From: Gammaproteobacteria bacterium
GTDB lineage: Bacteria > Pseudomonadota > Gammaproteobacteria > Eutrophobiales > Eutrophobiaceae
Length of the DNA: 57,417 bases
Direction: 5' to 3'
Assembly: GCA_030835405.1 (NCBI GenBank)
Contig: JAURPG010000070.1
Coordinates: 1-57,417 of the forward strand
The position numbers were made by a program, and so were the translations under genes. Of the stretch, positions 1 through 57,417 are shown piece by piece. Position 1 is the stretch's first letter. Each line of letters opens with the position of its first letter. The notes beneath the pieces are model-generated. The model saw only the letters and a list, made by a program, of their open reading frames with translations. It was not told the DNA's origin and searched no databases.

Positions 1-2
1 AG

Positions 3-314
3 GACAGTAAAAAATTAATCGGATATATTGAAGATATAAGCATCCGCGGGATGAATATAAAAAGCACTCATCGTCTGCCAGAAATGCAGGAAATTAACGT
101 CTGATTTGGCGCCAAAGATGAAACTGATTCAGCTAAAATTCAACTAACTGTCATCAAAGTCTGGGATGCTTTCACCGATACAATACCTCGCTTTTATAAC
201 ACTGGATTACATTTCATCAACCCCTCGGAACAGTCCCTGGACCTGATTCAGGAGTTGATATATGAACTACGGGATGATTATGTCTCCCAGTGGAAAGAAT
301 CAACTTTTGCCTAA
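3..314 (+). pseudogene. PilZ-domain protein, C-terminal fragment with in-frame stop
   Basis: The frame is open from the window edge, so the N-terminus is missing. It reads GYIEDISIRGMNIK, the typical D-x-S-x-x-G-x-x-I/V segment of a PilZ c-di-GMP receptor, then hits TGA at 102-104, and continues in the same frame as a second PilZ-like strand-rich part ending near TGLHFINPSEQSLDLIQELI, with TAA at 312-314. The GLHF-x-N/D pattern after the stop is also typical of the PilZ barrel end, so the two halves are one gene. The upstream RxxxR c-di-GMP motif would lie outside the window. The end overlaps the end of the convergent GGDEF/EAL gene by 15 bases. PilZ assignment is from pattern recognition; moderate confidence. 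Confidence 0.55.
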
Positions 315-2504
315 TATCTTATTTACCGCTAATGGAGCAGAGAGCATGAAACCCTGATAGTAATCGCAACCATAGCCTCGTAGGCAATCAAATTGCTCCT
401 GAGTTTCTATCCCTTCAGCGACGGTGGTGATTAACATAGCCCGGGATACGGCAAATATTACGTCCAATACCTTTGCATTTTCATTATTGACAGGAAATTT
501 ATTTATCAGGCTTTTATCCAGTTTTATGTATTTAATCGGAAATAATTTTATGGGTTCCAGAGACAAATGACCGGTGCCAAAATCATCAATGGCAAGTTGC
601 ACACCTAAATCACATAAACTATCCAGCATTTTCCGATTATCATGGAGATGGGCATCTAGAATATTTTCAGATAATTCAATCACCAGGTTTTCGGGTAAAA
701 ATCCAGTTGAAGACAAGGCATTACTGACAATCTCCAGGAGTCCCGGTTTGATCTGTAAAGGTGAAATATTGATAAAGATTTTATCACCTGTGTTGTCATT
801 ATCCTGCCAGGATTTTGCAGTTTTCATAGCGGTGTATAATACCCATTCTTCAATTTGGTCGATTACCCCAAGCTTCTCTGCCAAAGGCAATAGTTCCAGC
901 GGTTCCATAACGCCTGTATCTTTGGAATTCCAACGTATAAGTGATTCGTAACCAAATATATTCCTGTGTTCAGAAAAGATGGGTTGATACAAAATTTCCA
1001 GCTCATCATTGTCTATAGCTGATTTAAGATTGTCTTCAACCAGTAGATTTCGATATATTTTTTTATTATGTTCATCTGCATAATATTGGTGGCAATTTCG
1101 CCCAAGTGCCTTTGCCCTATACATGGCTGCATCAGCACAACTCACCAATGCTTTTATTTCCTTGCCATCCTTGGGAGCCAGAGCAATACCTATACTTGCT
1201 GAAATTGAATGCTGTTTATCACGTATTCGAAAGGGTGCTGCCAATGTCTTTGATATTCTATCTGCCAAGTTTTCTATATCATCTTTAGTTCGAAATGGAA
1301 AAATCAATGTGAATTCATCGCCGCCATAACGGGCAAGAAGATCATCATCCCGTATACAACTGATTAGACGTTTGCTGACTGCCTTTAACAACTCATCGCC
1401 AATTTCATGTCCTTCGTTATCATTTATAAGTTTAAATCCATCCAGATCAATAAACATTATGGCCAGGGCATTGTTTTTATTTGCATCGATTAATTTTTTG
1501 GCTGCATCCTTTTCAAATGCAAGGCGATTTGGCAAATTGGTTAGAATGTCATGATGTGCCAGATGAGATAATTTATCTTTTGATTCCTTTAAGCGGCTGA
1601 TATCTGAAAGAACAATAACAAACTGGACAGAGGAATTATCTTCTGTCGTAATTTTTCTGATGTTCATTAACAGATGAGAGCTTTGATCATTCTGGCATCG
1701 AATATCAATAGTGCCTCGCCAATGAGTTTCCTTGTCTATGATATGTTTTATTTCTTCTTTCAAAATTTTGTCGGAAATAAGTAATTCATAAAAATTCTTG
1801 TTGATAATGAATTTTTCATCAAGTCCTGTTAATTCAATAAATGCTGGATTAGTTTTAAATATCACCCCTTCGCTATCTGCAATCAAAATGCTTTCTGCCG
1901 AATTTTCATATGCGATCTTGGAATGCAAAAGTAATTCATCGGCCTTTGCTCTTTCAATAGCAAAACTCGCGAGATAACTGGCAGATTGCAGGATATATTC
2001 ATGTAGTGGGTTTGGCTTTCGCACTATCCCACTTGTCAAAGAAAATGAACCAATTATTTCTCCATTAATGTAGACAGGATATGACCAGCACGACCCGATA
2101 TGATATTTGTCTGCGAGCTCGCGTACATTTCCCCAGGCGTCATCAGTACTGACATCTTCTATAAACTGAGGTTTCCCGGTGGCAATGGCACTGCCACATG
2201 AGCCATATCCAAATTCTGGCCTGAGGTCGTTTAAATCTTTTCTAATATCTTCTGAAAAACTGGGAGATGTCATAATGTTAAGCGCTGTCTTACTTTCATT
2301 GAACACCATCACTGCAGCCATACAATCTCCAACCAGTTTCTCACTCATGAGACATAACTGCTCCAGGGATTCAGAGATGGATTTTCGTTGTGCTATAAGC
2401 TCAAGGATCGAAGTCTGAATATGAAAAACATCAGGCATCCCTTTTTCATCAGATAAATTATTGACAACTTTATTTGCAGGGGTGGCCATAGCATATTTTA
2501 ACAA
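300..2504 (-). CDS. GAF-PAS-GGDEF-EAL c-di-GMP turnover protein
   Basis: A 734-residue soluble protein that probably makes and/or degrades cyclic di-GMP. Domains in order: GAF (about 30-185), PAS (about 195-305), GGDEF (about 310-475) and EAL (about 485-730). The GGDEF active-site motif is intact at 394-398, and the product-inhibition site RxxD is present at R385-D388, exactly five residues before it. The EAL signature reads ESL at 520-522, a tolerated variant; the EAL loop DDFGTG is at 640-645, ELSEN near 610-614 and VAEGIE at 695-700, so the phosphodiesterase metal and base residues appear present. No membrane segment is seen, so sensing is probably by GAF and PAS ligands inside the cell. 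M6 is an alternative start; neither has a clear ribosome site. The convergent PilZ fragment at its 3' end suggests a c-di-GMP locus. Confidence 0.93.
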   Translation of the reverse strand: MLKYAMATPANKVVNNLSDEKGMPDVFHIQTSILELIAQRKSISESLEQLCLMSEKLVGDCMAAVMVFNESKTALNIMTSPSFSEDIRKDLNDLRPEFGYGSCGSAIATGKPQFIEDVSTDDAWGNVRELADKYHIGSCWSYPVYINGEIIGSFSLTSGIVRKPNPLHEYILQSASYLASFAIERAKADELLLHSKIAYENSAESILIADSEGVIFKTNPAFIELTGLDEKFIINKNFYELLISDKILKEEIKHIIDKETHWRGTIDIRCQNDQSSHLLMNIRKITTEDNSSVQFVIVLSDISRLKESKDKLSHLAHHDILTNLPNRLAFEKDAAKKLIDANKNNALAIMFIDLDGFKLINDNEGHEIGDELLKAVSKRLISCIRDDDLLARYGGDEFTLIFPFRTKDDIENLADRISKTLAAPFRIRDKQHSISASIGIALAPKDGKEIKALVSCADAAMYRAKALGRNCHQYYADEHNKKIYRNLLVEDNLKSAIDNDELEILYQPIFSEHRNIFGYESLIRWNSKDTGVMEPLELLPLAEKLGVIDQIEEWVLYTAMKTAKSWQDNDNTGDKIFINISPLQIKPGLLEIVSNALSSTGFLPENLVIELSENILDAHLHDNRKMLDSLCDLGVQLAIDDFGTGHLSLEPIKLFPIKYIKLDKSLINKFPVNNENAKVLDVIFAVSRAMLITTVAEGIETQEQFDCLRGYGCDYYQGFMLSAPLAVNKILGKS

Positions 2505-2562
2505 ATATCACTGCAATATGGATAGACTTCAAAAGAAAGTACTACGGGTTCTGGTTACTTGA

Positions 2563-3927
2563 TTATATGATTTTTACCAGTAAGGCGGATAAAAATCCAC
2601 CCAGTGTAGATAGCCCGACAACTGATCCCCCCATTTCATATGCCTCGGGCAACATGGTCTCAGCAATCATGGTGAGCATTGCACCAGCAGCCAGGGCCTC
2701 AATCCCTACCATAAAATAATATAATCCCCCCTCAGGACTGGGTGGAAAAATCACTGCGCCCAGTGCTGCACCCAGACCGGTGGTGAGAGTAATGGAACCC
2801 CACATGAGGTAGACCTTCCCCAGGGACAGGCCGTTGTCCCGCATGCTGACAGAGCTGGACATGGCTTCCGGCAAATTCGCAAGAAATACACCAACGATGA
2901 ATGCCAGACTAATCCCCCCAGGGCTGACCGCCAGCATGCCAATCACCAGGGATTCCGGGATGGCATCGATAAAGATACCCAGCCAGATCGCCAATGCAGC
3001 GTTCCCATGGGACCTTGCCTCCCCTTCACTTCTAATTTCTTCCGTGGTGACCGCGACCTGTTCTTTGTCCAGGGAATCCATTGTCTCCTTATGCCAATTT
3101 TCATCCACTTCCATTTCAGTCCTGACAGATAAGTCATCCATCCTGGATGCTGCCAGGGACATAATTTTGTCCCTGACCGATTTGTCTTCCTTTAGGAGCG
3201 TTTTAAAATCATCCCGGGAAATACTGTAGACCTGAACATCACCTTGCGCGATTGCGTCTGCCGTTCGCGGTCCTTCCTGAATGACCCCCAATTCCCCGAA
3301 ACAATCATATGTACCCAATGTTGCCAGCTTCTTATCTGCATTCTGTTCATGATGGATAATATCTACCTCACCATTGAGGATAAAAAACATTTCTTCTGCC
3401 GACTCCCCCTGTCGACAGATTGCCTCACCATCTTTAAATGTTTTCAGCTCTACTTCATGAATAAGATCTGCCATGAGTTCCGGCGGCAACTGGTTGAGGA
3501 TTTTTATCTGGCCAAGCCTCTCAACCAGGATCCTGGAACGTTTATATTTGACTCGCTCCAGGTAATGCCTGGCACTGGACAAACGGCGCATAAAAGCACC
3601 GTAATTATTTAATATTGCATTCAGACCGGAAAAGGTGATGCCACCGAGAATGGCTGAGAAGATCACCACATAGATGACTGTATTGCCATGGCTTTCAACA
3701 TGATGTGGGACATGACCAAACAGTTCAATGGTCAAGGCAAATAACAAGGCCCCGCCGCCAAACGCCATGCATATGGAATTTATTTTTTTACCTGGCCTGG
3801 TCCATAACCCCAACCAGGCACCAATGGGCAACGATATGGCACTAACAACGCCCCAGAAAAATGCTGTGGTTGTCACTGCAAGCCCTGCTTTCGATTTTGA
3901 CTTATTCTCATCACCAACCTGATTCAA
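2563..3927 (-). CDS. ZIP-like metal transporter with inserted cyclic-nucleotide-binding domain
   Basis: A 454-residue membrane protein. Three hydrophobic segments (about 20-42, 50-70, 82-105) are followed by a cytoplasmic stretch containing a cyclic-nucleotide-binding (cNMP) domain at about 140-250, then five segments from 308 to the end. The cNMP phosphate-binding cassette is recognisable: FGE at 210-212 and R221-T222-A223. The later segments resemble GufA/ZIP TM4 and TM5: GIFIDAIPES (about 317-326) and ANLPEA (350-355), where the usual H-N-x-P-E-G metal motifs are altered to D-A-I-P-E-S and A-N-L-P-E-A, with P-E kept. The cNMP domain sits where ZIP proteins have their variable TM3-TM4 loop. 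No DNA-binding helix is present. It is divergent from a SulP transporter that also carries a cNMP domain. Transported ion unknown; divalent metal is inferred from the fold. Confidence 0.8.
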   Translation of the reverse strand: MNQVGDENKSKSKAGLAVTTTAFFWGVVSAISLPIGAWLGLWTRPGKKINSICMAFGGGALLFALTIELFGHVPHHVESHGNTVIYVVIFSAILGGITFSGLNAILNNYGAFMRRLSSARHYLERVKYKRSRILVERLGQIKILNQLPPELMADLIHEVELKTFKDGEAICRQGESAEEMFFILNGEVDIIHHEQNADKKLATLGTYDCFGELGVIQEGPRTADAIAQGDVQVYSISRDDFKTLLKEDKSVRDKIMSLAASRMDDLSVRTEMEVDENWHKETMDSLDKEQVAVTTEEIRSEGEARSHGNAALAIWLGIFIDAIPESLVIGMLAVSPGGISLAFIVGVFLANLPEAMSSSVSMRDNGLSLGKVYLMWGSITLTTGLGAALGAVIFPPSPEGGLYYFMVGIEALAAGAMLTMIAETMLPEAYEMGGSVVGLSTLGGFLSALLVKII

Positions 3928-4006
3928 GCTAAATTATCATGAATATAACCGAATATTGCTGAATTTTATGTACTTTTCCACTATATCTAATATGTTCTAC
4001 ACGTAA

Positions 4007-4024
4007 ACATGATATTTATCATGT
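4007..4024. promoter_or_regulatory. CRP/FNR-like palindrome in divergent promoter region
   Basis: ACATGATA-TT-TATCATGT is a perfect 8-2-8 inverted repeat. Its core TGAT-N4-ATCA matches the FNR/DNR half-site spacing (TTGAT-N4-ATCAA) with one change in each arm. It lies between the divergent ZIP-like and SulP genes, 67 bases before the SulP start. Binding by a CRP/FNR-family regulator is inferred. Confidence 0.5.
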
Positions 4025-4029
4025 CATAT

Positions 4030-4045
4030 CAATGTCATAACATTG
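4030..4045. promoter_or_regulatory. Second inverted repeat in the ZIP/SulP intergenic region
   Basis: CAATGT-CATA-ACATTG is a perfect 6-4-6 inverted repeat, five bases after the FNR-like palindrome. It could be a second operator of another regulator or part of the same control region. No -35/-10 pair could be fixed with confidence. Confidence 0.35.
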
Positions 4046-4090
4046 TAGCATTTCAAACATAGACCAAAACCATATAAATACTTAAAAAAC

Positions 4091-6199
4091 ATGCCAGATA
4101 GAAAAATAATCGGACAAATACCCCATCATCTGATTAATGATTTCTGGAGAGGACTGGCATCTATGCTGGTTGCACTACCCTCGGCTATTGCCTTTGGTGT
4201 GCTGGTGTATTCGGCGATTGACCCGGGACTCGCTGGAGAAGGTGCATTAGTAGGGATGATTGGCGCTGCGGCGTTGGGGATTACGGCGCCGTTAGTAGGC
4301 AGAACACCAGCGCTGATCACGGCCCCGTGCGCACCTGCCGCTGCTATTCTGTCAGGCCTCGCCATTACCCTGGTTCAAGGCGGGATTGATATGGCCAGAA
4401 TTCCTGGTCTGTTGGCCTTAACAGCATTATTGTCTTCGGGACTACAGATAATTTATGGCCTGATCAAAGGTGGCAGATTAATCAAATATATACCCTACCC
4501 TGTGGTTAGTGGATATCTATCTGGTGTCGGACTAATTATTGCCATAGGCCAACTACCAAAATTACTGGGACTACCTGAAGACCAGGGATTAATGCAAGGG
4601 ATTTTAGAGGTGACTGATTGGCAATGGCCTGGGATTGTCGTAGGTGTTGTGACGATAATCGTCATGGTCCTGGCACCACGGATTACCAAAATAATCCCTG
4701 CTGCCATCCTTGCACTAGCGGCTGGCATCATCTCATATTTTATCCTGGGAATCTTTAATCCTGTCATGATGACATTATCAGGAAACGATTTGATTATTGG
4801 TCCCATTCAATCCAGCGCCTCATTTACCGATACAGTCAGCGGCCGTTTCAGTTCTGTCCTCCAAATTAGCATGGAGGATCTGAAAATGGTCATCTATTCT
4901 GCTATGGCCCTGTCAGTCCTGTTATCAATTGATACCCTCAAGACCTGTGTCGTCCTGGATGCTCTCACCAAGAACCGTCATAACTCAAATCGTGAATTAT
5001 TTGGCCAGGGTATAGCCAACCTGGCATCATTTGTATCAGGCGGCATGGCTGGCGCAGGTACCATGGGACCGACATTGGTCAATGTCACCAGTGGTGGACG
5101 CAAACCCGCCTCAGGGATTGCAGAAGGTATCATGGTCATTCTTGCCATCCTGGTCCTGTCTCCGTTAATTGTCTGGGTTCCCATTGCCGCCCTGGCAGGC
5201 ATCCTGTTGGTAGTAGCATTTAACATGTTTGAATGGAGCGCATTCGGCTTATTAAAACATAAAGAAACCCGGTTTGATTTTGCAGTTATTGCCGCAGTCG
5301 TCATCGTTGCCGAGACCATGGGGTTGATACAGGCTTCCGCTACTGGCATTGGATTGGCCATTTTATTATTCATTCGAGACCAGATCCGTGGTTCCGTACT
5401 TCGCCGCAAATTCACCTTGTGTGAAATTTCATCGAAGACGCACAGGCTGGAATCAGAACGTGAAATACTCAAATCAAACGGTGAAGATGCTGCTGTTATT
5501 GACCTTCAGGGCAACCTGTTTTTTGGCACCACCGACCAGTTATTCACCGAACTTGACGAGGACCTTAAAACCCGTAAATGGCTATTATTTGACTTACGCA
5601 GGGTACAATCGCTCGATTATACTGCAGCACATTTATTCACCTTGATGGAAGAACGACTTGATGAACGCGGTGGTGATTTATTGTTTTGTGGTCTGCCATC
5701 GACTTTACACAGCCGTCAGGACCTCTATAAGTATATGAAACGTGTAGGGTTGATTAGCGACTCAGGGATTGGGATCCGTATTTTTGAAACCCGGGATTCA
5801 GCCATCGAATGGATGGAAAACCAGATCCTGGAAGAACATGGCTGGTTAAATACTTCCATTGACCCAGCGCTGAACCTCGCAGATATTGAATTGCTCAGGC
5901 AGTTGGACAACGAAACCATTGATAGCCTTAATAATTGTATAAATGAAATGACGGTCAAACCCGGAGAGAAAATCTTTAGCCAGGGTGATGAAGGTGATGA
6001 GATTTTTCTTTTACGGCGTGGCGTTGTTCGTATTTTACTACCACTTAGAGGCGGCAAATATCATCATCTCGCCACCTTTAGCAGAGGTGATTATTTTGGT
6101 GAGATGGCATTTCTGGATAAAGGCACCCGGTCAGCCGATGCCATCGCAAAAACTGAATGCGAACTTTATGTATTATCACGAAAAGAATTTAATCAATAG
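4091..6199 (+). CDS. SulP anion transporter with STAS and cNMP-binding domains, early TAG
   Basis: A 702-residue SulP/SLC26-family permease, probably for sulfate, bicarbonate or another anion. The N-terminal 10-14 membrane segments occupy about 1-435 and start with the typical DFWRGLASMLVALPSAIAFG stretch. A STAS domain follows (about 440-560, with LDYTAAHLF at the usual phosphorylation loop), then a cNMP domain from about 605 with FGEMAF and TRSADAIA (R-S-A of the cassette) near 668-685. The frame stops at TAG 6197-6199 inside the last cNMP helix, but the same frame continues for 36 more codons to TAA 6308-6310 with a convincing helix (VMGVQIFARLALAVSLRLR). The intact ancestor was therefore probably 739 residues. 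Divergent from the ZIP-like transporter with a related cNMP domain. Substrate is not determinable from sequence. Confidence 0.9.
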   Translation: MPDRKIIGQIPHHLINDFWRGLASMLVALPSAIAFGVLVYSAIDPGLAGEGALVGMIGAAALGITAPLVGRTPALITAPCAPAAAILSGLAITLVQGGIDMARIPGLLALTALLSSGLQIIYGLIKGGRLIKYIPYPVVSGYLSGVGLIIAIGQLPKLLGLPEDQGLMQGILEVTDWQWPGIVVGVVTIIVMVLAPRITKIIPAAILALAAGIISYFILGIFNPVMMTLSGNDLIIGPIQSSASFTDTVSGRFSSVLQISMEDLKMVIYSAMALSVLLSIDTLKTCVVLDALTKNRHNSNRELFGQGIANLASFVSGGMAGAGTMGPTLVNVTSGGRKPASGIAEGIMVILAILVLSPLIVWVPIAALAGILLVVAFNMFEWSAFGLLKHKETRFDFAVIAAVVIVAETMGLIQASATGIGLAILLFIRDQIRGSVLRRKFTLCEISSKTHRLESEREILKSNGEDAAVIDLQGNLFFGTTDQLFTELDEDLKTRKWLLFDLRRVQSLDYTAAHLFTLMEERLDERGGDLLFCGLPSTLHSRQDLYKYMKRVGLISDSGIGIRIFETRDSAIEWMENQILEEHGWLNTSIDPALNLADIELLRQLDNETIDSLNNCINEMTVKPGEKIFSQGDEGDEIFLLRRGVVRILLPLRGGKYHHLATFSRGDYFGEMAFLDKGTRSADAIAKTECELYVLSRKEFNQ

Positions 6200-6324
6200 G
6201 TTTATCTGAATCCAGTAATGGGAGTTCAGATATTCGCACGCCTGGCACTGGCCGTTTCACTCAGGCTCAGACAGACAGATATTGAATTAAGAGGTAACGA
6301 AGACCGGTAATATCCCACTGGGAC

Positions 6325-7056
6325 CTAGTAACGAATGAGCAATGCCTCATAACCAAATAAGGCACTTAAATGATGCAAAAAGACGTGTTGTCCATTTATT
6401 GTCCACATTGAGATAAGCTGCTGTTCCGCATCAGAATAAATTTCAATTAATTGCTTTACATTCATATCTTGTTTCACCAGCGGCGAGGCAACCTCGTCAA
6501 TTAAACCCAGCCAGGTCATACTCACACCCATGATAAAAGCCGGCCATTGTCTCTGAATAGCATCCGGCCACGCCGGATCACTGGTATCACTAATGAGGGT
6601 CTGCGTCTCATCTTCAGAGGATGAACAGTAACTTGCTTCAATAACACCTTCATCAATTAGGTGTCGTGTTATTTCAGAATGAGCAACTTGAATTATAACT
6701 TTTTCCGCAATGTCTGAACCAGAATAAAATAGTAAGCTGAATTGATGCCCCCCCGGGTCGCGAGCTGCACGGCGATGAAACCGCCAACGATAAAGTGAGT
6801 CACCGTACTGATTCAGTACAGGCGCAAACACCTGGTGCGCTAGAAGCAGGTCAATCTCGAACCGGGCTTCACTATCCTTAGGCCAGTCAATCTTGAAATA
6901 ACAACGACGCCAACCTGGATTCGACATTTCTAAATCTTCAGGGGCAAAAGTCAAGGTCTGTAATTGCTGCGGTGCTAACGTCTGGCATCCGGACATCAAC
7001 AGGGCAATCATGATTGATAACATCAGCAATCGTAAATTTATTGATAATAGGCTCAT
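6325..7056 (-). CDS. Uncharacterised lipoprotein of the ECF sigma operon
   Basis: A 243-residue protein beginning with a lipoprotein signal peptide whose lipobox is LLMSGC, followed by a soluble domain rich in aromatic residues (GWRRCYFKIDWP, SLYRWRFHRR). I do not recognise a family. The start chosen is the ATG at 7056, two bases after the TAG of the anti-sigma-like gene, which gives an ideal signal peptide; a start 33 bases upstream would overlap the previous gene. It is the last gene of a leftward run after the ECF sigma factor and its probable anti-sigma factor, so envelope stress or envelope maintenance is a reasonable guess, not more. Confidence 0.7.
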   Translation of the reverse strand: MSLLSINLRLLMLSIMIALLMSGCQTLAPQQLQTLTFAPEDLEMSNPGWRRCYFKIDWPKDSEARFEIDLLLAHQVFAPVLNQYGDSLYRWRFHRRAARDPGGHQFSLLFYSGSDIAEKVIIQVAHSEITRHLIDEGVIEASYCSSSEDETQTLISDTSDPAWPDAIQRQWPAFIMGVSMTWLGLIDEVASPLVKQDMNVKQLIEIYSDAEQQLISMWTINGQHVFLHHLSALFGYEALLIRY

Positions 7057-7058
7057 TC

Positions 7059-7958
7059 CTATGGCTCTGAAGGTTCTGGCACTAAACATTGTCCCTCAGT
7101 ATAACTTAATACTTCCGGGTCACGACAGGCACTACAGGCATTTGAATAGTCAACTTGTTCAGTATTATCACAGGGCGATGTCACACATCGGATCCCTGTG
7201 TCACGCACTGCGCAAACCGGCATATAGATCTCCGCGCATTCCTCCGGTCTCGGTGTTGTACATTCGATTGCAGATTGTCGCCGCTGGGCTGTTTCAGCCC
7301 TTTGCATTACATCACTGCCATCATTCATATTGGCAGTTTGGTTTATTGATATAGAAACGGGATCATCCAGTATTTGGCTATAGGACGTGGCTGGTCGCGG
7401 ATTGGCAAAATCCATTTCCGGGGCAATAAACTGTTGCAGGGCCTCTCCACTTACTTCATCCACCGGTATTATCTCGTCCATGGTCATTCTTTCCGTGGCC
7501 ATTAATTCTGACAGTTCAGCAGATTGTGCACGTTGAGATCTGGTATCCTGTAACGATGTACTATCCAGTATCATCTCTACCTCATTAACTGAAATCTCCT
7601 GTCCAATTGATTCATTGCGCTCGAAACTATCCGCCTTTTGCCGGACGGAATTACTGTTACTTTCCTCTATCACAGGTTCGTATAACACACGTTGTGACTC
7701 ATTTGGCAGGTTAAATACTACAAGTACAGATAAGACAACCACTGCAGCAATGGAAACCGGCACATGCCATTTCGCTGAAAATATTGGCGTTACGCTTGCT
7801 GGTCCCGTACCTATTGCCTTGCGGGATGCTGCGAGTATCGCTTCATCAGCATGTACTGGCGGCATGCCCTTAGCATCCTGATGATAAGCGTTGGTCAGCC
7901 CATCCGATCCATCCAGGTAATTCTCAAGTTCAGTGTCGTGTTTGTCTTTGCCTGTCAT
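7059..7958 (-). CDS. Anti-sigma-like membrane protein with Kazal-like extracytoplasmic domain
   Basis: A 299-residue protein with a short acidic cytoplasmic N-terminus, one membrane helix (about 66-83) and a long exported region. Its ATG overlaps the stop of the ECF sigma factor as ATGA, the usual coupling of sigma and anti-sigma genes. The last 65 residues hold a cysteine cluster (C233 to C291) with PVCA, a central cysteine pair, YSNACSAC and a final Y-x-x-G-x-C, which resembles Kazal-type protease inhibitor domains. The zinc anti-sigma HxxxCxxC motif is not present, so sigma binding would be through an unclassified N-terminus. Inference: it holds the sigma factor at the membrane, and the Kazal-like part could sense or block proteases outside. 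The Kazal assignment is by cysteine pattern only. Confidence 0.7.
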   Translation of the reverse strand: MTGKDKHDTELENYLDGSDGLTNAYHQDAKGMPPVHADEAILAASRKAIGTGPASVTPIFSAKWHVPVSIAAVVVLSVLVVFNLPNESQRVLYEPVIEESNSNSVRQKADSFERNESIGQEISVNEVEMILDSTSLQDTRSQRAQSAELSELMATERMTMDEIIPVDEVSGEALQQFIAPEMDFANPRPATSYSQILDDPVSISINQTANMNDGSDVMQRAETAQRRQSAIECTTPRPEECAEIYMPVCAVRDTGIRCVTSPCDNTEQVDYSNACSACRDPEVLSYTEGQCLVPEPSEP

Positions 7959-8545
7959 GGGTTCATCACCTGCCTGAGTTTTTTGACCGCATAGCGTAAT
8001 CGGCTTTTGACGGCTTCCCTGTTTACACCGGTAAGTTTAGCAATTTCATCGAGCCCCATCCCGGCCTCTTCTTTCAATAAGAATGCCTCTCGTTGCAGAG
8101 CCGGCAATGATTCCAACGCTACAGCAAGCTGGGATATAGTTTGTTGCAGACCCGCACGGACATCAGGTTGGTCAGTGTGGGCAGCACTTAACGAATCCAC
8201 TTCACCGCTATCCACTTCAAGCGCCCGGTTTCCCTGCTGCCGATAATAATCGATGATACGATGCCGGGCGATAGTGTAAAGCCAGGTGGTAAACTTTGCC
8301 TTCACTTCATAGTGTTTATGGTTCTGTATCAACTTCATCCAGATTTCCTGAAATAACTCACTGGCCGTCTCTTCTACTCTACATTGCCTTAATACATATC
8401 GATATACCGGGCCTTTATGACGTGAGTAAAGAACTTCGAATGCGCCGGCATTACCCCGCTGATATGACAACATCAAGTCTTCATCTGTAGATTCCTGGTC
8501 CATGGACAAAGTGTATGGTGTCACTGCCTTTGTAGTCAAAGCCAT
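7955..8545 (-). CDS. ECF-family RNA polymerase sigma factor
   Basis: A 196-residue sigma-70-family factor of the extracytoplasmic-function type. Region 2 is seen as AFEVLYSRHKGPVYRYVLR and ELFQEIWMKLIQ with TWLYTIARHRIIDYYR; region 4 as LPALQREAFLLKEEAGMGLD then EIAKLTGVNREAVKSRLRYA, a helix-turn-helix. The start is placed at the ATG at 8545 because GGTGA lies four bases upstream; the frame stays open for 35 more codons upstream but without a ribosome site. Its stop overlaps the downstream anti-sigma-like gene. It follows a YfbK-like gene by 177 bases on the same strand. It probably directs transcription of this operon, using the AACC/CGTTT-type promoter before the VWA gene. Confidence 0.9.
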   Translation of the reverse strand: MALTTKAVTPYTLSMDQESTDEDLMLSYQRGNAGAFEVLYSRHKGPVYRYVLRQCRVEETASELFQEIWMKLIQNHKHYEVKAKFTTWLYTIARHRIIDYYRQQGNRALEVDSGEVDSLSAAHTDQPDVRAGLQQTISQLAVALESLPALQREAFLLKEEAGMGLDEIAKLTGVNREAVKSRLRYAVKKLRQVMNP

Positions 8546-8722
8546 GTTTTCACCGGATAACTCGTACATCAGATAACAAATCCGTATTGTCCAGTTATTA
8601 GTAGTATTTGTTGGTAATAAATGTGAAAAGTTGATAGAAAGTGTCCTCATGTATAACGTCAGTCATTATCCTAAGGCATCGCAATTCCATTTCGTTTTTC
8701 ACTTTTGACCTCTAACTTTTAA

Positions 8723-10565
8723 CTATTCAGCCACTAAACCAACCTGCTGTATTTGCCGAGACGGACCATTCAGTGATTCCGTCAACCTCACCAATGAGAG
8801 AAACTCACTTCTATAACCAAACGGGTCATCTCCCCGAGCATCCCGTGCCAGGTCTTGCACGTCCTCATAGTCAAACTCTCCAGTTTGTTCGCCACCACGA
8901 AGTAGCTGACTGAACGCAGCCACCGCAGCGGCAAATCTGAAGTCCGTTGTGGCGTCATCAATGGAATCGATCATCTCACTCCTGTTTATCTGCCATTCCA
9001 GCAGTTTACTGGTATTAGCAACGGGATCTTTGTACCTTAGCTTAAGATATGCCAGCTCAGATGAACTAGCAGATACTACGGTGTCATCCTGGTATCGCAA
9101 GGGGTCTACTTTTTGTCCCCCACTTCCCACCAGAGCAATCTCATAGATGGCAGTCACGCTATGTCCAGCACCGATTTCCCCAGCATCCACATTGTCATTA
9201 TTGAAATCTTCCCGATTCAAGGAACGATTTTTCATAACCGATTAATCTATACTCCGCTACCAGGGCCGGATTAAATTCGATTTGAATCTTCACATCCCTG
9301 GCAATGGTCAACATGGTGGACCCCATTTCGTCTATCAACACTTTCCTGGCCTCGTTGAGTGAATCGATATAGGCATAGTTTCCATTACCAATGTCCGCCA
9401 GTTGTTCCATTAATCCGTCATTATAATTACCTGCACCAAACCCCAGGGTAGTGAGGGCTATACCAGTTTCACGTTTACGTTTAATGATATCTTTTAACTG
9501 CTCGAGGTTAACTGTTCCGACATTAAAATCTCCATCCGTGGCAAGTATTACCCGATTAATCCCATTTTTCTTAAACCCCTGCTCTGCCATGGCATAGGCC
9601 AGTTCGATACCGGCTGCGCCATTTGTAGAACCTCCGGCTGTGAGGCTGTCCAGGGCCGTCATAATCTTTACCGTTTCAAAACCAGAAGTGGGTTCAAGCA
9701 CCACTCCCGATGCCCCGGCATAGACCACCAGGGAAACCGTATCCTGTTTCCGAAGTTGCCTGGTTAATAGTTTTAATGAGGTCTTTAATAACTCCAGCTT
9801 GTTGGCTACCTGCATGGACCCCGATACATCCACCAGGAATACCAGGTTGGCAGGGGGCAGGTCCTCTCGGTCCTGCTCGTATCCCTTGATACCGATATGC
9901 AATAATCGCATATCCGGGTTCCAGGGAGTGACTGAAATTTCCTTATGCACTGAAAATGGTGCGGAAGGCTCCGCCTGTTTCGGGTAATCGTAGGTAAAAT
10001 AATTTATAAATTCCTCACTTCTTACCGCATCGTACCTGGGCAATTGCCCATTGTTTATCATCCTTCGCATCACAGAATAAGACCCGGTATCCACATCTAT
10101 ACTGAAAGTCGAGACCGGTTCTTCAACGACACGTTTGACAGGGTTATTATCAAAATGAAGATAATTTTCCCGGTCGAGTGATTCTAATGGCATACGTATA
10201 GCAGACATAGACTGGTCATACATTTCATATGCCGAGCGGTTTGGTATGGTTGGATATATGGCATCCACATCTTTACTGGCAATGGCAAATTCTTCCATTT
10301 GCCCATTTATAATTGCCCCCTGTTGATTCGCAACAGGACCTGAGCCGGTATTATCTGTTGATGCCTGAAAACGCTGGTCTGAGACTATGATTTCATTTGT
10401 CTGTAGCGTCGATTTCCTGATGTGCGTTTCCGATTGACCTGCCGTGATGGTTGCATGTGTGCCGTTTGTATTGTGAGTGAGTTCCCGTTGTGGGTCTGTC
10501 ACCGAACAGCCGATGAGAAATATCAAGAAGCCGAATAGAATTAATATTTGGGTTTGCCTGCACAT
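8723..10565 (-). pseudogene. YfbK-like VWA lipoprotein (DUF3520 C-terminus), frameshifted
   Basis: Two overlapping frames together give one YfbK-family protein. The first part has a lipoprotein signal (lipobox LIGC, about residue 20 from the chosen start), the VWA-associated segment, and a VWA domain with the MIDAS residues DVSGS, GGST and ATDGD all present. The second part is the C-terminal DUF3520-type domain ending near 8723. The frames meet at 9228-9232, a run of five A on the coding strand: with four A the protein reads LIGYE-NRSLNREDF without a break. The start is the ATG at 10565 with CAGGAG seven bases upstream. It precedes an ECF sigma factor, a common partner of YfbK-like genes. As written the product would lose its C-terminal domain; a sequencing error in the A run is equally possible. 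Confidence 0.85.
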
Positions 10566-10610
10566 TGCATTCTCCTGTTTGCATTGGTTCAAGGATACGA
10601 ATTAATCCTA

Positions 10611-10639
10611 TAAACGGGAGAAATTAAAAAAGGGGTTAA
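10611..10639 (-). promoter_or_regulatory. Candidate ECF-type promoter before the VWA/sigma operon
   Basis: On the minus strand, TTAACCCC (10632-10639) and CGTTTA (10611-10616) are separated so that AACC and CGTTT are 17 bases apart. This is the usual form of ECF sigma promoters (AAC-type -35, CGT-type -10). It lies about 45 bases before the VWA start, consistent with autoregulation of the downstream ECF sigma factor. Motif match by eye only. Confidence 0.4.
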
Positions 10640-10653
10640 GCTATAATGATAAT

Positions 10654-11532
10654 TTAGCCGATCAGGCGTTTTTCACCGGTAAATGCATTGGTCAAAAATT
10701 CCATCAACGCCTTGATTCTGCCTGAGAATCTTAAGTCCGGATGAGTCAAAAGCCATAAATCTGAGCCATCACCTGGTGTAAATGCCATCAGCTTTGTTAA
10801 TTTTTTGTCAACCTGATCTACTGGTAATACCACCAAACCCATTCCCGTTTCTGCCTGCTTTGCCATGGCATTGAGAGTACTGGCCCGCGATACAATCTGT
10901 TCATCGCGAACATTTTTATGGAACCAGTTAAACGCTGCTATATATAACAAACCAGGATCGGGTCCAATCCAGTCAAAGTTATTGATATCTTTTATGGTGC
11001 TTATCTTTCCTGCCCGTCGCAGGTATTTTGAATTGCCATAGATAAACCAGGACAGAGACAAGACCCTGCGCCCTACCAGGTAATCAGGTGGTTGCTTCGT
11101 CGCCCTGATGGCGATGTCCGCTTCACGGCGATTAAGATCCAGATCGGAATTGGAGACAATTACAGATACCCTAATCTGTGGATGAATTTTATGGAACTGT
11201 TCCAGGTACGCTGGCAGGTATTCATAGGCTATATTCTCCGGTGCAGTAACCCTGACCTCACCTTGTAGTGACGTGTCTTTACCCGCCAGTATCCGTTCAG
11301 CAGCATCGGCCTCCTGCTCAATACGCTGTGCGTGCACCAGCAGTTCTTCGCCGGCGGGGGTCAACTGGTAACCATCATGGAGGCGCTCAAATAACCGGCA
11401 ATTAAGTTGTTCTTCCAGCAAATGTAAACGGCGATAAATGGTGCTGTGATTGGCATTACGCTGCACGGCAGCAGCGGACAGGTTTCCTGCCCGTGCAATG
11501 GCGAGAAAGTCGTTAATTAGGTCCAGATTCAT
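10654..11532 (-). CDS. LysR-family transcriptional regulator
   Basis: A 292-residue LysR-type regulator. The N-terminal winged helix-turn-helix is intact (DFLAIARAGNLSAAAVQRN, STIYRRLHLLEEQLNCRLFE), followed by the periplasmic-binding-like effector domain (EVRVTAPENIAYEYLPAYLE onward). The start is the ATG at 11532, directly before the DNA-binding domain; an in-frame start 29 codons further upstream would run through the operator region. It is divergent from a DoxX-family gene with 117 bases between them, which is the common arrangement for a LysR regulator controlling its neighbour. The inducer is unknown. Confidence 0.92.
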   Translation of the reverse strand: MNLDLINDFLAIARAGNLSAAAVQRNANHSTIYRRLHLLEEQLNCRLFERLHDGYQLTPAGEELLVHAQRIEQEADAAERILAGKDTSLQGEVRVTAPENIAYEYLPAYLEQFHKIHPQIRVSVIVSNSDLDLNRREADIAIRATKQPPDYLVGRRVLSLSWFIYGNSKYLRRAGKISTIKDINNFDWIGPDPGLLYIAAFNWFHKNVRDEQIVSRASTLNAMAKQAETGMGLVVLPVDQVDKKLTKLMAFTPGDGSDLWLLTHPDLRFSGRIKALMEFLTNAFTGEKRLIG

Positions 11533-11536
11533 ATCT

Positions 11537-11592
11537 TTGCATTTATGCAATTTTAATTTGCATAATTTACTATTTATTTTGCTTTTTTGCAA
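11537..11592. promoter_or_regulatory. Inverted repeat and half-sites between LysR and DoxX genes
   Basis: TTGCAT-TT-ATGCAA (11537-11550) is a perfect 6-2-6 inverted repeat just upstream of the LysR start codon. Additional TTGCAT (11558-11563) and TTGCAA (11587-11592) half-sites follow toward DoxX. The first repeat contains the T-N11-A pattern expected for LysR sites. Probably the autoregulatory and activating site of the LysR protein. Confidence 0.5.
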
Positions 11593-11649
11593 TTCTATAC
11601 TTTCCCTGTCTGATGCCAATCTGGTATCACAACCTAAAAGGAGAGAAAC

Positions 11650-12075
11650 ATGAATGAACGAGAATTAAATCAATATGGTGTATTTATATTGCGGGTGTCG
11701 TTGGGCATCATACTCATTGCCCACAGTGTCTACCTGAAAATGATGGTCTTTACCCTGCCTGGGACCGCACAGTTTTTCACCAGTATCGGCCTTCCGGGTA
11801 TCCTGGCTTATCTGGTGTTCGCCGTAGAAGCCATTGCCGGCATTGCTTTAATACTGGGGTTTAAGACACGCTGGTTTGCCGCTCTTACCGTACCGGTATT
11901 ACTGGGTGCCACCTGGGCCCATTTTGGTGCCGGCTGGTTATTTACCAACCCTAATGGAGGCTGGGAGTATCCTGCATTTTTGAGTATGGCCGCGGCGGCA
12001 TAGGCCCTGCTGGGAGACGGTGCATTTGCACTCAGACTGTCTTATCCCGTTAACAGACAGGCGATAGCCGCCTGA
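11650..12075 (+). pseudogene. DoxX-family membrane protein with in-frame TAG
   Basis: The protein starts with AGGAGA eight bases before ATG and encodes a four-helix DoxX membrane protein: ILRVSLGIILIAHS, then YLVFAVEAIAGIALILGF, and GWEYPAFLSMAAAA. A TAG at 12001-12003 interrupts the last helix; the same frame continues ALLGDGAFAL, a hallmark of DoxX C-termini, and ends with TGA 12073-12075. In relatives the interrupted position is commonly Gln, so a CAG-to-TAG change is the simplest explanation. The stopped form has 117 residues rather than 141 and would lack most of the fourth helix. Divergent from a LysR regulator. Cellular role of DoxX proteins of this type is uncertain; redox or respiratory functions are suggested for the family. 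Confidence 0.8.
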
Positions 12076-12087
12076 TCAATAATAACA

Positions 12088-12111
12088 GCCGGGATGTGAA
12101 TACATCCCGGC
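12088..12111. terminator. Hairpin after the DoxX gene
   Basis: GCCGGGATGT-GAAT-ACATCCCGGC is a perfect 10-bp stem with a four-base loop, 13 bases after the DoxX stop. There is no T run after it on the plus strand, so it is a weak intrinsic terminator or an mRNA-stabilising end. It also lies just past the end of the convergent MsrA remnant. Confidence 0.5.
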
Positions 12112-12117
12112 CTATGA

Positions 12118-12368
12118 TTACTTTACCGTGGCTTTATCACCCCAAATCACTTCAAACCTCACATCCCTTCCACAGGAATAATACTAGAAATAATATTTGA
12201 GTGGGCTTCTTCCAGTTTTTCAAAATCAGATTCCACACACCAGGAACATCCACAGGCAAAATAGGCAGTATCTGCCATTAATTTGATGGGAAAGATATCC
12301 GCGACAATAAGCAAAGCGAGATAAAGGCAAATGTCATTGAAATCATGTACTAGGTTGTGAACGGGCAT
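12118..12368 (-). pseudogene. msrA: Internally deleted MsrA (methionine sulfoxide reductase) remnant
   Basis: The frame reading leftward from 12368 contains AYFACGCSWCVESDFEKLE, which matches the MsrA active-site region (A-x-F-A-G-G-C-F-W-C-V-E-S-D-F-E-K-L) with G-to-C and F-to-S changes, and then breaks off after SNIIS where a G-Y-x-G-G motif should follow. In the next frame a tail CGRDVRFEVIWGDKATVK reads to TAA at 12118-12120 and resembles the MsrA C-terminus. The roughly 130 residues between are absent, so a deletion joined the two ends. The hydrophobic part before the active site suggests an exported form. Not expected to be functional. The N-terminal match is strong, the C-terminal match is tentative. 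Confidence 0.6.
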
Positions 12369-12529
12369 CTGTTACATCCTCTTATCCCATTTGTTCCCTT
12401 TTTTCTATTATTTTATGTATGGTTAGCACAATTAAGATAAGTCTCTATTGATTTATATCATTGGTACTACTGTATCTATTAGCTAGACTAGCGGTATAGA
12501 TCTCTTTTTCTATTAACACGATTGGATAG

Positions 12530-14317
12530 ATGAAACTAACTGAATTCCTAAATCTTCTTGGTTCACTTGGCCTGTTTCTATATGGCATGAAGGTCATGAG
12601 TGATGCTTTGATGCAGCTTGCCGGGGATAAATTACGAAAAATATTGACCCGGTTAATTTCAAACCGGTTCAAAGGAGTCCTTATGGGCCTGTTCATTACG
12701 GGAGTCATCCAGTCCTCCTCTGCTACCACCTTAATGGTTGTCAGTTTTGTAAATGCTCAACTCCTCAGCCTGACGGAAGCCATAAGCATAATCATGGGAG
12801 CCAATATTGGCACAACCTTTACTGCATGGCTGATTACCTTGTTGGGATTCAAGATCAAAATCAGTTCTATCGCGATCCCAATCGTATTCGTTGGCTTGAT
12901 TTTTTATCTTAAGAAAAATAATAAATACAATAATCTTGGAAGCTTTATTATCGGCTTTGCATTACTTTTCATCGGACTGGAATTCATGAAAGATGCCATG
13001 ACAGGCATAGAAAATAGTCCAGGTTTATATGAATTCTTTCAGCAAAATTCGAACCGTGGATTTGCAGGCATCCTGATATTCATTGTAATCGGTTCTATCC
13101 TGACACTTGTCTTGCAATCATCCAGTGCCACCATGGCCATCACGCTGGTAGCCGCAAGTCAGGGCGTCATCAACTTTGAGGCTGCCGCCGCCATGGTATT
13201 AGGAGAGAACATCGGCACCACCATTACTGCCAACCTGGCAGCCTTTGTGTCTAATACAGAAGCCAGGCGTGCTGCGCTTGCGCATTTCATATTTAACTCC
13301 ATCGGGGTCATCTGGATACTTTTACTATTTACACCTTATCTGGCATTGGTTGATAATTTTGCCAATGCATTTATGTCTGCCTCACCATTAACAATTGCGA
13401 CGGATATCCCCATTGGCTTATCTATATTTCACAGCTCGTTTAATATACTAAACACACTGATGCTTATCGGCTTCATTCACTTTATAGCCAGAATTGTCGT
13501 TTATTTCATCCCAGATAAACCAGTATCTGAACCAGTATTCTCCACGTCAAAGTTTTTAACGAAACAATCCTTAAGTTACCCGGAAACAGCAATTAAGGCA
13601 TTGCTGGATGAGACCAGGCGGTTATATCAGGAGGCCGTCATTGAAGCGATTGCCCACAGCCTGGGAGTACATCGTAAAGATATCATCACTGATATCCCTG
13701 TCCGGCAAATAGTAGAACAGCGTGGTCATCCAGGAATAAAGCATAAAACCTTTATTAGAACCCGCATCCAGCCAATTTATACTGAAGTACTGGATTACGC
13801 CTCGGAGATTCAGGAAAAATTTTCTCTTACAAAAGAAGATAATGATAGAGTCACGCGGCTAAAAAAAGTCCATCGTGATGCATTGGATATCCTGGCCCAT
13901 ATCAAAACGCTGAAAAAGGAAATCTCAAAACACTCAAAAGATAATAATCCTGTATTGAATAATGAATACCTGGAATTGAAGTGTGCGGTTATTGAACTTC
14001 TCAGGTTGTTTTTAAAAGAAAATGATGCGCTGTTTATAGAAAATAGTGACACACTACTGAAAGGCGTGCAGAGCAAGGCGGAAACTGAAGATGCCAATCT
14101 GATTCTTGGCATTGACAGGTTGATTCGCGGTCATAAAATCACACCGGATGAGGGTGTCTCGCTGATTACCTGCAGTGCATCTGTACTGGAGATATACAGA
14201 TTAATGATCAAAGCAGCGAAATACCTTGCCGTAATCGGTTCAGGATACGATCAACTGGAACAGACAGTCCTGAACGAGGAGCAGGACATCAACAAACATG
14301 TTGATGAGGCCGCATAA
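12530..14317 (+). CDS. Na/Pi cotransporter family protein with PhoU-like domain
   Basis: A 595-residue NptA/YjbB-type phosphate transporter. The two inverted repeats of the Na/Pi family are clear, each with a QSSSAT motif (about 61-67 and 196-202) followed by a G-x-N-I-G-T-T loop (MGANIGTTFTAW and LGENIGTTITAN). About nine hydrophobic segments occupy 1-330. From about 350 the protein is a soluble helical PhoU-like region. Length agrees with the long bacterial subfamily. It probably moves inorganic phosphate with sodium; export as well as import is known for this family. It stands alone on its strand, with 161 bases before it, and no pho box could be confirmed. Confidence 0.92.
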   Translation: MKLTEFLNLLGSLGLFLYGMKVMSDALMQLAGDKLRKILTRLISNRFKGVLMGLFITGVIQSSSATTLMVVSFVNAQLLSLTEAISIIMGANIGTTFTAWLITLLGFKIKISSIAIPIVFVGLIFYLKKNNKYNNLGSFIIGFALLFIGLEFMKDAMTGIENSPGLYEFFQQNSNRGFAGILIFIVIGSILTLVLQSSSATMAITLVAASQGVINFEAAAAMVLGENIGTTITANLAAFVSNTEARRAALAHFIFNSIGVIWILLLFTPYLALVDNFANAFMSASPLTIATDIPIGLSIFHSSFNILNTLMLIGFIHFIARIVVYFIPDKPVSEPVFSTSKFLTKQSLSYPETAIKALLDETRRLYQEAVIEAIAHSLGVHRKDIITDIPVRQIVEQRGHPGIKHKTFIRTRIQPIYTEVLDYASEIQEKFSLTKEDNDRVTRLKKVHRDALDILAHIKTLKKEISKHSKDNNPVLNNEYLELKCAVIELLRLFLKENDALFIENSDTLLKGVQSKAETEDANLILGIDRLIRGHKITPDEGVSLITCSASVLEIYRLMIKAAKYLAVIGSGYDQLEQTVLNEEQDINKHVDEAA

Positions 14318-14337
14318 TATGCAGCAAATGATTAATT

Positions 14338-15249
14338 TTATCTTGGTGGAAGATCCACCAGCTCTCTTGTTAAACGATCCAGTTCCTTTCTTGCCACCGG
14401 GTCATAGGCTTGGTCATGGGCCCGTCCTTCATTCAAACCTTCGAAATATAAACCGGATCTGCCTTCAAGCGATAGCGAGGCGGCAAGATTCATCACCGCA
14501 TCTGCGCCTTCATCCACCGTAGTCCTCGCTGGACGGTCCATTTGCGACACCATGGTAGTATTCATCATGGAGGCCGGGTGCAAGGTATTGAATATGACAC
14601 CTGTGCCTTCCAGTAATTCAGCAGTGTAAAATGTATGCAGGACCTGGGCCAGTTTGCTACGGTGATATGTGGCCCTGCCGCTGAAATAGTGTTCCAACAT
14701 TATATCGCCAAAGTTCACCGGACTTTGGGCGCGTGATGCCACATTAATAATTCGCGACGGTGCACTGCCTTTTATCAACGGCAGCAGTAGATCTGTCAGT
14801 AAGTAATGAGACAGGTAATTCACCTGCAAGACCAATTCATATCCATCCTGACTGACCCGTCGTTCTCCTCCGGCAAAGCCTGAGCCCAGGCCAGCATTAT
14901 TGATAAGGATATGAAGTTGTTCATTGTCACGTTTAATATCATCTGCCAGTTTTCTGATATTATCCAGCGCACCAAAATCTGCCTGGTAAAACCGGGCACT
15001 ACCGGGACCATCATTAATAATCTTTTCAACCTCGGAACCACGCTCTGAATTTCGTCCATGTATAAGGACATGGGCACCCAGTTCACCAAGACGAATCGCC
15101 ACCTCCCTGCCCAGGCCATCCGTCGATCCCGTTATCATTACCGTTTTACCTGCCATGGAAGGGTAAACAGAAGATTGCGCATATGTCTGTCCAAATAAGC
15201 CAAAAAGAATCAAAACTGAAAAGAACAGTAATTTAATCAATATTTTCAT
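14338..15249 (-). CDS. Short-chain dehydrogenase/reductase with N-terminal signal or anchor
   Basis: A 303-residue SDR protein similar in layout to retinol-dehydrogenase-like enzymes. The cofactor motif TGSTDGLG (about 41-48), NNAG, the catalytic Ser region (INVASRAQ) and Y-x-x-x-K (YHRSK) are all present. It starts with a strongly hydrophobic stretch (about 4-22) ending in YAQ, which looks like a cleavable signal peptide. Export would be odd for an NAD(P)-dependent enzyme, so the stretch may instead be an inner-membrane anchor with the enzyme domain in the cytoplasm. Convergent with the Na/Pi gene, 20 bases apart. Substrate unknown. Confidence 0.88.
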   Translation of the reverse strand: MKILIKLLFFSVLILFGLFGQTYAQSSVYPSMAGKTVMITGSTDGLGREVAIRLGELGAHVLIHGRNSERGSEVEKIINDGPGSARFYQADFGALDNIRKLADDIKRDNEQLHILINNAGLGSGFAGGERRVSQDGYELVLQVNYLSHYLLTDLLLPLIKGSAPSRIINVASRAQSPVNFGDIMLEHYFSGRATYHRSKLAQVLHTFYTAELLEGTGVIFNTLHPASMMNTTMVSQMDRPARTTVDEGADAVMNLAASLSLEGRSGLYFEGLNEGRAHDQAYDPVARKELDRLTRELVDLPPR

Positions 15250-15404
15250 CTACCTATCCCTATTAATTTAAAAAATATTCAATATAGCCCTATATACTTA
15301 CTATATTATGTTACGCATGTCACAGTATTTGTCGATTTTAATTATAGTATTACTGTAAGTTCATTAAGCCCTATATATTTATCTTTTACCCTTCGGGAGA
15401 ACCA

Positions 15405-16268
15405 ATGTTAAACAAAATTAGAACTATTTCTTTCATTTGCTGTGTCACATTTCTTTCTGGCTGTGCAACTACCGGTGGGGCTGAAAATCATGGGATTACC
15501 GGTGAGGTCCTCTGCATGATTACCGCGTCTGCTGCAGGTGCAGGAGCAGGTGCAGTGTATGATAATGAACCAGAGATCTTCATCCCCGGAGCCGTAATAG
15601 GTGGTATAATTGGTTACCTTGCCTGCCGTGAAGACGAACCAATGGCTGTGAGCCGACCGGCAGATTCAGATGGTGATGGTGGTACTGACAACAATGATCG
15701 ATGTCCCGCTACCCCAAGGGGCACACGAGTCAATTAATCTGGTTGTGAACTTGACTCTGATGGCGATGGAGTTGTTGATGGTGCCGACCGTTGTCCAGGC
15801 ACACCTAGAGGCGCTCCAGTTAACAGTTCCGGTTGTGAGCTGGACAGTGATAGTGACGGCGTTGTGAACAGGGTTGACCAATGTCCAAGTACCCCAAGAG
15901 GCCAGGCTGTAAACGAAGTCGGTTGTCACATCATATTTTGTATGCAGGGAGTTAATTTTGAATACGACAGTGCAAACCTGACCAGTGCCGCAGAAGCCAG
16001 ACTTGATGAAGCAGTGAGAATGCTACGTGAGAACAGTAGTATCAGCGTCAATCTTGAAGGCCATACAGACAGCAACGGTAGCGACACATATAATTCACAG
16101 TTGTCACAGCGTCGTGCTCAATCTGTAGTTGATTATCTCATAGATAATGGAATTCGAAGTGGCAGGTTAACCGCCATAGGTAGAGGAGAAGCTTCACCCA
16201 TAGCCACGAATGACACTTCAGCAGGGCGAGCACAAAACCGTCGAGTAGAATTTATCATTCGAAATTAA
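15405..16268 (+). pseudogene. OmpA-like lipoprotein with TSP3 repeats, in-frame TAA
   Basis: A lipoprotein signal (lipobox FLSGC) and a glycine-rich segment are followed by three DSDGDG-type calcium-binding thrombospondin-3 repeats and a C-terminal OmpA peptidoglycan-binding domain (VNFEYDSANLT, GHTDSNGSD, LSQRRAQSVVDYL, NRRVEF). TAA at 15735-15737 falls between the first and second repeat; the next repeats show VN-x-SGCELDSD at the same place, so a Gln or Ser codon was probably lost. The same frame then runs to TAA at 16266-16268. As written only a 110-residue lipoprotein is made and the OmpA domain is lost, unless translation restarts downstream. An intrinsic terminator follows directly, so the full unit was one gene. 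Confidence 0.85.
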
Positions 16269-16276
16269 ATAATTGG

Positions 16277-16309
16277 GAGACAGGGTTTACCTGTCTCTCA
16301 GAATTTTTT
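16277..16309 (+). terminator. Rho-independent terminator after the OmpA-like gene
   Basis: GAGACAGG-GTTTA-CCTGTCTC forms a perfect 8-bp stem (16277-16297), followed a few bases later by six T (16304-16309). It begins eight bases after the OmpA-like stop codon. Confidence 0.8.
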
Positions 16310-16315
16310 ACTTTG

Positions 16316-16343
16316 GAAAACTCATTAAATATACTGAGTTTTC
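16316..16343. terminator. Second hairpin between the OmpA-like and transglutaminase-like genes
   Basis: GAAAACTCA and TGAGTTTTC form a perfect 9-bp stem with a 10-base loop, just after the OmpA-like terminator. It lacks a following T run. It could be a back-up terminator or an operator for the next gene, which starts 73 bases later. Confidence 0.35.
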
Positions 16344-16415
16344 ATAATACATCTTTCAAACTTTTACCCAGCATTTTTTCTTGTGTATAGTGGTTCGTAA
16401 TGTAACGGAGCAACT

Positions 16416-17888
16416 ATGCCTGTTTTGAAATATTCCTTATTAACTGCATTTATCCTGCTACAGGGTTGTGCCGGCATATATTTCAAGAAATCTGAGCCGC
16501 CTTCCGAAATAATCAAATTTGCCCTTCATGAATGGCCTTATGAGGAATACTGGACGGGTATTGTCTTCAATGGTAGCAAGATAGGTTTCAGTCATTTGCG
16601 CATGGCTAAAGATGAAAAGCGGCCCGGGACATTTTTAATTACCTCAGAGGCCTCCATGCACTTTCGCTTTTTGGCCATCGACAAAAAAGTTAAACTGTTT
16701 TCCCGTGACTGGGTCAATCCGGATCTGACCATCAATGGATTTGTCTATGACTATGATATGGACGGCAACCAGATGAAATTATATGGCGTAGTCAGAAATA
16801 ATGTGCTGACCGTGGTGATAGATTCATCTGCCGGCCAGACAACCGAACAATATCCTCTGGCCAGGCCACTCTACCCCACCAGTGTCATCAATTTGTTTCC
16901 TGTATTTCAGGGCCTGGAAGTTGATGCGCAATATGCCTACGATGTCTATGATGGTGAATCTCAACGTATGACTACCCTGACCCAGCAGGTACAAAGCTAT
17001 GAGGCCAGTCATCTTTTTGATGGAGAAGCATTTAAGATTAAAACCAGCATGCATAGTCAGGATGTCACTACCTGGATAAATACTGCAGCAGAACCGCTAC
17101 TTGAAATGAGTATGAATGGAATATTTATTTCAGGACTGGAAAGTGAGGACATGGCCAGGCAATACCTCACCCAGGCGGCCCTCAACAAGGAAGAAACATT
17201 ATTGAATTTCAGTCTCATTAATACCGATAAACCTCTTGACCTGCCCAGGCAGACCAACATGCTGGAACTGGAACTATCAGGCACTTCAGATATGCTAGGG
17301 TTTCCCAATGATATGCGCCAACAATGTTCCGGTAGCGGTGATATAACCACTTGTCGCGTTAGTGGCAGTACCTCACCGCTGGAGATAACAGACTTCACGC
17401 GGAATTATTTAAACAGCAGTATTGCAATTCCTACACGTCATCCGACCATTTCACGAATTTCAAATGTAATTACTAAAGATATCGAATCTGACTACGATAA
17501 GCTGAGAGCGATTATGGACTGGATTCAAAGGCATATTGACCCAGTTGCTACCGATGTCTTTACCGCACTGGACGTCCTTCAACAACGCAAGGCAGAGTGC
17601 CAGGGATTCAGTTTCCTGTTCGCCTCATTCGCCCGAACTGCGGGAATACCTACCCGCGTGGTCAACGGCATCGTCTATTCAGAACAACACAATGGTTTCC
17701 TGTATCATACCTGGGTAGAAAGCCAGGTGGATGGAAACTGGCAGTCAATTGATCCAATTTTTGGGCAACTTCATGCCGATGCCACACATATAAAATTTGT
17801 TGAAGGTGAAAATACCGCTGATTTAACCCCGTTACTATCGGTGATCGGTAAATTATCTGCCCGCATAGTGAGCGCACAAACCCAATAA
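16416..17888 (+). CDS. Transglutaminase-like (protease-fold) lipoprotein
   Basis: A 490-residue protein with a lipoprotein signal (lipobox LLQGC, Cys 18). The N-terminal 320 residues are a beta-rich region of unknown family. The C-terminal 130 residues hold a transglutaminase-like domain with the catalytic triad in order: Cys395 in AECQGFSFLFASFARTAGIP, His431 in FLYHTWVES and Asp446 in SIDPIFG. Such bacterial domains are usually thiol proteases, amidases or crosslinking enzymes acting in the periplasm. The start has GGAG eight bases upstream. It is followed by the DUF1499 gene 77 bases later on the same strand, perhaps cotranscribed. Target unknown. Confidence 0.85.
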   Translation: MPVLKYSLLTAFILLQGCAGIYFKKSEPPSEIIKFALHEWPYEEYWTGIVFNGSKIGFSHLRMAKDEKRPGTFLITSEASMHFRFLAIDKKVKLFSRDWVNPDLTINGFVYDYDMDGNQMKLYGVVRNNVLTVVIDSSAGQTTEQYPLARPLYPTSVINLFPVFQGLEVDAQYAYDVYDGESQRMTTLTQQVQSYEASHLFDGEAFKIKTSMHSQDVTTWINTAAEPLLEMSMNGIFISGLESEDMARQYLTQAALNKEETLLNFSLINTDKPLDLPRQTNMLELELSGTSDMLGFPNDMRQQCSGSGDITTCRVSGSTSPLEITDFTRNYLNSSIAIPTRHPTISRISNVITKDIESDYDKLRAIMDWIQRHIDPVATDVFTALDVLQQRKAECQGFSFLFASFARTAGIPTRVVNGIVYSEQHNGFLYHTWVESQVDGNWQSIDPIFGQLHADATHIKFVEGENTADLTPLLSVIGKLSARIVSAQTQ

Positions 17889-17965
17889 AACCCGTTATAT
17901 AGTAAGCGGGGAAACAGGTATAATAGAGCCATCTATTATGTCTCTTACATTATTAAGGAGCCAAA

Positions 17966-18757
17966 ATGAAACTTTCTGAAATTTCAAAACAAAAATGGTT
18001 AATGTGGATTTCCCTTGGGACCCTGGGACTGGGGATTCTTACTGTACTGATTACAGTTATTGCGCCGCTGGGTTATCGCCTAAACCTTTGGGGCTACCGG
18101 ACCAGTTTTACTATACTTCGAACCATGGTCCCGGTGTGGTTGTACATTGCGGGTATTGCCGCGGTGATTACCACCGTCATTGGCTTTCTGGCACATAGAT
18201 GGCAGATGGAAAACATGACGCGACTGATGGAACTGGGTGCGGCCGGTATGCTTATCGCACTGACAACCTGGTATATGCCACAAACCTATCTGGAGCCGGA
18301 TGGTGATCCCTATCCATCGATTCATGACATCTCCACCGATACCGTCAACCCACCAGAATTTGTCGCCGTGTTACCTCTCAGGGCAGATGCTGATAACGGA
18401 GTAGAATACGGTGTATCACGTGACATGAATCCACGCTTACTGGTGGAACTGACCAAGAAGGCCTACCCGGACCTTCTGGAACCGGTGGTACTGGATGTGT
18501 CCCCTGATACTGCCTTTGACCGCGCCATGGATGCCGTCAATGAACTGGGGTGGGAAGTAGTGGATGCCAACCGCGCCGCAGGACGTATCGAGGCAACCGA
18601 ATCCACCTTCTGGTTTGGCTTCAAAGACGACATCGTCATCCGGCTCACCGCCACCAGTTCCGGCGTCAAGGTGGATGCCCGTTCTGTCTCCCGTGTGGGT
18701 AAAGGCGATGTAGGGATTAATGCCATACGATTGAGGCGTTTTTTTGAAATTCTTTGA
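17966..18757 (+). CDS. DUF1499-family membrane protein
   Basis: A 263-residue protein with three membrane helices (about 13-35, 50-75, 85-103) and a soluble C-terminal DUF1499 domain that contains PDLLEPVVLDVSPDTAFDRA and WEVVDANRAAGRIEATESTF, a pattern typical of that family. AAGGAG lies seven bases before the ATG, so the start is firm. DUF1499 proteins have no settled function. It follows the transglutaminase-like lipoprotein on the same strand. Confidence 0.88.
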   Translation: MKLSEISKQKWLMWISLGTLGLGILTVLITVIAPLGYRLNLWGYRTSFTILRTMVPVWLYIAGIAAVITTVIGFLAHRWQMENMTRLMELGAAGMLIALTTWYMPQTYLEPDGDPYPSIHDISTDTVNPPEFVAVLPLRADADNGVEYGVSRDMNPRLLVELTKKAYPDLLEPVVLDVSPDTAFDRAMDAVNELGWEVVDANRAAGRIEATESTFWFGFKDDIVIRLTATSSGVKVDARSVSRVGKGDVGINAIRLRRFFEIL

Positions 18758-18873
18758 AAGGGATTTTTAGTCGGAAAACGACCCAAAGATGACATTTTCA
18801 TATATACGCTTCGAATATAATATTATTCTTCAAAAATATTTTTTGAATATTATGTAAAAGTATAGAAAAAATA

Positions 18874-19224
18874 ATGCAATCAATTTTAGGGTGGGTACTT
18901 ATAATTTTTCCAGGGATTCTTTATATCGGTCAAATCATTTCAAGCATAAATTTTTCTTTGGCGCAAAAATTGGGATTACAAGAGAATACCGATGAAACTG
19001 ATCACTTGTTACAAAGAGCAGAAAGGTATACTGCTTATTGGGACCTCGTAACTTTATTGTGGTTACCATTCTCAGGCCTTCTTATGATATTTGATTACTC
19101 TATTTGGCCAATCGTAGGATTGTTCGGTGGCGCTATATATATAGATACAGCTGGAAGAGAGGCTATGAAAATTCTAAGTTTTAAACATGAAGGAATAAAG
19201 GTTGCCCCCCCCAAGACAGCATAA
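18874..19224 (+). CDS. Small membrane protein ending in a C8 tract (probable frameshift)
   Basis: A 116-residue protein with hydrophobic segments at about 5-27, 57-75 and 77-93; no family recognised. Near the end the gene runs through eight C (19205-19212) and stops at 19222-19224. If one C is removed, the frame continues as PPRQHKIFLSTYAIMAVVG and a further hydrophobic helix to TAA at 19310-19312, giving about 145 residues and a fourth membrane segment. The longer form looks more natural. The tract may be a phase-variable switch, a frameshift mutation or a sequencing error. No clear ribosome site is visible before the ATG. Confidence 0.55.
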   Translation: MQSILGWVLIIFPGILYIGQIISSINFSLAQKLGLQENTDETDHLLQRAERYTAYWDLVTLLWLPFSGLLMIFDYSIWPIVGLFGGAIYIDTAGREAMKILSFKHEGIKVAPPKTA

Positions 19225-19383
19225 AATCTTTCTTTCAACTTATGCAATTATGGCTGTGGTCGGGATTATCATTGTGATTTTTTCAGCTAATGAAATATGG
19301 AAACTTATATAAAGAATAAGTATTAAGAAGATTTTTCCACTAAGTCTGCTTCTGGCATATTACTGCAGCTCCACCAGCTCCCT

Positions 19384-20854
19384 CTATAGAAAATCTCCAA
19401 CTAGCTCCACCACACCCGGTTGAAAATAGCGGATATGATGGGTCTGGCCGTCTCCTGGATAGATAACGAGGTCACTGTTGGGTAGAGCACGGTGGGCCTG
19501 TATGGTTCTGTCTCTTGCTCGCTCCTCAGTGGCGATTAACAGTGATGAAGCATTGAGCGTAGGAAAAATCCTCGCCAGGTCGTCATCATAGTAAACGGAC
19601 ATTAACACCATGGCCTTGATCCGCTCCGGATCAACTGCTGCTGCCAGGGCGGCATTGCGTGTGCCCCTGGCACCACCCATAAGGCCGATGCGGTCAATAT
19701 CTATCCCTTCCGGCAACCAGGAACTCGATTCCCGCAAGCACATCCAGAAAATAGGGACTTTCGGTGGGGTCTTCCGCCCAGAGTTTGGCGATCTCCGGGT
19801 CTTCCACGGTTTTACCCATCATGCTCTGGCCCCTGCCCCGTTGTTCCACACTCACCACTGCAATGCCACGCCGTGCCATTTCCTCTTCAAAGCGGTAATA
19901 GGAATAGCGGTTGGAACGCCCCCCGGGTGCTATCACCACACCGGGGATCTTGCGACTGTCTTTACCAAGATCATCCGGATAGCGAAAATTTCCATGAATG
20001 GTAAAGCCGTCCTCGGTGGTGAGGGTAATCTCGCGATTTCTCCCCAGCCCCTTCACATTGGTACTGAGCCAACGGATTAAATGGTCCATCCTCGACTCAC
20101 CCTGAGCCGCCTCGTTATTAAGTAGTTCAAAAAACAGGATATTGTATCCACGCTCGGCAGCATAAGGCGTTACCAGATGGCTATTATGGTTTTTTGATGC
20201 CACATAAATATCCACCATCTCCTTGAGTATGGTTTTGTCTACAATGCTGGCACCGGTAAACACGGGCACATCGCTATTTGCCAGAAAATCTTTGGATTCC
20301 TGACTGATATCAGTCCCACCGAGAATAACAATGGCGCGGGTCGGCACATCTACTTGTTGCATGGCACGAACAGCATGATCAGCACTGTATTGTAATGCCA
20401 CGATCCCAATTCGAAATCCATCCACCCCGGGTTAATCCCGTAAAAACTCCATCCCAGCCTTGATGTCCAGATAGGTATTTTCATCGGTACTGAAGGCAAA
20501 ATCATGACGTTCATATTCAACAGGCTGGTCGTCTCCCATACTTAATCCACGACCATGGAGATCTATATTTAATGCCGCGATGCCGGCTGTGGGTAAGACC
20601 TGGGCCAGACCCGGATCCTCGCCAATACCCACAAACTCGTTCCGATCGTGTTCCTTTTCATGGAGCAAAATCATGGCGGGGTATTGAGTATTACGACCGG
20701 CACCAGGAGGTGATCGCAAAGTCCCACTAATGGTTCAGCCATCTTCGGTTTTATAGGTAATTTCTTTGGTTATATAATGGTCTGTGCTGAATACAGGCTG
20801 AATAGATAGACAGACACAACCAAGGACCATTAGTTTTACAAGTTGATTAGACAT
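19384..20854 (-). pseudogene. Exported tandem alpha/beta-hydrolase, multiply disrupted
   Basis: One gene read leftward from ATG 20854 (signal peptide LVKLMVLGCVCLSIQPVFS) to TAG 19384-19386. It contains two alpha/beta-hydrolase-like halves, each opening with a KTEDG / TTEDG motif and a P-x-x-I-L-L-H or PGVVIAPGG strand. It is broken by TGA at 20735-20737 (after KTEDG, where Trp or Arg is likely), TAA at 20432-20434 (FLRD-stop-PGVDGFRIG, where Gln is likely) and a frameshift near 19717-19719. The expected nucleophile elbows are also degenerate: GIVALQYSA in the first half and GLMGGARG, with Ala for Ser, in the second. The second half keeps VSVEQRGRGQS and GQTHHIRYF. Certainly not one working protein as written. 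Confidence 0.85.
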
Positions 20855-20937
20855 ACCCCCCCTGGAACAGTTCATTACAACACAGCCATCATAACGCTAC
20901 ATGGTATAAATATCTTCTCCTATCCTGACTCATAAGA

Positions 20938-22143
20938 CTACACTTTAAAATAGGCCTGAATCCTATCAAATGCCAGGTTAATCACGTCCTCTGAAACACA
21001 ATAGGCCATTCTTACATGATGCTCACCCGAGGGACCGAAATCACTTCCTGGGGTTACGGCAACCCTGGCTTTATTAAGTAACTGGAGTGCAAACCCACGG
21101 GAATTTTCATGCTCTATCAAAATGCGGGGAAATATATAATATGCACCCTCCGGTTTAATATAGCTAAATACATGCGTCAGAGAGTCGAGCCTTTCACATA
21201 TCAGTTTTTGCCGGCGGGTAATAATTGAATTAAAGACATGAAGATGATCAGACACACCTGTTAAAGCAATATGGGCTGCCACCTATGAAATTCGTGGTGC
21301 GCAGATAATATTTGAATCGTGTACTTTTAACACCTGGGCTTTTAATGATGCCGGCATGACCATATAACCTACTCGCCAGCCGCTCATGGCATATGCCTTG
21401 GAGAAGCTGTAACAATAGATGATGCTATCAAACATTTCTTTTAATGACGCCGGGTTAAAATATTTGTCATTATTTTCATGGATAAAATGATGGTACGGGT
21501 CATCAATAATCAGTAATAAACCATGTTGCCTGGCCATTTCAACTGTATTGACCAGGGTTTGCCGATCAAAAATCTTCCCGGTGGGATTGGAAGGAGAAAC
21601 TATAACAATTGCCTTGGTTTTTGTATTAATTAAATCCGGCAACTTACTAGTATCAAGTTCCCAATCATTGTCCTCATCCAGTGGCCAGTAAACCGGCCTG
21701 CCGCCAGATAACTTGATTTGCTGTATGTGTGATGGAAAACAGGGGTCAGTCACGATAATTTCATCATCAGGATCAATGAGGGTGCGAAAAAGATTGGTCA
21801 TTGCCTGCATATTTCCAGCAGTAATCAGTATGTTTTCATCCGGGCAAACTTCCACGCCGGTATCCTTCTGGTGTTTTGCAGCAACTACCTCGTGTAAGGC
21901 CTTGAGGCCGTCTGGCGATGAACATTTGCCAATATCTTCTTCTTCTCTTAAGGCCTTTTCTATACCACTGCATATATATTGGGGGGTGTTAAATGAAGGC
22001 AGCCCCCAACTAAGGGAAACGGCATCCTCGACCCTGACAGAGAGCATTGCCATTTCCTTGATAGCAGAGAGATGTAAATCAACTACCCTGTTAGATACTG
22101 GCAGGTTACGTTGACGGTCTTTTTTAACTGTCATTTTTGACAA
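20938..22143 (-). pseudogene. Class I/II PLP aminotransferase with in-frame TAG
   Basis: A full-length (about 401 codons) fold-type I aminotransferase of the aspartate-aminotransferase superfamily, interrupted by TAG at 21283-21285. Before the stop: substrate-binding LSWGLPSFNTP, TAGNMQAMTNLF, the PSNPTG motif, IDDPYHHFI and the PLP lysine in CYSFSKAYAMSGWRVGY. After it: VAAHIALTG, GAYYIFPRI and VAVTPGSDFG with the C-terminal arginine in HVRMAYC. The interrupted position is often Gln in relatives, so CAG-to-TAG is likely. The stop removes the C-terminal domain, so the product should be inactive. Substrate cannot be told from the motifs. Divergent from the sulfatase gene. Confidence 0.9.
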
Positions 22144-22322
22144 TATCCATATGATTTAATAACACAGTATGGCCATATTATCTGTTATATTAAGAATTAT
22201 CACAGTGTAGATATTTCCATCGAATTTTGGTGTCTAAACCTCATTGACTCGTATAATTTAGTGGATTTTCCTTATTGTCTCAATGAATCTGGTTCACAAG
22301 AACATACCTGTATATCAGACTA

Positions 22323-22357
22323 GAGATATGAGACAACATGATCTCATTATCTCTTTT
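22323..22357 (+). promoter_or_regulatory. Hairpin with T run just before the sulfatase gene
   Basis: GAGATATGAGA pairs with TCTCATTATCTC (one bulged T) around an eight-base loop and is followed by TTTT, ending 10 bases before the sulfatase ATG. It looks like a leader terminator or operator. It would place the ribosome site inside or next to the hairpin, so it could reduce translation or transcription of the beta-glucan gene pair. Confidence 0.4.
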
Positions 22358-22367
22358 ATAGTATAAA

Positions 22368-24029
22368 ATGACTTTTAAATTAATTCTGTTATCAATAACT
22401 GCCATGCGCAATAAGTTTTCATCATCCTATATCAACCTAATCACATATTGTTGCAGTCTGGGGCTGGCACTTTATGTTCTGAATTTTGCCCTGACCTTTC
22501 ACAATGTCTGGCCAACCCTGGGGATCACCACCCGGCATGATCTGTCAGTTGAGATTGCTGCCATTATTTTCCTGGTTTCAATCTATACCTGGAGAATGGG
22601 AAGACTCTCGTCCGGGAAAATCACGCTGCTCGCAGTCCTGTTAACACTCATGGCCCTGGCCAGATACCTGGAAGTTACCGCCCCTGCCCTGTTCGGCCGG
22701 CGTATCAACCTCTACTGGGATGCCCAGTATATTCCCCATGTCACCGAGATGATGGTAAAAGCGGCATCACCTTTTCAAATCATTGTCTTTTCAGCAGGGG
22801 GTATTATTTCACTATTTGTAATTTATATTTTATTAAGATTATCCCTGCTAAGAATAATCGATGCATTGGGGCATTCTGTCTTACGACGTGGGATAACCAT
22901 ATGTATGGGGCTACTCATAGTGGGTTATACCATGGGACATATTGATCAACCCATTCATACCTTAAAATATTATTCATTACCCTTGACCAAGACATACTGG
23001 GAACAAGCGGAATTTATTTCTTCCGTGCTGGCACAGGATGCCAATGAAGTCTTACCTGATACTGACCCACTGGGAAGCTTTGATCTGCCTTTGCTTAAAA
23101 ATTCTGATGTGATCGTTCATTTTTTTGAATCCTATGGTGCCACTGCTTATGACAATCCATTTATTGCCAATAAAATTCAAAAAAGTAAGTCTAATTTTAC
23201 ATCTGCGATCAAATCCACTGGCAGGTACGTCGTCTCAGGTTTTATTTCACCACCCACTTTTGGTGGAAATTCATGGTTGTCGCACGCCAGTTTTATGACG
23301 GGACTCGATGTTCGACATTTATCCACCTATGACCTGATGGTAACCCAGGATCGCCCTACCCTGGCAGATCGGTTTAAGTCTATTGGCTACCGGTCTGTTG
23401 CCTTGATGCCAGGCATGAAGACTGAATGGCCGGAAGGAAGTTTTTATGGATTTGACAGGATATACGGTGAAAAAGAACTTGACTACCGGGGACCGGATTT
23501 TGGCTGGTGGCGAATACCTGATCAATATTCATTGGCAAAGATATCGAAACTCGAAATTGATAAAATCAACAGGCAACCACTGTTCCTGTTCTTCACCACC
23601 ATCACACCGCATATGCCATTTCGGCCCACACCTCCGTATCAACCTGACTGGAGTCAGATAACCAGTGATGCCCCGTTTGAAAATAATATGGTAAAAACGT
23701 CCCTTAACATGGCACCTGACTGGACTAATCTACAACCTGCATACGCCGATACTCTGGCCTATACATTTGACTACCTGACCGGATATCTGCAATTGTATGC
23801 TAATAAAAATATCACCTGGATCATTCTAGGCGACCATCAACCCCCTTCCAGTGTAAGTGGAAAGGATGTCAGGTGGGATGTGCCGGTACATATCATCAGT
23901 GGCAACCAGACCATCATCAAGTCCTTAATTGGCAAGGGATTTATCGAAGGTCTGGAACCATCTGATGCCCCCATCGATACCATGCATCAACTACCTGTCA
24001 CCTTGTTACAAATATTTTCAGGCTCATGA
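22368..24029 (+). CDS. LtaS/OpgB-like membrane sulfatase-family protein
   Basis: A 553-residue protein with five membrane helices in the first 190 residues and a periplasmic sulfatase-fold domain afterwards. The domain shows HFFESYGATAY (first metal ligand), PTFGGNSWLSHASFMTG (the nucleophile region, Thr or Ser), FFTTITPHMPF and ILGDHQPP (second metal site). This layout is that of LtaS, OpgB and related phosphoglycerol or phosphoethanolamine transferases rather than of true sulfatases. It is translationally coupled by an ATGA overlap to the GH17-GT2 gene, so it probably modifies the polymer that enzyme makes. The ribosome site is weak at ATG 22368; ATG 22404 is an alternative start. A hairpin precedes the gene. 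Confidence 0.85.
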   Translation: MTFKLILLSITAMRNKFSSSYINLITYCCSLGLALYVLNFALTFHNVWPTLGITTRHDLSVEIAAIIFLVSIYTWRMGRLSSGKITLLAVLLTLMALARYLEVTAPALFGRRINLYWDAQYIPHVTEMMVKAASPFQIIVFSAGGIISLFVIYILLRLSLLRIIDALGHSVLRRGITICMGLLIVGYTMGHIDQPIHTLKYYSLPLTKTYWEQAEFISSVLAQDANEVLPDTDPLGSFDLPLLKNSDVIVHFFESYGATAYDNPFIANKIQKSKSNFTSAIKSTGRYVVSGFISPPTFGGNSWLSHASFMTGLDVRHLSTYDLMVTQDRPTLADRFKSIGYRSVALMPGMKTEWPEGSFYGFDRIYGEKELDYRGPDFGWWRIPDQYSLAKISKLEIDKINRQPLFLFFTTITPHMPFRPTPPYQPDWSQITSDAPFENNMVKTSLNMAPDWTNLQPAYADTLAYTFDYLTGYLQLYANKNITWIILGDHQPPSSVSGKDVRWDVPVHIISGNQTIIKSLIGKGFIEGLEPSDAPIDTMHQLPVTLLQIFSGS

Positions 24030-26647
24030 TTAAAAATTACATAACTCAATCGGTCCTGATCATTGTATTTTTTGCATTTTTGACCATTAACCTATGGTCT
24101 GTTTATAACCGCCCTATTTTTGAACCGGTCTGGCCATCAGTAACGAGAGGAATGGCGTTTTCCCCCTACCATCTAGACCAGGATGGGGTGACAGGAATAT
24201 ATCCAGACCTGGAGCAGATTGAAGCAGACCTGGAATTTCTTTCAGACAAAACCAATGCGATCAGGATATATACAACCGAAGCGGTATTTTACGATATCCC
24301 TGAACTGGCAGAGAAATACGGCATTGAAGTGTCGGTAGGTGCGTGGATATCAGCACAGCATGAGCAAAATCTTCAAGAGATCCAACGGGCAATTTCTCTT
24401 TCTAAGCGCTCGAACGTGGATCAAATTATCATTGGTAATGAATCCCTGCTAAGAGATGAAATATCCGTTAAAGAATTAACCACTTACCTCGACCTTGCCA
24501 GGAACAGTTCTGACAAGCCGGTGAGTACAGCCGAGACATGGCATACCTGGATGCAATATCCAGAGCTTGCAGAACACGTGGACTTTATCGCGGTCCATAT
24601 ACTCCCTTACTGGGAGGGTATCGATATCGCCTCTGCTATCAGTTTTACTGCAGATCATATGGCCCAGTTATCAAATCGTTATCCGGAAAAACGCATTGTA
24701 ATTGCTGAAACAGGTTGGCCCAGTGAAGGCCGTACCCGCAACCAGGCAAAGGCATCCATCGCCAACCAGGCCACATATCTTCGCAGATTTTTAAAATTGG
24801 CCGAGAAAGAAGGCTATGACTATTTTCTGATGGAGGCCTTTGATCAACCCTGGAAACAAGCCATAGAAGGAGCGGTTGGAGCCTATTGGGGAATTTTCGA
24901 TGTGATGCGGCAACCAAAATTCCCATTCGATCAATCTATCGTCAGGGTACCAAACTGGAAACTACTGGCAGGTATATCCGTGATTGCAGGTATCTTTCTG
25001 GCAGGCCTGTTATCAGTGACCAGCCGCACAACTTACAGTACCGGGAGAATGGTATCGAGCGCCATAGTGTTTATCATGATGTCCCTCATCACCGTATTGT
25101 TAAATGATTATCTCGCCCCCTACATGTCTTTGACAGGCCGGTTGACTGGTGTATTTTTGCTCATGATGTTTATGGTCATGGTAATGCTGATTTTTTGTGA
25201 GACCCATGAATGGATAGAGTCGTTCTGGGGTAAAGCCAGGAGACGTCCTGCACCTGATAAACAAGACCACGGTAAATATTCACCCAGGGTCTCCATACAC
25301 CTGCCAATATACAATGAGCCGCCCGCCATGGTCATTCAGACCCTCAATGCATTGACTAACCTGAATTACCCCGATTTTGAGGTCATCGTCATAGATAACA
25401 ATACAGATGACGAGGCGATCTGGGGGCCGGTATCAGACCACTGTGAGAAATTGGGAGGACGGTTTCATTTTATCCACATCAATCCCCTTGATGGTTTTAA
25501 GGCAGGGGCACTGAATCTGGCACTTGAAAATACTGATAAAAATGCTGACATTATTGCAGTAATCGATAGTGATTATAATGTGAATCAGGATTGGTTAAAC
25601 AAACTGGTGCCCGCGTTTATAAATCCCAAAATTGCCATCATTCAGGCCCCACAGGACTATCGCGATGGAAATCAAAATGCATTTAAGAGTATGTGTTATG
25701 CGGAATACAGGGCATTTTTTGAGATAGGAATGGTGACCCGCAACGATAGGAATGCGATCATTCAACATGGCACTATGACATTGGTCAGAAAGTCAGTGAT
25801 AACCGAACTCGGTGGCTGGGCGCATTGGTGTATCACCGAGGATACCGAGCTGGGTTTACGTATATTTGAATCCGGCTATGAAGCTGAATATACCACTACC
25901 AGCTATGGACGTGGACTAACCCCGGATACGTTCTTGGATTATAAAAAACAGCGTTATCGCTGGTCGTATGGTGCCGTTCAGATCTTGAAGAAACATGTTA
26001 AACAACTGCTACCGGGCCATAGGAGTTTAAGCCTGGGACAACGATATCATTTTATCGCGGGTTGGTTTCCCTGGTTTGCCCAAAGTGTTAATCTAATCTT
26101 CAGTCTGTTCGCCATTTGCTGGTCGGTTGGTATGATGTATGCGCCAGATATATTCGAAGTCCCCCATGCCGCGTTTTCCATTTTTCCAATCGTGTTTTTT
26201 GGTTTCAATCTTGTAAAAATGCTCCATCTATATAAATACAAACTGAAAGCCACCATGATTCAAACCATTGGCGCCGCCTTTGCCAGTCTGTCGCTGTCAT
26301 ATACTATCGGCAAGGCCATGTTGTATGGCCTCGTCACCTCTGACCAACCCTTTTACCGGACACCAAAACTAGTCAAACCACATTTACTATCAGTTGCAAT
26401 AAAATCGTCCTGGGAAGAACTATTACTATTTATATCCTTCATCATTGCAGTTATTACATTAGCCACAATGGTGCACATGGGCAGCCCAGATTATAATTTA
26501 TGGCTATGTCTACTGGGAATACAGAGCATCCCTTATGGCGCAGCATTTTTCATGTCGTTGATAAGCGCCCTTGAGTTGCCCGCCGGAATCTTTCATCCTA
26601 CAGATCACAGGAGTGCAAATTACAAGCCGGAAACCAATGAACAGTAG
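24026..26647 (+). CDS. GH17-GT2 fusion, putative beta-glucan synthase
   Basis: An 873-residue membrane protein. Residues about 35-300 form a periplasmic GH17 (beta-1,3-glucanase/transglycosylase-like) domain with both catalytic glutamates: E139 in IIIGNES and E228 in IVIAETGWPSEG. Three or four helices follow (about 312-390), then a GT2 family glycosyltransferase in the cytoplasm with DSD at 514-516, TED at 604-606 and QRYRW at 642-646, the motifs of processive synthases, and a final set of helices. NdvB/NdvC-type beta-1,3-glucan synthases have this combination. Probable job: polymerise UDP-glucose and cyclise or branch the product with the GH17 part. Coupled by ATGA to the upstream LtaS/OpgB-like gene. 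Confidence 0.9.
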   Translation: MIKNYITQSVLIIVFFAFLTINLWSVYNRPIFEPVWPSVTRGMAFSPYHLDQDGVTGIYPDLEQIEADLEFLSDKTNAIRIYTTEAVFYDIPELAEKYGIEVSVGAWISAQHEQNLQEIQRAISLSKRSNVDQIIIGNESLLRDEISVKELTTYLDLARNSSDKPVSTAETWHTWMQYPELAEHVDFIAVHILPYWEGIDIASAISFTADHMAQLSNRYPEKRIVIAETGWPSEGRTRNQAKASIANQATYLRRFLKLAEKEGYDYFLMEAFDQPWKQAIEGAVGAYWGIFDVMRQPKFPFDQSIVRVPNWKLLAGISVIAGIFLAGLLSVTSRTTYSTGRMVSSAIVFIMMSLITVLLNDYLAPYMSLTGRLTGVFLLMMFMVMVMLIFCETHEWIESFWGKARRRPAPDKQDHGKYSPRVSIHLPIYNEPPAMVIQTLNALTNLNYPDFEVIVIDNNTDDEAIWGPVSDHCEKLGGRFHFIHINPLDGFKAGALNLALENTDKNADIIAVIDSDYNVNQDWLNKLVPAFINPKIAIIQAPQDYRDGNQNAFKSMCYAEYRAFFEIGMVTRNDRNAIIQHGTMTLVRKSVITELGGWAHWCITEDTELGLRIFESGYEAEYTTTSYGRGLTPDTFLDYKKQRYRWSYGAVQILKKHVKQLLPGHRSLSLGQRYHFIAGWFPWFAQSVNLIFSLFAICWSVGMMYAPDIFEVPHAAFSIFPIVFFGFNLVKMLHLYKYKLKATMIQTIGAAFASLSLSYTIGKAMLYGLVTSDQPFYRTPKLVKPHLLSVAIKSSWEELLLFISFIIAVITLATMVHMGSPDYNLWLCLLGIQSIPYGAAFFMSLISALELPAGIFHPTDHRSANYKPETNEQ

Positions 26648-26861
26648 CAATAGACAGAAATAACTGGGCAATTAATCCAAACATATACACTGCCATAAAA
26701 TTATCTACTGCCAGTTGTTCTATAGTGTCTTTCATGAATAATGATTATTGGAGATAATTTGCAAGAGTAATACTTGCCTTAATATATGCAGTTAATCTTG
26801 TAAATCCTATCAATTTAATTATTCTAATCATGTTAATACTGTCTAATTAAGGAATTTGAGA

Positions 26862-27602
26862 ATGTCAGATAGCAAAGAAACAAAAGAAGAAAAAGACGGC
26901 AACATCATATTTTCCCTGCATGCCGGTTACATGACCGATGGTGACTATACCGACGCCTTTATGGCACGCCCTGCAGAAGGCAAAGATCTTCCAAGCATGA
27001 TCTTATTGTCGGGTATGGGGGGTCTTACCATGACGCAGCGGGAGATCTCCAGACGCTATGCCCGCGCCGGATTTGTTTCCCTGTCACCGGATATCATGGG
27101 GGCTGACATGCCTCCGGGCCGTGCTGACCGGTTAAAGGCAAAAAATTCCCTGGATGTAAACGATGTCACCCGCAGGATCATCGGGGGCACGTCATTCCTG
27201 CGCAGTCTCCCCTGGGTAGGTGAGAATGGCAAGATCGGCATTATGGGATTTTGCCTGGGCGGCGGACTGGCTTTACTGGCAGCTGCACGCAGTGATGAGT
27301 TCTCAGCAGGTGTCATCTACCACCAAAGCCTGTTCCCTGATGAACGGGAACTGGAAACCATAAACTGCAAACTACAGTGTCATTATGGCACTGAGGACCA
27401 TTCCACACCCAAAGATGAAGTAGATGCCTTTACCCATGCGCTGGACAGGATGGGTAAGGAATATGAATGTCTGTGGTATGAAGGCATGGGCCATAGCTTT
27501 GCCCAGGTGGCACCGGATGCCGACCTGCCGCCTGAACGCAAGGCCGCGTCAGATCTGTCCTATGAAAGAAGTTTTGAGTTTCTCAGAAAAGAGCTGGCTT
27601 GA
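26862..27602 (+). CDS. Dienelactone-hydrolase-family protein
   Basis: A 246-residue cytoplasmic alpha/beta hydrolase of the dienelactone hydrolase type. The nucleophile elbow is GFCLGG (Cys), and the Asp and His follow as GTEDHSTP and GMGHSF, so the Cys-His-Asp triad is complete. The start is ATG 26862, with AAGGA eight bases upstream; two in-frame codons (TTG-AGA) before it are not needed. It ends two bases from the end of the convergent ankyrin gene. Substrate unknown; lactones or esters are usual for the family. Confidence 0.88.
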   Translation: MSDSKETKEEKDGNIIFSLHAGYMTDGDYTDAFMARPAEGKDLPSMILLSGMGGLTMTQREISRRYARAGFVSLSPDIMGADMPPGRADRLKAKNSLDVNDVTRRIIGGTSFLRSLPWVGENGKIGIMGFCLGGGLALLAAARSDEFSAGVIYHQSLFPDERELETINCKLQCHYGTEDHSTPKDEVDAFTHALDRMGKEYECLWYEGMGHSFAQVAPDADLPPERKAASDLSYERSFEFLRKELA

Positions 27603-27604
27603 GT

Positions 27605-29122
27605 TTAAAAAACATAATCCCTAGCTACAACGCCCGACTCCTCAAGAGGCGTGGCGCCGAGATCCATGAGTAACTTGAAGGTACTGGGGCTGGAACGCCT
27701 GGGTCGGGTATCAAAGTAATTGCCCATACCCTCAACGATGATATGTCTTGAGATGCTCACCGGGGTCTGGCCAAAGTTGTCACTGGCTTCAATATCAGCA
27801 CCATTTTTTACCAGGTACTCGATAACATTGTCGGCGTTAATAAAACAGGCCCCGTGTAATGCCGACATACCATAATCATTCACCGCATTGATATCTGCAC
27901 CCAATTCCAGGGCGACCTTCACCGTTTCCAATGCCTGGTCCGTTTCTTGTTTAGACAAGGATATCCAGTTATCAGTTACCCTGTCTATTCCTGCTGCAGA
28001 CATAAGTGGTGTGGTCCCGGCAATGTAGTTCACACGCCTGCCACTACCGCCGAGGTAATAAACTGATTCCTTGCTCGGACGGTTTATGTCCCCACCACGC
28101 TCCACCAATAGACGAAGTGTGTCCGGGTTGCGGTTCTTGGCTGCCATATAAACCGGTGTCAAACCGGCTGGCAAGGTGTCCCCTCTTAATCCGGTCTCGA
28201 TTATACGGGTCGGCCATTTTAGAAAAGGTAAATCCGGTACTGGATGGTATTCTTCATTGGATTTAGCGTTCATGATTTCGGCATTGGGATCCGCGCCGCG
28301 ATCCAGCAGGGCCTTAACAGATTCAAGCATATCGCGGTGGATAGCAGCGTAATGTAACGGGGTATAACCCCTGAAGTCCCTTTCATGGGGATTGGCTCCC
28401 TGCTCCAGCAAATATCGAGCCAGGGCATCATGCCCAGCTGCCGTTGCCAGTAATAATGGTGACATTTCATCATTGGAGATGGCGTTCACTTCTGCATCCA
28501 TGGATACCAGCTTTTGGGTGGATCTCAGGCTACCGTTCAAACTGGCAAAATGTAATGCTGTGAACCCGGCGCGGGTCTTATCGTGGATACTGGCACCCTT
28601 ATCTATCAATGCTGCGGCAACATCATCATGGCCTTCCGCAACGGCCCACATCAGTGCCGTTTGTCCTGCCTGTGATTCTTTTGCATGTACATTGGCATTG
28701 GCATCAAGCAATGCATTTACAATGTCAATATTACCAATTTCAGCTGCGGTCATGAGTGGAGTTTCCCCACTTTCAATCTCGATATTAGGATCTGCACCGG
28801 CAGAAACCAACGTTTTTACAAGTTCGGCATTACCATTTTTAACCGCTACCCATAAGGCCGTAGCACCCGTCTCATCCTGAAGGTTAACATTTATACCTTT
28901 ATTGATTAATAATTCAGTGGCCTGGTCATTATCCCGGTGCACCGCCCAATGTAATGCAGTCGTACCATCTGCAGATTGCATATTAACATCGATATCGGAA
29001 TTGATCAGTTGACTGATTTTCTCGGACTCGTCCTGCTTTATGGCATTGATCAATTTCAAACCATCTGCATTTGCCGTAAAGACAACCAAGAACAGAAAAA
29101 AACCTGTAAGCTTAAATTTCAT
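27605..29122 (-). CDS. Exported ankyrin-repeat protein
   Basis: A 505-residue protein with a Sec signal peptide (LTGFFLFLVVFTANA) and about ten ankyrin repeats, many with the classic D-x-x-G-x-T-A/P-L-H-x-A pattern (for example DGTTALHWAVHRDN, AGFTALHFASLNGS, YGMSALHGACFINA). It should lie in the periplasm and act in protein binding. It is the last gene of a leftward run after DUF1552 and DUF1592 proteins, a grouping seen repeatedly in marine gammaproteobacteria; the ankyrin protein may scaffold or regulate that oxidative system, which is inference. Repeats between about residues 300 and 400 are separated by insertions. Confidence 0.92.
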   Translation of the reverse strand: MKFKLTGFFLFLVVFTANADGLKLINAIKQDESEKISQLINSDIDVNMQSADGTTALHWAVHRDNDQATELLINKGINVNLQDETGATALWVAVKNGNAELVKTLVSAGADPNIEIESGETPLMTAAEIGNIDIVNALLDANANVHAKESQAGQTALMWAVAEGHDDVAAALIDKGASIHDKTRAGFTALHFASLNGSLRSTQKLVSMDAEVNAISNDEMSPLLLATAAGHDALARYLLEQGANPHERDFRGYTPLHYAAIHRDMLESVKALLDRGADPNAEIMNAKSNEEYHPVPDLPFLKWPTRIIETGLRGDTLPAGLTPVYMAAKNRNPDTLRLLVERGGDINRPSKESVYYLGGSGRRVNYIAGTTPLMSAAGIDRVTDNWISLSKQETDQALETVKVALELGADINAVNDYGMSALHGACFINADNVIEYLVKNGADIEASDNFGQTPVSISRHIIVEGMGNYFDTRPRRSSPSTFKLLMDLGATPLEESGVVARDYVF

Positions 29123-29160
29123 TATTCACTCCCAATCAAACGACAAAATGGTTCATTACG

Positions 29161-30507
29161 TTATACGGTAATTTCCAGGCGACCGTTTCCATCACCAAAT
29201 TTATCGCTGGGCATGTTCAGCATGTCCAGCATCCGTAAATACAAATTTGCCAACGGTGTCTTCTTTGGAAACTGAATATGTTTATTACCCGGTATGCGGT
29301 TGTCCCGGCTGACCAGAACGATGGGAAGATCCAGCGGCTCATGCATATTGGCATCCCCCAGACCACCGCCATAGGTCAGTAAACTATGGTCCAGCAGGCT
29401 ACCATCGCCATCAGGGGTCTCTTCCAGGCGTTGCAGGAAATAGGCAAACAGGCTGGTGTGATACACATTGATCATGCCTGCCTTTTCAATTTTTTCCTCG
29501 TCCCCCTGGTGATGAGTCAACGGATGATAGGGATCTGGTACGCCAATTTCTGGATACGCCATGGTGCTCATTTCCCTGCCCATCATATAAGTCCCCACCC
29601 GGGTGAGGTCGGTCTGGTAGGCCAGTACCATCAGGTCAAACATCAATTTGGCATGGTCATCAAACTGCTTGGGGATACCGGCGGGTTTATCGATATCCGG
29701 CAACTCACGCATGGACTGGGCCTCTGCCATCTGAATTCGGCGCTCCACGTCCCTTGTGGCATCCAGATATTGTTCCAGTTTTTGCCTGTCACCCGCTCCC
29801 AGCTCCTTCATCATACTGTTTGCCGAAGCGCCAACAAAATCCAGTAAACTCTTGCGCTCATTCAAACGTGCCAACCGGTCCGCCTGACTGGTACTGTCAC
29901 TGTCACCAAATAGTCTCTCGAAGACTGCACGGGGCTGGTTTTGAATGGGCATGGGTGTGATCTCGTCCCGCCAGCTAATGGTACTGTTATAGGAGCAGCT
30001 ATCACCATCACATGAACCCACTACGGCATCGGATTCCAGTCCCAGCTCCAGTGAAGCAAGCTGGGTTTCCTTACCAAAAGATTGCGCCAGGATCTGATCC
30101 ACAGAAATTCCGACCTTTCTGTTATCAATTCCATCGGCGGTGCGAACATAGGGATGGACACAGGTCAGGTAGGCCGCTGATGCCCTGGGATGTTCACCGC
30201 CGGCTTCACCTTTCACTCCCTTGGCCTGCCAATTATCCAGTCCACTGATTACCGTCATCGACTCCTTGAATTGTTCCAGAGGCTTGAGAATTTGGGTCAT
30301 TTCAATACCTTTTCCCTGGGTCCTGGGTTTCCATTTTTTCGGGATGGCACCATTGGGAAAATAAACAAACCCTACCCGTGTAGGCGTCATACCTGGTTTG
30401 GCCTCTGCAAACGCCGGGACCATGGCATCCAGCATGGGGAGTGCCATAGACGCACCCATTCCCCTCAGTACTGCCCGTCTTGAGATATGTTTTTTAAATA
30501 TCATCAT
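29161..30507 (-). CDS. DUF1552-family exported protein
   Basis: A 448-residue protein with a Tat-type signal (SRRAVLRGMGASMALPMLDA). The body matches the DUF1552 family in organisation: VGFVYFPNGAIPKKW near the start, AAYLTCVHPY, SLELGLESD, and the end GDGSLLDHSLLTYGGGLGD and THHQGDEEK. The family is related to DUF1501/alkaline-phosphatase-like folds and nearly always sits beside DUF1592 cytochromes. Its start overlaps the end of the DUF1592 gene by 14 bases, indicating coupled translation. Export through Tat suggests folding with a cofactor or metal in the cytoplasm. The reaction is not known. Confidence 0.92.
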   Translation of the reverse strand: MMIFKKHISRRAVLRGMGASMALPMLDAMVPAFAEAKPGMTPTRVGFVYFPNGAIPKKWKPRTQGKGIEMTQILKPLEQFKESMTVISGLDNWQAKGVKGEAGGEHPRASAAYLTCVHPYVRTADGIDNRKVGISVDQILAQSFGKETQLASLELGLESDAVVGSCDGDSCSYNSTISWRDEITPMPIQNQPRAVFERLFGDSDSTSQADRLARLNERKSLLDFVGASANSMMKELGAGDRQKLEQYLDATRDVERRIQMAEAQSMRELPDIDKPAGIPKQFDDHAKLMFDLMVLAYQTDLTRVGTYMMGREMSTMAYPEIGVPDPYHPLTHHQGDEEKIEKAGMINVYHTSLFAYFLQRLEETPDGDGSLLDHSLLTYGGGLGDANMHEPLDLPIVLVSRDNRIPGNKHIQFPKKTPLANLYLRMLDMLNMPSDKFGDGNGRLEITV

Positions 30508-32824
30508 CTTCGGATGACCTCCTCATTTGAAAGGGTTGACTCTGGACGACCTGCATGACCACAGATGACCAACTAAAATCCTGCTTTGCCGATTCTCTGA
30601 TTATTTTTCTGACTGCACGCATATCATAGTATTCCAGGCCCCGGCCCAGTGCATACGTCAACATACGTTCAACAAATGTACCAATAAACTGTTCACGCCC
30701 TTCCCACAATGCCTCACGTAATTCCGCCGCGCCATTAAATTCCTTGCCATTAGGTAGTACGCCGGAGGCATCAATAGGTGAATTATCACTATTTTTATCC
30801 CGATAAGCCCCAATACCATTAAAATTCTCTAATGCCAGTCCCAGCGGATCCATCAGCGAATGACAACTGGCACAAACGGGGTTGGTACGATGTTGCTCCA
30901 TACGTTCACGCATGGACATTTTCATGGACACCGGGTCTTCTTTTAATGAAGGGATATCTGGCGGCGGCGGCGGCGGTGGTGTCCCGAGGATGTTACTCAA
31001 TACCCATTTACCCCTTAGCGTGGGTGAGGTCCGGGTGGCATACGAGGTTACCGTTAACACTGCACCTTTACCTAACAGGCCCCAGCGTGTCTCATCAGGC
31101 AAATCCACTTTTCTGAAGTGGGCCCCATGAACTCCAGATATACCATAATGGTTGGCCAGCTCTTCATTGAGGAAACTGTAGTTTGAACTTAAAAAGTCAA
31201 GGATACTTCTATCTTCTTCAATGACGTGCTCAAATAATAATTCAATTTCTTTCTTAAACGCGTTCTTCAGGTTTGCATTAAATTCCGGAAAAAATGCCGA
31301 ATCAGGTGGCGAAAGCAGATCGAGGTTTCGAACATGTAGCCATTGTGAGGCATAGTTCTGTGTCAGGGACCTGGATTTCGGGTCTTCAAGCATGCGCTGA
31401 ATTTGTTGTTTGAGAACGTTCTGGTCGCGCAATTGCCCATCAATGGCAATGTCCAGTAATTCCTTGTCAGGGATACTGCTCCACAGGAAAAAAGATAGTC
31501 GTGAGGCAAATTCAAGGTCACTGATGGTATAAGCAATCCCAGATTCCACACCGTCAGGGTCTTTTTCCACCCGGAATAGAAAATCCGGGCTGATTAATAT
31601 TCCCTGTATGGCAAGGGTAATGGCCGATTCAAAGTCTCCCTGTTCCCGGCCTGCCTGATAGAGTTCAAACAAGCGATCTACATCTATATCATTTAATGGT
31701 CGGCGGTATGCCAGTGTTGCCAGTTCGGAAATGATTTGGTTTGCACACTTTGACTCCTCACGGGTTTGGCCTGGCTGGCAAGTAAAGATCTTCTGCCTGC
31801 TTGGAGTATCCCCCACACCAGAAATATCATATGGGCCGTCCACTTCTACCAGTTCAACCGATGCACCACCATATTCACCATCCAACCGGTACTTCCTGAT
31901 GACTTCAGCCTTGGTGGTATCTCTTAAAAAACTGACTCCAATATGGCGCATCCCGGCATTGACCGGGACCCTGGCCTCCAGGACAACCGCATCCTGCGCA
32001 TCGCCTCCTACCTTAAAGCGGTCCACCAATGCATTGTCCAGCCTGACCTCCAGTTGTTGTGGTTTGGAAAAACCATCAACCAAACCTGCGTAGATACCCA
32101 CCGGGATGCTGTGTAAGCGTACGCGAATAATATATTCTCCATCCACGGGAAAATAATGCTGAAATGCATTCCCCCCCCGGGAGGCAAATGGCAGGCTGTC
32201 ATTCACCCGGTCTTCCTGATCGAGGTTACCAGCAAGTAAATAGGTCTTTACCTGGGCTGGCTGGTTCAGATTGCCCACTGCGAGGCGGCTGATAATCTTT
32301 GCCGCACTGATATAGCGCTCCATCAAGAGCGGCGACAGGGTCAGGACATTAGCGATATTATCAAAGCCGTGACCAGATGCGGGGTCATTGGGTAATAGTT
32401 CTTCCACATTGATTTCAAGGTCAAGAATATCCCTGACTGCGTTTGCGTACTCCGCCCGGTTCAAACGGTGCGGTACAGAACGGCCAGGGTTAGGGTTAGC
32501 CACTGCATAGCGGTCCAGGTCTGTCTCAAGGTTATTAATTAGAAACTGGTATTCGTGTTCTTCAGGTCTTGGCATGCCGATAGGTGGCATGGACCTGGCT
32601 TTTAATCTTCTTACCACTTTTTCCCAGGTGGCAGGAGAATCAGCAAGCTCGCCTGTAATCGCCTGATCTAACAGTAAATTTGCGGTCTTGAGGTTTTCAT
32701 TGTGACAGGTCACACAATAGCTCTGGACCAATTTTCCCATACGGGAATCAACCTGTGACCATACCGGCAACGGTAAACTAATGAGTAAGGTAATTATGAT
32801 TTGATATTTATATATTCTATGCAT
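30494..32824 (-). CDS. DUF1592/DUF1588/DUF1585 cytochrome-like protein
   Basis: A 776-residue exported protein with a Sec signal peptide (about 1-23). A c-type haem motif CVTCH lies at 37-41, and a second CxxCH (CASCH) lies near the C-terminus in NPVCASCHSLMDPLG. Between them are the DUF1587, DUF1595, DUF1592 and DUF1588 segments in usual order (RLNRAEYANAVRDIL, ELATLAYRRPL, FASRLSFFLWSSIPD, TSPTLRGKWVLSN), ending with DUF1585. A run of six prolines precedes DIPSL. The protein is thought to be a periplasmic haem oxidoreductase working with DUF1552. It overlaps the DUF1552 gene. Some members of this architecture degrade unusual carbon compounds; the substrate here is unknown. Confidence 0.92.
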   Translation of the reverse strand: MHRIYKYQIIITLLISLPLPVWSQVDSRMGKLVQSYCVTCHNENLKTANLLLDQAITGELADSPATWEKVVRRLKARSMPPIGMPRPEEHEYQFLINNLETDLDRYAVANPNPGRSVPHRLNRAEYANAVRDILDLEINVEELLPNDPASGHGFDNIANVLTLSPLLMERYISAAKIISRLAVGNLNQPAQVKTYLLAGNLDQEDRVNDSLPFASRGGNAFQHYFPVDGEYIIRVRLHSIPVGIYAGLVDGFSKPQQLEVRLDNALVDRFKVGGDAQDAVVLEARVPVNAGMRHIGVSFLRDTTKAEVIRKYRLDGEYGGASVELVEVDGPYDISGVGDTPSRQKIFTCQPGQTREESKCANQIISELATLAYRRPLNDIDVDRLFELYQAGREQGDFESAITLAIQGILISPDFLFRVEKDPDGVESGIAYTISDLEFASRLSFFLWSSIPDKELLDIAIDGQLRDQNVLKQQIQRMLEDPKSRSLTQNYASQWLHVRNLDLLSPPDSAFFPEFNANLKNAFKKEIELLFEHVIEEDRSILDFLSSNYSFLNEELANHYGISGVHGAHFRKVDLPDETRWGLLGKGAVLTVTSYATRTSPTLRGKWVLSNILGTPPPPPPPDIPSLKEDPVSMKMSMRERMEQHRTNPVCASCHSLMDPLGLALENFNGIGAYRDKNSDNSPIDASGVLPNGKEFNGAAELREALWEGREQFIGTFVERMLTYALGRGLEYYDMRAVRKIIRESAKQDFSWSSVVMQVVQSQPFQMRRSSEDDDI

Positions 32825-32902
32825 AGTGAAATTATGTACTTTTTTGTTTTAATGTTCCAGCAATGTTGATTTATTCGAAAAAGTTATTAATTTTTACCTT
32901 GT

Positions 32903-33880
32903 CTACCGGCTATAAAAGGCCATTCCATCCGGTCCTCGACCTATTTTTACCTCACCGGAAACCTGAAGATTCACCAGGTCAATAACCGAAACACTACCTG
33001 AACGGGAGTTGCCGATAAATGCCCGCCGGCTGTCGGGGGTGATTTCAATCCCCACGGGAAACTCCCCAACATTGAGCCTGGCCAGCTGCTGCCTGTTGTT
33101 GACGTCAATAATTGTCACCTGCCCTGCCCGGGCACTGCTGATTACAGCCAGCCTGCCATCAGGAGATATCTCCACACGAATGGGGAAGCCTTCAACATCA
33201 AAAGTCTCAATAACCTCCAATGTATTCGTACCGATAATGGAGACAGAATCTGCCGCACGGTTAGTCACCCACAGCTCGGAATCGTCCGGTGTCAGTGCGA
33301 TCCCCTCGGTACCGTTGCCAGTGGCGATATGTTTTATTATTTCATTGCTGGTGAGGTCGATAACGGTGACATTACCGCTGCCCAGGTTTGAGGTATATAA
33401 CTGTTCACCATCTGCCGAAGCCACAACTATATGGGTAAACCGCTGGCCTGTCTCAATGGTCTTTAAAGGCTCCCCGTTTCTCGGGTCCATTTGTAATACT
33501 GCCAGGTTTGCTTCTATGGTGAGATACAACCACTTTCCGTCATGACTGGGTACAATGCCATGGGGCCGGTCCATACGCCTGAGTCTGGAGCGGTATATTT
33601 CGCGTCGCGTACCAATATCAATAATGGAAACAGACGGATCACCTTCATAGTTGGTGACGTAGGCCTTGTTAAGGTCAGGGACAATGGCAATTTCATGTGG
33701 CCCCCGCCCGACCTCTACCTTTGATTCCACCGCCAGGGTGTCGGCATTGACAAAAAATACAACGTCTTCAACCTTATCAGCCACCAATAAATAATTAGAT
33801 GTGGCTGTTTTGTCCTGGGCATGTATCCCGATTATACCCAGTGTAAATATGATTGAGACTAATAATATCCTGAGAATTAT
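32903..33880 (-). CDS. YncE-like beta-propeller protein, probable lost ATG start
   Basis: A seven-bladed YVTN/YncE-type beta-propeller with repeated G-R-G-P-H-E-I-A / P-D-x-x-K-A-Y-V-T-N style blades. From GTG 33787 it would have 294 residues and no signal peptide. The same frame upstream encodes an excellent signal peptide (RILLVSIIFTLGIIGIHAQ) beginning at ATA 33878-33880, preceded by AAGGGG. The ATA occupies the place where an ATG would overlap the PQQ gene's stop as ATGA; a single G-to-A change turns this into ATAA, keeping the upstream stop as TAA but removing the start. So the listed 5' end is the inferred ancestral start. As written, export may fail or depend on rare initiation. It would function in the periplasm with the PQQ dehydrogenase. 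Confidence 0.75.
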   Translation of the reverse strand: MILRILLVSIIFTLGIIGIHAQDKTATSNYLLVADKVEDVVFFVNADTLAVESKVEVGRGPHEIAIVPDLNKAYVTNYEGDPSVSIIDIGTRREIYRSRLRRMDRPHGIVPSHDGKWLYLTIEANLAVLQMDPRNGEPLKTIETGQRFTHIVVASADGEQLYTSNLGSGNVTVIDLTSNEIIKHIATGNGTEGIALTPDDSELWVTNRAADSVSIIGTNTLEVIETFDVEGFPIRVEISPDGRLAVISSARAGQVTIIDVNNRQQLARLNVGEFPVGIEITPDSRRAFIGNSRSGSVSVIDLVNLQVSGEVKIGRGPDGMAFYSR

Positions 33881-35217
33881 TGCGCCCCTTCGTTTTGATA
33901 ATCTGTCTCACCGGATTCCAGTCTTGTTCTGCCACCGGCACCCCCTTCATTACCAAACAGGTCCGGGTGGTAATGTGGATTAAAGCGGAGCTCTTCCACG
34001 GGTTCCAACCTGACGATGGGCGTTAACCGGCCACGGGTGGGGTGATCATCAAATAACACATAAATATATCCGTCCGGTCCCTGGCGGACGTCTCTGATCC
34101 TGCCATAACCCTGTAGCAGAGGTGGCTCTTCGGCATCTGGTATTTCATAATTGCCATCAGGCCGCTTCCCCGGTATTAAACGGTGAAGTTCATGACCACG
34201 CAGGCTACCCACAAAGATACTACCCTGCCAGGCGGGGAATTTGTCACCGTTATAAATCATCAACCCGGAAGGAGCGATGGATGGGGCAAAGTAATCAACG
34301 GGTTCTTCCATGCCTTCTTTCATCCGGGTGGCATGGATCTTTCCACCACCCGTGTTGATGCCGTAACCAATCACCGGCCAGCCATAGTTCCGTCCCGGCA
34401 GGATATGATTCACCTCGTCGCCCCCCTGGGGCCCATGCTCAATGGCCCATAGCTCACCATTCTCAGGATTAAATGTCATACCCTGAACATTACGGTGGCC
34501 ATAACTCCAGATCTCGGGTCTTGCCCCCGGTGTGTTTACAAAAGGATTATCATCCGGCACGCGACCATCTTCGTGTAAACGTACAATGGTTCCTGCATGG
34601 TTACTCAGATCCTGCGCGGGGTTTTCCTCACGGGGGACAGCGGCGGGATTCACCAGGCTCATGTCCCCGAATGAAATATAGACATAACCTTTGCCATCAA
34701 AGGCGAGCCGGGAACCGAAATGACCGGAGCGTTCGCTCCAGATATTGGCAACAAAGATATCTTCCACATCTACCAGGCGCCGGCCGGTAAACCTGCCGCG
34801 GGCAGCGGCCATGGTGCCCGATTCACCGTCATCACTGCGCTTGGTATAGGTAAAATATACCAACTGGTTATTTTCAAAATCCGGGTGTAATGCTACGTCC
34901 AGAAACCCGGCCCTGCCCACGTACCACACCGGGGGGATTCCGCCAATGGGTTCAGGGTCCAACACACCATTTCTAACGATACGGAGTGCACCGGCACGTT
35001 CCGAGACAAACATATCACCATTAGGCAGGAAGGCGATAGACCAGGGATGCTTGAATCCATCCACTACCTTAACGAGTTTAAAGATATAGCGTTCCGACTG
35101 CATGACCGATTCAAAGCGTGAGTCAGCGACTATCCCCTGCCCCTGTATTGTCCCGATATAAAACAGGCAAAGGCCGGCGGCAATAATGGATTTAATATGT
35201 TGAAAGCGAGTTTTCAT
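33877..35217 (-). CDS. PQQ-dependent aldose sugar dehydrogenase-like protein
   Basis: A 446-residue exported protein of the soluble glucose dehydrogenase (GSDH/Asd) family, a six-bladed propeller that binds PQQ and calcium. The signal peptide ends near GTIQGQG. Family motifs seen: PWSIAFLPNGDMFVSER, GGLLDVA-like GRAGFLDVALHP, SGHFGSRLAFD (catalytic His region), GHRNVQG, and EHGPQGGDEVN. Start chosen at ATG 35217; TTG two codons before is not needed. It lies 16 bases after an amidohydrolase gene and overlaps the probable start of the propeller gene. It probably oxidises a sugar or similar alcohol in the periplasm and passes electrons to a quinone or a cytochrome such as the downstream DUF1592 protein. 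Confidence 0.92.
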   Translation of the reverse strand: MKTRFQHIKSIIAAGLCLFYIGTIQGQGIVADSRFESVMQSERYIFKLVKVVDGFKHPWSIAFLPNGDMFVSERAGALRIVRNGVLDPEPIGGIPPVWYVGRAGFLDVALHPDFENNQLVYFTYTKRSDDGESGTMAAARGRFTGRRLVDVEDIFVANIWSERSGHFGSRLAFDGKGYVYISFGDMSLVNPAAVPREENPAQDLSNHAGTIVRLHEDGRVPDDNPFVNTPGARPEIWSYGHRNVQGMTFNPENGELWAIEHGPQGGDEVNHILPGRNYGWPVIGYGINTGGGKIHATRMKEGMEEPVDYFAPSIAPSGLMIYNGDKFPAWQGSIFVGSLRGHELHRLIPGKRPDGNYEIPDAEEPPLLQGYGRIRDVRQGPDGYIYVLFDDHPTRGRLTPIVRLEPVEELRFNPHYHPDLFGNEGGAGGRTRLESGETDYQNEGAQ

Positions 35218-35233
35218 ATTCAATCTTCAGCAG

Positions 35234-37411
35234 TTATCTTGTTGTTATTGAAGGTGACCAGTCCGCATCCTGATAGATGATCTCATCTCCCACCACCGTG
35301 AGGATCACCTTGTTGTCCGCGATACGATCTCTTGGTACATCGAAGTAGTTTTCATCTATAACCACAAAATCTGCCATCTTCCCAGGTTCCAGTGAACCCA
35401 CAATGGACTCTGCCAGCAACCATTCTGCAGCACGGCTGGTAAACAGGCGCATGGCCGTTGCCCGGCTCACGGCCTCTTCCGGCATTACAATACCGCCAGA
35501 TCCCGGAAGTTGCTCATCGGTGGCAATCTTACGATTGATAAACAAATCAAAATCATGGAAGTAATCCGATGGCGTGGGCACCGGGTGGTCGGCCTCACCC
35601 ACTACCTTCACACCGGCCTCCAGTAATGTCTTGGTGGGTGCGAGGAACTGCAGTCCTTCAGGACCATAACGCTTTACCTGGTTAACCGAAACCCGTATGT
35701 CCTCAGGTTTTAATGGTACATACAGGTTGTAGTCCACCATCAACTCCATAACGTCCGGCACCTTGCCCACCGAGCCACCATGGGCAAAGCCAATTCGAAG
35801 CGCACGTATTTCATCCATGGACATTCGTGCCGCCACCCTGGCCTGTTCAATCCATTCCACGTGTTTGCGGAAGGCATCGCTCCCAAATGAATGCACACTG
35901 AAGACCCGCCAACCGGACTCAACGGCCGGGATCAGGGTATCCTGCAGACGATAGGCCTCGTTGTCCCAGCAAAATTCACGCGACTTTAGTTGTTCCGGTC
36001 CTGGCAGGTCATCACCAAAACAGGCCACCTCACGGTTGTCTCCTGCGCCACCGTCTGTGATCCCCATGGGCCAGAACCAGGGATTCACCTCTGGTGAACC
36101 GTGATGGGCACCCAGATTCCTGACTAACAAATTTTGAGTCGGATACAACACGGGGCTGCGTAACATCTCATAGCCATATCCAAACCTCACCGGCAGCCGC
36201 TTTTCTTTTCTTAGCAGGTCATAAAATGCCGTCAAGGTCCTGCCATCCTCGATACTGGAGGCGATCATGGTAGTACCGCCGATGGCATAGGTCTCCATGG
36301 CCTTTTTAATTAAAGAGTTAAACAGTTCACGTGGCTCCCTGGGTGGGAATACCGTCTTTTCCCATGCACCGGAGTCCTGGAAGATGCCGCCAACGAATCC
36401 CCGCTCACCGGAATTTTCTGCCAGTGACATCACATCATTGGCGGCCTGGATATAACCCGGCCACACTTCCAGGGTGGCCTCAAGGGCCAGTTTATTCAGA
36501 AGAATCATGCGGTGGCTGCAATGCTGTAAGTGATGGGGATATCGCTCCACCCAGGCACAGCCTTCCGCCAGGTGAAACTGGTAATCTTCCTCGGCCTCGT
36601 GATAGGCATTTTCACTGAAGAGGTCCAGAAATGGATTCTCACCGCGGGCAATTTGTTCCCCCAGTGGCGTTTTGCGAGCGGCATTCCCCGAGATGGAGAT
36701 GGCCTGCACCTGGCTCTTGCCTTCGGAGTCTATGGTCACCCTCACGGCCACACCCGGCTGTTGCACAGCACTGGGACCAGCTCCTATCCCCAGGGTCGCA
36801 GGATTGTCTGGAATCACCCGGGAAAAATCATCCATGGTAATAAAGTTATCGTAAATACCCTTGGTCAATGCGCCAATATCGGGGTAATCGGTATCCTCAC
36901 TTGGCACCAGCAGGATATGTACCCACTCACCATCGGTTGGGCTGGTGTTATCTACCACGTCACTGATGGTTGCCAGTGTCGCTTCGGCGGTGGGTTGCAG
37001 TAACACTGCGGTATGTATCCCTGGTGCCCACTGGTAGACCGCCCTTTCATCGTCATCACCGGACCGTGCGATAGTGCTTTCCGGATGAACATGGGTATCA
37101 ATAAAACCCGGGACAATAGTCTTGCCCTGCACGTCCATGATCCGGGTACCGGGTCCGGCCAGTGCCAACATTTCATCATTACTACCCAGGGCAAAAACCT
37201 TGCCGTCTCGAATGGCCATGGCCTGGGTGATGGTGCCGGGATTGGATGAAAGGATATCGTGGTTGTCCATGGAAACGATATTACCGTTGACCACTACCGT
37301 ATCGACATATTCGACTAACCGGGCTGGCGCATTGACCATGGTCTCCTGCGAGATCACGGTTGAAGAAACAAAGAAAATAATAATGGATAAAATGAATTTA
37401 AATACGTACAT
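35234..37411 (-). CDS. Exported amidohydrolase (YtcJ-like, amidohydrolase family 3)
   Basis: A 725-residue metal-dependent hydrolase with a signal peptide (FILSIIIFFVSSTVIS). The amidohydrolase barrel is marked by VPGFIDTHVHPES (H-x-H), VFSVHSFGSDA, IGFAHGGS and a late VVGEADHP, and by the C-terminal GSLEPGKMADFVVIDENYF strand typical of the family. The middle part, about 200-420, is longer than in the 550-residue YtcJ proteins. It is the first gene of a leftward run continuing with PQQ dehydrogenase, propeller, DUF1592, DUF1552 and ankyrin genes. Substrate unknown. Divergent from the DUF1028 gene with 241 bases between them. Confidence 0.9.
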   Translation of the reverse strand: MYVFKFILSIIIFFVSSTVISQETMVNAPARLVEYVDTVVVNGNIVSMDNHDILSSNPGTITQAMAIRDGKVFALGSNDEMLALAGPGTRIMDVQGKTIVPGFIDTHVHPESTIARSGDDDERAVYQWAPGIHTAVLLQPTAEATLATISDVVDNTSPTDGEWVHILLVPSEDTDYPDIGALTKGIYDNFITMDDFSRVIPDNPATLGIGAGPSAVQQPGVAVRVTIDSEGKSQVQAISISGNAARKTPLGEQIARGENPFLDLFSENAYHEAEEDYQFHLAEGCAWVERYPHHLQHCSHRMILLNKLALEATLEVWPGYIQAANDVMSLAENSGERGFVGGIFQDSGAWEKTVFPPREPRELFNSLIKKAMETYAIGGTTMIASSIEDGRTLTAFYDLLRKEKRLPVRFGYGYEMLRSPVLYPTQNLLVRNLGAHHGSPEVNPWFWPMGITDGGAGDNREVACFGDDLPGPEQLKSREFCWDNEAYRLQDTLIPAVESGWRVFSVHSFGSDAFRKHVEWIEQARVAARMSMDEIRALRIGFAHGGSVGKVPDVMELMVDYNLYVPLKPEDIRVSVNQVKRYGPEGLQFLAPTKTLLEAGVKVVGEADHPVPTPSDYFHDFDLFINRKIATDEQLPGSGGIVMPEEAVSRATAMRLFTSRAAEWLLAESIVGSLEPGKMADFVVIDENYFDVPRDRIADNKVILTVVGDEIIYQDADWSPSITTR

Positions 37412-37652
37412 GACTCCCCCTGAGTTTAACGTTCTTATTGTTAATAATACCCAGATTCCTCCATGACTTCACGGCTATTTCCTTATGAGGAAATATTCAG
37501 TAAATATTAGATTTTAGAAAGATGTTATGACCACAGAGAACACAGGATTAACAGAGATGATGAGAGTATTAGCGAATTATTTTTTCCCTGTAGCTATTAT
37601 CATTACCCACATAACTTGATACTCTAGTTCCACTGAATTCCGGGAGAAAGGC

Positions 37653-38717
37653 ATGATAAAACACATCACTATGTGGATTATTATAACGTTGATGGCATTG
37701 TTTTCATTTACAGTAAATGCACAGGAGCCGTTGGCCTGGCAAACCGGCCCTGAATTCAATACCTTTTCCATCGTCGCCATCGATCCCAATACCGGTGAAA
37801 GCGGTGTGGTGGTCACCTCCCGTGTCCCTTGTGTGGGTAATGCCGTGACCTGGGTTCGTCCCGGTGTAGGTGCCGTAGCGACCCAGGGTCGTACCCGGCT
37901 GGAATACGGCGATGACCTTCTGGATTTACTGGAACAGGGAGTCGACCCGCAAACAGCCATGGACCAGGTAGTTGAATCAGACAATGACAGCCAACATCGG
38001 CAGGTGGGCGTAATCGATATGAATGGAGATAGTGCACAATGGACCGGCCAGCAACAATACCGCGCCGTTGAGAGAGGTGACTATGTCGCCATGCGCAGCG
38101 GGAAAAATTACGCCGTGCAAGGTAATGCCCTGTTTTCCACAGACGTAGTTGATACCGTCGCTGACACATTTGAAAACAGCGAAGGACAAAATCGCCACCT
38201 GGCCGACCGCATGATAGAGGCCATCTACGTCGGACAAGTCATTGGCGGTGACTTTAGACATGGAACCAAACAGTCTGCTGCTGTTCTGGTGGCCGATCCC
38301 AGGGATGGCATGAGTTTTCGTCCTGACCAGGTCACAGTAGATATTAGTGTCTGTGAACATCCCCAACCCGTGGCGGAAGTAAGACGGATTTATAACACCG
38401 TCTCTCAAACGTTGGGTTTCAGAGAGCTACGTCAATACAAAGGTAATGACATCCTGCAGTTGAAAGTGATATTACATGCCCTGGGTTACTTTCGGCCAGA
38501 AGATGGCGTATCACTGACAGATCCTGCCATGCTGGCCTATGATGAAGAGGCCATTGACGCAGTAAACCGCTTTCGATTGGATCAGAAACTCAGCATTGCA
38601 CAACCAGGATTTGTAGATGCCAGGGCCATAGACCTGTTATGGAAGGAACTGGAAGTAAATGGTCTAGCTGAACAGGTCAGAGAAGACCTCAAAGATATAG
38701 TCAGGGTAAGAAGGTAA
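37653..38717 (+). CDS. Exported DUF1028-family protein with C-terminal peptidoglycan-binding-like domain
   Basis: A 354-residue protein with a Sec signal peptide ending at NAQ. Residues about 35-235 match DUF1028, an Ntn-hydrolase-like fold: TFSIVAIDPNTGESGVVVTS, PGVGAVATQ and FRHGTKQSAAVLVA. The last 90 residues (LQLKVILHALGYF, DAVNRFRLDQKLSIAQPGFVDARAIDLLW) look like a peptidoglycan-binding-like repeat, a known appendage of this family. The catalytic role is unproven; an amidase-like cleavage is suggested by the fold. AGAAAGG lies just before the ATG. Confidence 0.88.
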   Translation: MIKHITMWIIITLMALFSFTVNAQEPLAWQTGPEFNTFSIVAIDPNTGESGVVVTSRVPCVGNAVTWVRPGVGAVATQGRTRLEYGDDLLDLLEQGVDPQTAMDQVVESDNDSQHRQVGVIDMNGDSAQWTGQQQYRAVERGDYVAMRSGKNYAVQGNALFSTDVVDTVADTFENSEGQNRHLADRMIEAIYVGQVIGGDFRHGTKQSAAVLVADPRDGMSFRPDQVTVDISVCEHPQPVAEVRRIYNTVSQTLGFRELRQYKGNDILQLKVILHALGYFRPEDGVSLTDPAMLAYDEEAIDAVNRFRLDQKLSIAQPGFVDARAIDLLWKELEVNGLAEQVREDLKDIVRVRR

Positions 38718-38735
38718 AATTAACCATAATGTCGT

Positions 38736-38757
38736 GATGCTGGCGCATGCCAGCATC
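38736..38757. repeat. Intergenic hairpin repeat
   Basis: GATGCTGGC-GCAT-GCCAGCATC is a perfect 9-bp stem with a four-base loop, 19 bases after the DUF1028 stop. Together with the next hairpin it may end transcription from both sides. Confidence 0.55.
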
Positions 38758-38800
38758 CAGTTAATTAAATGAGCGCCTTCGGTGCACTATACTTTACTGG

Positions 38801-38820
38801 ATTCCCGCCTTCGCGGGAAT
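38801..38820. repeat. REP-like palindrome ATTCCCGC-N4-GCGGGAAT
   Basis: ATTCCCGC-CTTC-GCGGGAAT is a perfect 8-bp stem followed by GACGAG. The same palindrome occurs at 43762-43781. This form is widespread in intergenic regions of proteobacteria as a REP/miniature repeat. Confidence 0.65.
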
Positions 38821-38877
38821 GACGAGTCTAATGACTCACCACCCTTTACTCCTTACCCCTCACACTTCGCTATCTTG

Positions 38878-39252
38878 TTAATAACCTTTCAAAAAATCCG
38901 CCAGTTGTGGTGGCGTCCAGCCTTCCGGTTTTAATACCTTGCCATCATCACGTTTAATCACCTTGCCAGTATCTGGATCGATCTTGGCCAGGTTGGTCCG
39001 CAGGACTTCCTTCCAGGCCCCTTCTGCATCCGCCCCCATGGAATGCAGGGCGCCGATGGTCACCACCAGTATGTCAATCAAGGCGTCTAGTTGTTCCACC
39101 CGGTCATTGTTTTCAATGGCCTCGTGAAGCTCCTCCACCTCTTCGGCAATTAACTTGCGGTACATGGTGTATTGTTCTTCATTAATCGAATTGCCGGCGG
39201 TCTGGTCACAGGCCTGCATAAATTTTGCCTGGTCGGAAAACGGGTTAGTCAT
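38878..39252 (-). CDS. MazG-like nucleotide pyrophosphohydrolase
   Basis: A 124-residue all-alpha NTP pyrophosphohydrolase-like protein. The metal motif appears as AEEVEELHEA followed by QLDALIDILVVTIGAL (ExxE then ExxD-type spacing, with Q in one place), and the tail KIDPDTGKVIKRDDGKVLKP is typical of the MazG-like family also found in phages. It probably hydrolyses a non-standard or excess nucleoside triphosphate to the monophosphate. The start is ATG 39252, with GGAGGAG directly upstream. Divergent from the Rap1a-like gene. Confidence 0.85.
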   Translation of the reverse strand: MTNPFSDQAKFMQACDQTAGNSINEEQYTMYRKLIAEEVEELHEAIENNDRVEQLDALIDILVVTIGALHSMGADAEGAWKEVLRTNLAKIDPDTGKVIKRDDGKVLKPEGWTPPQLADFLKGY

Positions 39253-39321
39253 CACTCCTCCATTGGTACTTTTAGATAGAAAAGGTTAAATTATCATAAA
39301 TATGTCCTGCGGGGGAAAGAC

Positions 39322-39705
39322 ATGAAAACCAATATATTATTCATGCTATTGATGTTGATTAGCCTCAATACAATCGGACAGTCCAGCCAGGTACACAGTT
39401 TTTACAGTGGTTTTGCCTTGCTCCGGGACTGCGGCAACTATGTAAAGGCAAGAGAGGGTCAGGCCTCGGACGCTGAAATAGATGCTGCCACCATCTGCGC
39501 GGGCTATGTCATGGGGGTAGCAGATGCACATGATGAGTTTTTGACCAAAAGCCGATCACCTATCTGGTGTCCTCCCGTGGACGTTACCGTGGGACAGATA
39601 ATCAATCCCATTCATCGATATATCATAGCTAACCCGGAGCAGGTACACCTGTCCGCGTCAAACATCATTCATCTGGCCTTACAGGAGACTTATCCCTGTA
39701 ATTAA
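39322..39705 (+). CDS. Exported Rap1a/Tai-like protein
   Basis: A 127-residue protein with a signal peptide (LFMLLMLISLNTIGQ). The mature part has the Rap1a/Tai immunity-protein pattern: F-x-x-L-L-R-D-C, then CAGYVMGVADAH, a WCPP followed by VTVGQI, YIIANPEQVHLSAS and a terminal YPCN, with four cysteines spaced for two disulfides. Rap1a proteins neutralise type VI amidase effectors in the periplasm, but many such domains occur without an effector, as here. GGGGGAAAG precedes the ATG. It is 12 bases before the FMN oxidase gene, so the two are probably cotranscribed. Confidence 0.75.
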   Translation: MKTNILFMLLMLISLNTIGQSSQVHSFYSGFALLRDCGNYVKAREGQASDAEIDAATICAGYVMGVADAHDEFLTKSRSPIWCPPVDVTVGQIINPIHRYIIANPEQVHLSASNIIHLALQETYPCN

Positions 39706-39717
39706 CTGGAGAATATT

Positions 39718-40920
39718 ATGAACAAATCATTTGACCCGACCAACCGACGCGCCTTCCTACGTTACCTGGCCACAAGTCCTGCCATACTGGGAGCCAGTCG
39801 TCTCTGGGGACAACCAGCCATTGATATCTTCGATCCCTATGCGCCCCAATTGATCACCAGGGCCCAGGATGCCATTAACGTTTTTGATCTTCATGAGGCT
39901 GCAAAACAGAAATACCTGCCAGGGCACTACACTTACATGTCCATGGGTACCGATGGCGGTGGGACTCTACGCGCTAACCGTGAAGGCTTCAAGAAATACC
40001 AGTTACGACCGCGACGCCTTATCAATAGCCGGACGCTGGATACCTCTATCGAATTATTTGGTCAACGCTACCCTACCCCGATCATGATCGCCCCCTGCGG
40101 CCATCAGAAGGCCTTCCATTCCGAAGGGGAAATTCCGGTAGCTCGTGCCGCCAGGACCCGTGATACCGAGATGGTCCTTTCCTCAGTGACCTCACTGGCA
40201 GTAGAAGACGTCATTGACGCCCGGGGCAAACCCGTCTGGTATCAATTGTATGTGGATGAAAAATGGGAGACCACGCGGGGGATAGTCAAACGGGTTGAAG
40301 CTGCTGGCTGCCCGGTGATGGCCATTACCGTTGACCTGCCTATCAGTAACCGTGAGGCAGACATGCGCCACCGACGTGCCGATAATCCAAACTGCCAGGG
40401 TTGTCACGCACCCAATGCCGGTGTCATTCCACTCAAACCCATGTATAGAGGACTGGAACGGACCTTTTCAGACCGTTCTTTTCTGGACTGGGAGTATGTG
40501 GATCGCATACGCGACATTACCGATATGAAAGTTGTTATTAAGGGTATCGTCACTTCGGAAGACGCCGAACTTGCCATTGAACATGGTATTGATGGCGTGA
40601 TTGTATCCAATCATGGTGGGCGTGCCGAGGACAGCGGCCGCAGTACCATTGAATCACTTGCAGAAGTGGTAGATGCCATTAACGGTCGTATTCCTGTAAT
40701 TGTAGATAGCGGATTTCGGCGCGGTACAGACATCTTCAAAGCCCTGGCACTGGGTGCCGATGCCATAGCAATCGGCAGGCCTTACCTTTGGGGCCTGGGG
40801 AGTTTTGGCCAGGAAGGTGTAGAGACCGTTTTGGACATACTAAAGCGTGAACTGGAAATCGTCATGAAGCAGTCCGGCACCCTGAATATTGCCGAAATTA
40901 ACAGTAACTATATTATTTAA
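39718..40920 (+). CDS. Tat-exported FMN-dependent alpha-hydroxy-acid oxidase
   Basis: A 400-residue protein of the LldD/glycolate oxidase family with a Tat-like signal (NRRAFLRYLATSPAILGA). FMN-barrel motifs are present: PIMIAPCGHQKAFHSEGE, SSVTSLAVEDV, YQLYVDEKW, VVIKGIVTSEDAELA and VSNHGGRAEDSGRSTIE, which holds the catalytic His. In typical members the last motif is SNHGGRQLD; here Ala-Glu replaces Gln-Leu, which may alter the substrate. IVDSGFRRGTDIFKALALGA binds the FMN phosphate. Cysteines in NPNCQGCHAPN form a CxxCH-like motif, unusual for this family. GGAGAATATT precedes the ATG. Confidence 0.92.
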   Translation: MNKSFDPTNRRAFLRYLATSPAILGASRLWGQPAIDIFDPYAPQLITRAQDAINVFDLHEAAKQKYLPGHYTYMSMGTDGGGTLRANREGFKKYQLRPRRLINSRTLDTSIELFGQRYPTPIMIAPCGHQKAFHSEGEIPVARAARTRDTEMVLSSVTSLAVEDVIDARGKPVWYQLYVDEKWETTRGIVKRVEAAGCPVMAITVDLPISNREADMRHRRADNPNCQGCHAPNAGVIPLKPMYRGLERTFSDRSFLDWEYVDRIRDITDMKVVIKGIVTSEDAELAIEHGIDGVIVSNHGGRAEDSGRSTIESLAEVVDAINGRIPVIVDSGFRRGTDIFKALALGADAIAIGRPYLWGLGSFGQEGVETVLDILKRELEIVMKQSGTLNIAEINSNYII

Positions 40921-40943
40921 TCCAAAGTAATTATTAATCATTA

Positions 40944-41360
40944 ATGATCTGTCCTGAAAATAATATAATGGATGAAGAAAAGACTACATTTATCAGAACA
41001 ACCCTGAACAACTCACTTGAAAACCTCAAACAGATCGGAATACCCATTAACGCCTTATCAAAAATCAAGCTTGTCATTTCTAACAACAAAATCAATTACG
41101 ATATTGGAAGTTTAAAAGAAGAAATACTAGTCTATGCCATCAACTACTATTCAGATATTGCTAATGATGATAACGCCATGGAAACCAGACTGGAAATACT
41201 CATCCGCGATGCAAAGATGGTGGCACTTTGTCTTGCTTACCTCCCGCATTTTGATAAGGGAACAAATGAACAACGGATATATGCAACTGAGTGGCGTCGA
41301 ATGGAAAGGGAGATTACACTTCAGGCATTAAACGAAATGCAAGCTTCTTACTATGGTTAA
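40944..41360 (+). CDS. Small helical protein of unknown function
   Basis: A 138-residue soluble protein, mainly alpha-helical, with no signal peptide and no family that I recognise. ATG 40968 (MDEEKTTF) is an alternative start. Its end overlaps the start of the next lipoprotein gene by eight bases, so the two are probably translated together. It lies between the FMN oxidase and an amidohydrolase. Confidence 0.6.
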   Translation: MICPENNIMDEEKTTFIRTTLNNSLENLKQIGIPINALSKIKLVISNNKINYDIGSLKEEILVYAINYYSDIANDDNAMETRLEILIRDAKMVALCLAYLPHFDKGTNEQRIYATEWRRMEREITLQALNEMQASYYG

Positions 41361-41775
41361 TAAATATAATACAAAATATCTTCAAGCATTATTGATCTAC
41401 CTGATGGCTGGAATACTCTATGGCTGTAGCCAGGGAGATGACCCGGAAGAGATCCATATTATGGCAAAAAACACCTCCAACGCCATGAACAGCAACCTGC
41501 CGGACATGGTGAACCAGGACATGCTATTACTGGAAACTGATTACGAGGATATGGTGTTTTCTTATTATGTGTCCGTCCTGAATTATTCATTAGATAGTGT
41601 AGATATTGGTGCCTTCGTGGAATATATGCGACCGAATCTCGTAGAAAACGTATGCACACTTGACCGCCACCAGAATTTTATCAACAAGGATATCAGTATC
41701 CGCTATGTCTATTCAGATAAGAACCAGGTGGAATTTACCGAAATCATCGTCCAGCCGGCAGATTGCAGAAAATAA
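41353..41775 (+). CDS. Small lipoprotein of unknown function
   Basis: A 140-residue protein with a lipoprotein signal peptide (YLQALLIYLMAGILYGC; Cys 25). The mature part is acidic with two further cysteines (NVCTLDRH and PADCRK), which could pair. No known family is evident. It overlaps the upstream helical protein gene and precedes a broken amidohydrolase by 40 bases. Confidence 0.65.
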   Translation: MVNKYNTKYLQALLIYLMAGILYGCSQGDDPEEIHIMAKNTSNAMNSNLPDMVNQDMLLLETDYEDMVFSYYVSVLNYSLDSVDIGAFVEYMRPNLVENVCTLDRHQNFINKDISIRYVYSDKNQVEFTEIIVQPADCRK

Positions 41776-41815
41776 TCAGGTATAAACACACTGACCCTAC
41801 CTTGAGACCCACCAA

Positions 41816-43666
41816 ATGAAAAATATCCAATACCAGTCGCTGTTCATCCTGATACTTTCTATTCTCGTAAGCTTCAGCAATCAGGTTCAAGCCGAACCAG
41901 TTGGTCAATCACCTGAAACTACAAATCGTGTCATTGTCAGGGGTGGCACCATAGTGGATGTGCGTACTGGAAGCCTTCAATCAAATGCAACCATCGTCAT
42001 GGAAAATGATCGTATTGTAGACGTTTCCGGTGCAGAGTACTTGCCCGAGGCAAACGAAACAGTGATCGATGCCACCGGCCAGTATATCCTCCCCGGCCTG
42101 ATCGATGCCCATGTTCACTATGAAGACTTTGCGCCCGAACTGTTTCTAAACCATGGCCTAACCACCGTGCTGGACCTGGGAAATGATTACGCATGGATAA
42201 AGGCCACTTCCGAGGCAATTGAAGAGGGCTGGATTCCGGGCCCTCGTTTGTATTACTCCACACCACATTTCGATGCCTCTCCCCCCGATGGCAGTCCATT
42301 GCTGGCACAACGTGGTCATAAACACTATGTGGATACAGTAGCCGAGGCCTGGGAAGCCATGACGGAATATCTTGCCCAGGGTATCTCGGCAGTCAAGATA
42401 TATGAAAAACTCGGCCCTGATGTCCTGTCCACGATTACCCGAATGGCTGACCGTGCCAACATTCCTGTGATCGGTCATTATCTGGACGCACAAACGACTA
42501 TCGCCACGAGTGGCACCGGCATAGAACACCTATATGCCATTGTTCGAAGTGCCCAGGATGAAGAAACTGCCCAAATCATTCGTGAACTAAATGAGCAGCG
42601 TCCCGGCAGTCTGGGAATTGGAATCGTTGCTTCGGTAGACTGGGACATGGTGCCCAGCGTAATCGATGAATTGATAGAACATAATATCTACCTAAATCCC
42701 ACTCTGATGATTTACCGCTCAGTCCCGTATTTTAAAAATAAGGGTTTTCAATATGAAGATTTCGAACTCCTGTTCAATGACTGGCGGCTCCGTTACATAC
42801 CATTACAATTTCGATTACATATACTTAAGGAATACCAGGAGCAAGGGGTCTAGCACTGGAATGATTTGAATGATGAAGAACAGCAATGGGCCATACGCCA
42901 GTTCGAAAATGCCCAACGGCTCACCCGAATGTACGCGGAGCGTGGTGGCAAGATTTATGCCGGCCCGGATTGTGCCGCTGCCTGCACCTTCGGTCTCGGT
43001 CTGCACCAGGAAATGGAATTATTTGTAGATAGCGGTCTTACCACGTTACAGGCATTACAATCAGCCACTATCATCTCAGCCGAAGTAATGCGCATGGAAG
43101 ATAAAATCGGGACCATAGAGGAAGGTCGCTATGCAGACCTTGTGGTCGTCAATGGGAACCCGCTGGACAATATTCGAAATACACGCAATATTTCACTGGT
43201 TATTTCCAGGGGGAAAGTCCTGGACGGTGAGTACCATCCGGAATTCAATAACCCGTATCCCAAACCGGAACCGGAAACCAGTGGTCATTTTTTCCCGTCA
43301 CCCAGGATCACCTGGATTTCACCGGAGGCATTGACCACGGAAACTGATCCGGCAAGGATCACCGTCCGCGGTAGTAGTTTTATCCCTTATTGATTGATCA
43401 ATTTCGGTGGGCACAATCTTAAGACTGATTATTACGGTCCCACGCATGTGGAGGCCGACATTCCTCCTGATTTATTACAACGGGGAACACACGAAGTCAC
43501 GATTCAGAACCCGGACTTTGCCTTTGGCACAACCGATGATGCAGAGGCAGAAGATCTGTTTCACCTGGGGGTACGCCCAAGAATTTCAAATGCCTTTCTG
43601 ATTATCGTCAAACCGCCCGGTGCCCCCATCTCGACGCATCCGAATGAAGAAGCACACCTGGAATAA
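41816..43666 (+). pseudogene. Exported amidohydrolase with IPT-like tail, two in-frame stops
   Basis: A single frame of about 617 codons, with TAG at 42851-42853 and TGA at 43391-43393. The first part has a signal peptide (FILILSILVSFSNQVQA) and an amidohydrolase core: ATGQYILPGLIDAHVHYED (H-x-H), AVKIYEKLG with the usual Lys, and VIGHYLDAQ. After TAG the core ends normally: AGPDCAAACTFGLGLHQEME, LTTLQALQSATI and EGRYADLVVVNGNPL. A C-terminal extension (ITVRGSSFIPY-stop-LINFGGHNL) resembles an IPT/TIG immunoglobulin-like domain and is cut by the TGA. The first stop removes the last metal-site strand, so the product should be dead. Neighbours are other exported hydrolases. Confidence 0.85.
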
Positions 43667-43688
43667 TCATCATTTAGAGCCTGATTGC

Positions 43689-43781
43689 CATTCCGCGACT
43701 ACACTATCCATCATTCCCGCGGCTACTCAACCCGTCATTCCACCAACTACACTATCCGTCATTCCCGCGAAAGCGGGAATC
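43689..43781. repeat. Imperfect tandem repeats ending in a REP-like palindrome
   Basis: Three imperfect units of 23, 24 and 25 bases, each beginning CATTCC and most ending ACTATCC-A/G-T (43689-43711, 43712-43735, 43736-43760), run into ATTCCCGC-GAAA-GCGGGAAT (43762-43781), the same palindrome as at 38801. The pattern looks like diverged copies of one arm of a REP element. A further single copy (ATCCGTCATTCCGTGGG) lies near 44785. Confidence 0.6.
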
Positions 43782-43884
43782 TAGTAAATATAATGACCGC
43801 GCTTCGCGCGGACCTCAATAATTCCATCCTCGGCAATCGTTACTGGTATTGAGCTACCTGCTACATCCATGCAGTCGTACCTTA

Positions 43885-44154
43885 TTAAAAATTAAATTCA
43901 GATTCTGTTTCCCCAGGCCCGAGATCAGACTGGCGGGCACACTCTATGGCCCTGACCAACTCGGCATGTTCAACTGCACCTTCACCCGAATGCAGGTAAA
44001 GGTCTGCCTTATGTAAAACGTCTTCATAAAACTTCATACGATAATTTAAATTCAGCAGGGCCTTGGCAATATAATATATATCTTCCCCCTGCTCTCTTAA
44101 TAATGCCGCATGCTCAAGTGCGGCGTTTAATTGTTGTTCAGTAGGTTTTCCCAT
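43885..44154 (-). CDS. Conserved-looking small protein of unknown function
   Basis: An 89-residue soluble protein, helical throughout (EQQLNAALEHAALLREQGED, IYYIAKALLNLNYRMKFYED), without signal or membrane segments. The composition and helix pattern resemble small conserved gammaproteobacterial proteins, but I cannot name it. It lies downstream of trxC on the same strand, 39 bases apart, so it may be cotranscribed with it. Confidence 0.65.
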   Translation of the reverse strand: MGKPTEQQLNAALEHAALLREQGEDIYYIAKALLNLNYRMKFYEDVLHKADLYLHSGEGAVEHAELVRAIECARQSDLGPGETESEFNF

Positions 44155-44193
44155 TTTGATGTCCCCAATAATTGCTGTCTCTAAGTATAATTC

Positions 44194-44634
44194 TTAATTA
44201 TAAATCGTGCCTTTCGACCAGCTGATAATATCTGCTGTACTCATCGCGCCAGATTGTCGGGCCACTTCCTTTCCATCTTTAAATAACATCAGCGTCGGGA
44301 TACTGCGGATACCATAACGGGCCCCCAATACCTGTTCGGCTTCGGTATCTACCTTCACCAGCCTGACATACGGTTCCAGTTGCGATGCTGCCTGGGCAAA
44401 CTGGGGTGTCATCATTTTGCAGGGACCACACCACTCGGCCCAGAAATCCACCAGTATGGGAATATCATTTCTGGCAATATGTTTCTCAAAACTGGCTGAA
44501 TCCGTTGCTATAGGCTGCCCGGTGAAGACAGGTTCATGACAATTTCCGCATTTCGGAGCCGAGTCCATTCGCTGGGCGGGGATACGGTTGACCGCGTTAC
44601 AATGGGGACAAACAATGTGCAGGGAATCATTCAT
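44194..44634 (-). CDS. trxC: Thioredoxin 2
   Basis: A 146-residue cytoplasmic thioredoxin of the TrxC type. The N-terminal zinc-binding extension has two Cys pairs (CPHC and CGNC), and the thioredoxin domain holds the active-site WCGPC, the cis-proline IPTLMLF and the DFWAEWC strand. It reduces protein disulfides and is commonly induced by oxidative stress. The start is set at ATG 44634, matching family length; a TTG seven codons upstream is less likely. Followed by a small unknown gene on the same strand. Confidence 0.93.
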   Translation of the reverse strand: MNDSLHIVCPHCNAVNRIPAQRMDSAPKCGNCHEPVFTGQPIATDSASFEKHIARNDIPILVDFWAEWCGPCKMMTPQFAQAASQLEPYVRLVKVDTEAEQVLGARYGIRSIPTLMLFKDGKEVARQSGAMSTADIISWSKGTIYN

Positions 44635-44825
44635 AGAAGATATAAATGGGGGCAAACCACAAATATTTCAAGCAACAAGGAATGGACATGCCCTTCGGGC
44701 ATAATTTAAATTATCTGCATTCTGGACATATGTGCAGCCAATCCTTACAAAGGCTAGGGCACTACCGGAATGACGGCGTATGTTTATCCGTCATTCCGTG
44801 GGCCAGTATTGTGTAAAAATGTTTG

Positions 44826-45884
44826 TTAGATTCTAAGCAGTTTGACCAAATTGCCACCGACAATCATTTCTTTTTCTTCATTAGTCAGAAAATCCGCATT
44901 AAGGATCAAGTCCAGGGTATCCGGCCAGTCAAAGGGTATGTCAGTGCCGTAGACAATCTGGCTGGCACCCATCTCTGCCACCAGGTGGCGTAGGCCTTCA
45001 TCTGAAAATACCATAGAATCGGCCAGGATATTAGTCCTTAAATATTCACTTGGCATCTTCTCTGAACAGACTGTGTTGGAACCACTTTGTCTTTGGCAAG
45101 TGACTTCTGTGCGGCCCAGATAGGAGGGTAAATATCCACCGCCGTGTGCGCGACAGACTTTGATTCCAGGAAAGCGATCGAATGTGCCATCAAAGATCAG
45201 CCGGGTAAGAAACTCAGTGGTTTCCAATGGGTTACCAATGAGGCCACCCAGGTTGCCCCGTTGAAGCACACCACTGGTATCGATATACCTGGCATTATCC
45301 GGATGCATAAAGATAGGCGCATCCAGTTCTTCCACCTTGGCCCAGAAGGGATCAAACCGTGTAGTGGATGGAGGTTCACCCATGACGTGTCCACCGATTG
45401 ATGCGCCTCGCAAACCGAGTTCATTTACTGCATATTCCAGCTACTGTACCGCCAGTTCCGGATGTTGAATGGAAACTGAACTCAAACCTATAAACCGGTC
45501 CGGGTGTTTGGCACACCACTCTGCAATCCCCTGGTCTTGAACCCGGGTGATTTGAGCGGCAAGGGCCTCATCAGCCTCATACCACCAATAGCGATTGACA
45601 CTCATGGCCTGCATATCAATTCCACGCTCATCAAGCCAGTCTATCCACTCAGGACCAAAGATCCGGTTATCACTTTCCCTGCGTTCAAGTGATGTACCTC
45701 TTACAACATCATCCGTAGCACGAAATCCGCAATGGGCATGTATATCAACCACTTTAACGCGTTTCCCACCAATATAAATCTCGCGTCGCGCGCTCTGAGC
45801 CAATGATGATGGTATTTGCGTCATAGTCAGTGAACCAGCGCTGATGTATGCCATATTTTTTAAAAAAGCTCTACGGTTTTGCAT
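44826..45884 (-). pseudogene. Exported ACMSD-like amidohydrolase (family 2) with in-frame TAG
   Basis: A frame of 353 codons broken by TAG at 45441-45443. The N-terminus has a Tat-like signal (NRRAFLKNMAYISAGSLTM), then VVDIHAHCG (metal H-x-H) and MSVNRYWWYEADEALAAQ. After the stop the protein continues LEYAVNELGLRGASIGGHV, IFMHPDNARY, RAHGGGYLPSYLGR and IVYGTDIPFDWPDTLD, the later metal ligands. Relatives usually read Gln-Leu at the break (AVQQLE), so CAG-to-TAG is likely. The family includes decarboxylases and hydrolases of aromatic or lactone compounds. The stop leaves only the first half; inactive as written. Confidence 0.88.
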
Positions 45885-45982
45885 GTGTAATTCTCATTTA
45901 TAAATAATTTCTCATTATTCCACCATAATATCAGGTATCTCGTTAAAAAATGTAAGCCATTAGACCACACGATGGTCAGGGA

Positions 45983-46032
45983 ACAGGTTTCTTATACCGT
46001 AAGAAATTACCTATTAAAGCCTGGAAACCTGT
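45983..46032 (+). promoter_or_regulatory. Competing stem-loops in leader of exported hydrolase gene
   Basis: ACAGGTTTC (45983-45991) pairs perfectly with GAAACCTGT (46024-46032). Part of the same arm, TTTCTTA (45988-45994), instead pairs with TAAGAAA (46000-46006) around a five-base loop. The two stems exclude each other and lie 67 bases before the hydrolase ATG, as in an attenuator or a structured operator. No T run follows. Confidence 0.35.
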
Positions 46033-46098
46033 GAGTTATAACTTGTCACTGTGTTTTTAGCTCCCCTATAATAAACTGGATAAACTTAGGAAGTGATC

Positions 46099-47454
46099 AT
46101 GACTGACAATATAAATATCAAATTGCTGCCGCTAATTTTCATCTTCAATCCCATCACTGCCATGGCCTGGGACCCGCCGGACAGGGTATCGCTGGAAGAG
46201 ATCCAGCAGACCACCAGCAATGTCATGACAATGCCGAAGATTACAGTAACAGAGACGGAAGACATCTTCCGCATTGAAGCGGTAGGAATGGAATGGGACA
46301 TTGGCGTTAGGGTTTATGAGCCTAATGATCAAAATAAAATTCCAGTAGGACCAGATGGCAAGAAAAGAGGTATTTTCCTTATCCATGGCGGTACTGGAGA
46401 CTGGCGTTCATTGGATCAGGCGGCACGTCTGGCTTCTAAACGTTTTGGTTATAAAGTCGTGAGTATGACCTTTCCCGGCAGGTTGAACCTGGATGACCCG
46501 TCCCGAAACTGGCCCCGGGACACCTTTAACGATGATGGTAATCACCGTACCCCACACTGGTTAAAGGGGGAAGTGATAACACCTGACCAATATGAGGTCG
46601 TGATGGACAAGGGTGATGCCACCACCGGTGTGCCGGCAAGGTACGGCACCAGTATCTTCCTTGCGGCAAAGGAAGGTACCACATTTTATAAACGCATGGG
46701 TGGTTGGCCCGTAGCCTTTGAAGAAGGCATGAAGACGGCCATCGCCAGGCACTTCCCGACGAGCAGTTATAACGTTTATGCCCATGGCCATTCCACCGGA
46801 GGTCCATTTGTACACTATATGAGCCAACGGGTGGATAATGTAAAAGGTATAGTAGGATATGGTACGGCCATGTTCGGTTATATTAACAATGCTGCCGGCA
46901 GTGCCTTTGAGTATCCATTTAATTACCTGCGCCTTCGCACCTGGCGCGACACTGCCCGCTATGCCGATGAAGGTTGGACGGACAAAGACTACAGTTTGCC
47001 TCAAAAGATGGAAATGGTGTTTGCCGCCTGGGACCGGGCCAAGTTACAACCTAACTTTAAAGCGGAAGATTTCATTCATAAAAATTCTGTTGAGTCACTG
47101 GCAAATGGGGCCCGGGCAACAGCAGAAAGAATGGGAATGGATGACGAAGAGACCCAAACCCTGGTGGAACGCTATGTAGGGTATACCCGTGAACTTTCCG
47201 GCCCGGGTGTAAAACCGCTACCACCGGTATTACATATCAATGGTATTGGTGACAAGACGGTGACTTATGATCGGTATACCAGTTACGGCAAAAAGATGTA
47301 CCAGGCCATGGACCCTGCACCCAGGACCCATGCCATCCTGTTTGGTGCCGGGGTACACTCGTGGAACTTTAAAGACGACAATATCCCACATGGCATTGCC
47401 CCCGCGGTAATCAATATGTGGGATGCCGCGATTCGGGAGGGCTATTTTGATTGA
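46099..47454 (+). CDS. Exported alpha/beta hydrolase
   Basis: A 451-residue protein with a signal peptide (INIKLLPLIFIFNPITAMA). The hydrolase fold shows FLIHGGTGDWRSLD (oxyanion region), AHGHSTGGPF (nucleophile elbow G-x-S-x-G), a later INGIGDKTV (Asp region) and GAGVHSWNF (His). The complete triad suggests an active esterase or lipase-like enzyme of the periplasm. The start is ATG 46099, with AGGAAG five bases upstream; the GTG two codons earlier is not used. Substrate unknown. Related by context, not by close sequence, to the large exported hydrolase at 50.6 kb. Confidence 0.85.
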   Translation: MTDNINIKLLPLIFIFNPITAMAWDPPDRVSLEEIQQTTSNVMTMPKITVTETEDIFRIEAVGMEWDIGVRVYEPNDQNKIPVGPDGKKRGIFLIHGGTGDWRSLDQAARLASKRFGYKVVSMTFPGRLNLDDPSRNWPRDTFNDDGNHRTPHWLKGEVITPDQYEVVMDKGDATTGVPARYGTSIFLAAKEGTTFYKRMGGWPVAFEEGMKTAIARHFPTSSYNVYAHGHSTGGPFVHYMSQRVDNVKGIVGYGTAMFGYINNAAGSAFEYPFNYLRLRTWRDTARYADEGWTDKDYSLPQKMEMVFAAWDRAKLQPNFKAEDFIHKNSVESLANGARATAERMGMDDEETQTLVERYVGYTRELSGPGVKPLPPVLHINGIGDKTVTYDRYTSYGKKMYQAMDPAPRTHAILFGAGVHSWNFKDDNIPHGIAPAVINMWDAAIREGYFD

Positions 47455-47535
47455 ATATCGTAGCGTTAATCGCCTCGCCGGTGTGGGCACCAACCAGCAA
47501 GTGCCCTGTCAGGTAAAAAACCTCCCTGGGGCGAT

Positions 47536-47973
47536 TCATTCAATCAGCATATGTCCAAACAACGCAAAGATGCCGATCATGATCCCCGGCAGGAGCTGGG
47601 CATGAACAAGGTAGGAAAATTTTCTCACCTGCTGCGGGGTATATCGCCAGATGAGGAATAATCCGAATAATCCCTGCCATACCACCAGGACAATCACTGC
47701 CGGGAAAAACAGGATCTGCATGGGTACACCCATCATGGGTACATGAATCAGGATCACTGCCACCGCAGTGATTCTAAAATACACATGCGTTCTGTTAAGC
47801 AGCCCAAGGAGACGGTTGATAAAAGGGAGATCCCCGGCTGGATGGTAGTCCGGCAGGATACGCTGAGCTATTTTGCCCTTAGCGAACAACAGTTTCAGCA
47901 GGGTACGGACATAGATAAAGACCAATAACCACAATCCCGCTTCACCAAAACCTTCACCAATCTCATTGAGCAT
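47536..47973 (-). CDS. Small multi-pass membrane protein
   Basis: A 145-residue membrane protein with about four helices and several histidines inside or at the edges of them (NRTHVYFR, VILIHVPMM, YLVHAQLL, FGHML), a pattern seen in di-haem cytochrome b-like or CopD-like small proteins; haem binding is only a suggestion. The start is ATG 47973, with AAGGAG four bases upstream; a GTG 57 bases further up lacks this. It lies behind the FadL-like porin gene and a tiny ORF on the same strand. Confidence 0.65.
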   Translation of the reverse strand: MLNEIGEGFGEAGLWLLVFIYVRTLLKLLFAKGKIAQRILPDYHPAGDLPFINRLLGLLNRTHVYFRITAVAVILIHVPMMGVPMQILFFPAVIVLVVWQGLFGLFLIWRYTPQQVRKFSYLVHAQLLPGIMIGIFALFGHMLIE

Positions 47974-47983
47974 GGTCTCCTTT

Positions 47984-48091
47984 TCATCCAACCGGAGGAT
48001 GGGCAAAAAAGAGGTAAAGGGCATACCCACTGGAGATTACAAAGACTGTAGCTGTATAGATGAAGACGCCCTTGATGCTCCTGAGATTCAA
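47984..48091 (-). CDS. Putative 35-residue membrane protein
   Basis: A short frame from TTG 48091 to TGA 47984-47986. It has one clear membrane helix (VFIYTATVFVISSGYALYLF) after a basic N-terminus (LRSIKG), with a CAGGGA seven bases before the TTG. It starts 13 bases after the FadL-like stop and ends 10 bases before the ATG of the next membrane protein, so it fits an operon. It could equally be the displaced N-terminus of that protein. Confidence 0.35.
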   Translation of the reverse strand: MNLRSIKGVFIYTATVFVISSGYALYLFFAHPPVG

Positions 48092-48104
48092 TGTTTTATC
48101 CCTG

Positions 48105-49388
48105 TTAGAATTTTACCCCATAGGCAATGCCAAAGATATTCTGATGCATTTCAATGCCCACGTTACCTCCACCAAACTGTGGCGGTACGGCATTGGTACC
48201 CTGGACATCATTTTTAAATGCATGGGTATAACTGGCAGACACTTCACCACCTGAAGACAAGGTCCAGGTCATTCCCAGGCTTAAATGATCCTCGATTACA
48301 CCTGGGGCAAGAATATTAAACAATGCTTCATTTTCCGGAATGGGCTGTTTGTTATGGTTATACCCTGCACGCAAGGTCAGGTTAGGACTGAGATCGTAAC
48401 TGACCCCTAATTTAAACACCGTTGAATTTTCCCAACCAAACCCCGGGCCGCTTCTATCACCGAGGTTGCCAGCGCCACCATCAATAAACGGTTGACCATT
48501 CCATAAGGCTGCAGAATTACCAATGGCAGGAATGTCACTGAATAGAATCCGCTTCATATCCAAAGCCACGCTTAACTCTGGTACTATATTCAAAGCGATA
48601 CCTACACCAAAATTTGCCGGCGCATCCATCACGCCTGCATCGGCAAACAAACCACGGTACTTATCAAATTTGCCAAAATTATTTCGCGACTGGTAGTTCA
48701 GGCCCATGGTAAAGACATCATTAAACTGACCTATCCAGCCAACATGCACACCAATTCCAAACGCGTCATCTGCCCCTATACCGGTCACACTCGCAGGGTC
48801 GTTGGATATGGCGGCAAAATTATCGATCCCCTTGGCTTTAAAGCGTTGATAACCCACATTAAGTGATAGTCCCAGGGTATGATTGATAAAAGGCTTCCAG
48901 GTCACCGTGGGGGAAACGAATAACTGCATGTAATCAATTCCACTTTCATTGCCTGTGGCACCACTTAACAGGGCAATTGGTTGTTCATAGTCAGTATTCA
49001 TTCCACCATTTCCATAAACACTGACGCCCAATGTGAAATTCTGATTTAAGACCCGGTTATAGCCTCCTTCGGGGATAAAGAAGTTTGCACGACCATTACC
49101 TGAAAAATTTCCATCCAGTGCACCGGTTCCACCAGCGGTATTATCCAGGGAGGCAGTTCTATCAGGTCGAAACCACACCAGACCAAGGTCAAAACGATCA
49201 CCAATCAATCCCATTCCTGCCGGGTTGGTTGCAGCAGAGATAGAATCCTGTGGTAAGGCAATACCAACCCCACCCATACCTTGAGATTTAATCCCAAAGC
49301 CATGGGAAAAATATCCGTTAGTGGCAAAACCCTGTTGGCTTATTACAAAACCCAGACTAATAGCCAGTATTGCATTATTCCACTTCAT
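48105..49388 (-). CDS. FadL/OmpP1-family outer membrane transport protein
   Basis: A 427-residue outer membrane beta-barrel of the FadL/OmpP1/TodX family. A signal peptide (ISLGFVISQQGFA) is followed by the family N-terminus NGYFSHGFGIKSQGMGGVGI and SISAATNPAGMG, the hatch segment. Alternating strands continue to the C-terminal phenylalanine (IAYGVKF), the usual barrel-assembly signal. It imports hydrophobic compounds such as long-chain fatty acids or aromatic hydrocarbons. The start has GGAGAG six bases upstream. Two small membrane-protein frames follow on the same strand. Confidence 0.93.
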   Translation of the reverse strand: MKWNNAILAISLGFVISQQGFATNGYFSHGFGIKSQGMGGVGIALPQDSISAATNPAGMGLIGDRFDLGLVWFRPDRTASLDNTAGGTGALDGNFSGNGRANFFIPEGGYNRVLNQNFTLGVSVYGNGGMNTDYEQPIALLSGATGNESGIDYMQLFVSPTVTWKPFINHTLGLSLNVGYQRFKAKGIDNFAAISNDPASVTGIGADDAFGIGVHVGWIGQFNDVFTMGLNYQSRNNFGKFDKYRGLFADAGVMDAPANFGVGIALNIVPELSVALDMKRILFSDIPAIGNSAALWNGQPFIDGGAGNLGDRSGPGFGWENSTVFKLGVSYDLSPNLTLRAGYNHNKQPIPENEALFNILAPGVIEDHLSLGMTWTLSSGGEVSASYTHAFKNDVQGTNAVPPQFGGGNVGIEMHQNIFGIAYGVKF

Positions 49389-49797
49389 TATTCTCTCCAG
49401 TTAAATTTAAACAAGCGGCGCATACTACCAGAAATACGCAAGTACACATTAAATTTGTTGTTATAAGTTAATAACAAATATTGATATGCCTTGGGGCCTG
49501 GACCTGGCAAAGGCAAGCCCATTTACTACCAACTCCGGACCTGGATTCAGATAAGTTAACTGTGGTTTTGAATTTTTATATCTTTATACCTCACATCTAA
49601 CTTAGCTTACCTTTTCTTCTCCCCTTCATTGTAATTGTTCAAGCCATGAATATGGACTCAGAACTGGAATAATATTTTCTCAAGGTTGTTAGAGGAGAAT
49701 CGTAAAACCTCTAGTTTTATCTGTATTAATTAAATAAAAAATAATTTCGTTCAATCCATGTTATGTTGCTTAACACCATGTCGAATTCAATTTTACT
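49389..49797. other. Intergenic region upstream of FadL-like and methyltransferase genes
   Basis: A 409-base region without a gene that I can support. It holds the divergent upstream regions of the FadL-like gene and the methyltransferase gene. Near the FadL side is an inverted repeat TTGTTAT-AAGTTA-ATAACAA (about 49457-49477), a possible operator. The rest is AT-rich with no clear promoter pair, RNA or repeat. Confidence 0.5.
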
Positions 49798-50448
49798 ATG
49801 ACATCACTACGCTTGCGCTACCATACTTATGAAATCGGCAATGCCGACATACATGTACGTACCTTACGTGATAAACAACAGTTTGAAGATAGTGACGGAC
49901 TGGCTGCCAGGTCCGGCATTTCGTCTGCCCAATGGCCCCTGTTCGGCATTGTTTGGCCATCAAGTGAAGTCCTTGCCGACTTAATGAAGGATTTTGATAT
50001 TATCGGCAAACGAATTTTGGAGGTGGGTTGTGGCATTGGCCTGACCAGCCTGCTATTAAATCAACGTAAGGCAGATATTACTGCTACAGACTATCATCCT
50101 GAGGCTGAAGGTTTCCTGGTATTAAACACCAGGCTAAACCAGGAAAATAATATCCCCTTTGTTCTAACTGACTGGAAATTGAAAACGGATACCTTAGGAA
50201 AGTTTGACTTGATTGTTGGCAGTGATCTGCTTTATGAAACAGAACATATTGAATTACTGTCTGAGTTCATCCATCGCCATGCCAAGTCAAAATGTGAGAT
50301 CATTATTGTCGACCCGGGTCGAGGTCAACACGCCCGTTTCAGCAAAAAAATGGTCCAACTGGGGTATTCACATAGCCAGTCCAAAACAGAAAATACCGAT
50401 TACCTAGAGAAACCTTTCAAGGGCCAGATCCTTAGATATAATCGATAA
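49798..50448 (+). CDS. Class I SAM-dependent methyltransferase (METTL21/MTF16-like)
   Basis: A 216-residue Rossmann-fold methyltransferase. Motif I is RILEVGCGIGLTSLLLN, followed by ITATDYHPEA (acidic ribose ligand), and FDLIVGSDLLYE. The WPSSEVLADLM stretch before motif I is typical of the family-16 protein-lysine methyltransferase group. It probably methylates a protein in the cytoplasm; the target is unknown. No ribosome site is visible before the ATG. It stands alone, with intergenic regions on both sides. Confidence 0.88.
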   Translation: MTSLRLRYHTYEIGNADIHVRTLRDKQQFEDSDGLAARSGISSAQWPLFGIVWPSSEVLADLMKDFDIIGKRILEVGCGIGLTSLLLNQRKADITATDYHPEAEGFLVLNTRLNQENNIPFVLTDWKLKTDTLGKFDLIVGSDLLYETEHIELLSEFIHRHAKSKCEIIIVDPGRGQHARFSKKMVQLGYSHSQSKTENTDYLEKPFKGQILRYNR

Positions 50449-50649
50449 TATAATTCTTATCTTTATACCGATCTATCACAAAAAAGTAATATACAAGATC
50501 CACATATAATCAGGGTTCCGTTATGCAGCCCCTGAATGACGAATAAACATAAACTGTCATTCATTCTTGCCTTTTCATATTACATTTTTTACTTTTTACT
50601 CTATTAATCCTTATAATTCACCAAACAAGATTAAAATTCAGGGGGAATA

Positions 50650-52536
50650 ATGCCACACCGTCTAGTCGTACTTATTACTGTAATAATTACTTTTCTTCCA
50701 GCAATGACCCTTGCCCAGGATGACTGCCAGTACATCAATCGCTACATGGCCCCACTGGAATACCCGGTAAATGACTGGGCCACGGCCACTGCGGGCCCGG
50801 CACCAGGTGAGGTAGAACAACGACTGGTGGGCCCGGAACAATGCCGGATCATTCAGGACAAACAAATCACCAATGCCAATGGTGTGGCTTATCGTCATGT
50901 CATCATGGCCACCAGTGGATCCGTTTTTGGATACACTGCGCAAAATTCAAGACTACTGCCGCCCATCGGTACCGGTGTCCCGGGTGAAGGCCGTGAAAAT
51001 ACCTTTGCCGACCATGTCTTTATCCTACAAGCACGGGGTAATATGGGGCCTTACGTCCCTGGCACCGCACATTATCAATATCGTGAGAACACCCCCAACA
51101 GTATTGAGATCCTCATCCCTGAAAATGCCAGTGACTGGAATGGCAATCTGTGGATGCTGATGCACGGTGCCTCACATTTTTCACCATTGCGTTTCTTTTC
51201 CAGACAAGCAAATAAATTCAGCCGTTATACCGAGGCATCGGAATCTGCTGGGGCGTTAATGGATACCGGGGCCGTGGTGGTCTGGACCCGTCGTGATGCC
51301 ACCGGCAATGATGAGGCAAGTGTGGACAAACCCTCCAATATTGTGAAGCTGGATAATGGCATTGAACTGGGCGTACCGGGCACCCAGGCCATGGGGCTTA
51401 ATAACAGTATGTCACTGCTCCGTGATTACACCGTAATCAGTGAAAATTTTATCGCCGATCAACTGGGCAAGGCACCCGACTACACTTTCTTTCGAGGTCA
51501 TTCTGCCGGTGCTGCCACGGCACGCGCTATGCTCATGGTCAAGGGTGCCAATATTGATCATCAAGGCAACAAACTCTTCGATGGATTTTACCTGGATGAC
51601 AGTGCCGGCGGACGCGGTGCCCCCACCTATTTCTGGGAAGCCACCGTGGTAGATGAAATCGGTTCCTTCCGTCTGGAACCCAGTGAAACAGACCAAATGA
51701 GCTTTGACCCTGAACACCGTTCATTTATGGCACCGGTGATTGAAGTGATCCATGCCGCCTATTCCGGCGGCAATACCTCCACAGTCCCAAGATTATTTGA
51801 AAGGGTCTATCCTACCTATGCCAACTACAAGCGTGAGAACGCCCGGTTGAACATCGAAAAAGGTATCGATGATATCTGGAAGTCCTATGAGATTGCTGAT
51901 GTGAGCCACTCCGACGCCCAGTCCCAGGCAGAGAAATACCCTGAACTCGCGACCGATATGATAGACATCGGTGGTGTGGCCATTGCGTTACACAGGGCCC
52001 TGGAAGACTGGGTCATCCTTGGCGAGCAACCTCCCAAACAACGGGTTGAGGCCAGAGACGTATGGGAACTGGACCCGACGATAGGCCCGTCCATCAAATT
52101 GCCCGAGACCGCCTGCCCGAGAGGGGTATTTCGTACCTACATGAACCGTCCGGATGGTACTGCCATAGGCTCCAGCCCGGCGATTTTCGTGCCTTATCTC
52201 ACAGAACTTCGGCCACAGATCAATGCCAACCAACCTCGCCCCCCGGGTTTCCAGGAAGACTGGCTGGAACCCTTAAACCGTTATGGTTATTTAATCGACA
52301 TGACCAACAGCGGTCACCGCATGACCCGGCCCAATATTGAACAGGTCTGGCACCAGCGTTACCGCGAAGGCTTTGAGACGGGCATTCTAAAACCCTATGA
52401 AAATCTCACAAGAGACGCATACGTACAATGTGTAACCGGTGTTGTGAATGATCTCTATGCCGACGGCCTGCTCACCAAAGAGGCCCAGCAATGGTATATC
52501 GACAAGGCCAGGACGGATGAGATTGGAATAGATTAA
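50650..52536 (+). CDS. Large exported alpha/beta-hydrolase-domain protein
   Basis: A 628-residue protein with a Sec signal peptide (VVLITVIITFLPAMTLAQ). It has a non-catalytic N-terminal beta region, then a hydrolase domain with WMLMHGASHF, FFRGHSAGAATARAML (G-x-S-x-G), and later NSGHRMTRP near the C-terminus (possible catalytic His). The organisation matches a family of large exported hydrolases common in marine and soil proteobacteria, with no settled substrate. AGGGGG lies nine bases before the ATG. It is followed 34 bases later by the truncated haemoglobin gene, possibly cotranscribed. Confidence 0.85.
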   Translation: MPHRLVVLITVIITFLPAMTLAQDDCQYINRYMAPLEYPVNDWATATAGPAPGEVEQRLVGPEQCRIIQDKQITNANGVAYRHVIMATSGSVFGYTAQNSRLLPPIGTGVPGEGRENTFADHVFILQARGNMGPYVPGTAHYQYRENTPNSIEILIPENASDWNGNLWMLMHGASHFSPLRFFSRQANKFSRYTEASESAGALMDTGAVVVWTRRDATGNDEASVDKPSNIVKLDNGIELGVPGTQAMGLNNSMSLLRDYTVISENFIADQLGKAPDYTFFRGHSAGAATARAMLMVKGANIDHQGNKLFDGFYLDDSAGGRGAPTYFWEATVVDEIGSFRLEPSETDQMSFDPEHRSFMAPVIEVIHAAYSGGNTSTVPRLFERVYPTYANYKRENARLNIEKGIDDIWKSYEIADVSHSDAQSQAEKYPELATDMIDIGGVAIALHRALEDWVILGEQPPKQRVEARDVWELDPTIGPSIKLPETACPRGVFRTYMNRPDGTAIGSSPAIFVPYLTELRPQINANQPRPPGFQEDWLEPLNRYGYLIDMTNSGHRMTRPNIEQVWHQRYREGFETGILKPYENLTRDAYVQCVTGVVNDLYADGLLTKEAQQWYIDKARTDEIGID

Positions 52537-52570
52537 TCAAACCGATTGGCTGCAGCGGAGTTTGATTATT

Positions 52571-53005
52571 ATGACGACACCTGAAAATAATCCAGGCTAC
52601 GGCACTAAGGATACTTCGTATCAGGCAGCGGGTGGCATCGATGGCATCACCAGGCTTGTCGATATATTCTATCACTATGTAGATACATTGCCCGATGCAA
52701 AGGTCATTCGAAAGCTATATCCCGAAAACCTGACCATTTCAAAACAAAAACTGACCTACTTTTTATCAGGCTGGCTTGGCGGGCCCAAGCTATACCAGGA
52801 ACATTATGGGTCAATCAGCATTCCAGGTGCACATCATCATATGAATATTAGGATGGAGGAAAGGGATGCCTGGTTATTCTGTATGCAAGAGGCTGTGGAT
52901 GAGCAACCTTTCCCTGTCTATTTTAAGGCATACCTGATGGAACAATTATTTGTCCCGGCAGAAAGAATCCGGCAGGTTTGTGAAATAAGAAAGTCCAGTC
53001 ATTAA
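52571..53005 (+). CDS. Group II truncated haemoglobin
   Basis: A 144-residue globin. The group II pattern is clear: FYHYVDTLPDAKVIRKLYP (B/C region), FLSGWLGGPKLYQEHYG (E region with the Gly-Gly), the proximal His in GAHHHMN and ERDAWLFCM with the conserved Trp, and ending MEQLFVPAERIR. It should bind oxygen, NO or sulfide in the cytoplasm. The start is ATG 52571; an in-frame TTG nine bases earlier is not needed. It follows the large exported hydrolase gene. Confidence 0.92.
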   Translation: MTTPENNPGYGTKDTSYQAAGGIDGITRLVDIFYHYVDTLPDAKVIRKLYPENLTISKQKLTYFLSGWLGGPKLYQEHYGSISIPGAHHHMNIRMEERDAWLFCMQEAVDEQPFPVYFKAYLMEQLFVPAERIRQVCEIRKSSH

Positions 53006-53162
53006 TACTATGTATAAGCCTTATATGATTTATTAGTTGAATGCTGTATCAAATCCAGCATGACGATAACAACAAACCCGCTAATTCGGCAAATCTCACT
53101 TCTCTAACCATTATTCAATAGCAACCCATCCGTTATTAACCCCTTCGCGAAAAATATTTATT

Positions 53163-53187
53163 TGGCAAAATGCAAAGCAATTTGCAA
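53163..53187 (+). promoter_or_regulatory. Two overlapping LuxO-type binding sites upstream of the kinase operon
   Basis: The LuxO consensus known from Vibrio is TTGCA-N3-TGCAA. Here TGGCA-AAA-TGCAA (53163-53175, one mismatch) and AAGCA-ATT-TGCAA (53175-53187, two mismatches) overlap by one base. Together they form the perfect palindrome TGCAAA-GCAA-TTTGCA (53171-53186). The same palindrome type recurs downstream of the operon at 57073. Probable enhancer site of the LuxO-like activator. Confidence 0.6.
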
Positions 53188-53270
53188 TACTCGTCAGGCT
53201 TAGAAAGATAATTCTCACTATATTCAATTAGTTATCTATCTGGCATATAATTGCTTTTTTATAAATTCAA

Positions 53271-53374
53271 CAGGTATCCATGAAATCAGGAAAGGTTAAT
53301 GAGAGTGTCTAACAATCAACATACTATATATAAATACATTGCAAATGTCTCATTAACATTAGAAATTTCACCTG
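53271..53374 (+). other. Possible structured leader or small RNA
   Basis: GTTAATGAGA (53295-53304) and TCTCATTAAC (53348-53357) are a perfect 10-bp inverted repeat with a 43-base loop, nested inside CAGGT (53271-53275) and ACCTG (53370-53374). The region lies between the LuxO-type sites and the kinase start, the place where qrr1 sits next to luxO in Vibrio. It lacks the conserved Qrr core sequence and a clear terminator, so this is only a candidate. Confidence 0.25.
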
Positions 53375-53419
53375 CAAGATTATATCTAGTAAGTATTGCA
53401 ACGGATGAGAGTAAATATC

Positions 53420-55288
53420 ATGTTTAGAATTCCAAAAATTTCCATTCGAGAACGTTTTGTTGGCCTTTCTGTATTGATCCTAATCACCTCAATCATTGTA
53501 TTAAACATATATAAATATACAGGGGCCATAAATCTGCAAGATAAGAATGTCAGTAAAATATCTAGTGATTTGACATACTTGATTGGCATGTCTATTTCCC
53601 AGGATATCCTCAATGAAGATTATTTTCTTCTTGAAGCTAAATTAAACGATATCCTTCACTCAATTGATTTTATTGTAGAGATTAGTGTTCGCGGACTATC
53701 TGATGAGATTATTGCTATAGTGAAAAAAGATAAAAAGGCTGAAAGAGAATTTTTTCATAGTTACGATATATTTAAAAATACAACTCAAATAGGTAATGTG
53801 AAAATTGCTATAAATCCAGCCCAATTATCCGACGCCTTAACTAGCGAACAATATGAAACTGCGAATAATTTAATTTATATCAATTTACTCACAGCGTTGA
53901 TCATTATCCTTCTTGTTAATATTTCAATCATTGATCCAATTGAGTCTATTAGCAAATTAATTCATACAAACAAATCTGAATCTAGCAAACATATCGACAA
54001 GCATGTCATTACTATAAATGAGTTAAGAAAAGATGCGCAAACGATAACAAAACAACGTTTAGATCAAGATAATGAATTAATTTCAGCAAAGCAACAATTA
54101 GCGGCAGTACTGTCTACCATTGGGGAAGCGATTATCACAATCAATTCTGACAGTGAAATAATCATGGCTAATAAAGCGGCTGAAATGCTTTGGGGATATA
54201 CGAAAGATGAAATAGCAAATAAAAATTTAATTTTCATGATGCCGGAAAAGTTTCGTGACATGCACCTCAGGGGTTTGAATAGTTATCTGGAGACTGGTGT
54301 ATCAAAGATCATTGATAGCAGGGTCGAAGTGATTGGTTTGCACTCCAGTGGTCGAGAATTTCCAATGGAACTGCATATCTCAGAAACACTAATCGATAAT
54401 AAAACATATTTTACTGCAGCCGCTAGAGATATAACTAATAAAAAACAAGAAGAAACCAAGCTTATTGCATCGAAAAAGCACACTGAATTAATGCTGGAAA
54501 TTAAAACTAAGGAATTAAAGAATGCACAGATGTTATTAATTCAGGCGGAAAAACTGGAAACCATTGGAACACTCGCTGCTGGCGTGGCTCATGAAGTAAA
54601 AAATCCACTCGCAATTATTCAACTGGGAATTGACTATTTAAAACGTTCAGTCAATTCTGAACAATCAGAATCAGTTGAAATTCTTAATGATATGAGGAAT
54701 GCAATTCATCGTGCTGATTATGTGATTAAAGAATTAATGGATTTCTCAGCAGCCCGAAATATCAATAAGGCACCTGTCGACCTGATTATGGTACTTAAAG
54801 AATCTATTCGTCTAACATCTCACGAGTTAGTCAAAGAAAAAATACATGTGGAAAACTTGCATGTTAAGGAAAACCTAATAATTGATGTAGATAAACTAAA
54901 GATTATGCAAGTATTCATAAACATAATAATGAACTCAGTCCATGCGATGAGTAAAACTGGTGGCACAATCTACTTCAAATCAAGAGTGTATAAAGGAGAC
55001 GGTGTTGATTTCGACATTTCTGCCAGTCGTCTATATAAAGGGCCAATAGTTGTTGTTGAAATTGAAGATACTGGACCTGGTGTTGAAATAAATAAGTTAA
55101 GCAAGATCTCTGAACCATTCTACACATCCAAGAAGGCAGGAAAAGGTACAGGATTAGGGTTAACTGTATGTGAAAACATCATTCGGCTGCATAACGCAAA
55201 AATGGAATTTTATAATAATAAGTATGGCGGCTTTGGCGTTAGACTAGTATTTAATGAGTTTACTGGAGACCACAATGAAACAGCATAA
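53420..55288 (+). CDS. Membrane sensor histidine kinase with PAS domain
   Basis: A 622-residue hybrid-type-free kinase. Two membrane helices (about 9-30 and 153-173) flank a periplasmic sensor of about 120 residues with no recognised family. A linker, a PAS domain (about 220-340; QLAAVLSTIGEAIITINSD, WGYTKDEI), a coiled coil and the kinase core follow: H-box HEVKNPLAIIQLG (His391), N-box INIIMNSVHAMSKTGG, G1 EDTGPGVEI, F and G2 EPFYTSKKAGKGTGLGL. The start ATG 53420 is preferred over ATG 53405 and TTG 53396. The end overlaps the CheY-like gene by 14 bases. It probably phosphorylates that receiver and/or the LuxO-like activator. Confidence 0.9.
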   Translation: MFRIPKISIRERFVGLSVLILITSIIVLNIYKYTGAINLQDKNVSKISSDLTYLIGMSISQDILNEDYFLLEAKLNDILHSIDFIVEISVRGLSDEIIAIVKKDKKAEREFFHSYDIFKNTTQIGNVKIAINPAQLSDALTSEQYETANNLIYINLLTALIIILLVNISIIDPIESISKLIHTNKSESSKHIDKHVITINELRKDAQTITKQRLDQDNELISAKQQLAAVLSTIGEAIITINSDSEIIMANKAAEMLWGYTKDEIANKNLIFMMPEKFRDMHLRGLNSYLETGVSKIIDSRVEVIGLHSSGREFPMELHISETLIDNKTYFTAAARDITNKKQEETKLIASKKHTELMLEIKTKELKNAQMLLIQAEKLETIGTLAAGVAHEVKNPLAIIQLGIDYLKRSVNSEQSESVEILNDMRNAIHRADYVIKELMDFSAARNINKAPVDLIMVLKESIRLTSHELVKEKIHVENLHVKENLIIDVDKLKIMQVFINIIMNSVHAMSKTGGTIYFKSRVYKGDGVDFDISASRLYKGPIVVVEIEDTGPGVEINKLSKISEPFYTSKKAGKGTGLGLTVCENIIRLHNAKMEFYNNKYGGFGVRLVFNEFTGDHNETA

Positions 55289-55652
55289 AATACTGGTTGT
55301 TGATGATGAAAAAGATCTTGCAAAATTTATTCAACTTATACTATCTGAAGATACTAGCTTTGATGTAATTACCGTCAGTGATTCAAGTAAAGTATTGCCA
55401 ACCGTATTGGAATGGAAACCTAATCTCATCTTACTGGATATCATAATGCCCGGACTACAAGGCAATGAAATTGCTGAGCAGATACGGGAGAGCTCTGAAT
55501 TGGAAGGTATAAAAATCATTTTCATAACGGCTCTGGTAAAGAAATATGAAGTCAATGAGAATGGCGTGATCGGTGGCAGGCGATTTTTAACAAAGCCAAT
55601 TGATGCAGATTCATTGTTATTAGCTGTGCGGGAAGAACTCCTCATTTCATGA
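55275..55652 (+). CDS. CheY-like single-domain response regulator
   Basis: A 125-residue receiver domain without an output domain. VVDDEKD (acid pocket), NLILLDIIMPG (phosphoacceptor Asp), FITAL (Thr) and FLTKPID (Lys) are all present, so it should be phosphorylated. The start is ATG 55275, with GGAG six bases upstream, inside the kinase gene. It lies between the kinase and the LuxO-like activator, with 12 bases to the latter. It may act as a phosphate relay, a competing sink or an allosteric partner; a LuxU-type histidine phosphotransfer protein is not visible here. Confidence 0.88.
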   Translation: MKQHKILVVDDEKDLAKFIQLILSEDTSFDVITVSDSSKVLPTVLEWKPNLILLDIIMPGLQGNEIAEQIRESSELEGIKIIFITALVKKYEVNENGVIGGRRFLTKPIDADSLLLAVREELLIS

Positions 55653-55664
55653 TATGATTTTCCA

Positions 55665-57056
55665 ATGAATTCGATAAAGCTTCTAATCATTGAAGACGAT
55701 AAACCTATCATAGACCTTATTGCGCGCTTTTTAGCCAAAGATGAATTTGAAATAATTCATAGAAATAACCTTCACGACGGCCTACAGGAACTTAAAACTT
55801 CGCTTCCAAATCTTGTATTGCTTGATTTAAATCTCCCGGATGGAAATGGCCTTGACCTTTAAACTGAAATAAAAAACCGCGAATACCCTTGCGAAGTGAT
55901 AATTATCACAGCGAATGGGAGTGTCGGAAATGCTGTCACCGCCATGAGCAGCGGTGCATTTGATTTCCTGGAAAAGCCATTTAGTTCAGACCGTCTGATA
56001 ATTTCCATTCATAACGCGCTTGAGCATCTAAGACTGACAAATGTCATTGGCGATATACAGGCAACTGGACGTAGCGAATTTCATGGTTTCATTGGCGTCT
56101 CTCCAGAAATGCAGATTGTTTATCAGATTATCCAAAACTGTGCAAAAAGTAATGCCTCTGTGCTGATACAAGGAGAAAGTGGAACAGGCAAAGAAATAGG
56201 CGCAAAAGCCATACACCAATTAAGTAATAGAGTTAATCATAACTATGTACCGTTAAACTGTGCAGCAATCCCTTATGATTTAATGGAAAGTGAAGTATTT
56301 GGTCATATAAAAGGGGCATTCACCGGTGCGTTTAAAGACCGGATAGGGGCAGTATCCAATGCAGATAATGGTACTTTGTTCCTTGATGAGATTGGCGATT
56401 TAAACCTTGATATACAGGCAAAATTATTACGTTTCCTACAAACGTCTGAATTTCAAAAACTCGGCAGCAATAAATTGGAAAAAGTAGATGTTCGAATTGT
56501 TTGTGCAACCAATCGTGATTTATTGAAAGAAGTCAAAGCCGGTAATTTCCGAGAAGACCTATATTATCGCCTAAATGTCATTCAAATCACATTACCCCCC
56601 CTGAAAGACAGAGACGATGATATTTTACTATTAGCACAATTTTTTCTTGATAAATTCAGGCATGAAGAATCTAAAGAATTCACAGGTTTTTCATCTGAAG
56701 TAGCAACATTTTTTCAATCCTATTCCTGGCCGGGAAATGTCCGGCAATTGCAAAATGTGATTAGAAATATTGTTGTATTAAATCAAGGAAAAACTATTAA
56801 CCTTGACATGCTACCAATGGAACTTAAACAATCTTTAAAAAAAGGAAATATTACTGGTCGTCATGATGTCCGCCTACCCATCAAGCCAGAAAAATTAGAT
56901 AATAATTTTCAATCTGCAATTAAACCTTTATGGCAGGTAGAAAAAGATGCTATAGAAAATGCAATAAATTTATGTGACGGAAATATTCCTCAGGCAGCCG
57001 CCATTCTAGAAGTTAACCCATCAACGATTTATCGAAAAAAGATGAGCTGGAAATAA
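55665..57056 (+). pseudogene. LuxO-family sigma-54 response regulator with TAA in receiver domain
   Basis: A 463-codon NtrC-type activator most similar in motifs to LuxO. The receiver (phospho-Asp 54 in VLLDLNLPDGNG) is interrupted by TAA at 55860-55862, codon 66, directly followed in the same frame by TEIKNREYPCEVIIITANGS. Then the AAA+ domain: Walker A GESGTGKE, GAFTGA sigma-54 contact loop, GTLFLDEIGDL and VRIVCATNRD, and SWPGNVRQLQNVIRNIVVLN as in LuxO, ending in a Fis-type helix-turn-helix (GNIPQAAAILEVNPSTIYRK). A CAA-to-TAA or TTA-to-TAA change would explain the stop. Reinitiation within the receiver (GTG 55896) would give an AAA+/DNA-binding protein without regulation. In Vibrio, LuxO lacking its receiver is constitutively active. 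Confidence 0.9.
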
Positions 57057-57072
57057 TCATTCATTTTTTAAA

Positions 57073-57096
57073 TGCAAAATGATTTGCAATTTGCAA
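57073..57096 (+). promoter_or_regulatory. LuxO-type enhancer site downstream of the LuxO-like gene
   Basis: TTGCA-ATT-TGCAA (57084-57096) is a perfect match to the known LuxO consensus TTGCA-N3-TGCAA. It overlaps TGCAAA-ATGA-TTTGCA (57073-57088), the same 6-4-6 palindrome found upstream of the operon. It starts 16 bases after the LuxO-like stop and about 105 bases before a sigma-54 promoter, a normal enhancer distance. Confidence 0.7.
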
Positions 57097-57194
57097 ATCA
57101 AAATCCAAATAATACCTCTCAGTTCTGATTAGCTAAACTGGCTAATCTCACACTTTTCCCTGTAATTACATTTATTTTTCACAAATCATTTAGT

Positions 57195-57209
57195 TGGCAT
57201 GGGGTATGC
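57195..57209 (+). promoter_or_regulatory. Sigma-54 (RpoN) promoter
   Basis: TGGCATGGGGTATGC carries GG at -24 and GC at -12 with the exact consensus spacing (TGGCAcG-N4-tTGC), with C-to-T and T-to-A changes at less important positions. It lies between the LuxO-type site and an ATG with a strong ribosome site. Transcription should start near 57221. Confidence 0.8.
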
Positions 57210-57253
57210 GTATACATAAGTACATTTATTTTTAATTCATAAAGGAGATACAT

Positions 57254-57313
57254 ATGCATTTATTAAGTTTTAGAAATATTTATTCAATTACTGTAGTGAC
57301 CTGCCCCCAGTAA
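57254..57313 (+). pseudogene. Start of the sigma-54-controlled gene, cut off
   Basis: AAGGAG lies seven bases before ATG 57254, and the frame begins HLLSFRNIYSITVV, which resembles the start of a secreted or membrane protein, then ends at TAA 57311-57313 within what looks like insertion-sequence end DNA starting near 57292. Only about 13 codons of the original gene remain visible. The gene's identity cannot be told; the rest may lie beyond the insertion outside the window. Confidence 0.5.
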
Positions 57314-57417
57314 CGGTACCACTTTCAAAGTTAGGATTTGGGTTTAATTGACTACTGTACTCCTTGATGTGTTGGCATGACAAGTCGTGGTGATTTTGTC
57401 TCTGTCATCACTGTCTG
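57292..57417. mobile_element. Possible end of an IS3-like insertion sequence, continues past the window
   Basis: From TGTAGTGACCTGCCCCCAGT the sequence changes character and resembles the terminal inverted repeats of IS3-family elements (TG-start, TGACCTGCCCC core). No transposase frame is visible in the 126 bases available, and the other end and the target duplication are outside the window. The assignment rests on recall of terminal patterns plus the abrupt interruption of a gene start. Confidence 0.4.

Follow-up and report, generated by a model that had tools for sequence, protein, structure and literature searches.

We identified a protein in which a cyclic-nucleotide-binding (cNMP) domain is inserted between the third and fourth transmembrane helices (TM3 and TM4) of a ZIP-like transporter, encoded in a 57,417-nucleotide stretch of gammaproteobacterial DNA (hereafter the window, meaning that whole stretch). 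We hypothesize that this fusion is a ZIP-fold divalent-metal transporter set by cAMP or cGMP at its loop domain, a reading whose chances we put at about even, and we infer both the metal transport and the nucleotide gating that it entails. If it is correct, metal supply would be tied to second-messenger signalling within one polypeptide. Bacterial metal uptake is mainly described as being under the control of metal-sensing repressors. In the ZIP of Bordetella bronchiseptica (BbZIP), uptake is controlled by the metal itself (PMC10256678). No description of a ZIP-cNMP protein was found in the open-access literature searched.

Gene and domain architecture

The preliminary description placed the gene in an open reading frame at 2563-3927. 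That frame exists as the longest one (454 aa from a TTG at 3927) and is intact and stop-free throughout, but it lies on the minus strand and its start is probably a GTG at 3876, giving a gene of 437 aa at 2563..3876 (-). This start is favored because the ortholog in the Gammaproteobacteria MAG CALSRS010000001 (locus L018; 84% identity) has an ATG at that residue and is then likewise 437 aa long. All residue numbers given here are counted from GTG 3876, and all features of the fusion are on the minus strand. Between the two orthologous genes dN is 0.10 and silent sites are saturated; judged from this comparison, the protein sequence is under strong selection against change.

A Pfam search of the protein returned both expected families, Zip (PF02535, E 1e-11, 45.1 bits, above the cut-off of 35.1) and cNMP-binding (PF00027, E 4e-23), which bears out the original proposal of a ZIP-like transporter with a cNMP domain. 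The PF02535 scores of some relatives are under the cut-off (34.1 for L062 and 31.6 for L092), and L022 has no match. We also aligned the protein to an insert-free profile of eleven sequences from its own subgroup, drawn from plasmids of Sphingomonas, Deinococcus, Haladaptatus, Acinetobacter, Pseudomonas, Pantoea, and Rhizobium, two viral-collection contigs, and the genomes G741 and G303. Profile positions 4-98 matched residues 2-102 (E 6e-18) and positions 104-247 matched residues 288-435 (E 7.5e-47), defining a first ZIP part, TM1-TM3 (residues 1-102; 3571..3876), and a second, TM4-TM8 (residues 288-437; 2566..3015). Since the profile is nearly continuous across the join, the 185 residues between the two blocks (103-287; 3016..3570) constitute an insertion within the loop that joins TM3 to TM4. 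The position first assigned to the domain was thus right, although the domain sits between short loop remnants and does not replace the loop itself.

The same junction, with a break at about profile positions 96-111, is common to all 19 intact fusions that we collected. Together with the flanking profile blocks being in register and the selection against protein change, this recurrence places the fusion far from chance. A canonical ZIP matched the insert-free profile over positions 7-246 (E 3e-17), a match that connects the subgroup with the ZIP family along its whole length, and BbZIP structures matched TM4-TM8 of the window protein directly (E 6e-5). Through the two profile blocks, homology covers eight transmembrane helices in ZIP order, and it is this homology, not structure prediction, that supports a ZIP fold over TM1-8; a full-length AF2 model of the fusion, built on an alignment of only three rows, reached a pLDDT of 41, too low to be informative, and was discarded.

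Nucleotide pocket and metal site

The core of the cNMP domain comprises residues 145-231 (3184..3444; 162-248 in the 454-aa numbering) and was recovered in a genome-wide profile search at E 5e-24. Its phosphate-binding cassette, FGELGVIQEGPRTA (residues 193-206; 3259..3300), agrees with the FGE-N8-RTA pattern read earlier and contains the expected glutamate (E195) and arginine (R204), the latter followed by T205. An AF2 model of residues 93-292, built from five rows, had a mean pLDDT of 77, with block values of 70-91 across the beta-roll and the cassette. Its order is a 28-residue helix, which in this model would continue TM3, then the beta-roll, the cassette helix, the B and C helices, and two helices leading towards TM4. 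The best fold matches were the domains of PKA RI-alpha, HCN, PKG, and SthK (Foldseek 2e-11), with Z up to 17.6, to PKA with cAMP, and many of the best-matching structures were solved with cAMP or cGMP bound. Homology, conservation, and the standard cNMP fold of the insert model thus all support a cassette able to hold a nucleotide.

Many cNMP-type domains bind other ligands or no nucleotide, and we weighed both possibilities. The first is that the insert gates the transporter in response to neither cAMP nor cGMP but to some other ligand, which might be a different nucleotide, a fatty acid, haem, or a metal complex. Some domains of the CRP-FNR type bind such ligands, those of the superfamily are diverse, and specificity is not readable from sequence. 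We nonetheless regard this as distinctly improbable: the glutamate-to-arginine cassette, complete in the fusion, is the hallmark of domains that bind cyclic nucleotides, and the genome encodes cyclases. Several class III cyclases are present in the window's genome, at least three of them in open frames (L080, L081, and L082), so a cyclic nucleotide is plausibly made in the host cell; no class I adenylate cyclase was found in that genome. The same genome has 16 cNMP matches. Certain of its cNMP and cyclase frames (L016, L079, L083, and L084) contain in-frame stops, which may point to decaying genes or to errors in the sequence.

The second possibility is that the domain is a structural or dimerization module whose effect is independent of cyclic nucleotide; CNNM metal transporters (CNBH domain) and EAG-type channels (CNBHD) offer parallels. 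Relatives with two inserted cNMP domains are pertinent here, as none of their 13 intact genes has both glutamate and arginine in either domain, so that the arrangement has been retained in them although no nucleotide pocket is evident. One of these relatives shows a weak match, under the model's cut-off, to CNNM2 CNBH (E 0.0068), and ZIPs and elevator transporters often dimerize via their scaffold (PMC9873690). Such a module would, however, hardly explain why the cassettes of all six single-domain fusions keep the glutamate and arginine and are fully canonical when the domains themselves share little identity (31-45% between the window and Bdellovibrionota fusions, against 69-72% for TM4-TM8). 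We consider a nucleotide-independent role unlikely, while granting it some weight, and retain cyclic-nucleotide binding as the preferred reading for the single-domain form.

The metal motifs of the fusion were read correctly in the preliminary description as altered, namely DAIPES in TM4 (2950..2967) and ANLPEA in TM5 (2863..2880). Aligned to BbZIP, D304 and E308 of the former correspond to H177 and E181, and N334 and E337 of the latter to D208 and E211; N178, Q207, and E240 are replaced by A305, A333, and A370, and in the TM7 motif AETMLPEA (2641..2664) E406 and T407 replace H275 and E276. Position 305 is a glycine in most relatives. The canonical binuclear ZIP site (HNxPEG in TM4, a QDxPEG-type motif in TM5, and a glutamate in TM6) is therefore absent, with only E181 and E211 kept. 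These changes are not specific to the fusion. Insert-free ZIPs of the subgroup share D[GA][IV]PE[SA] and [SAG]N[ILVF]P[EQ][GA], so the altered motifs, being common to members with or without the insert, are not a result of fusion.

Across more than 11,000 ZIPs surveyed from the major subfamilies, most subfamilies had histidine at the position of H177; glutamate there was confined to a minor share of the eukaryotic LIV-1 proteins and affected metal choice (PMC10372143). Against that pattern, the aspartate of the fusion is unusual. The M1 site could be carboxylate-only, with aspartate for H177, and the M2 residues are lost. This suggests, as a weak inference, a metal preference unlike that of zinc ZIPs, perhaps for Mn2+ or Fe2+. 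No description of metal transport by this ZIP subgroup was found in the literature searched.

Such departures would also suit a metal or nucleotide sensor built on a transporter scaffold, a transceptor with little or no transport, and the TM4 glutamate E308 is missing from L022. A signalling gene with GAF, PAS, GGDEF, and EAL domains, located downstream of the fusion gene in the window and in L018 alike, fits that idea as well. On the other side, D304 and E308 are present in all close fusions, among which the metal carboxylates, E337 being the third, are invariant; the altered motif is common to many insert-free ZIPs; the protein has no output domain; and a Pfam search of the window's genome found no second Zip match. 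Mainly because the primary-site carboxylates are kept in all close fusions, we find a pure sensor quite implausible and favor a protein that moves metal.

Distribution and genomic context

Five other single-domain fusion genes were collected, with 27-84% identity to that of the window. A genome of the window's own genus (G374) gave a profile match near-identical to that of L018 and is probably the same genome. At threshold, matches were found in at least 2 of 53 genomes of the window's order and in at least 4 of 369 genomes sampled from the class, including the insert-free relative G303; in a phylum-wide draw of 398 genomes, the window's own genome stood alone among the matches listed. Full-length fusions also occur in at least 3 of 291 genomes (G418, G661, and G768) of the phylum of L019, recorded as Bdellovibrionia. 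Horizontal transfer or repeated loss may account for so patchy a distribution. In the plasmid collection no record covered 80% of the fusion, and only separate ZIP or cNMP matches were returned; scans of viral contigs yielded two ZIPs lacking the insert and a single remote cNMP match. The insert-free subgroup ZIPs on Sphingomonas, Acinetobacter, and Pseudomonas plasmids (L086, L089, and L090) adjoin msrA or msrB, which are methionine sulfoxide reductase genes.

The double-domain form was found in at least 14 of 63 genomes of the order of G192, with one gene (L073) split by a stop. The ZIPs with a tandem cNMP pair in this order (L063-L078) have lost the cassette glutamate and arginine from both domains. 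In a tree of cNMP domains, the first and second domains of the double form make up two sister clades, the pattern that one tandem duplication would give. The domain from the window branches apart from the double-domain clade, and that of L022 falls among other cNMP domains. A ZIP tree computed without the insert-free long branch L068 groups all fusions (92/90), and an AU test of a single fusion clade gave p 0.195 when L022 was left out and 0.027 when every row was included. Taken together, the trees are compatible with one origin of the insert or with more. L022 is distant (27-29% identity) and may represent an independent insertion.

The fusion gene is paired divergently with a gene encoding a SulP transporter with a STAS domain and a C-terminal cNMP domain (4091..6199, plus strand), in which the cassette of the cNMP domain is intact. 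This divergent pair is conserved in L018, and a promoter scan of the stretch between the two genes found 3 sites where 1.7 were expected, too small an excess to be informative. The SulP gene stops at a TAG at 6197-6199 (+) where its L018 ortholog reads on, and past this codon the window's frame still matches L018 over about 33 residues (part of the C-helix), so its cNMP domain is truncated by a nonsense change or a sequence error. Further along, a vWA/YfbK-like gene at 8723-10592 (-) is split into overlapping frames (8723-9235 and 9198-10592), both covering part of the YfbK_C model, while its L018 counterpart is continuous.

With two disrupted neighbours, the window sequence may hold local errors or decay, which could lend some color to the notion that the fusion itself is two genes joined by an assembly or annotation error. 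That notion is refuted by the identical architecture and junction in independent genomes of other groups, several of them within one contig, and we attach virtually no probability to it.

A different context is seen in the Bdellovibrionota phylum, in three fusions that are 55-59% identical to each other (L019, 5399-6718; L061, 5984-7306; and L062, 2303-3631). Here the fusion gene lies in a division and cell-wall cluster, between a penicillin-binding transpeptidase at the ftsI position and a Mur ligase at the murE position, and in all three cases it is within 14 bases of the transpeptidase gene.

Proposed gating and known systems

The BbZIP loop between TM3 and TM4 lies in the cytoplasm and is autoregulatory. 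It binds metal through H149 and H151 together with D144 and E276, and an inhibitory effect on transport has been proposed for it (PMC10256678). In the elevator movement described for BbZIP, helices 1, 4, 5, and 6 move against helices 2, 3, 7, and 8, with the cytoplasmic end of helix 4 swinging away from helices 3 and 7 (PMC9873690), although TM2 has also been assigned to the moving part (PMC10256678). In the fusion the residues of the zinc sensor (M3) are missing, as N86 and T407 replace D144 and E276 and no PHxH follows TM3; the BbZIP type of sensor is thus absent. We hypothesize that the cNMP domain has taken over the role of the zinc-sensing loop. It would bridge TM3, a helix of the fixed scaffold, and TM4, a helix of the moving transport domain, and ligand binding would most likely shift the C-helix and so alter how the transport domain is tethered to the scaffold. 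Being attached to both helices, the cNMP domain could in this way hold or release the elevator. Ligand, metal, and direction are all part of the proposal, in which the nucleotide may either activate or inhibit.

More generally, these proteins might form a class of second-messenger-gated elevators in which a cNMP domain locks or frees metal movement, one lineage having duplicated the domain and lost its pocket and the Bdellovibrionota members being integrated in the division and cell-wall cluster. We offer this wider picture tentatively, as somewhat less than an even prospect. Since the insert joins two mutually moving parts, the fusion provides a natural switch for testing elevator gating, and the family has a built-in comparison in relatives with the nucleotide pocket intact or lost.

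Several known systems share part of this arrangement. Secondary or metal transporters with a cNMP-type domain include the sodium/proton exchanger SLC9C1 and the CNNM metal transporters, which differ from the fusion in their unrelated membrane folds and in carrying the domain on the C-terminal side of the membrane part; that of the CNNM proteins is reported as not binding nucleotides. The HCN, CNG, MlotiK1, and SthK channels likewise combine a membrane transport protein with a cNMP domain that shares the fold and cassette seen here, but there the domain is C-terminal in a tetrameric channel, whereas here it is internal to a ZIP-fold protein. The neighbouring SulP protein is also a transporter with an intact-cassette cNMP domain, although it belongs to an anion transporter family and carries the domain at its C-terminus. 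The insert-free subgroup ZIPs (e.g. WP_203431459.1 and WP_225523609.1, annotated as ZIP family zinc transporters) are homologous over their full length to the two halves of the fusion and have the same metal motifs (DGIPES, SNxPEG, and xTMIPEA), but lack the cNMP domain and have a loop of roughly 20-40 residues. BbZIP (PDB 5TSA/5TSB, 8GHT, 8J1M, and 7Z6M) has a homologous TM4-TM8 and, as we propose for the fusion, places regulation in the cytoplasmic TM3-TM4 loop; that loop is short, His-containing, and zinc-sensing where the fusion has a cNMP domain, and its binuclear site of H/N/E/Q/D/E contrasts with D/A/E/A/N/E in the fusion.
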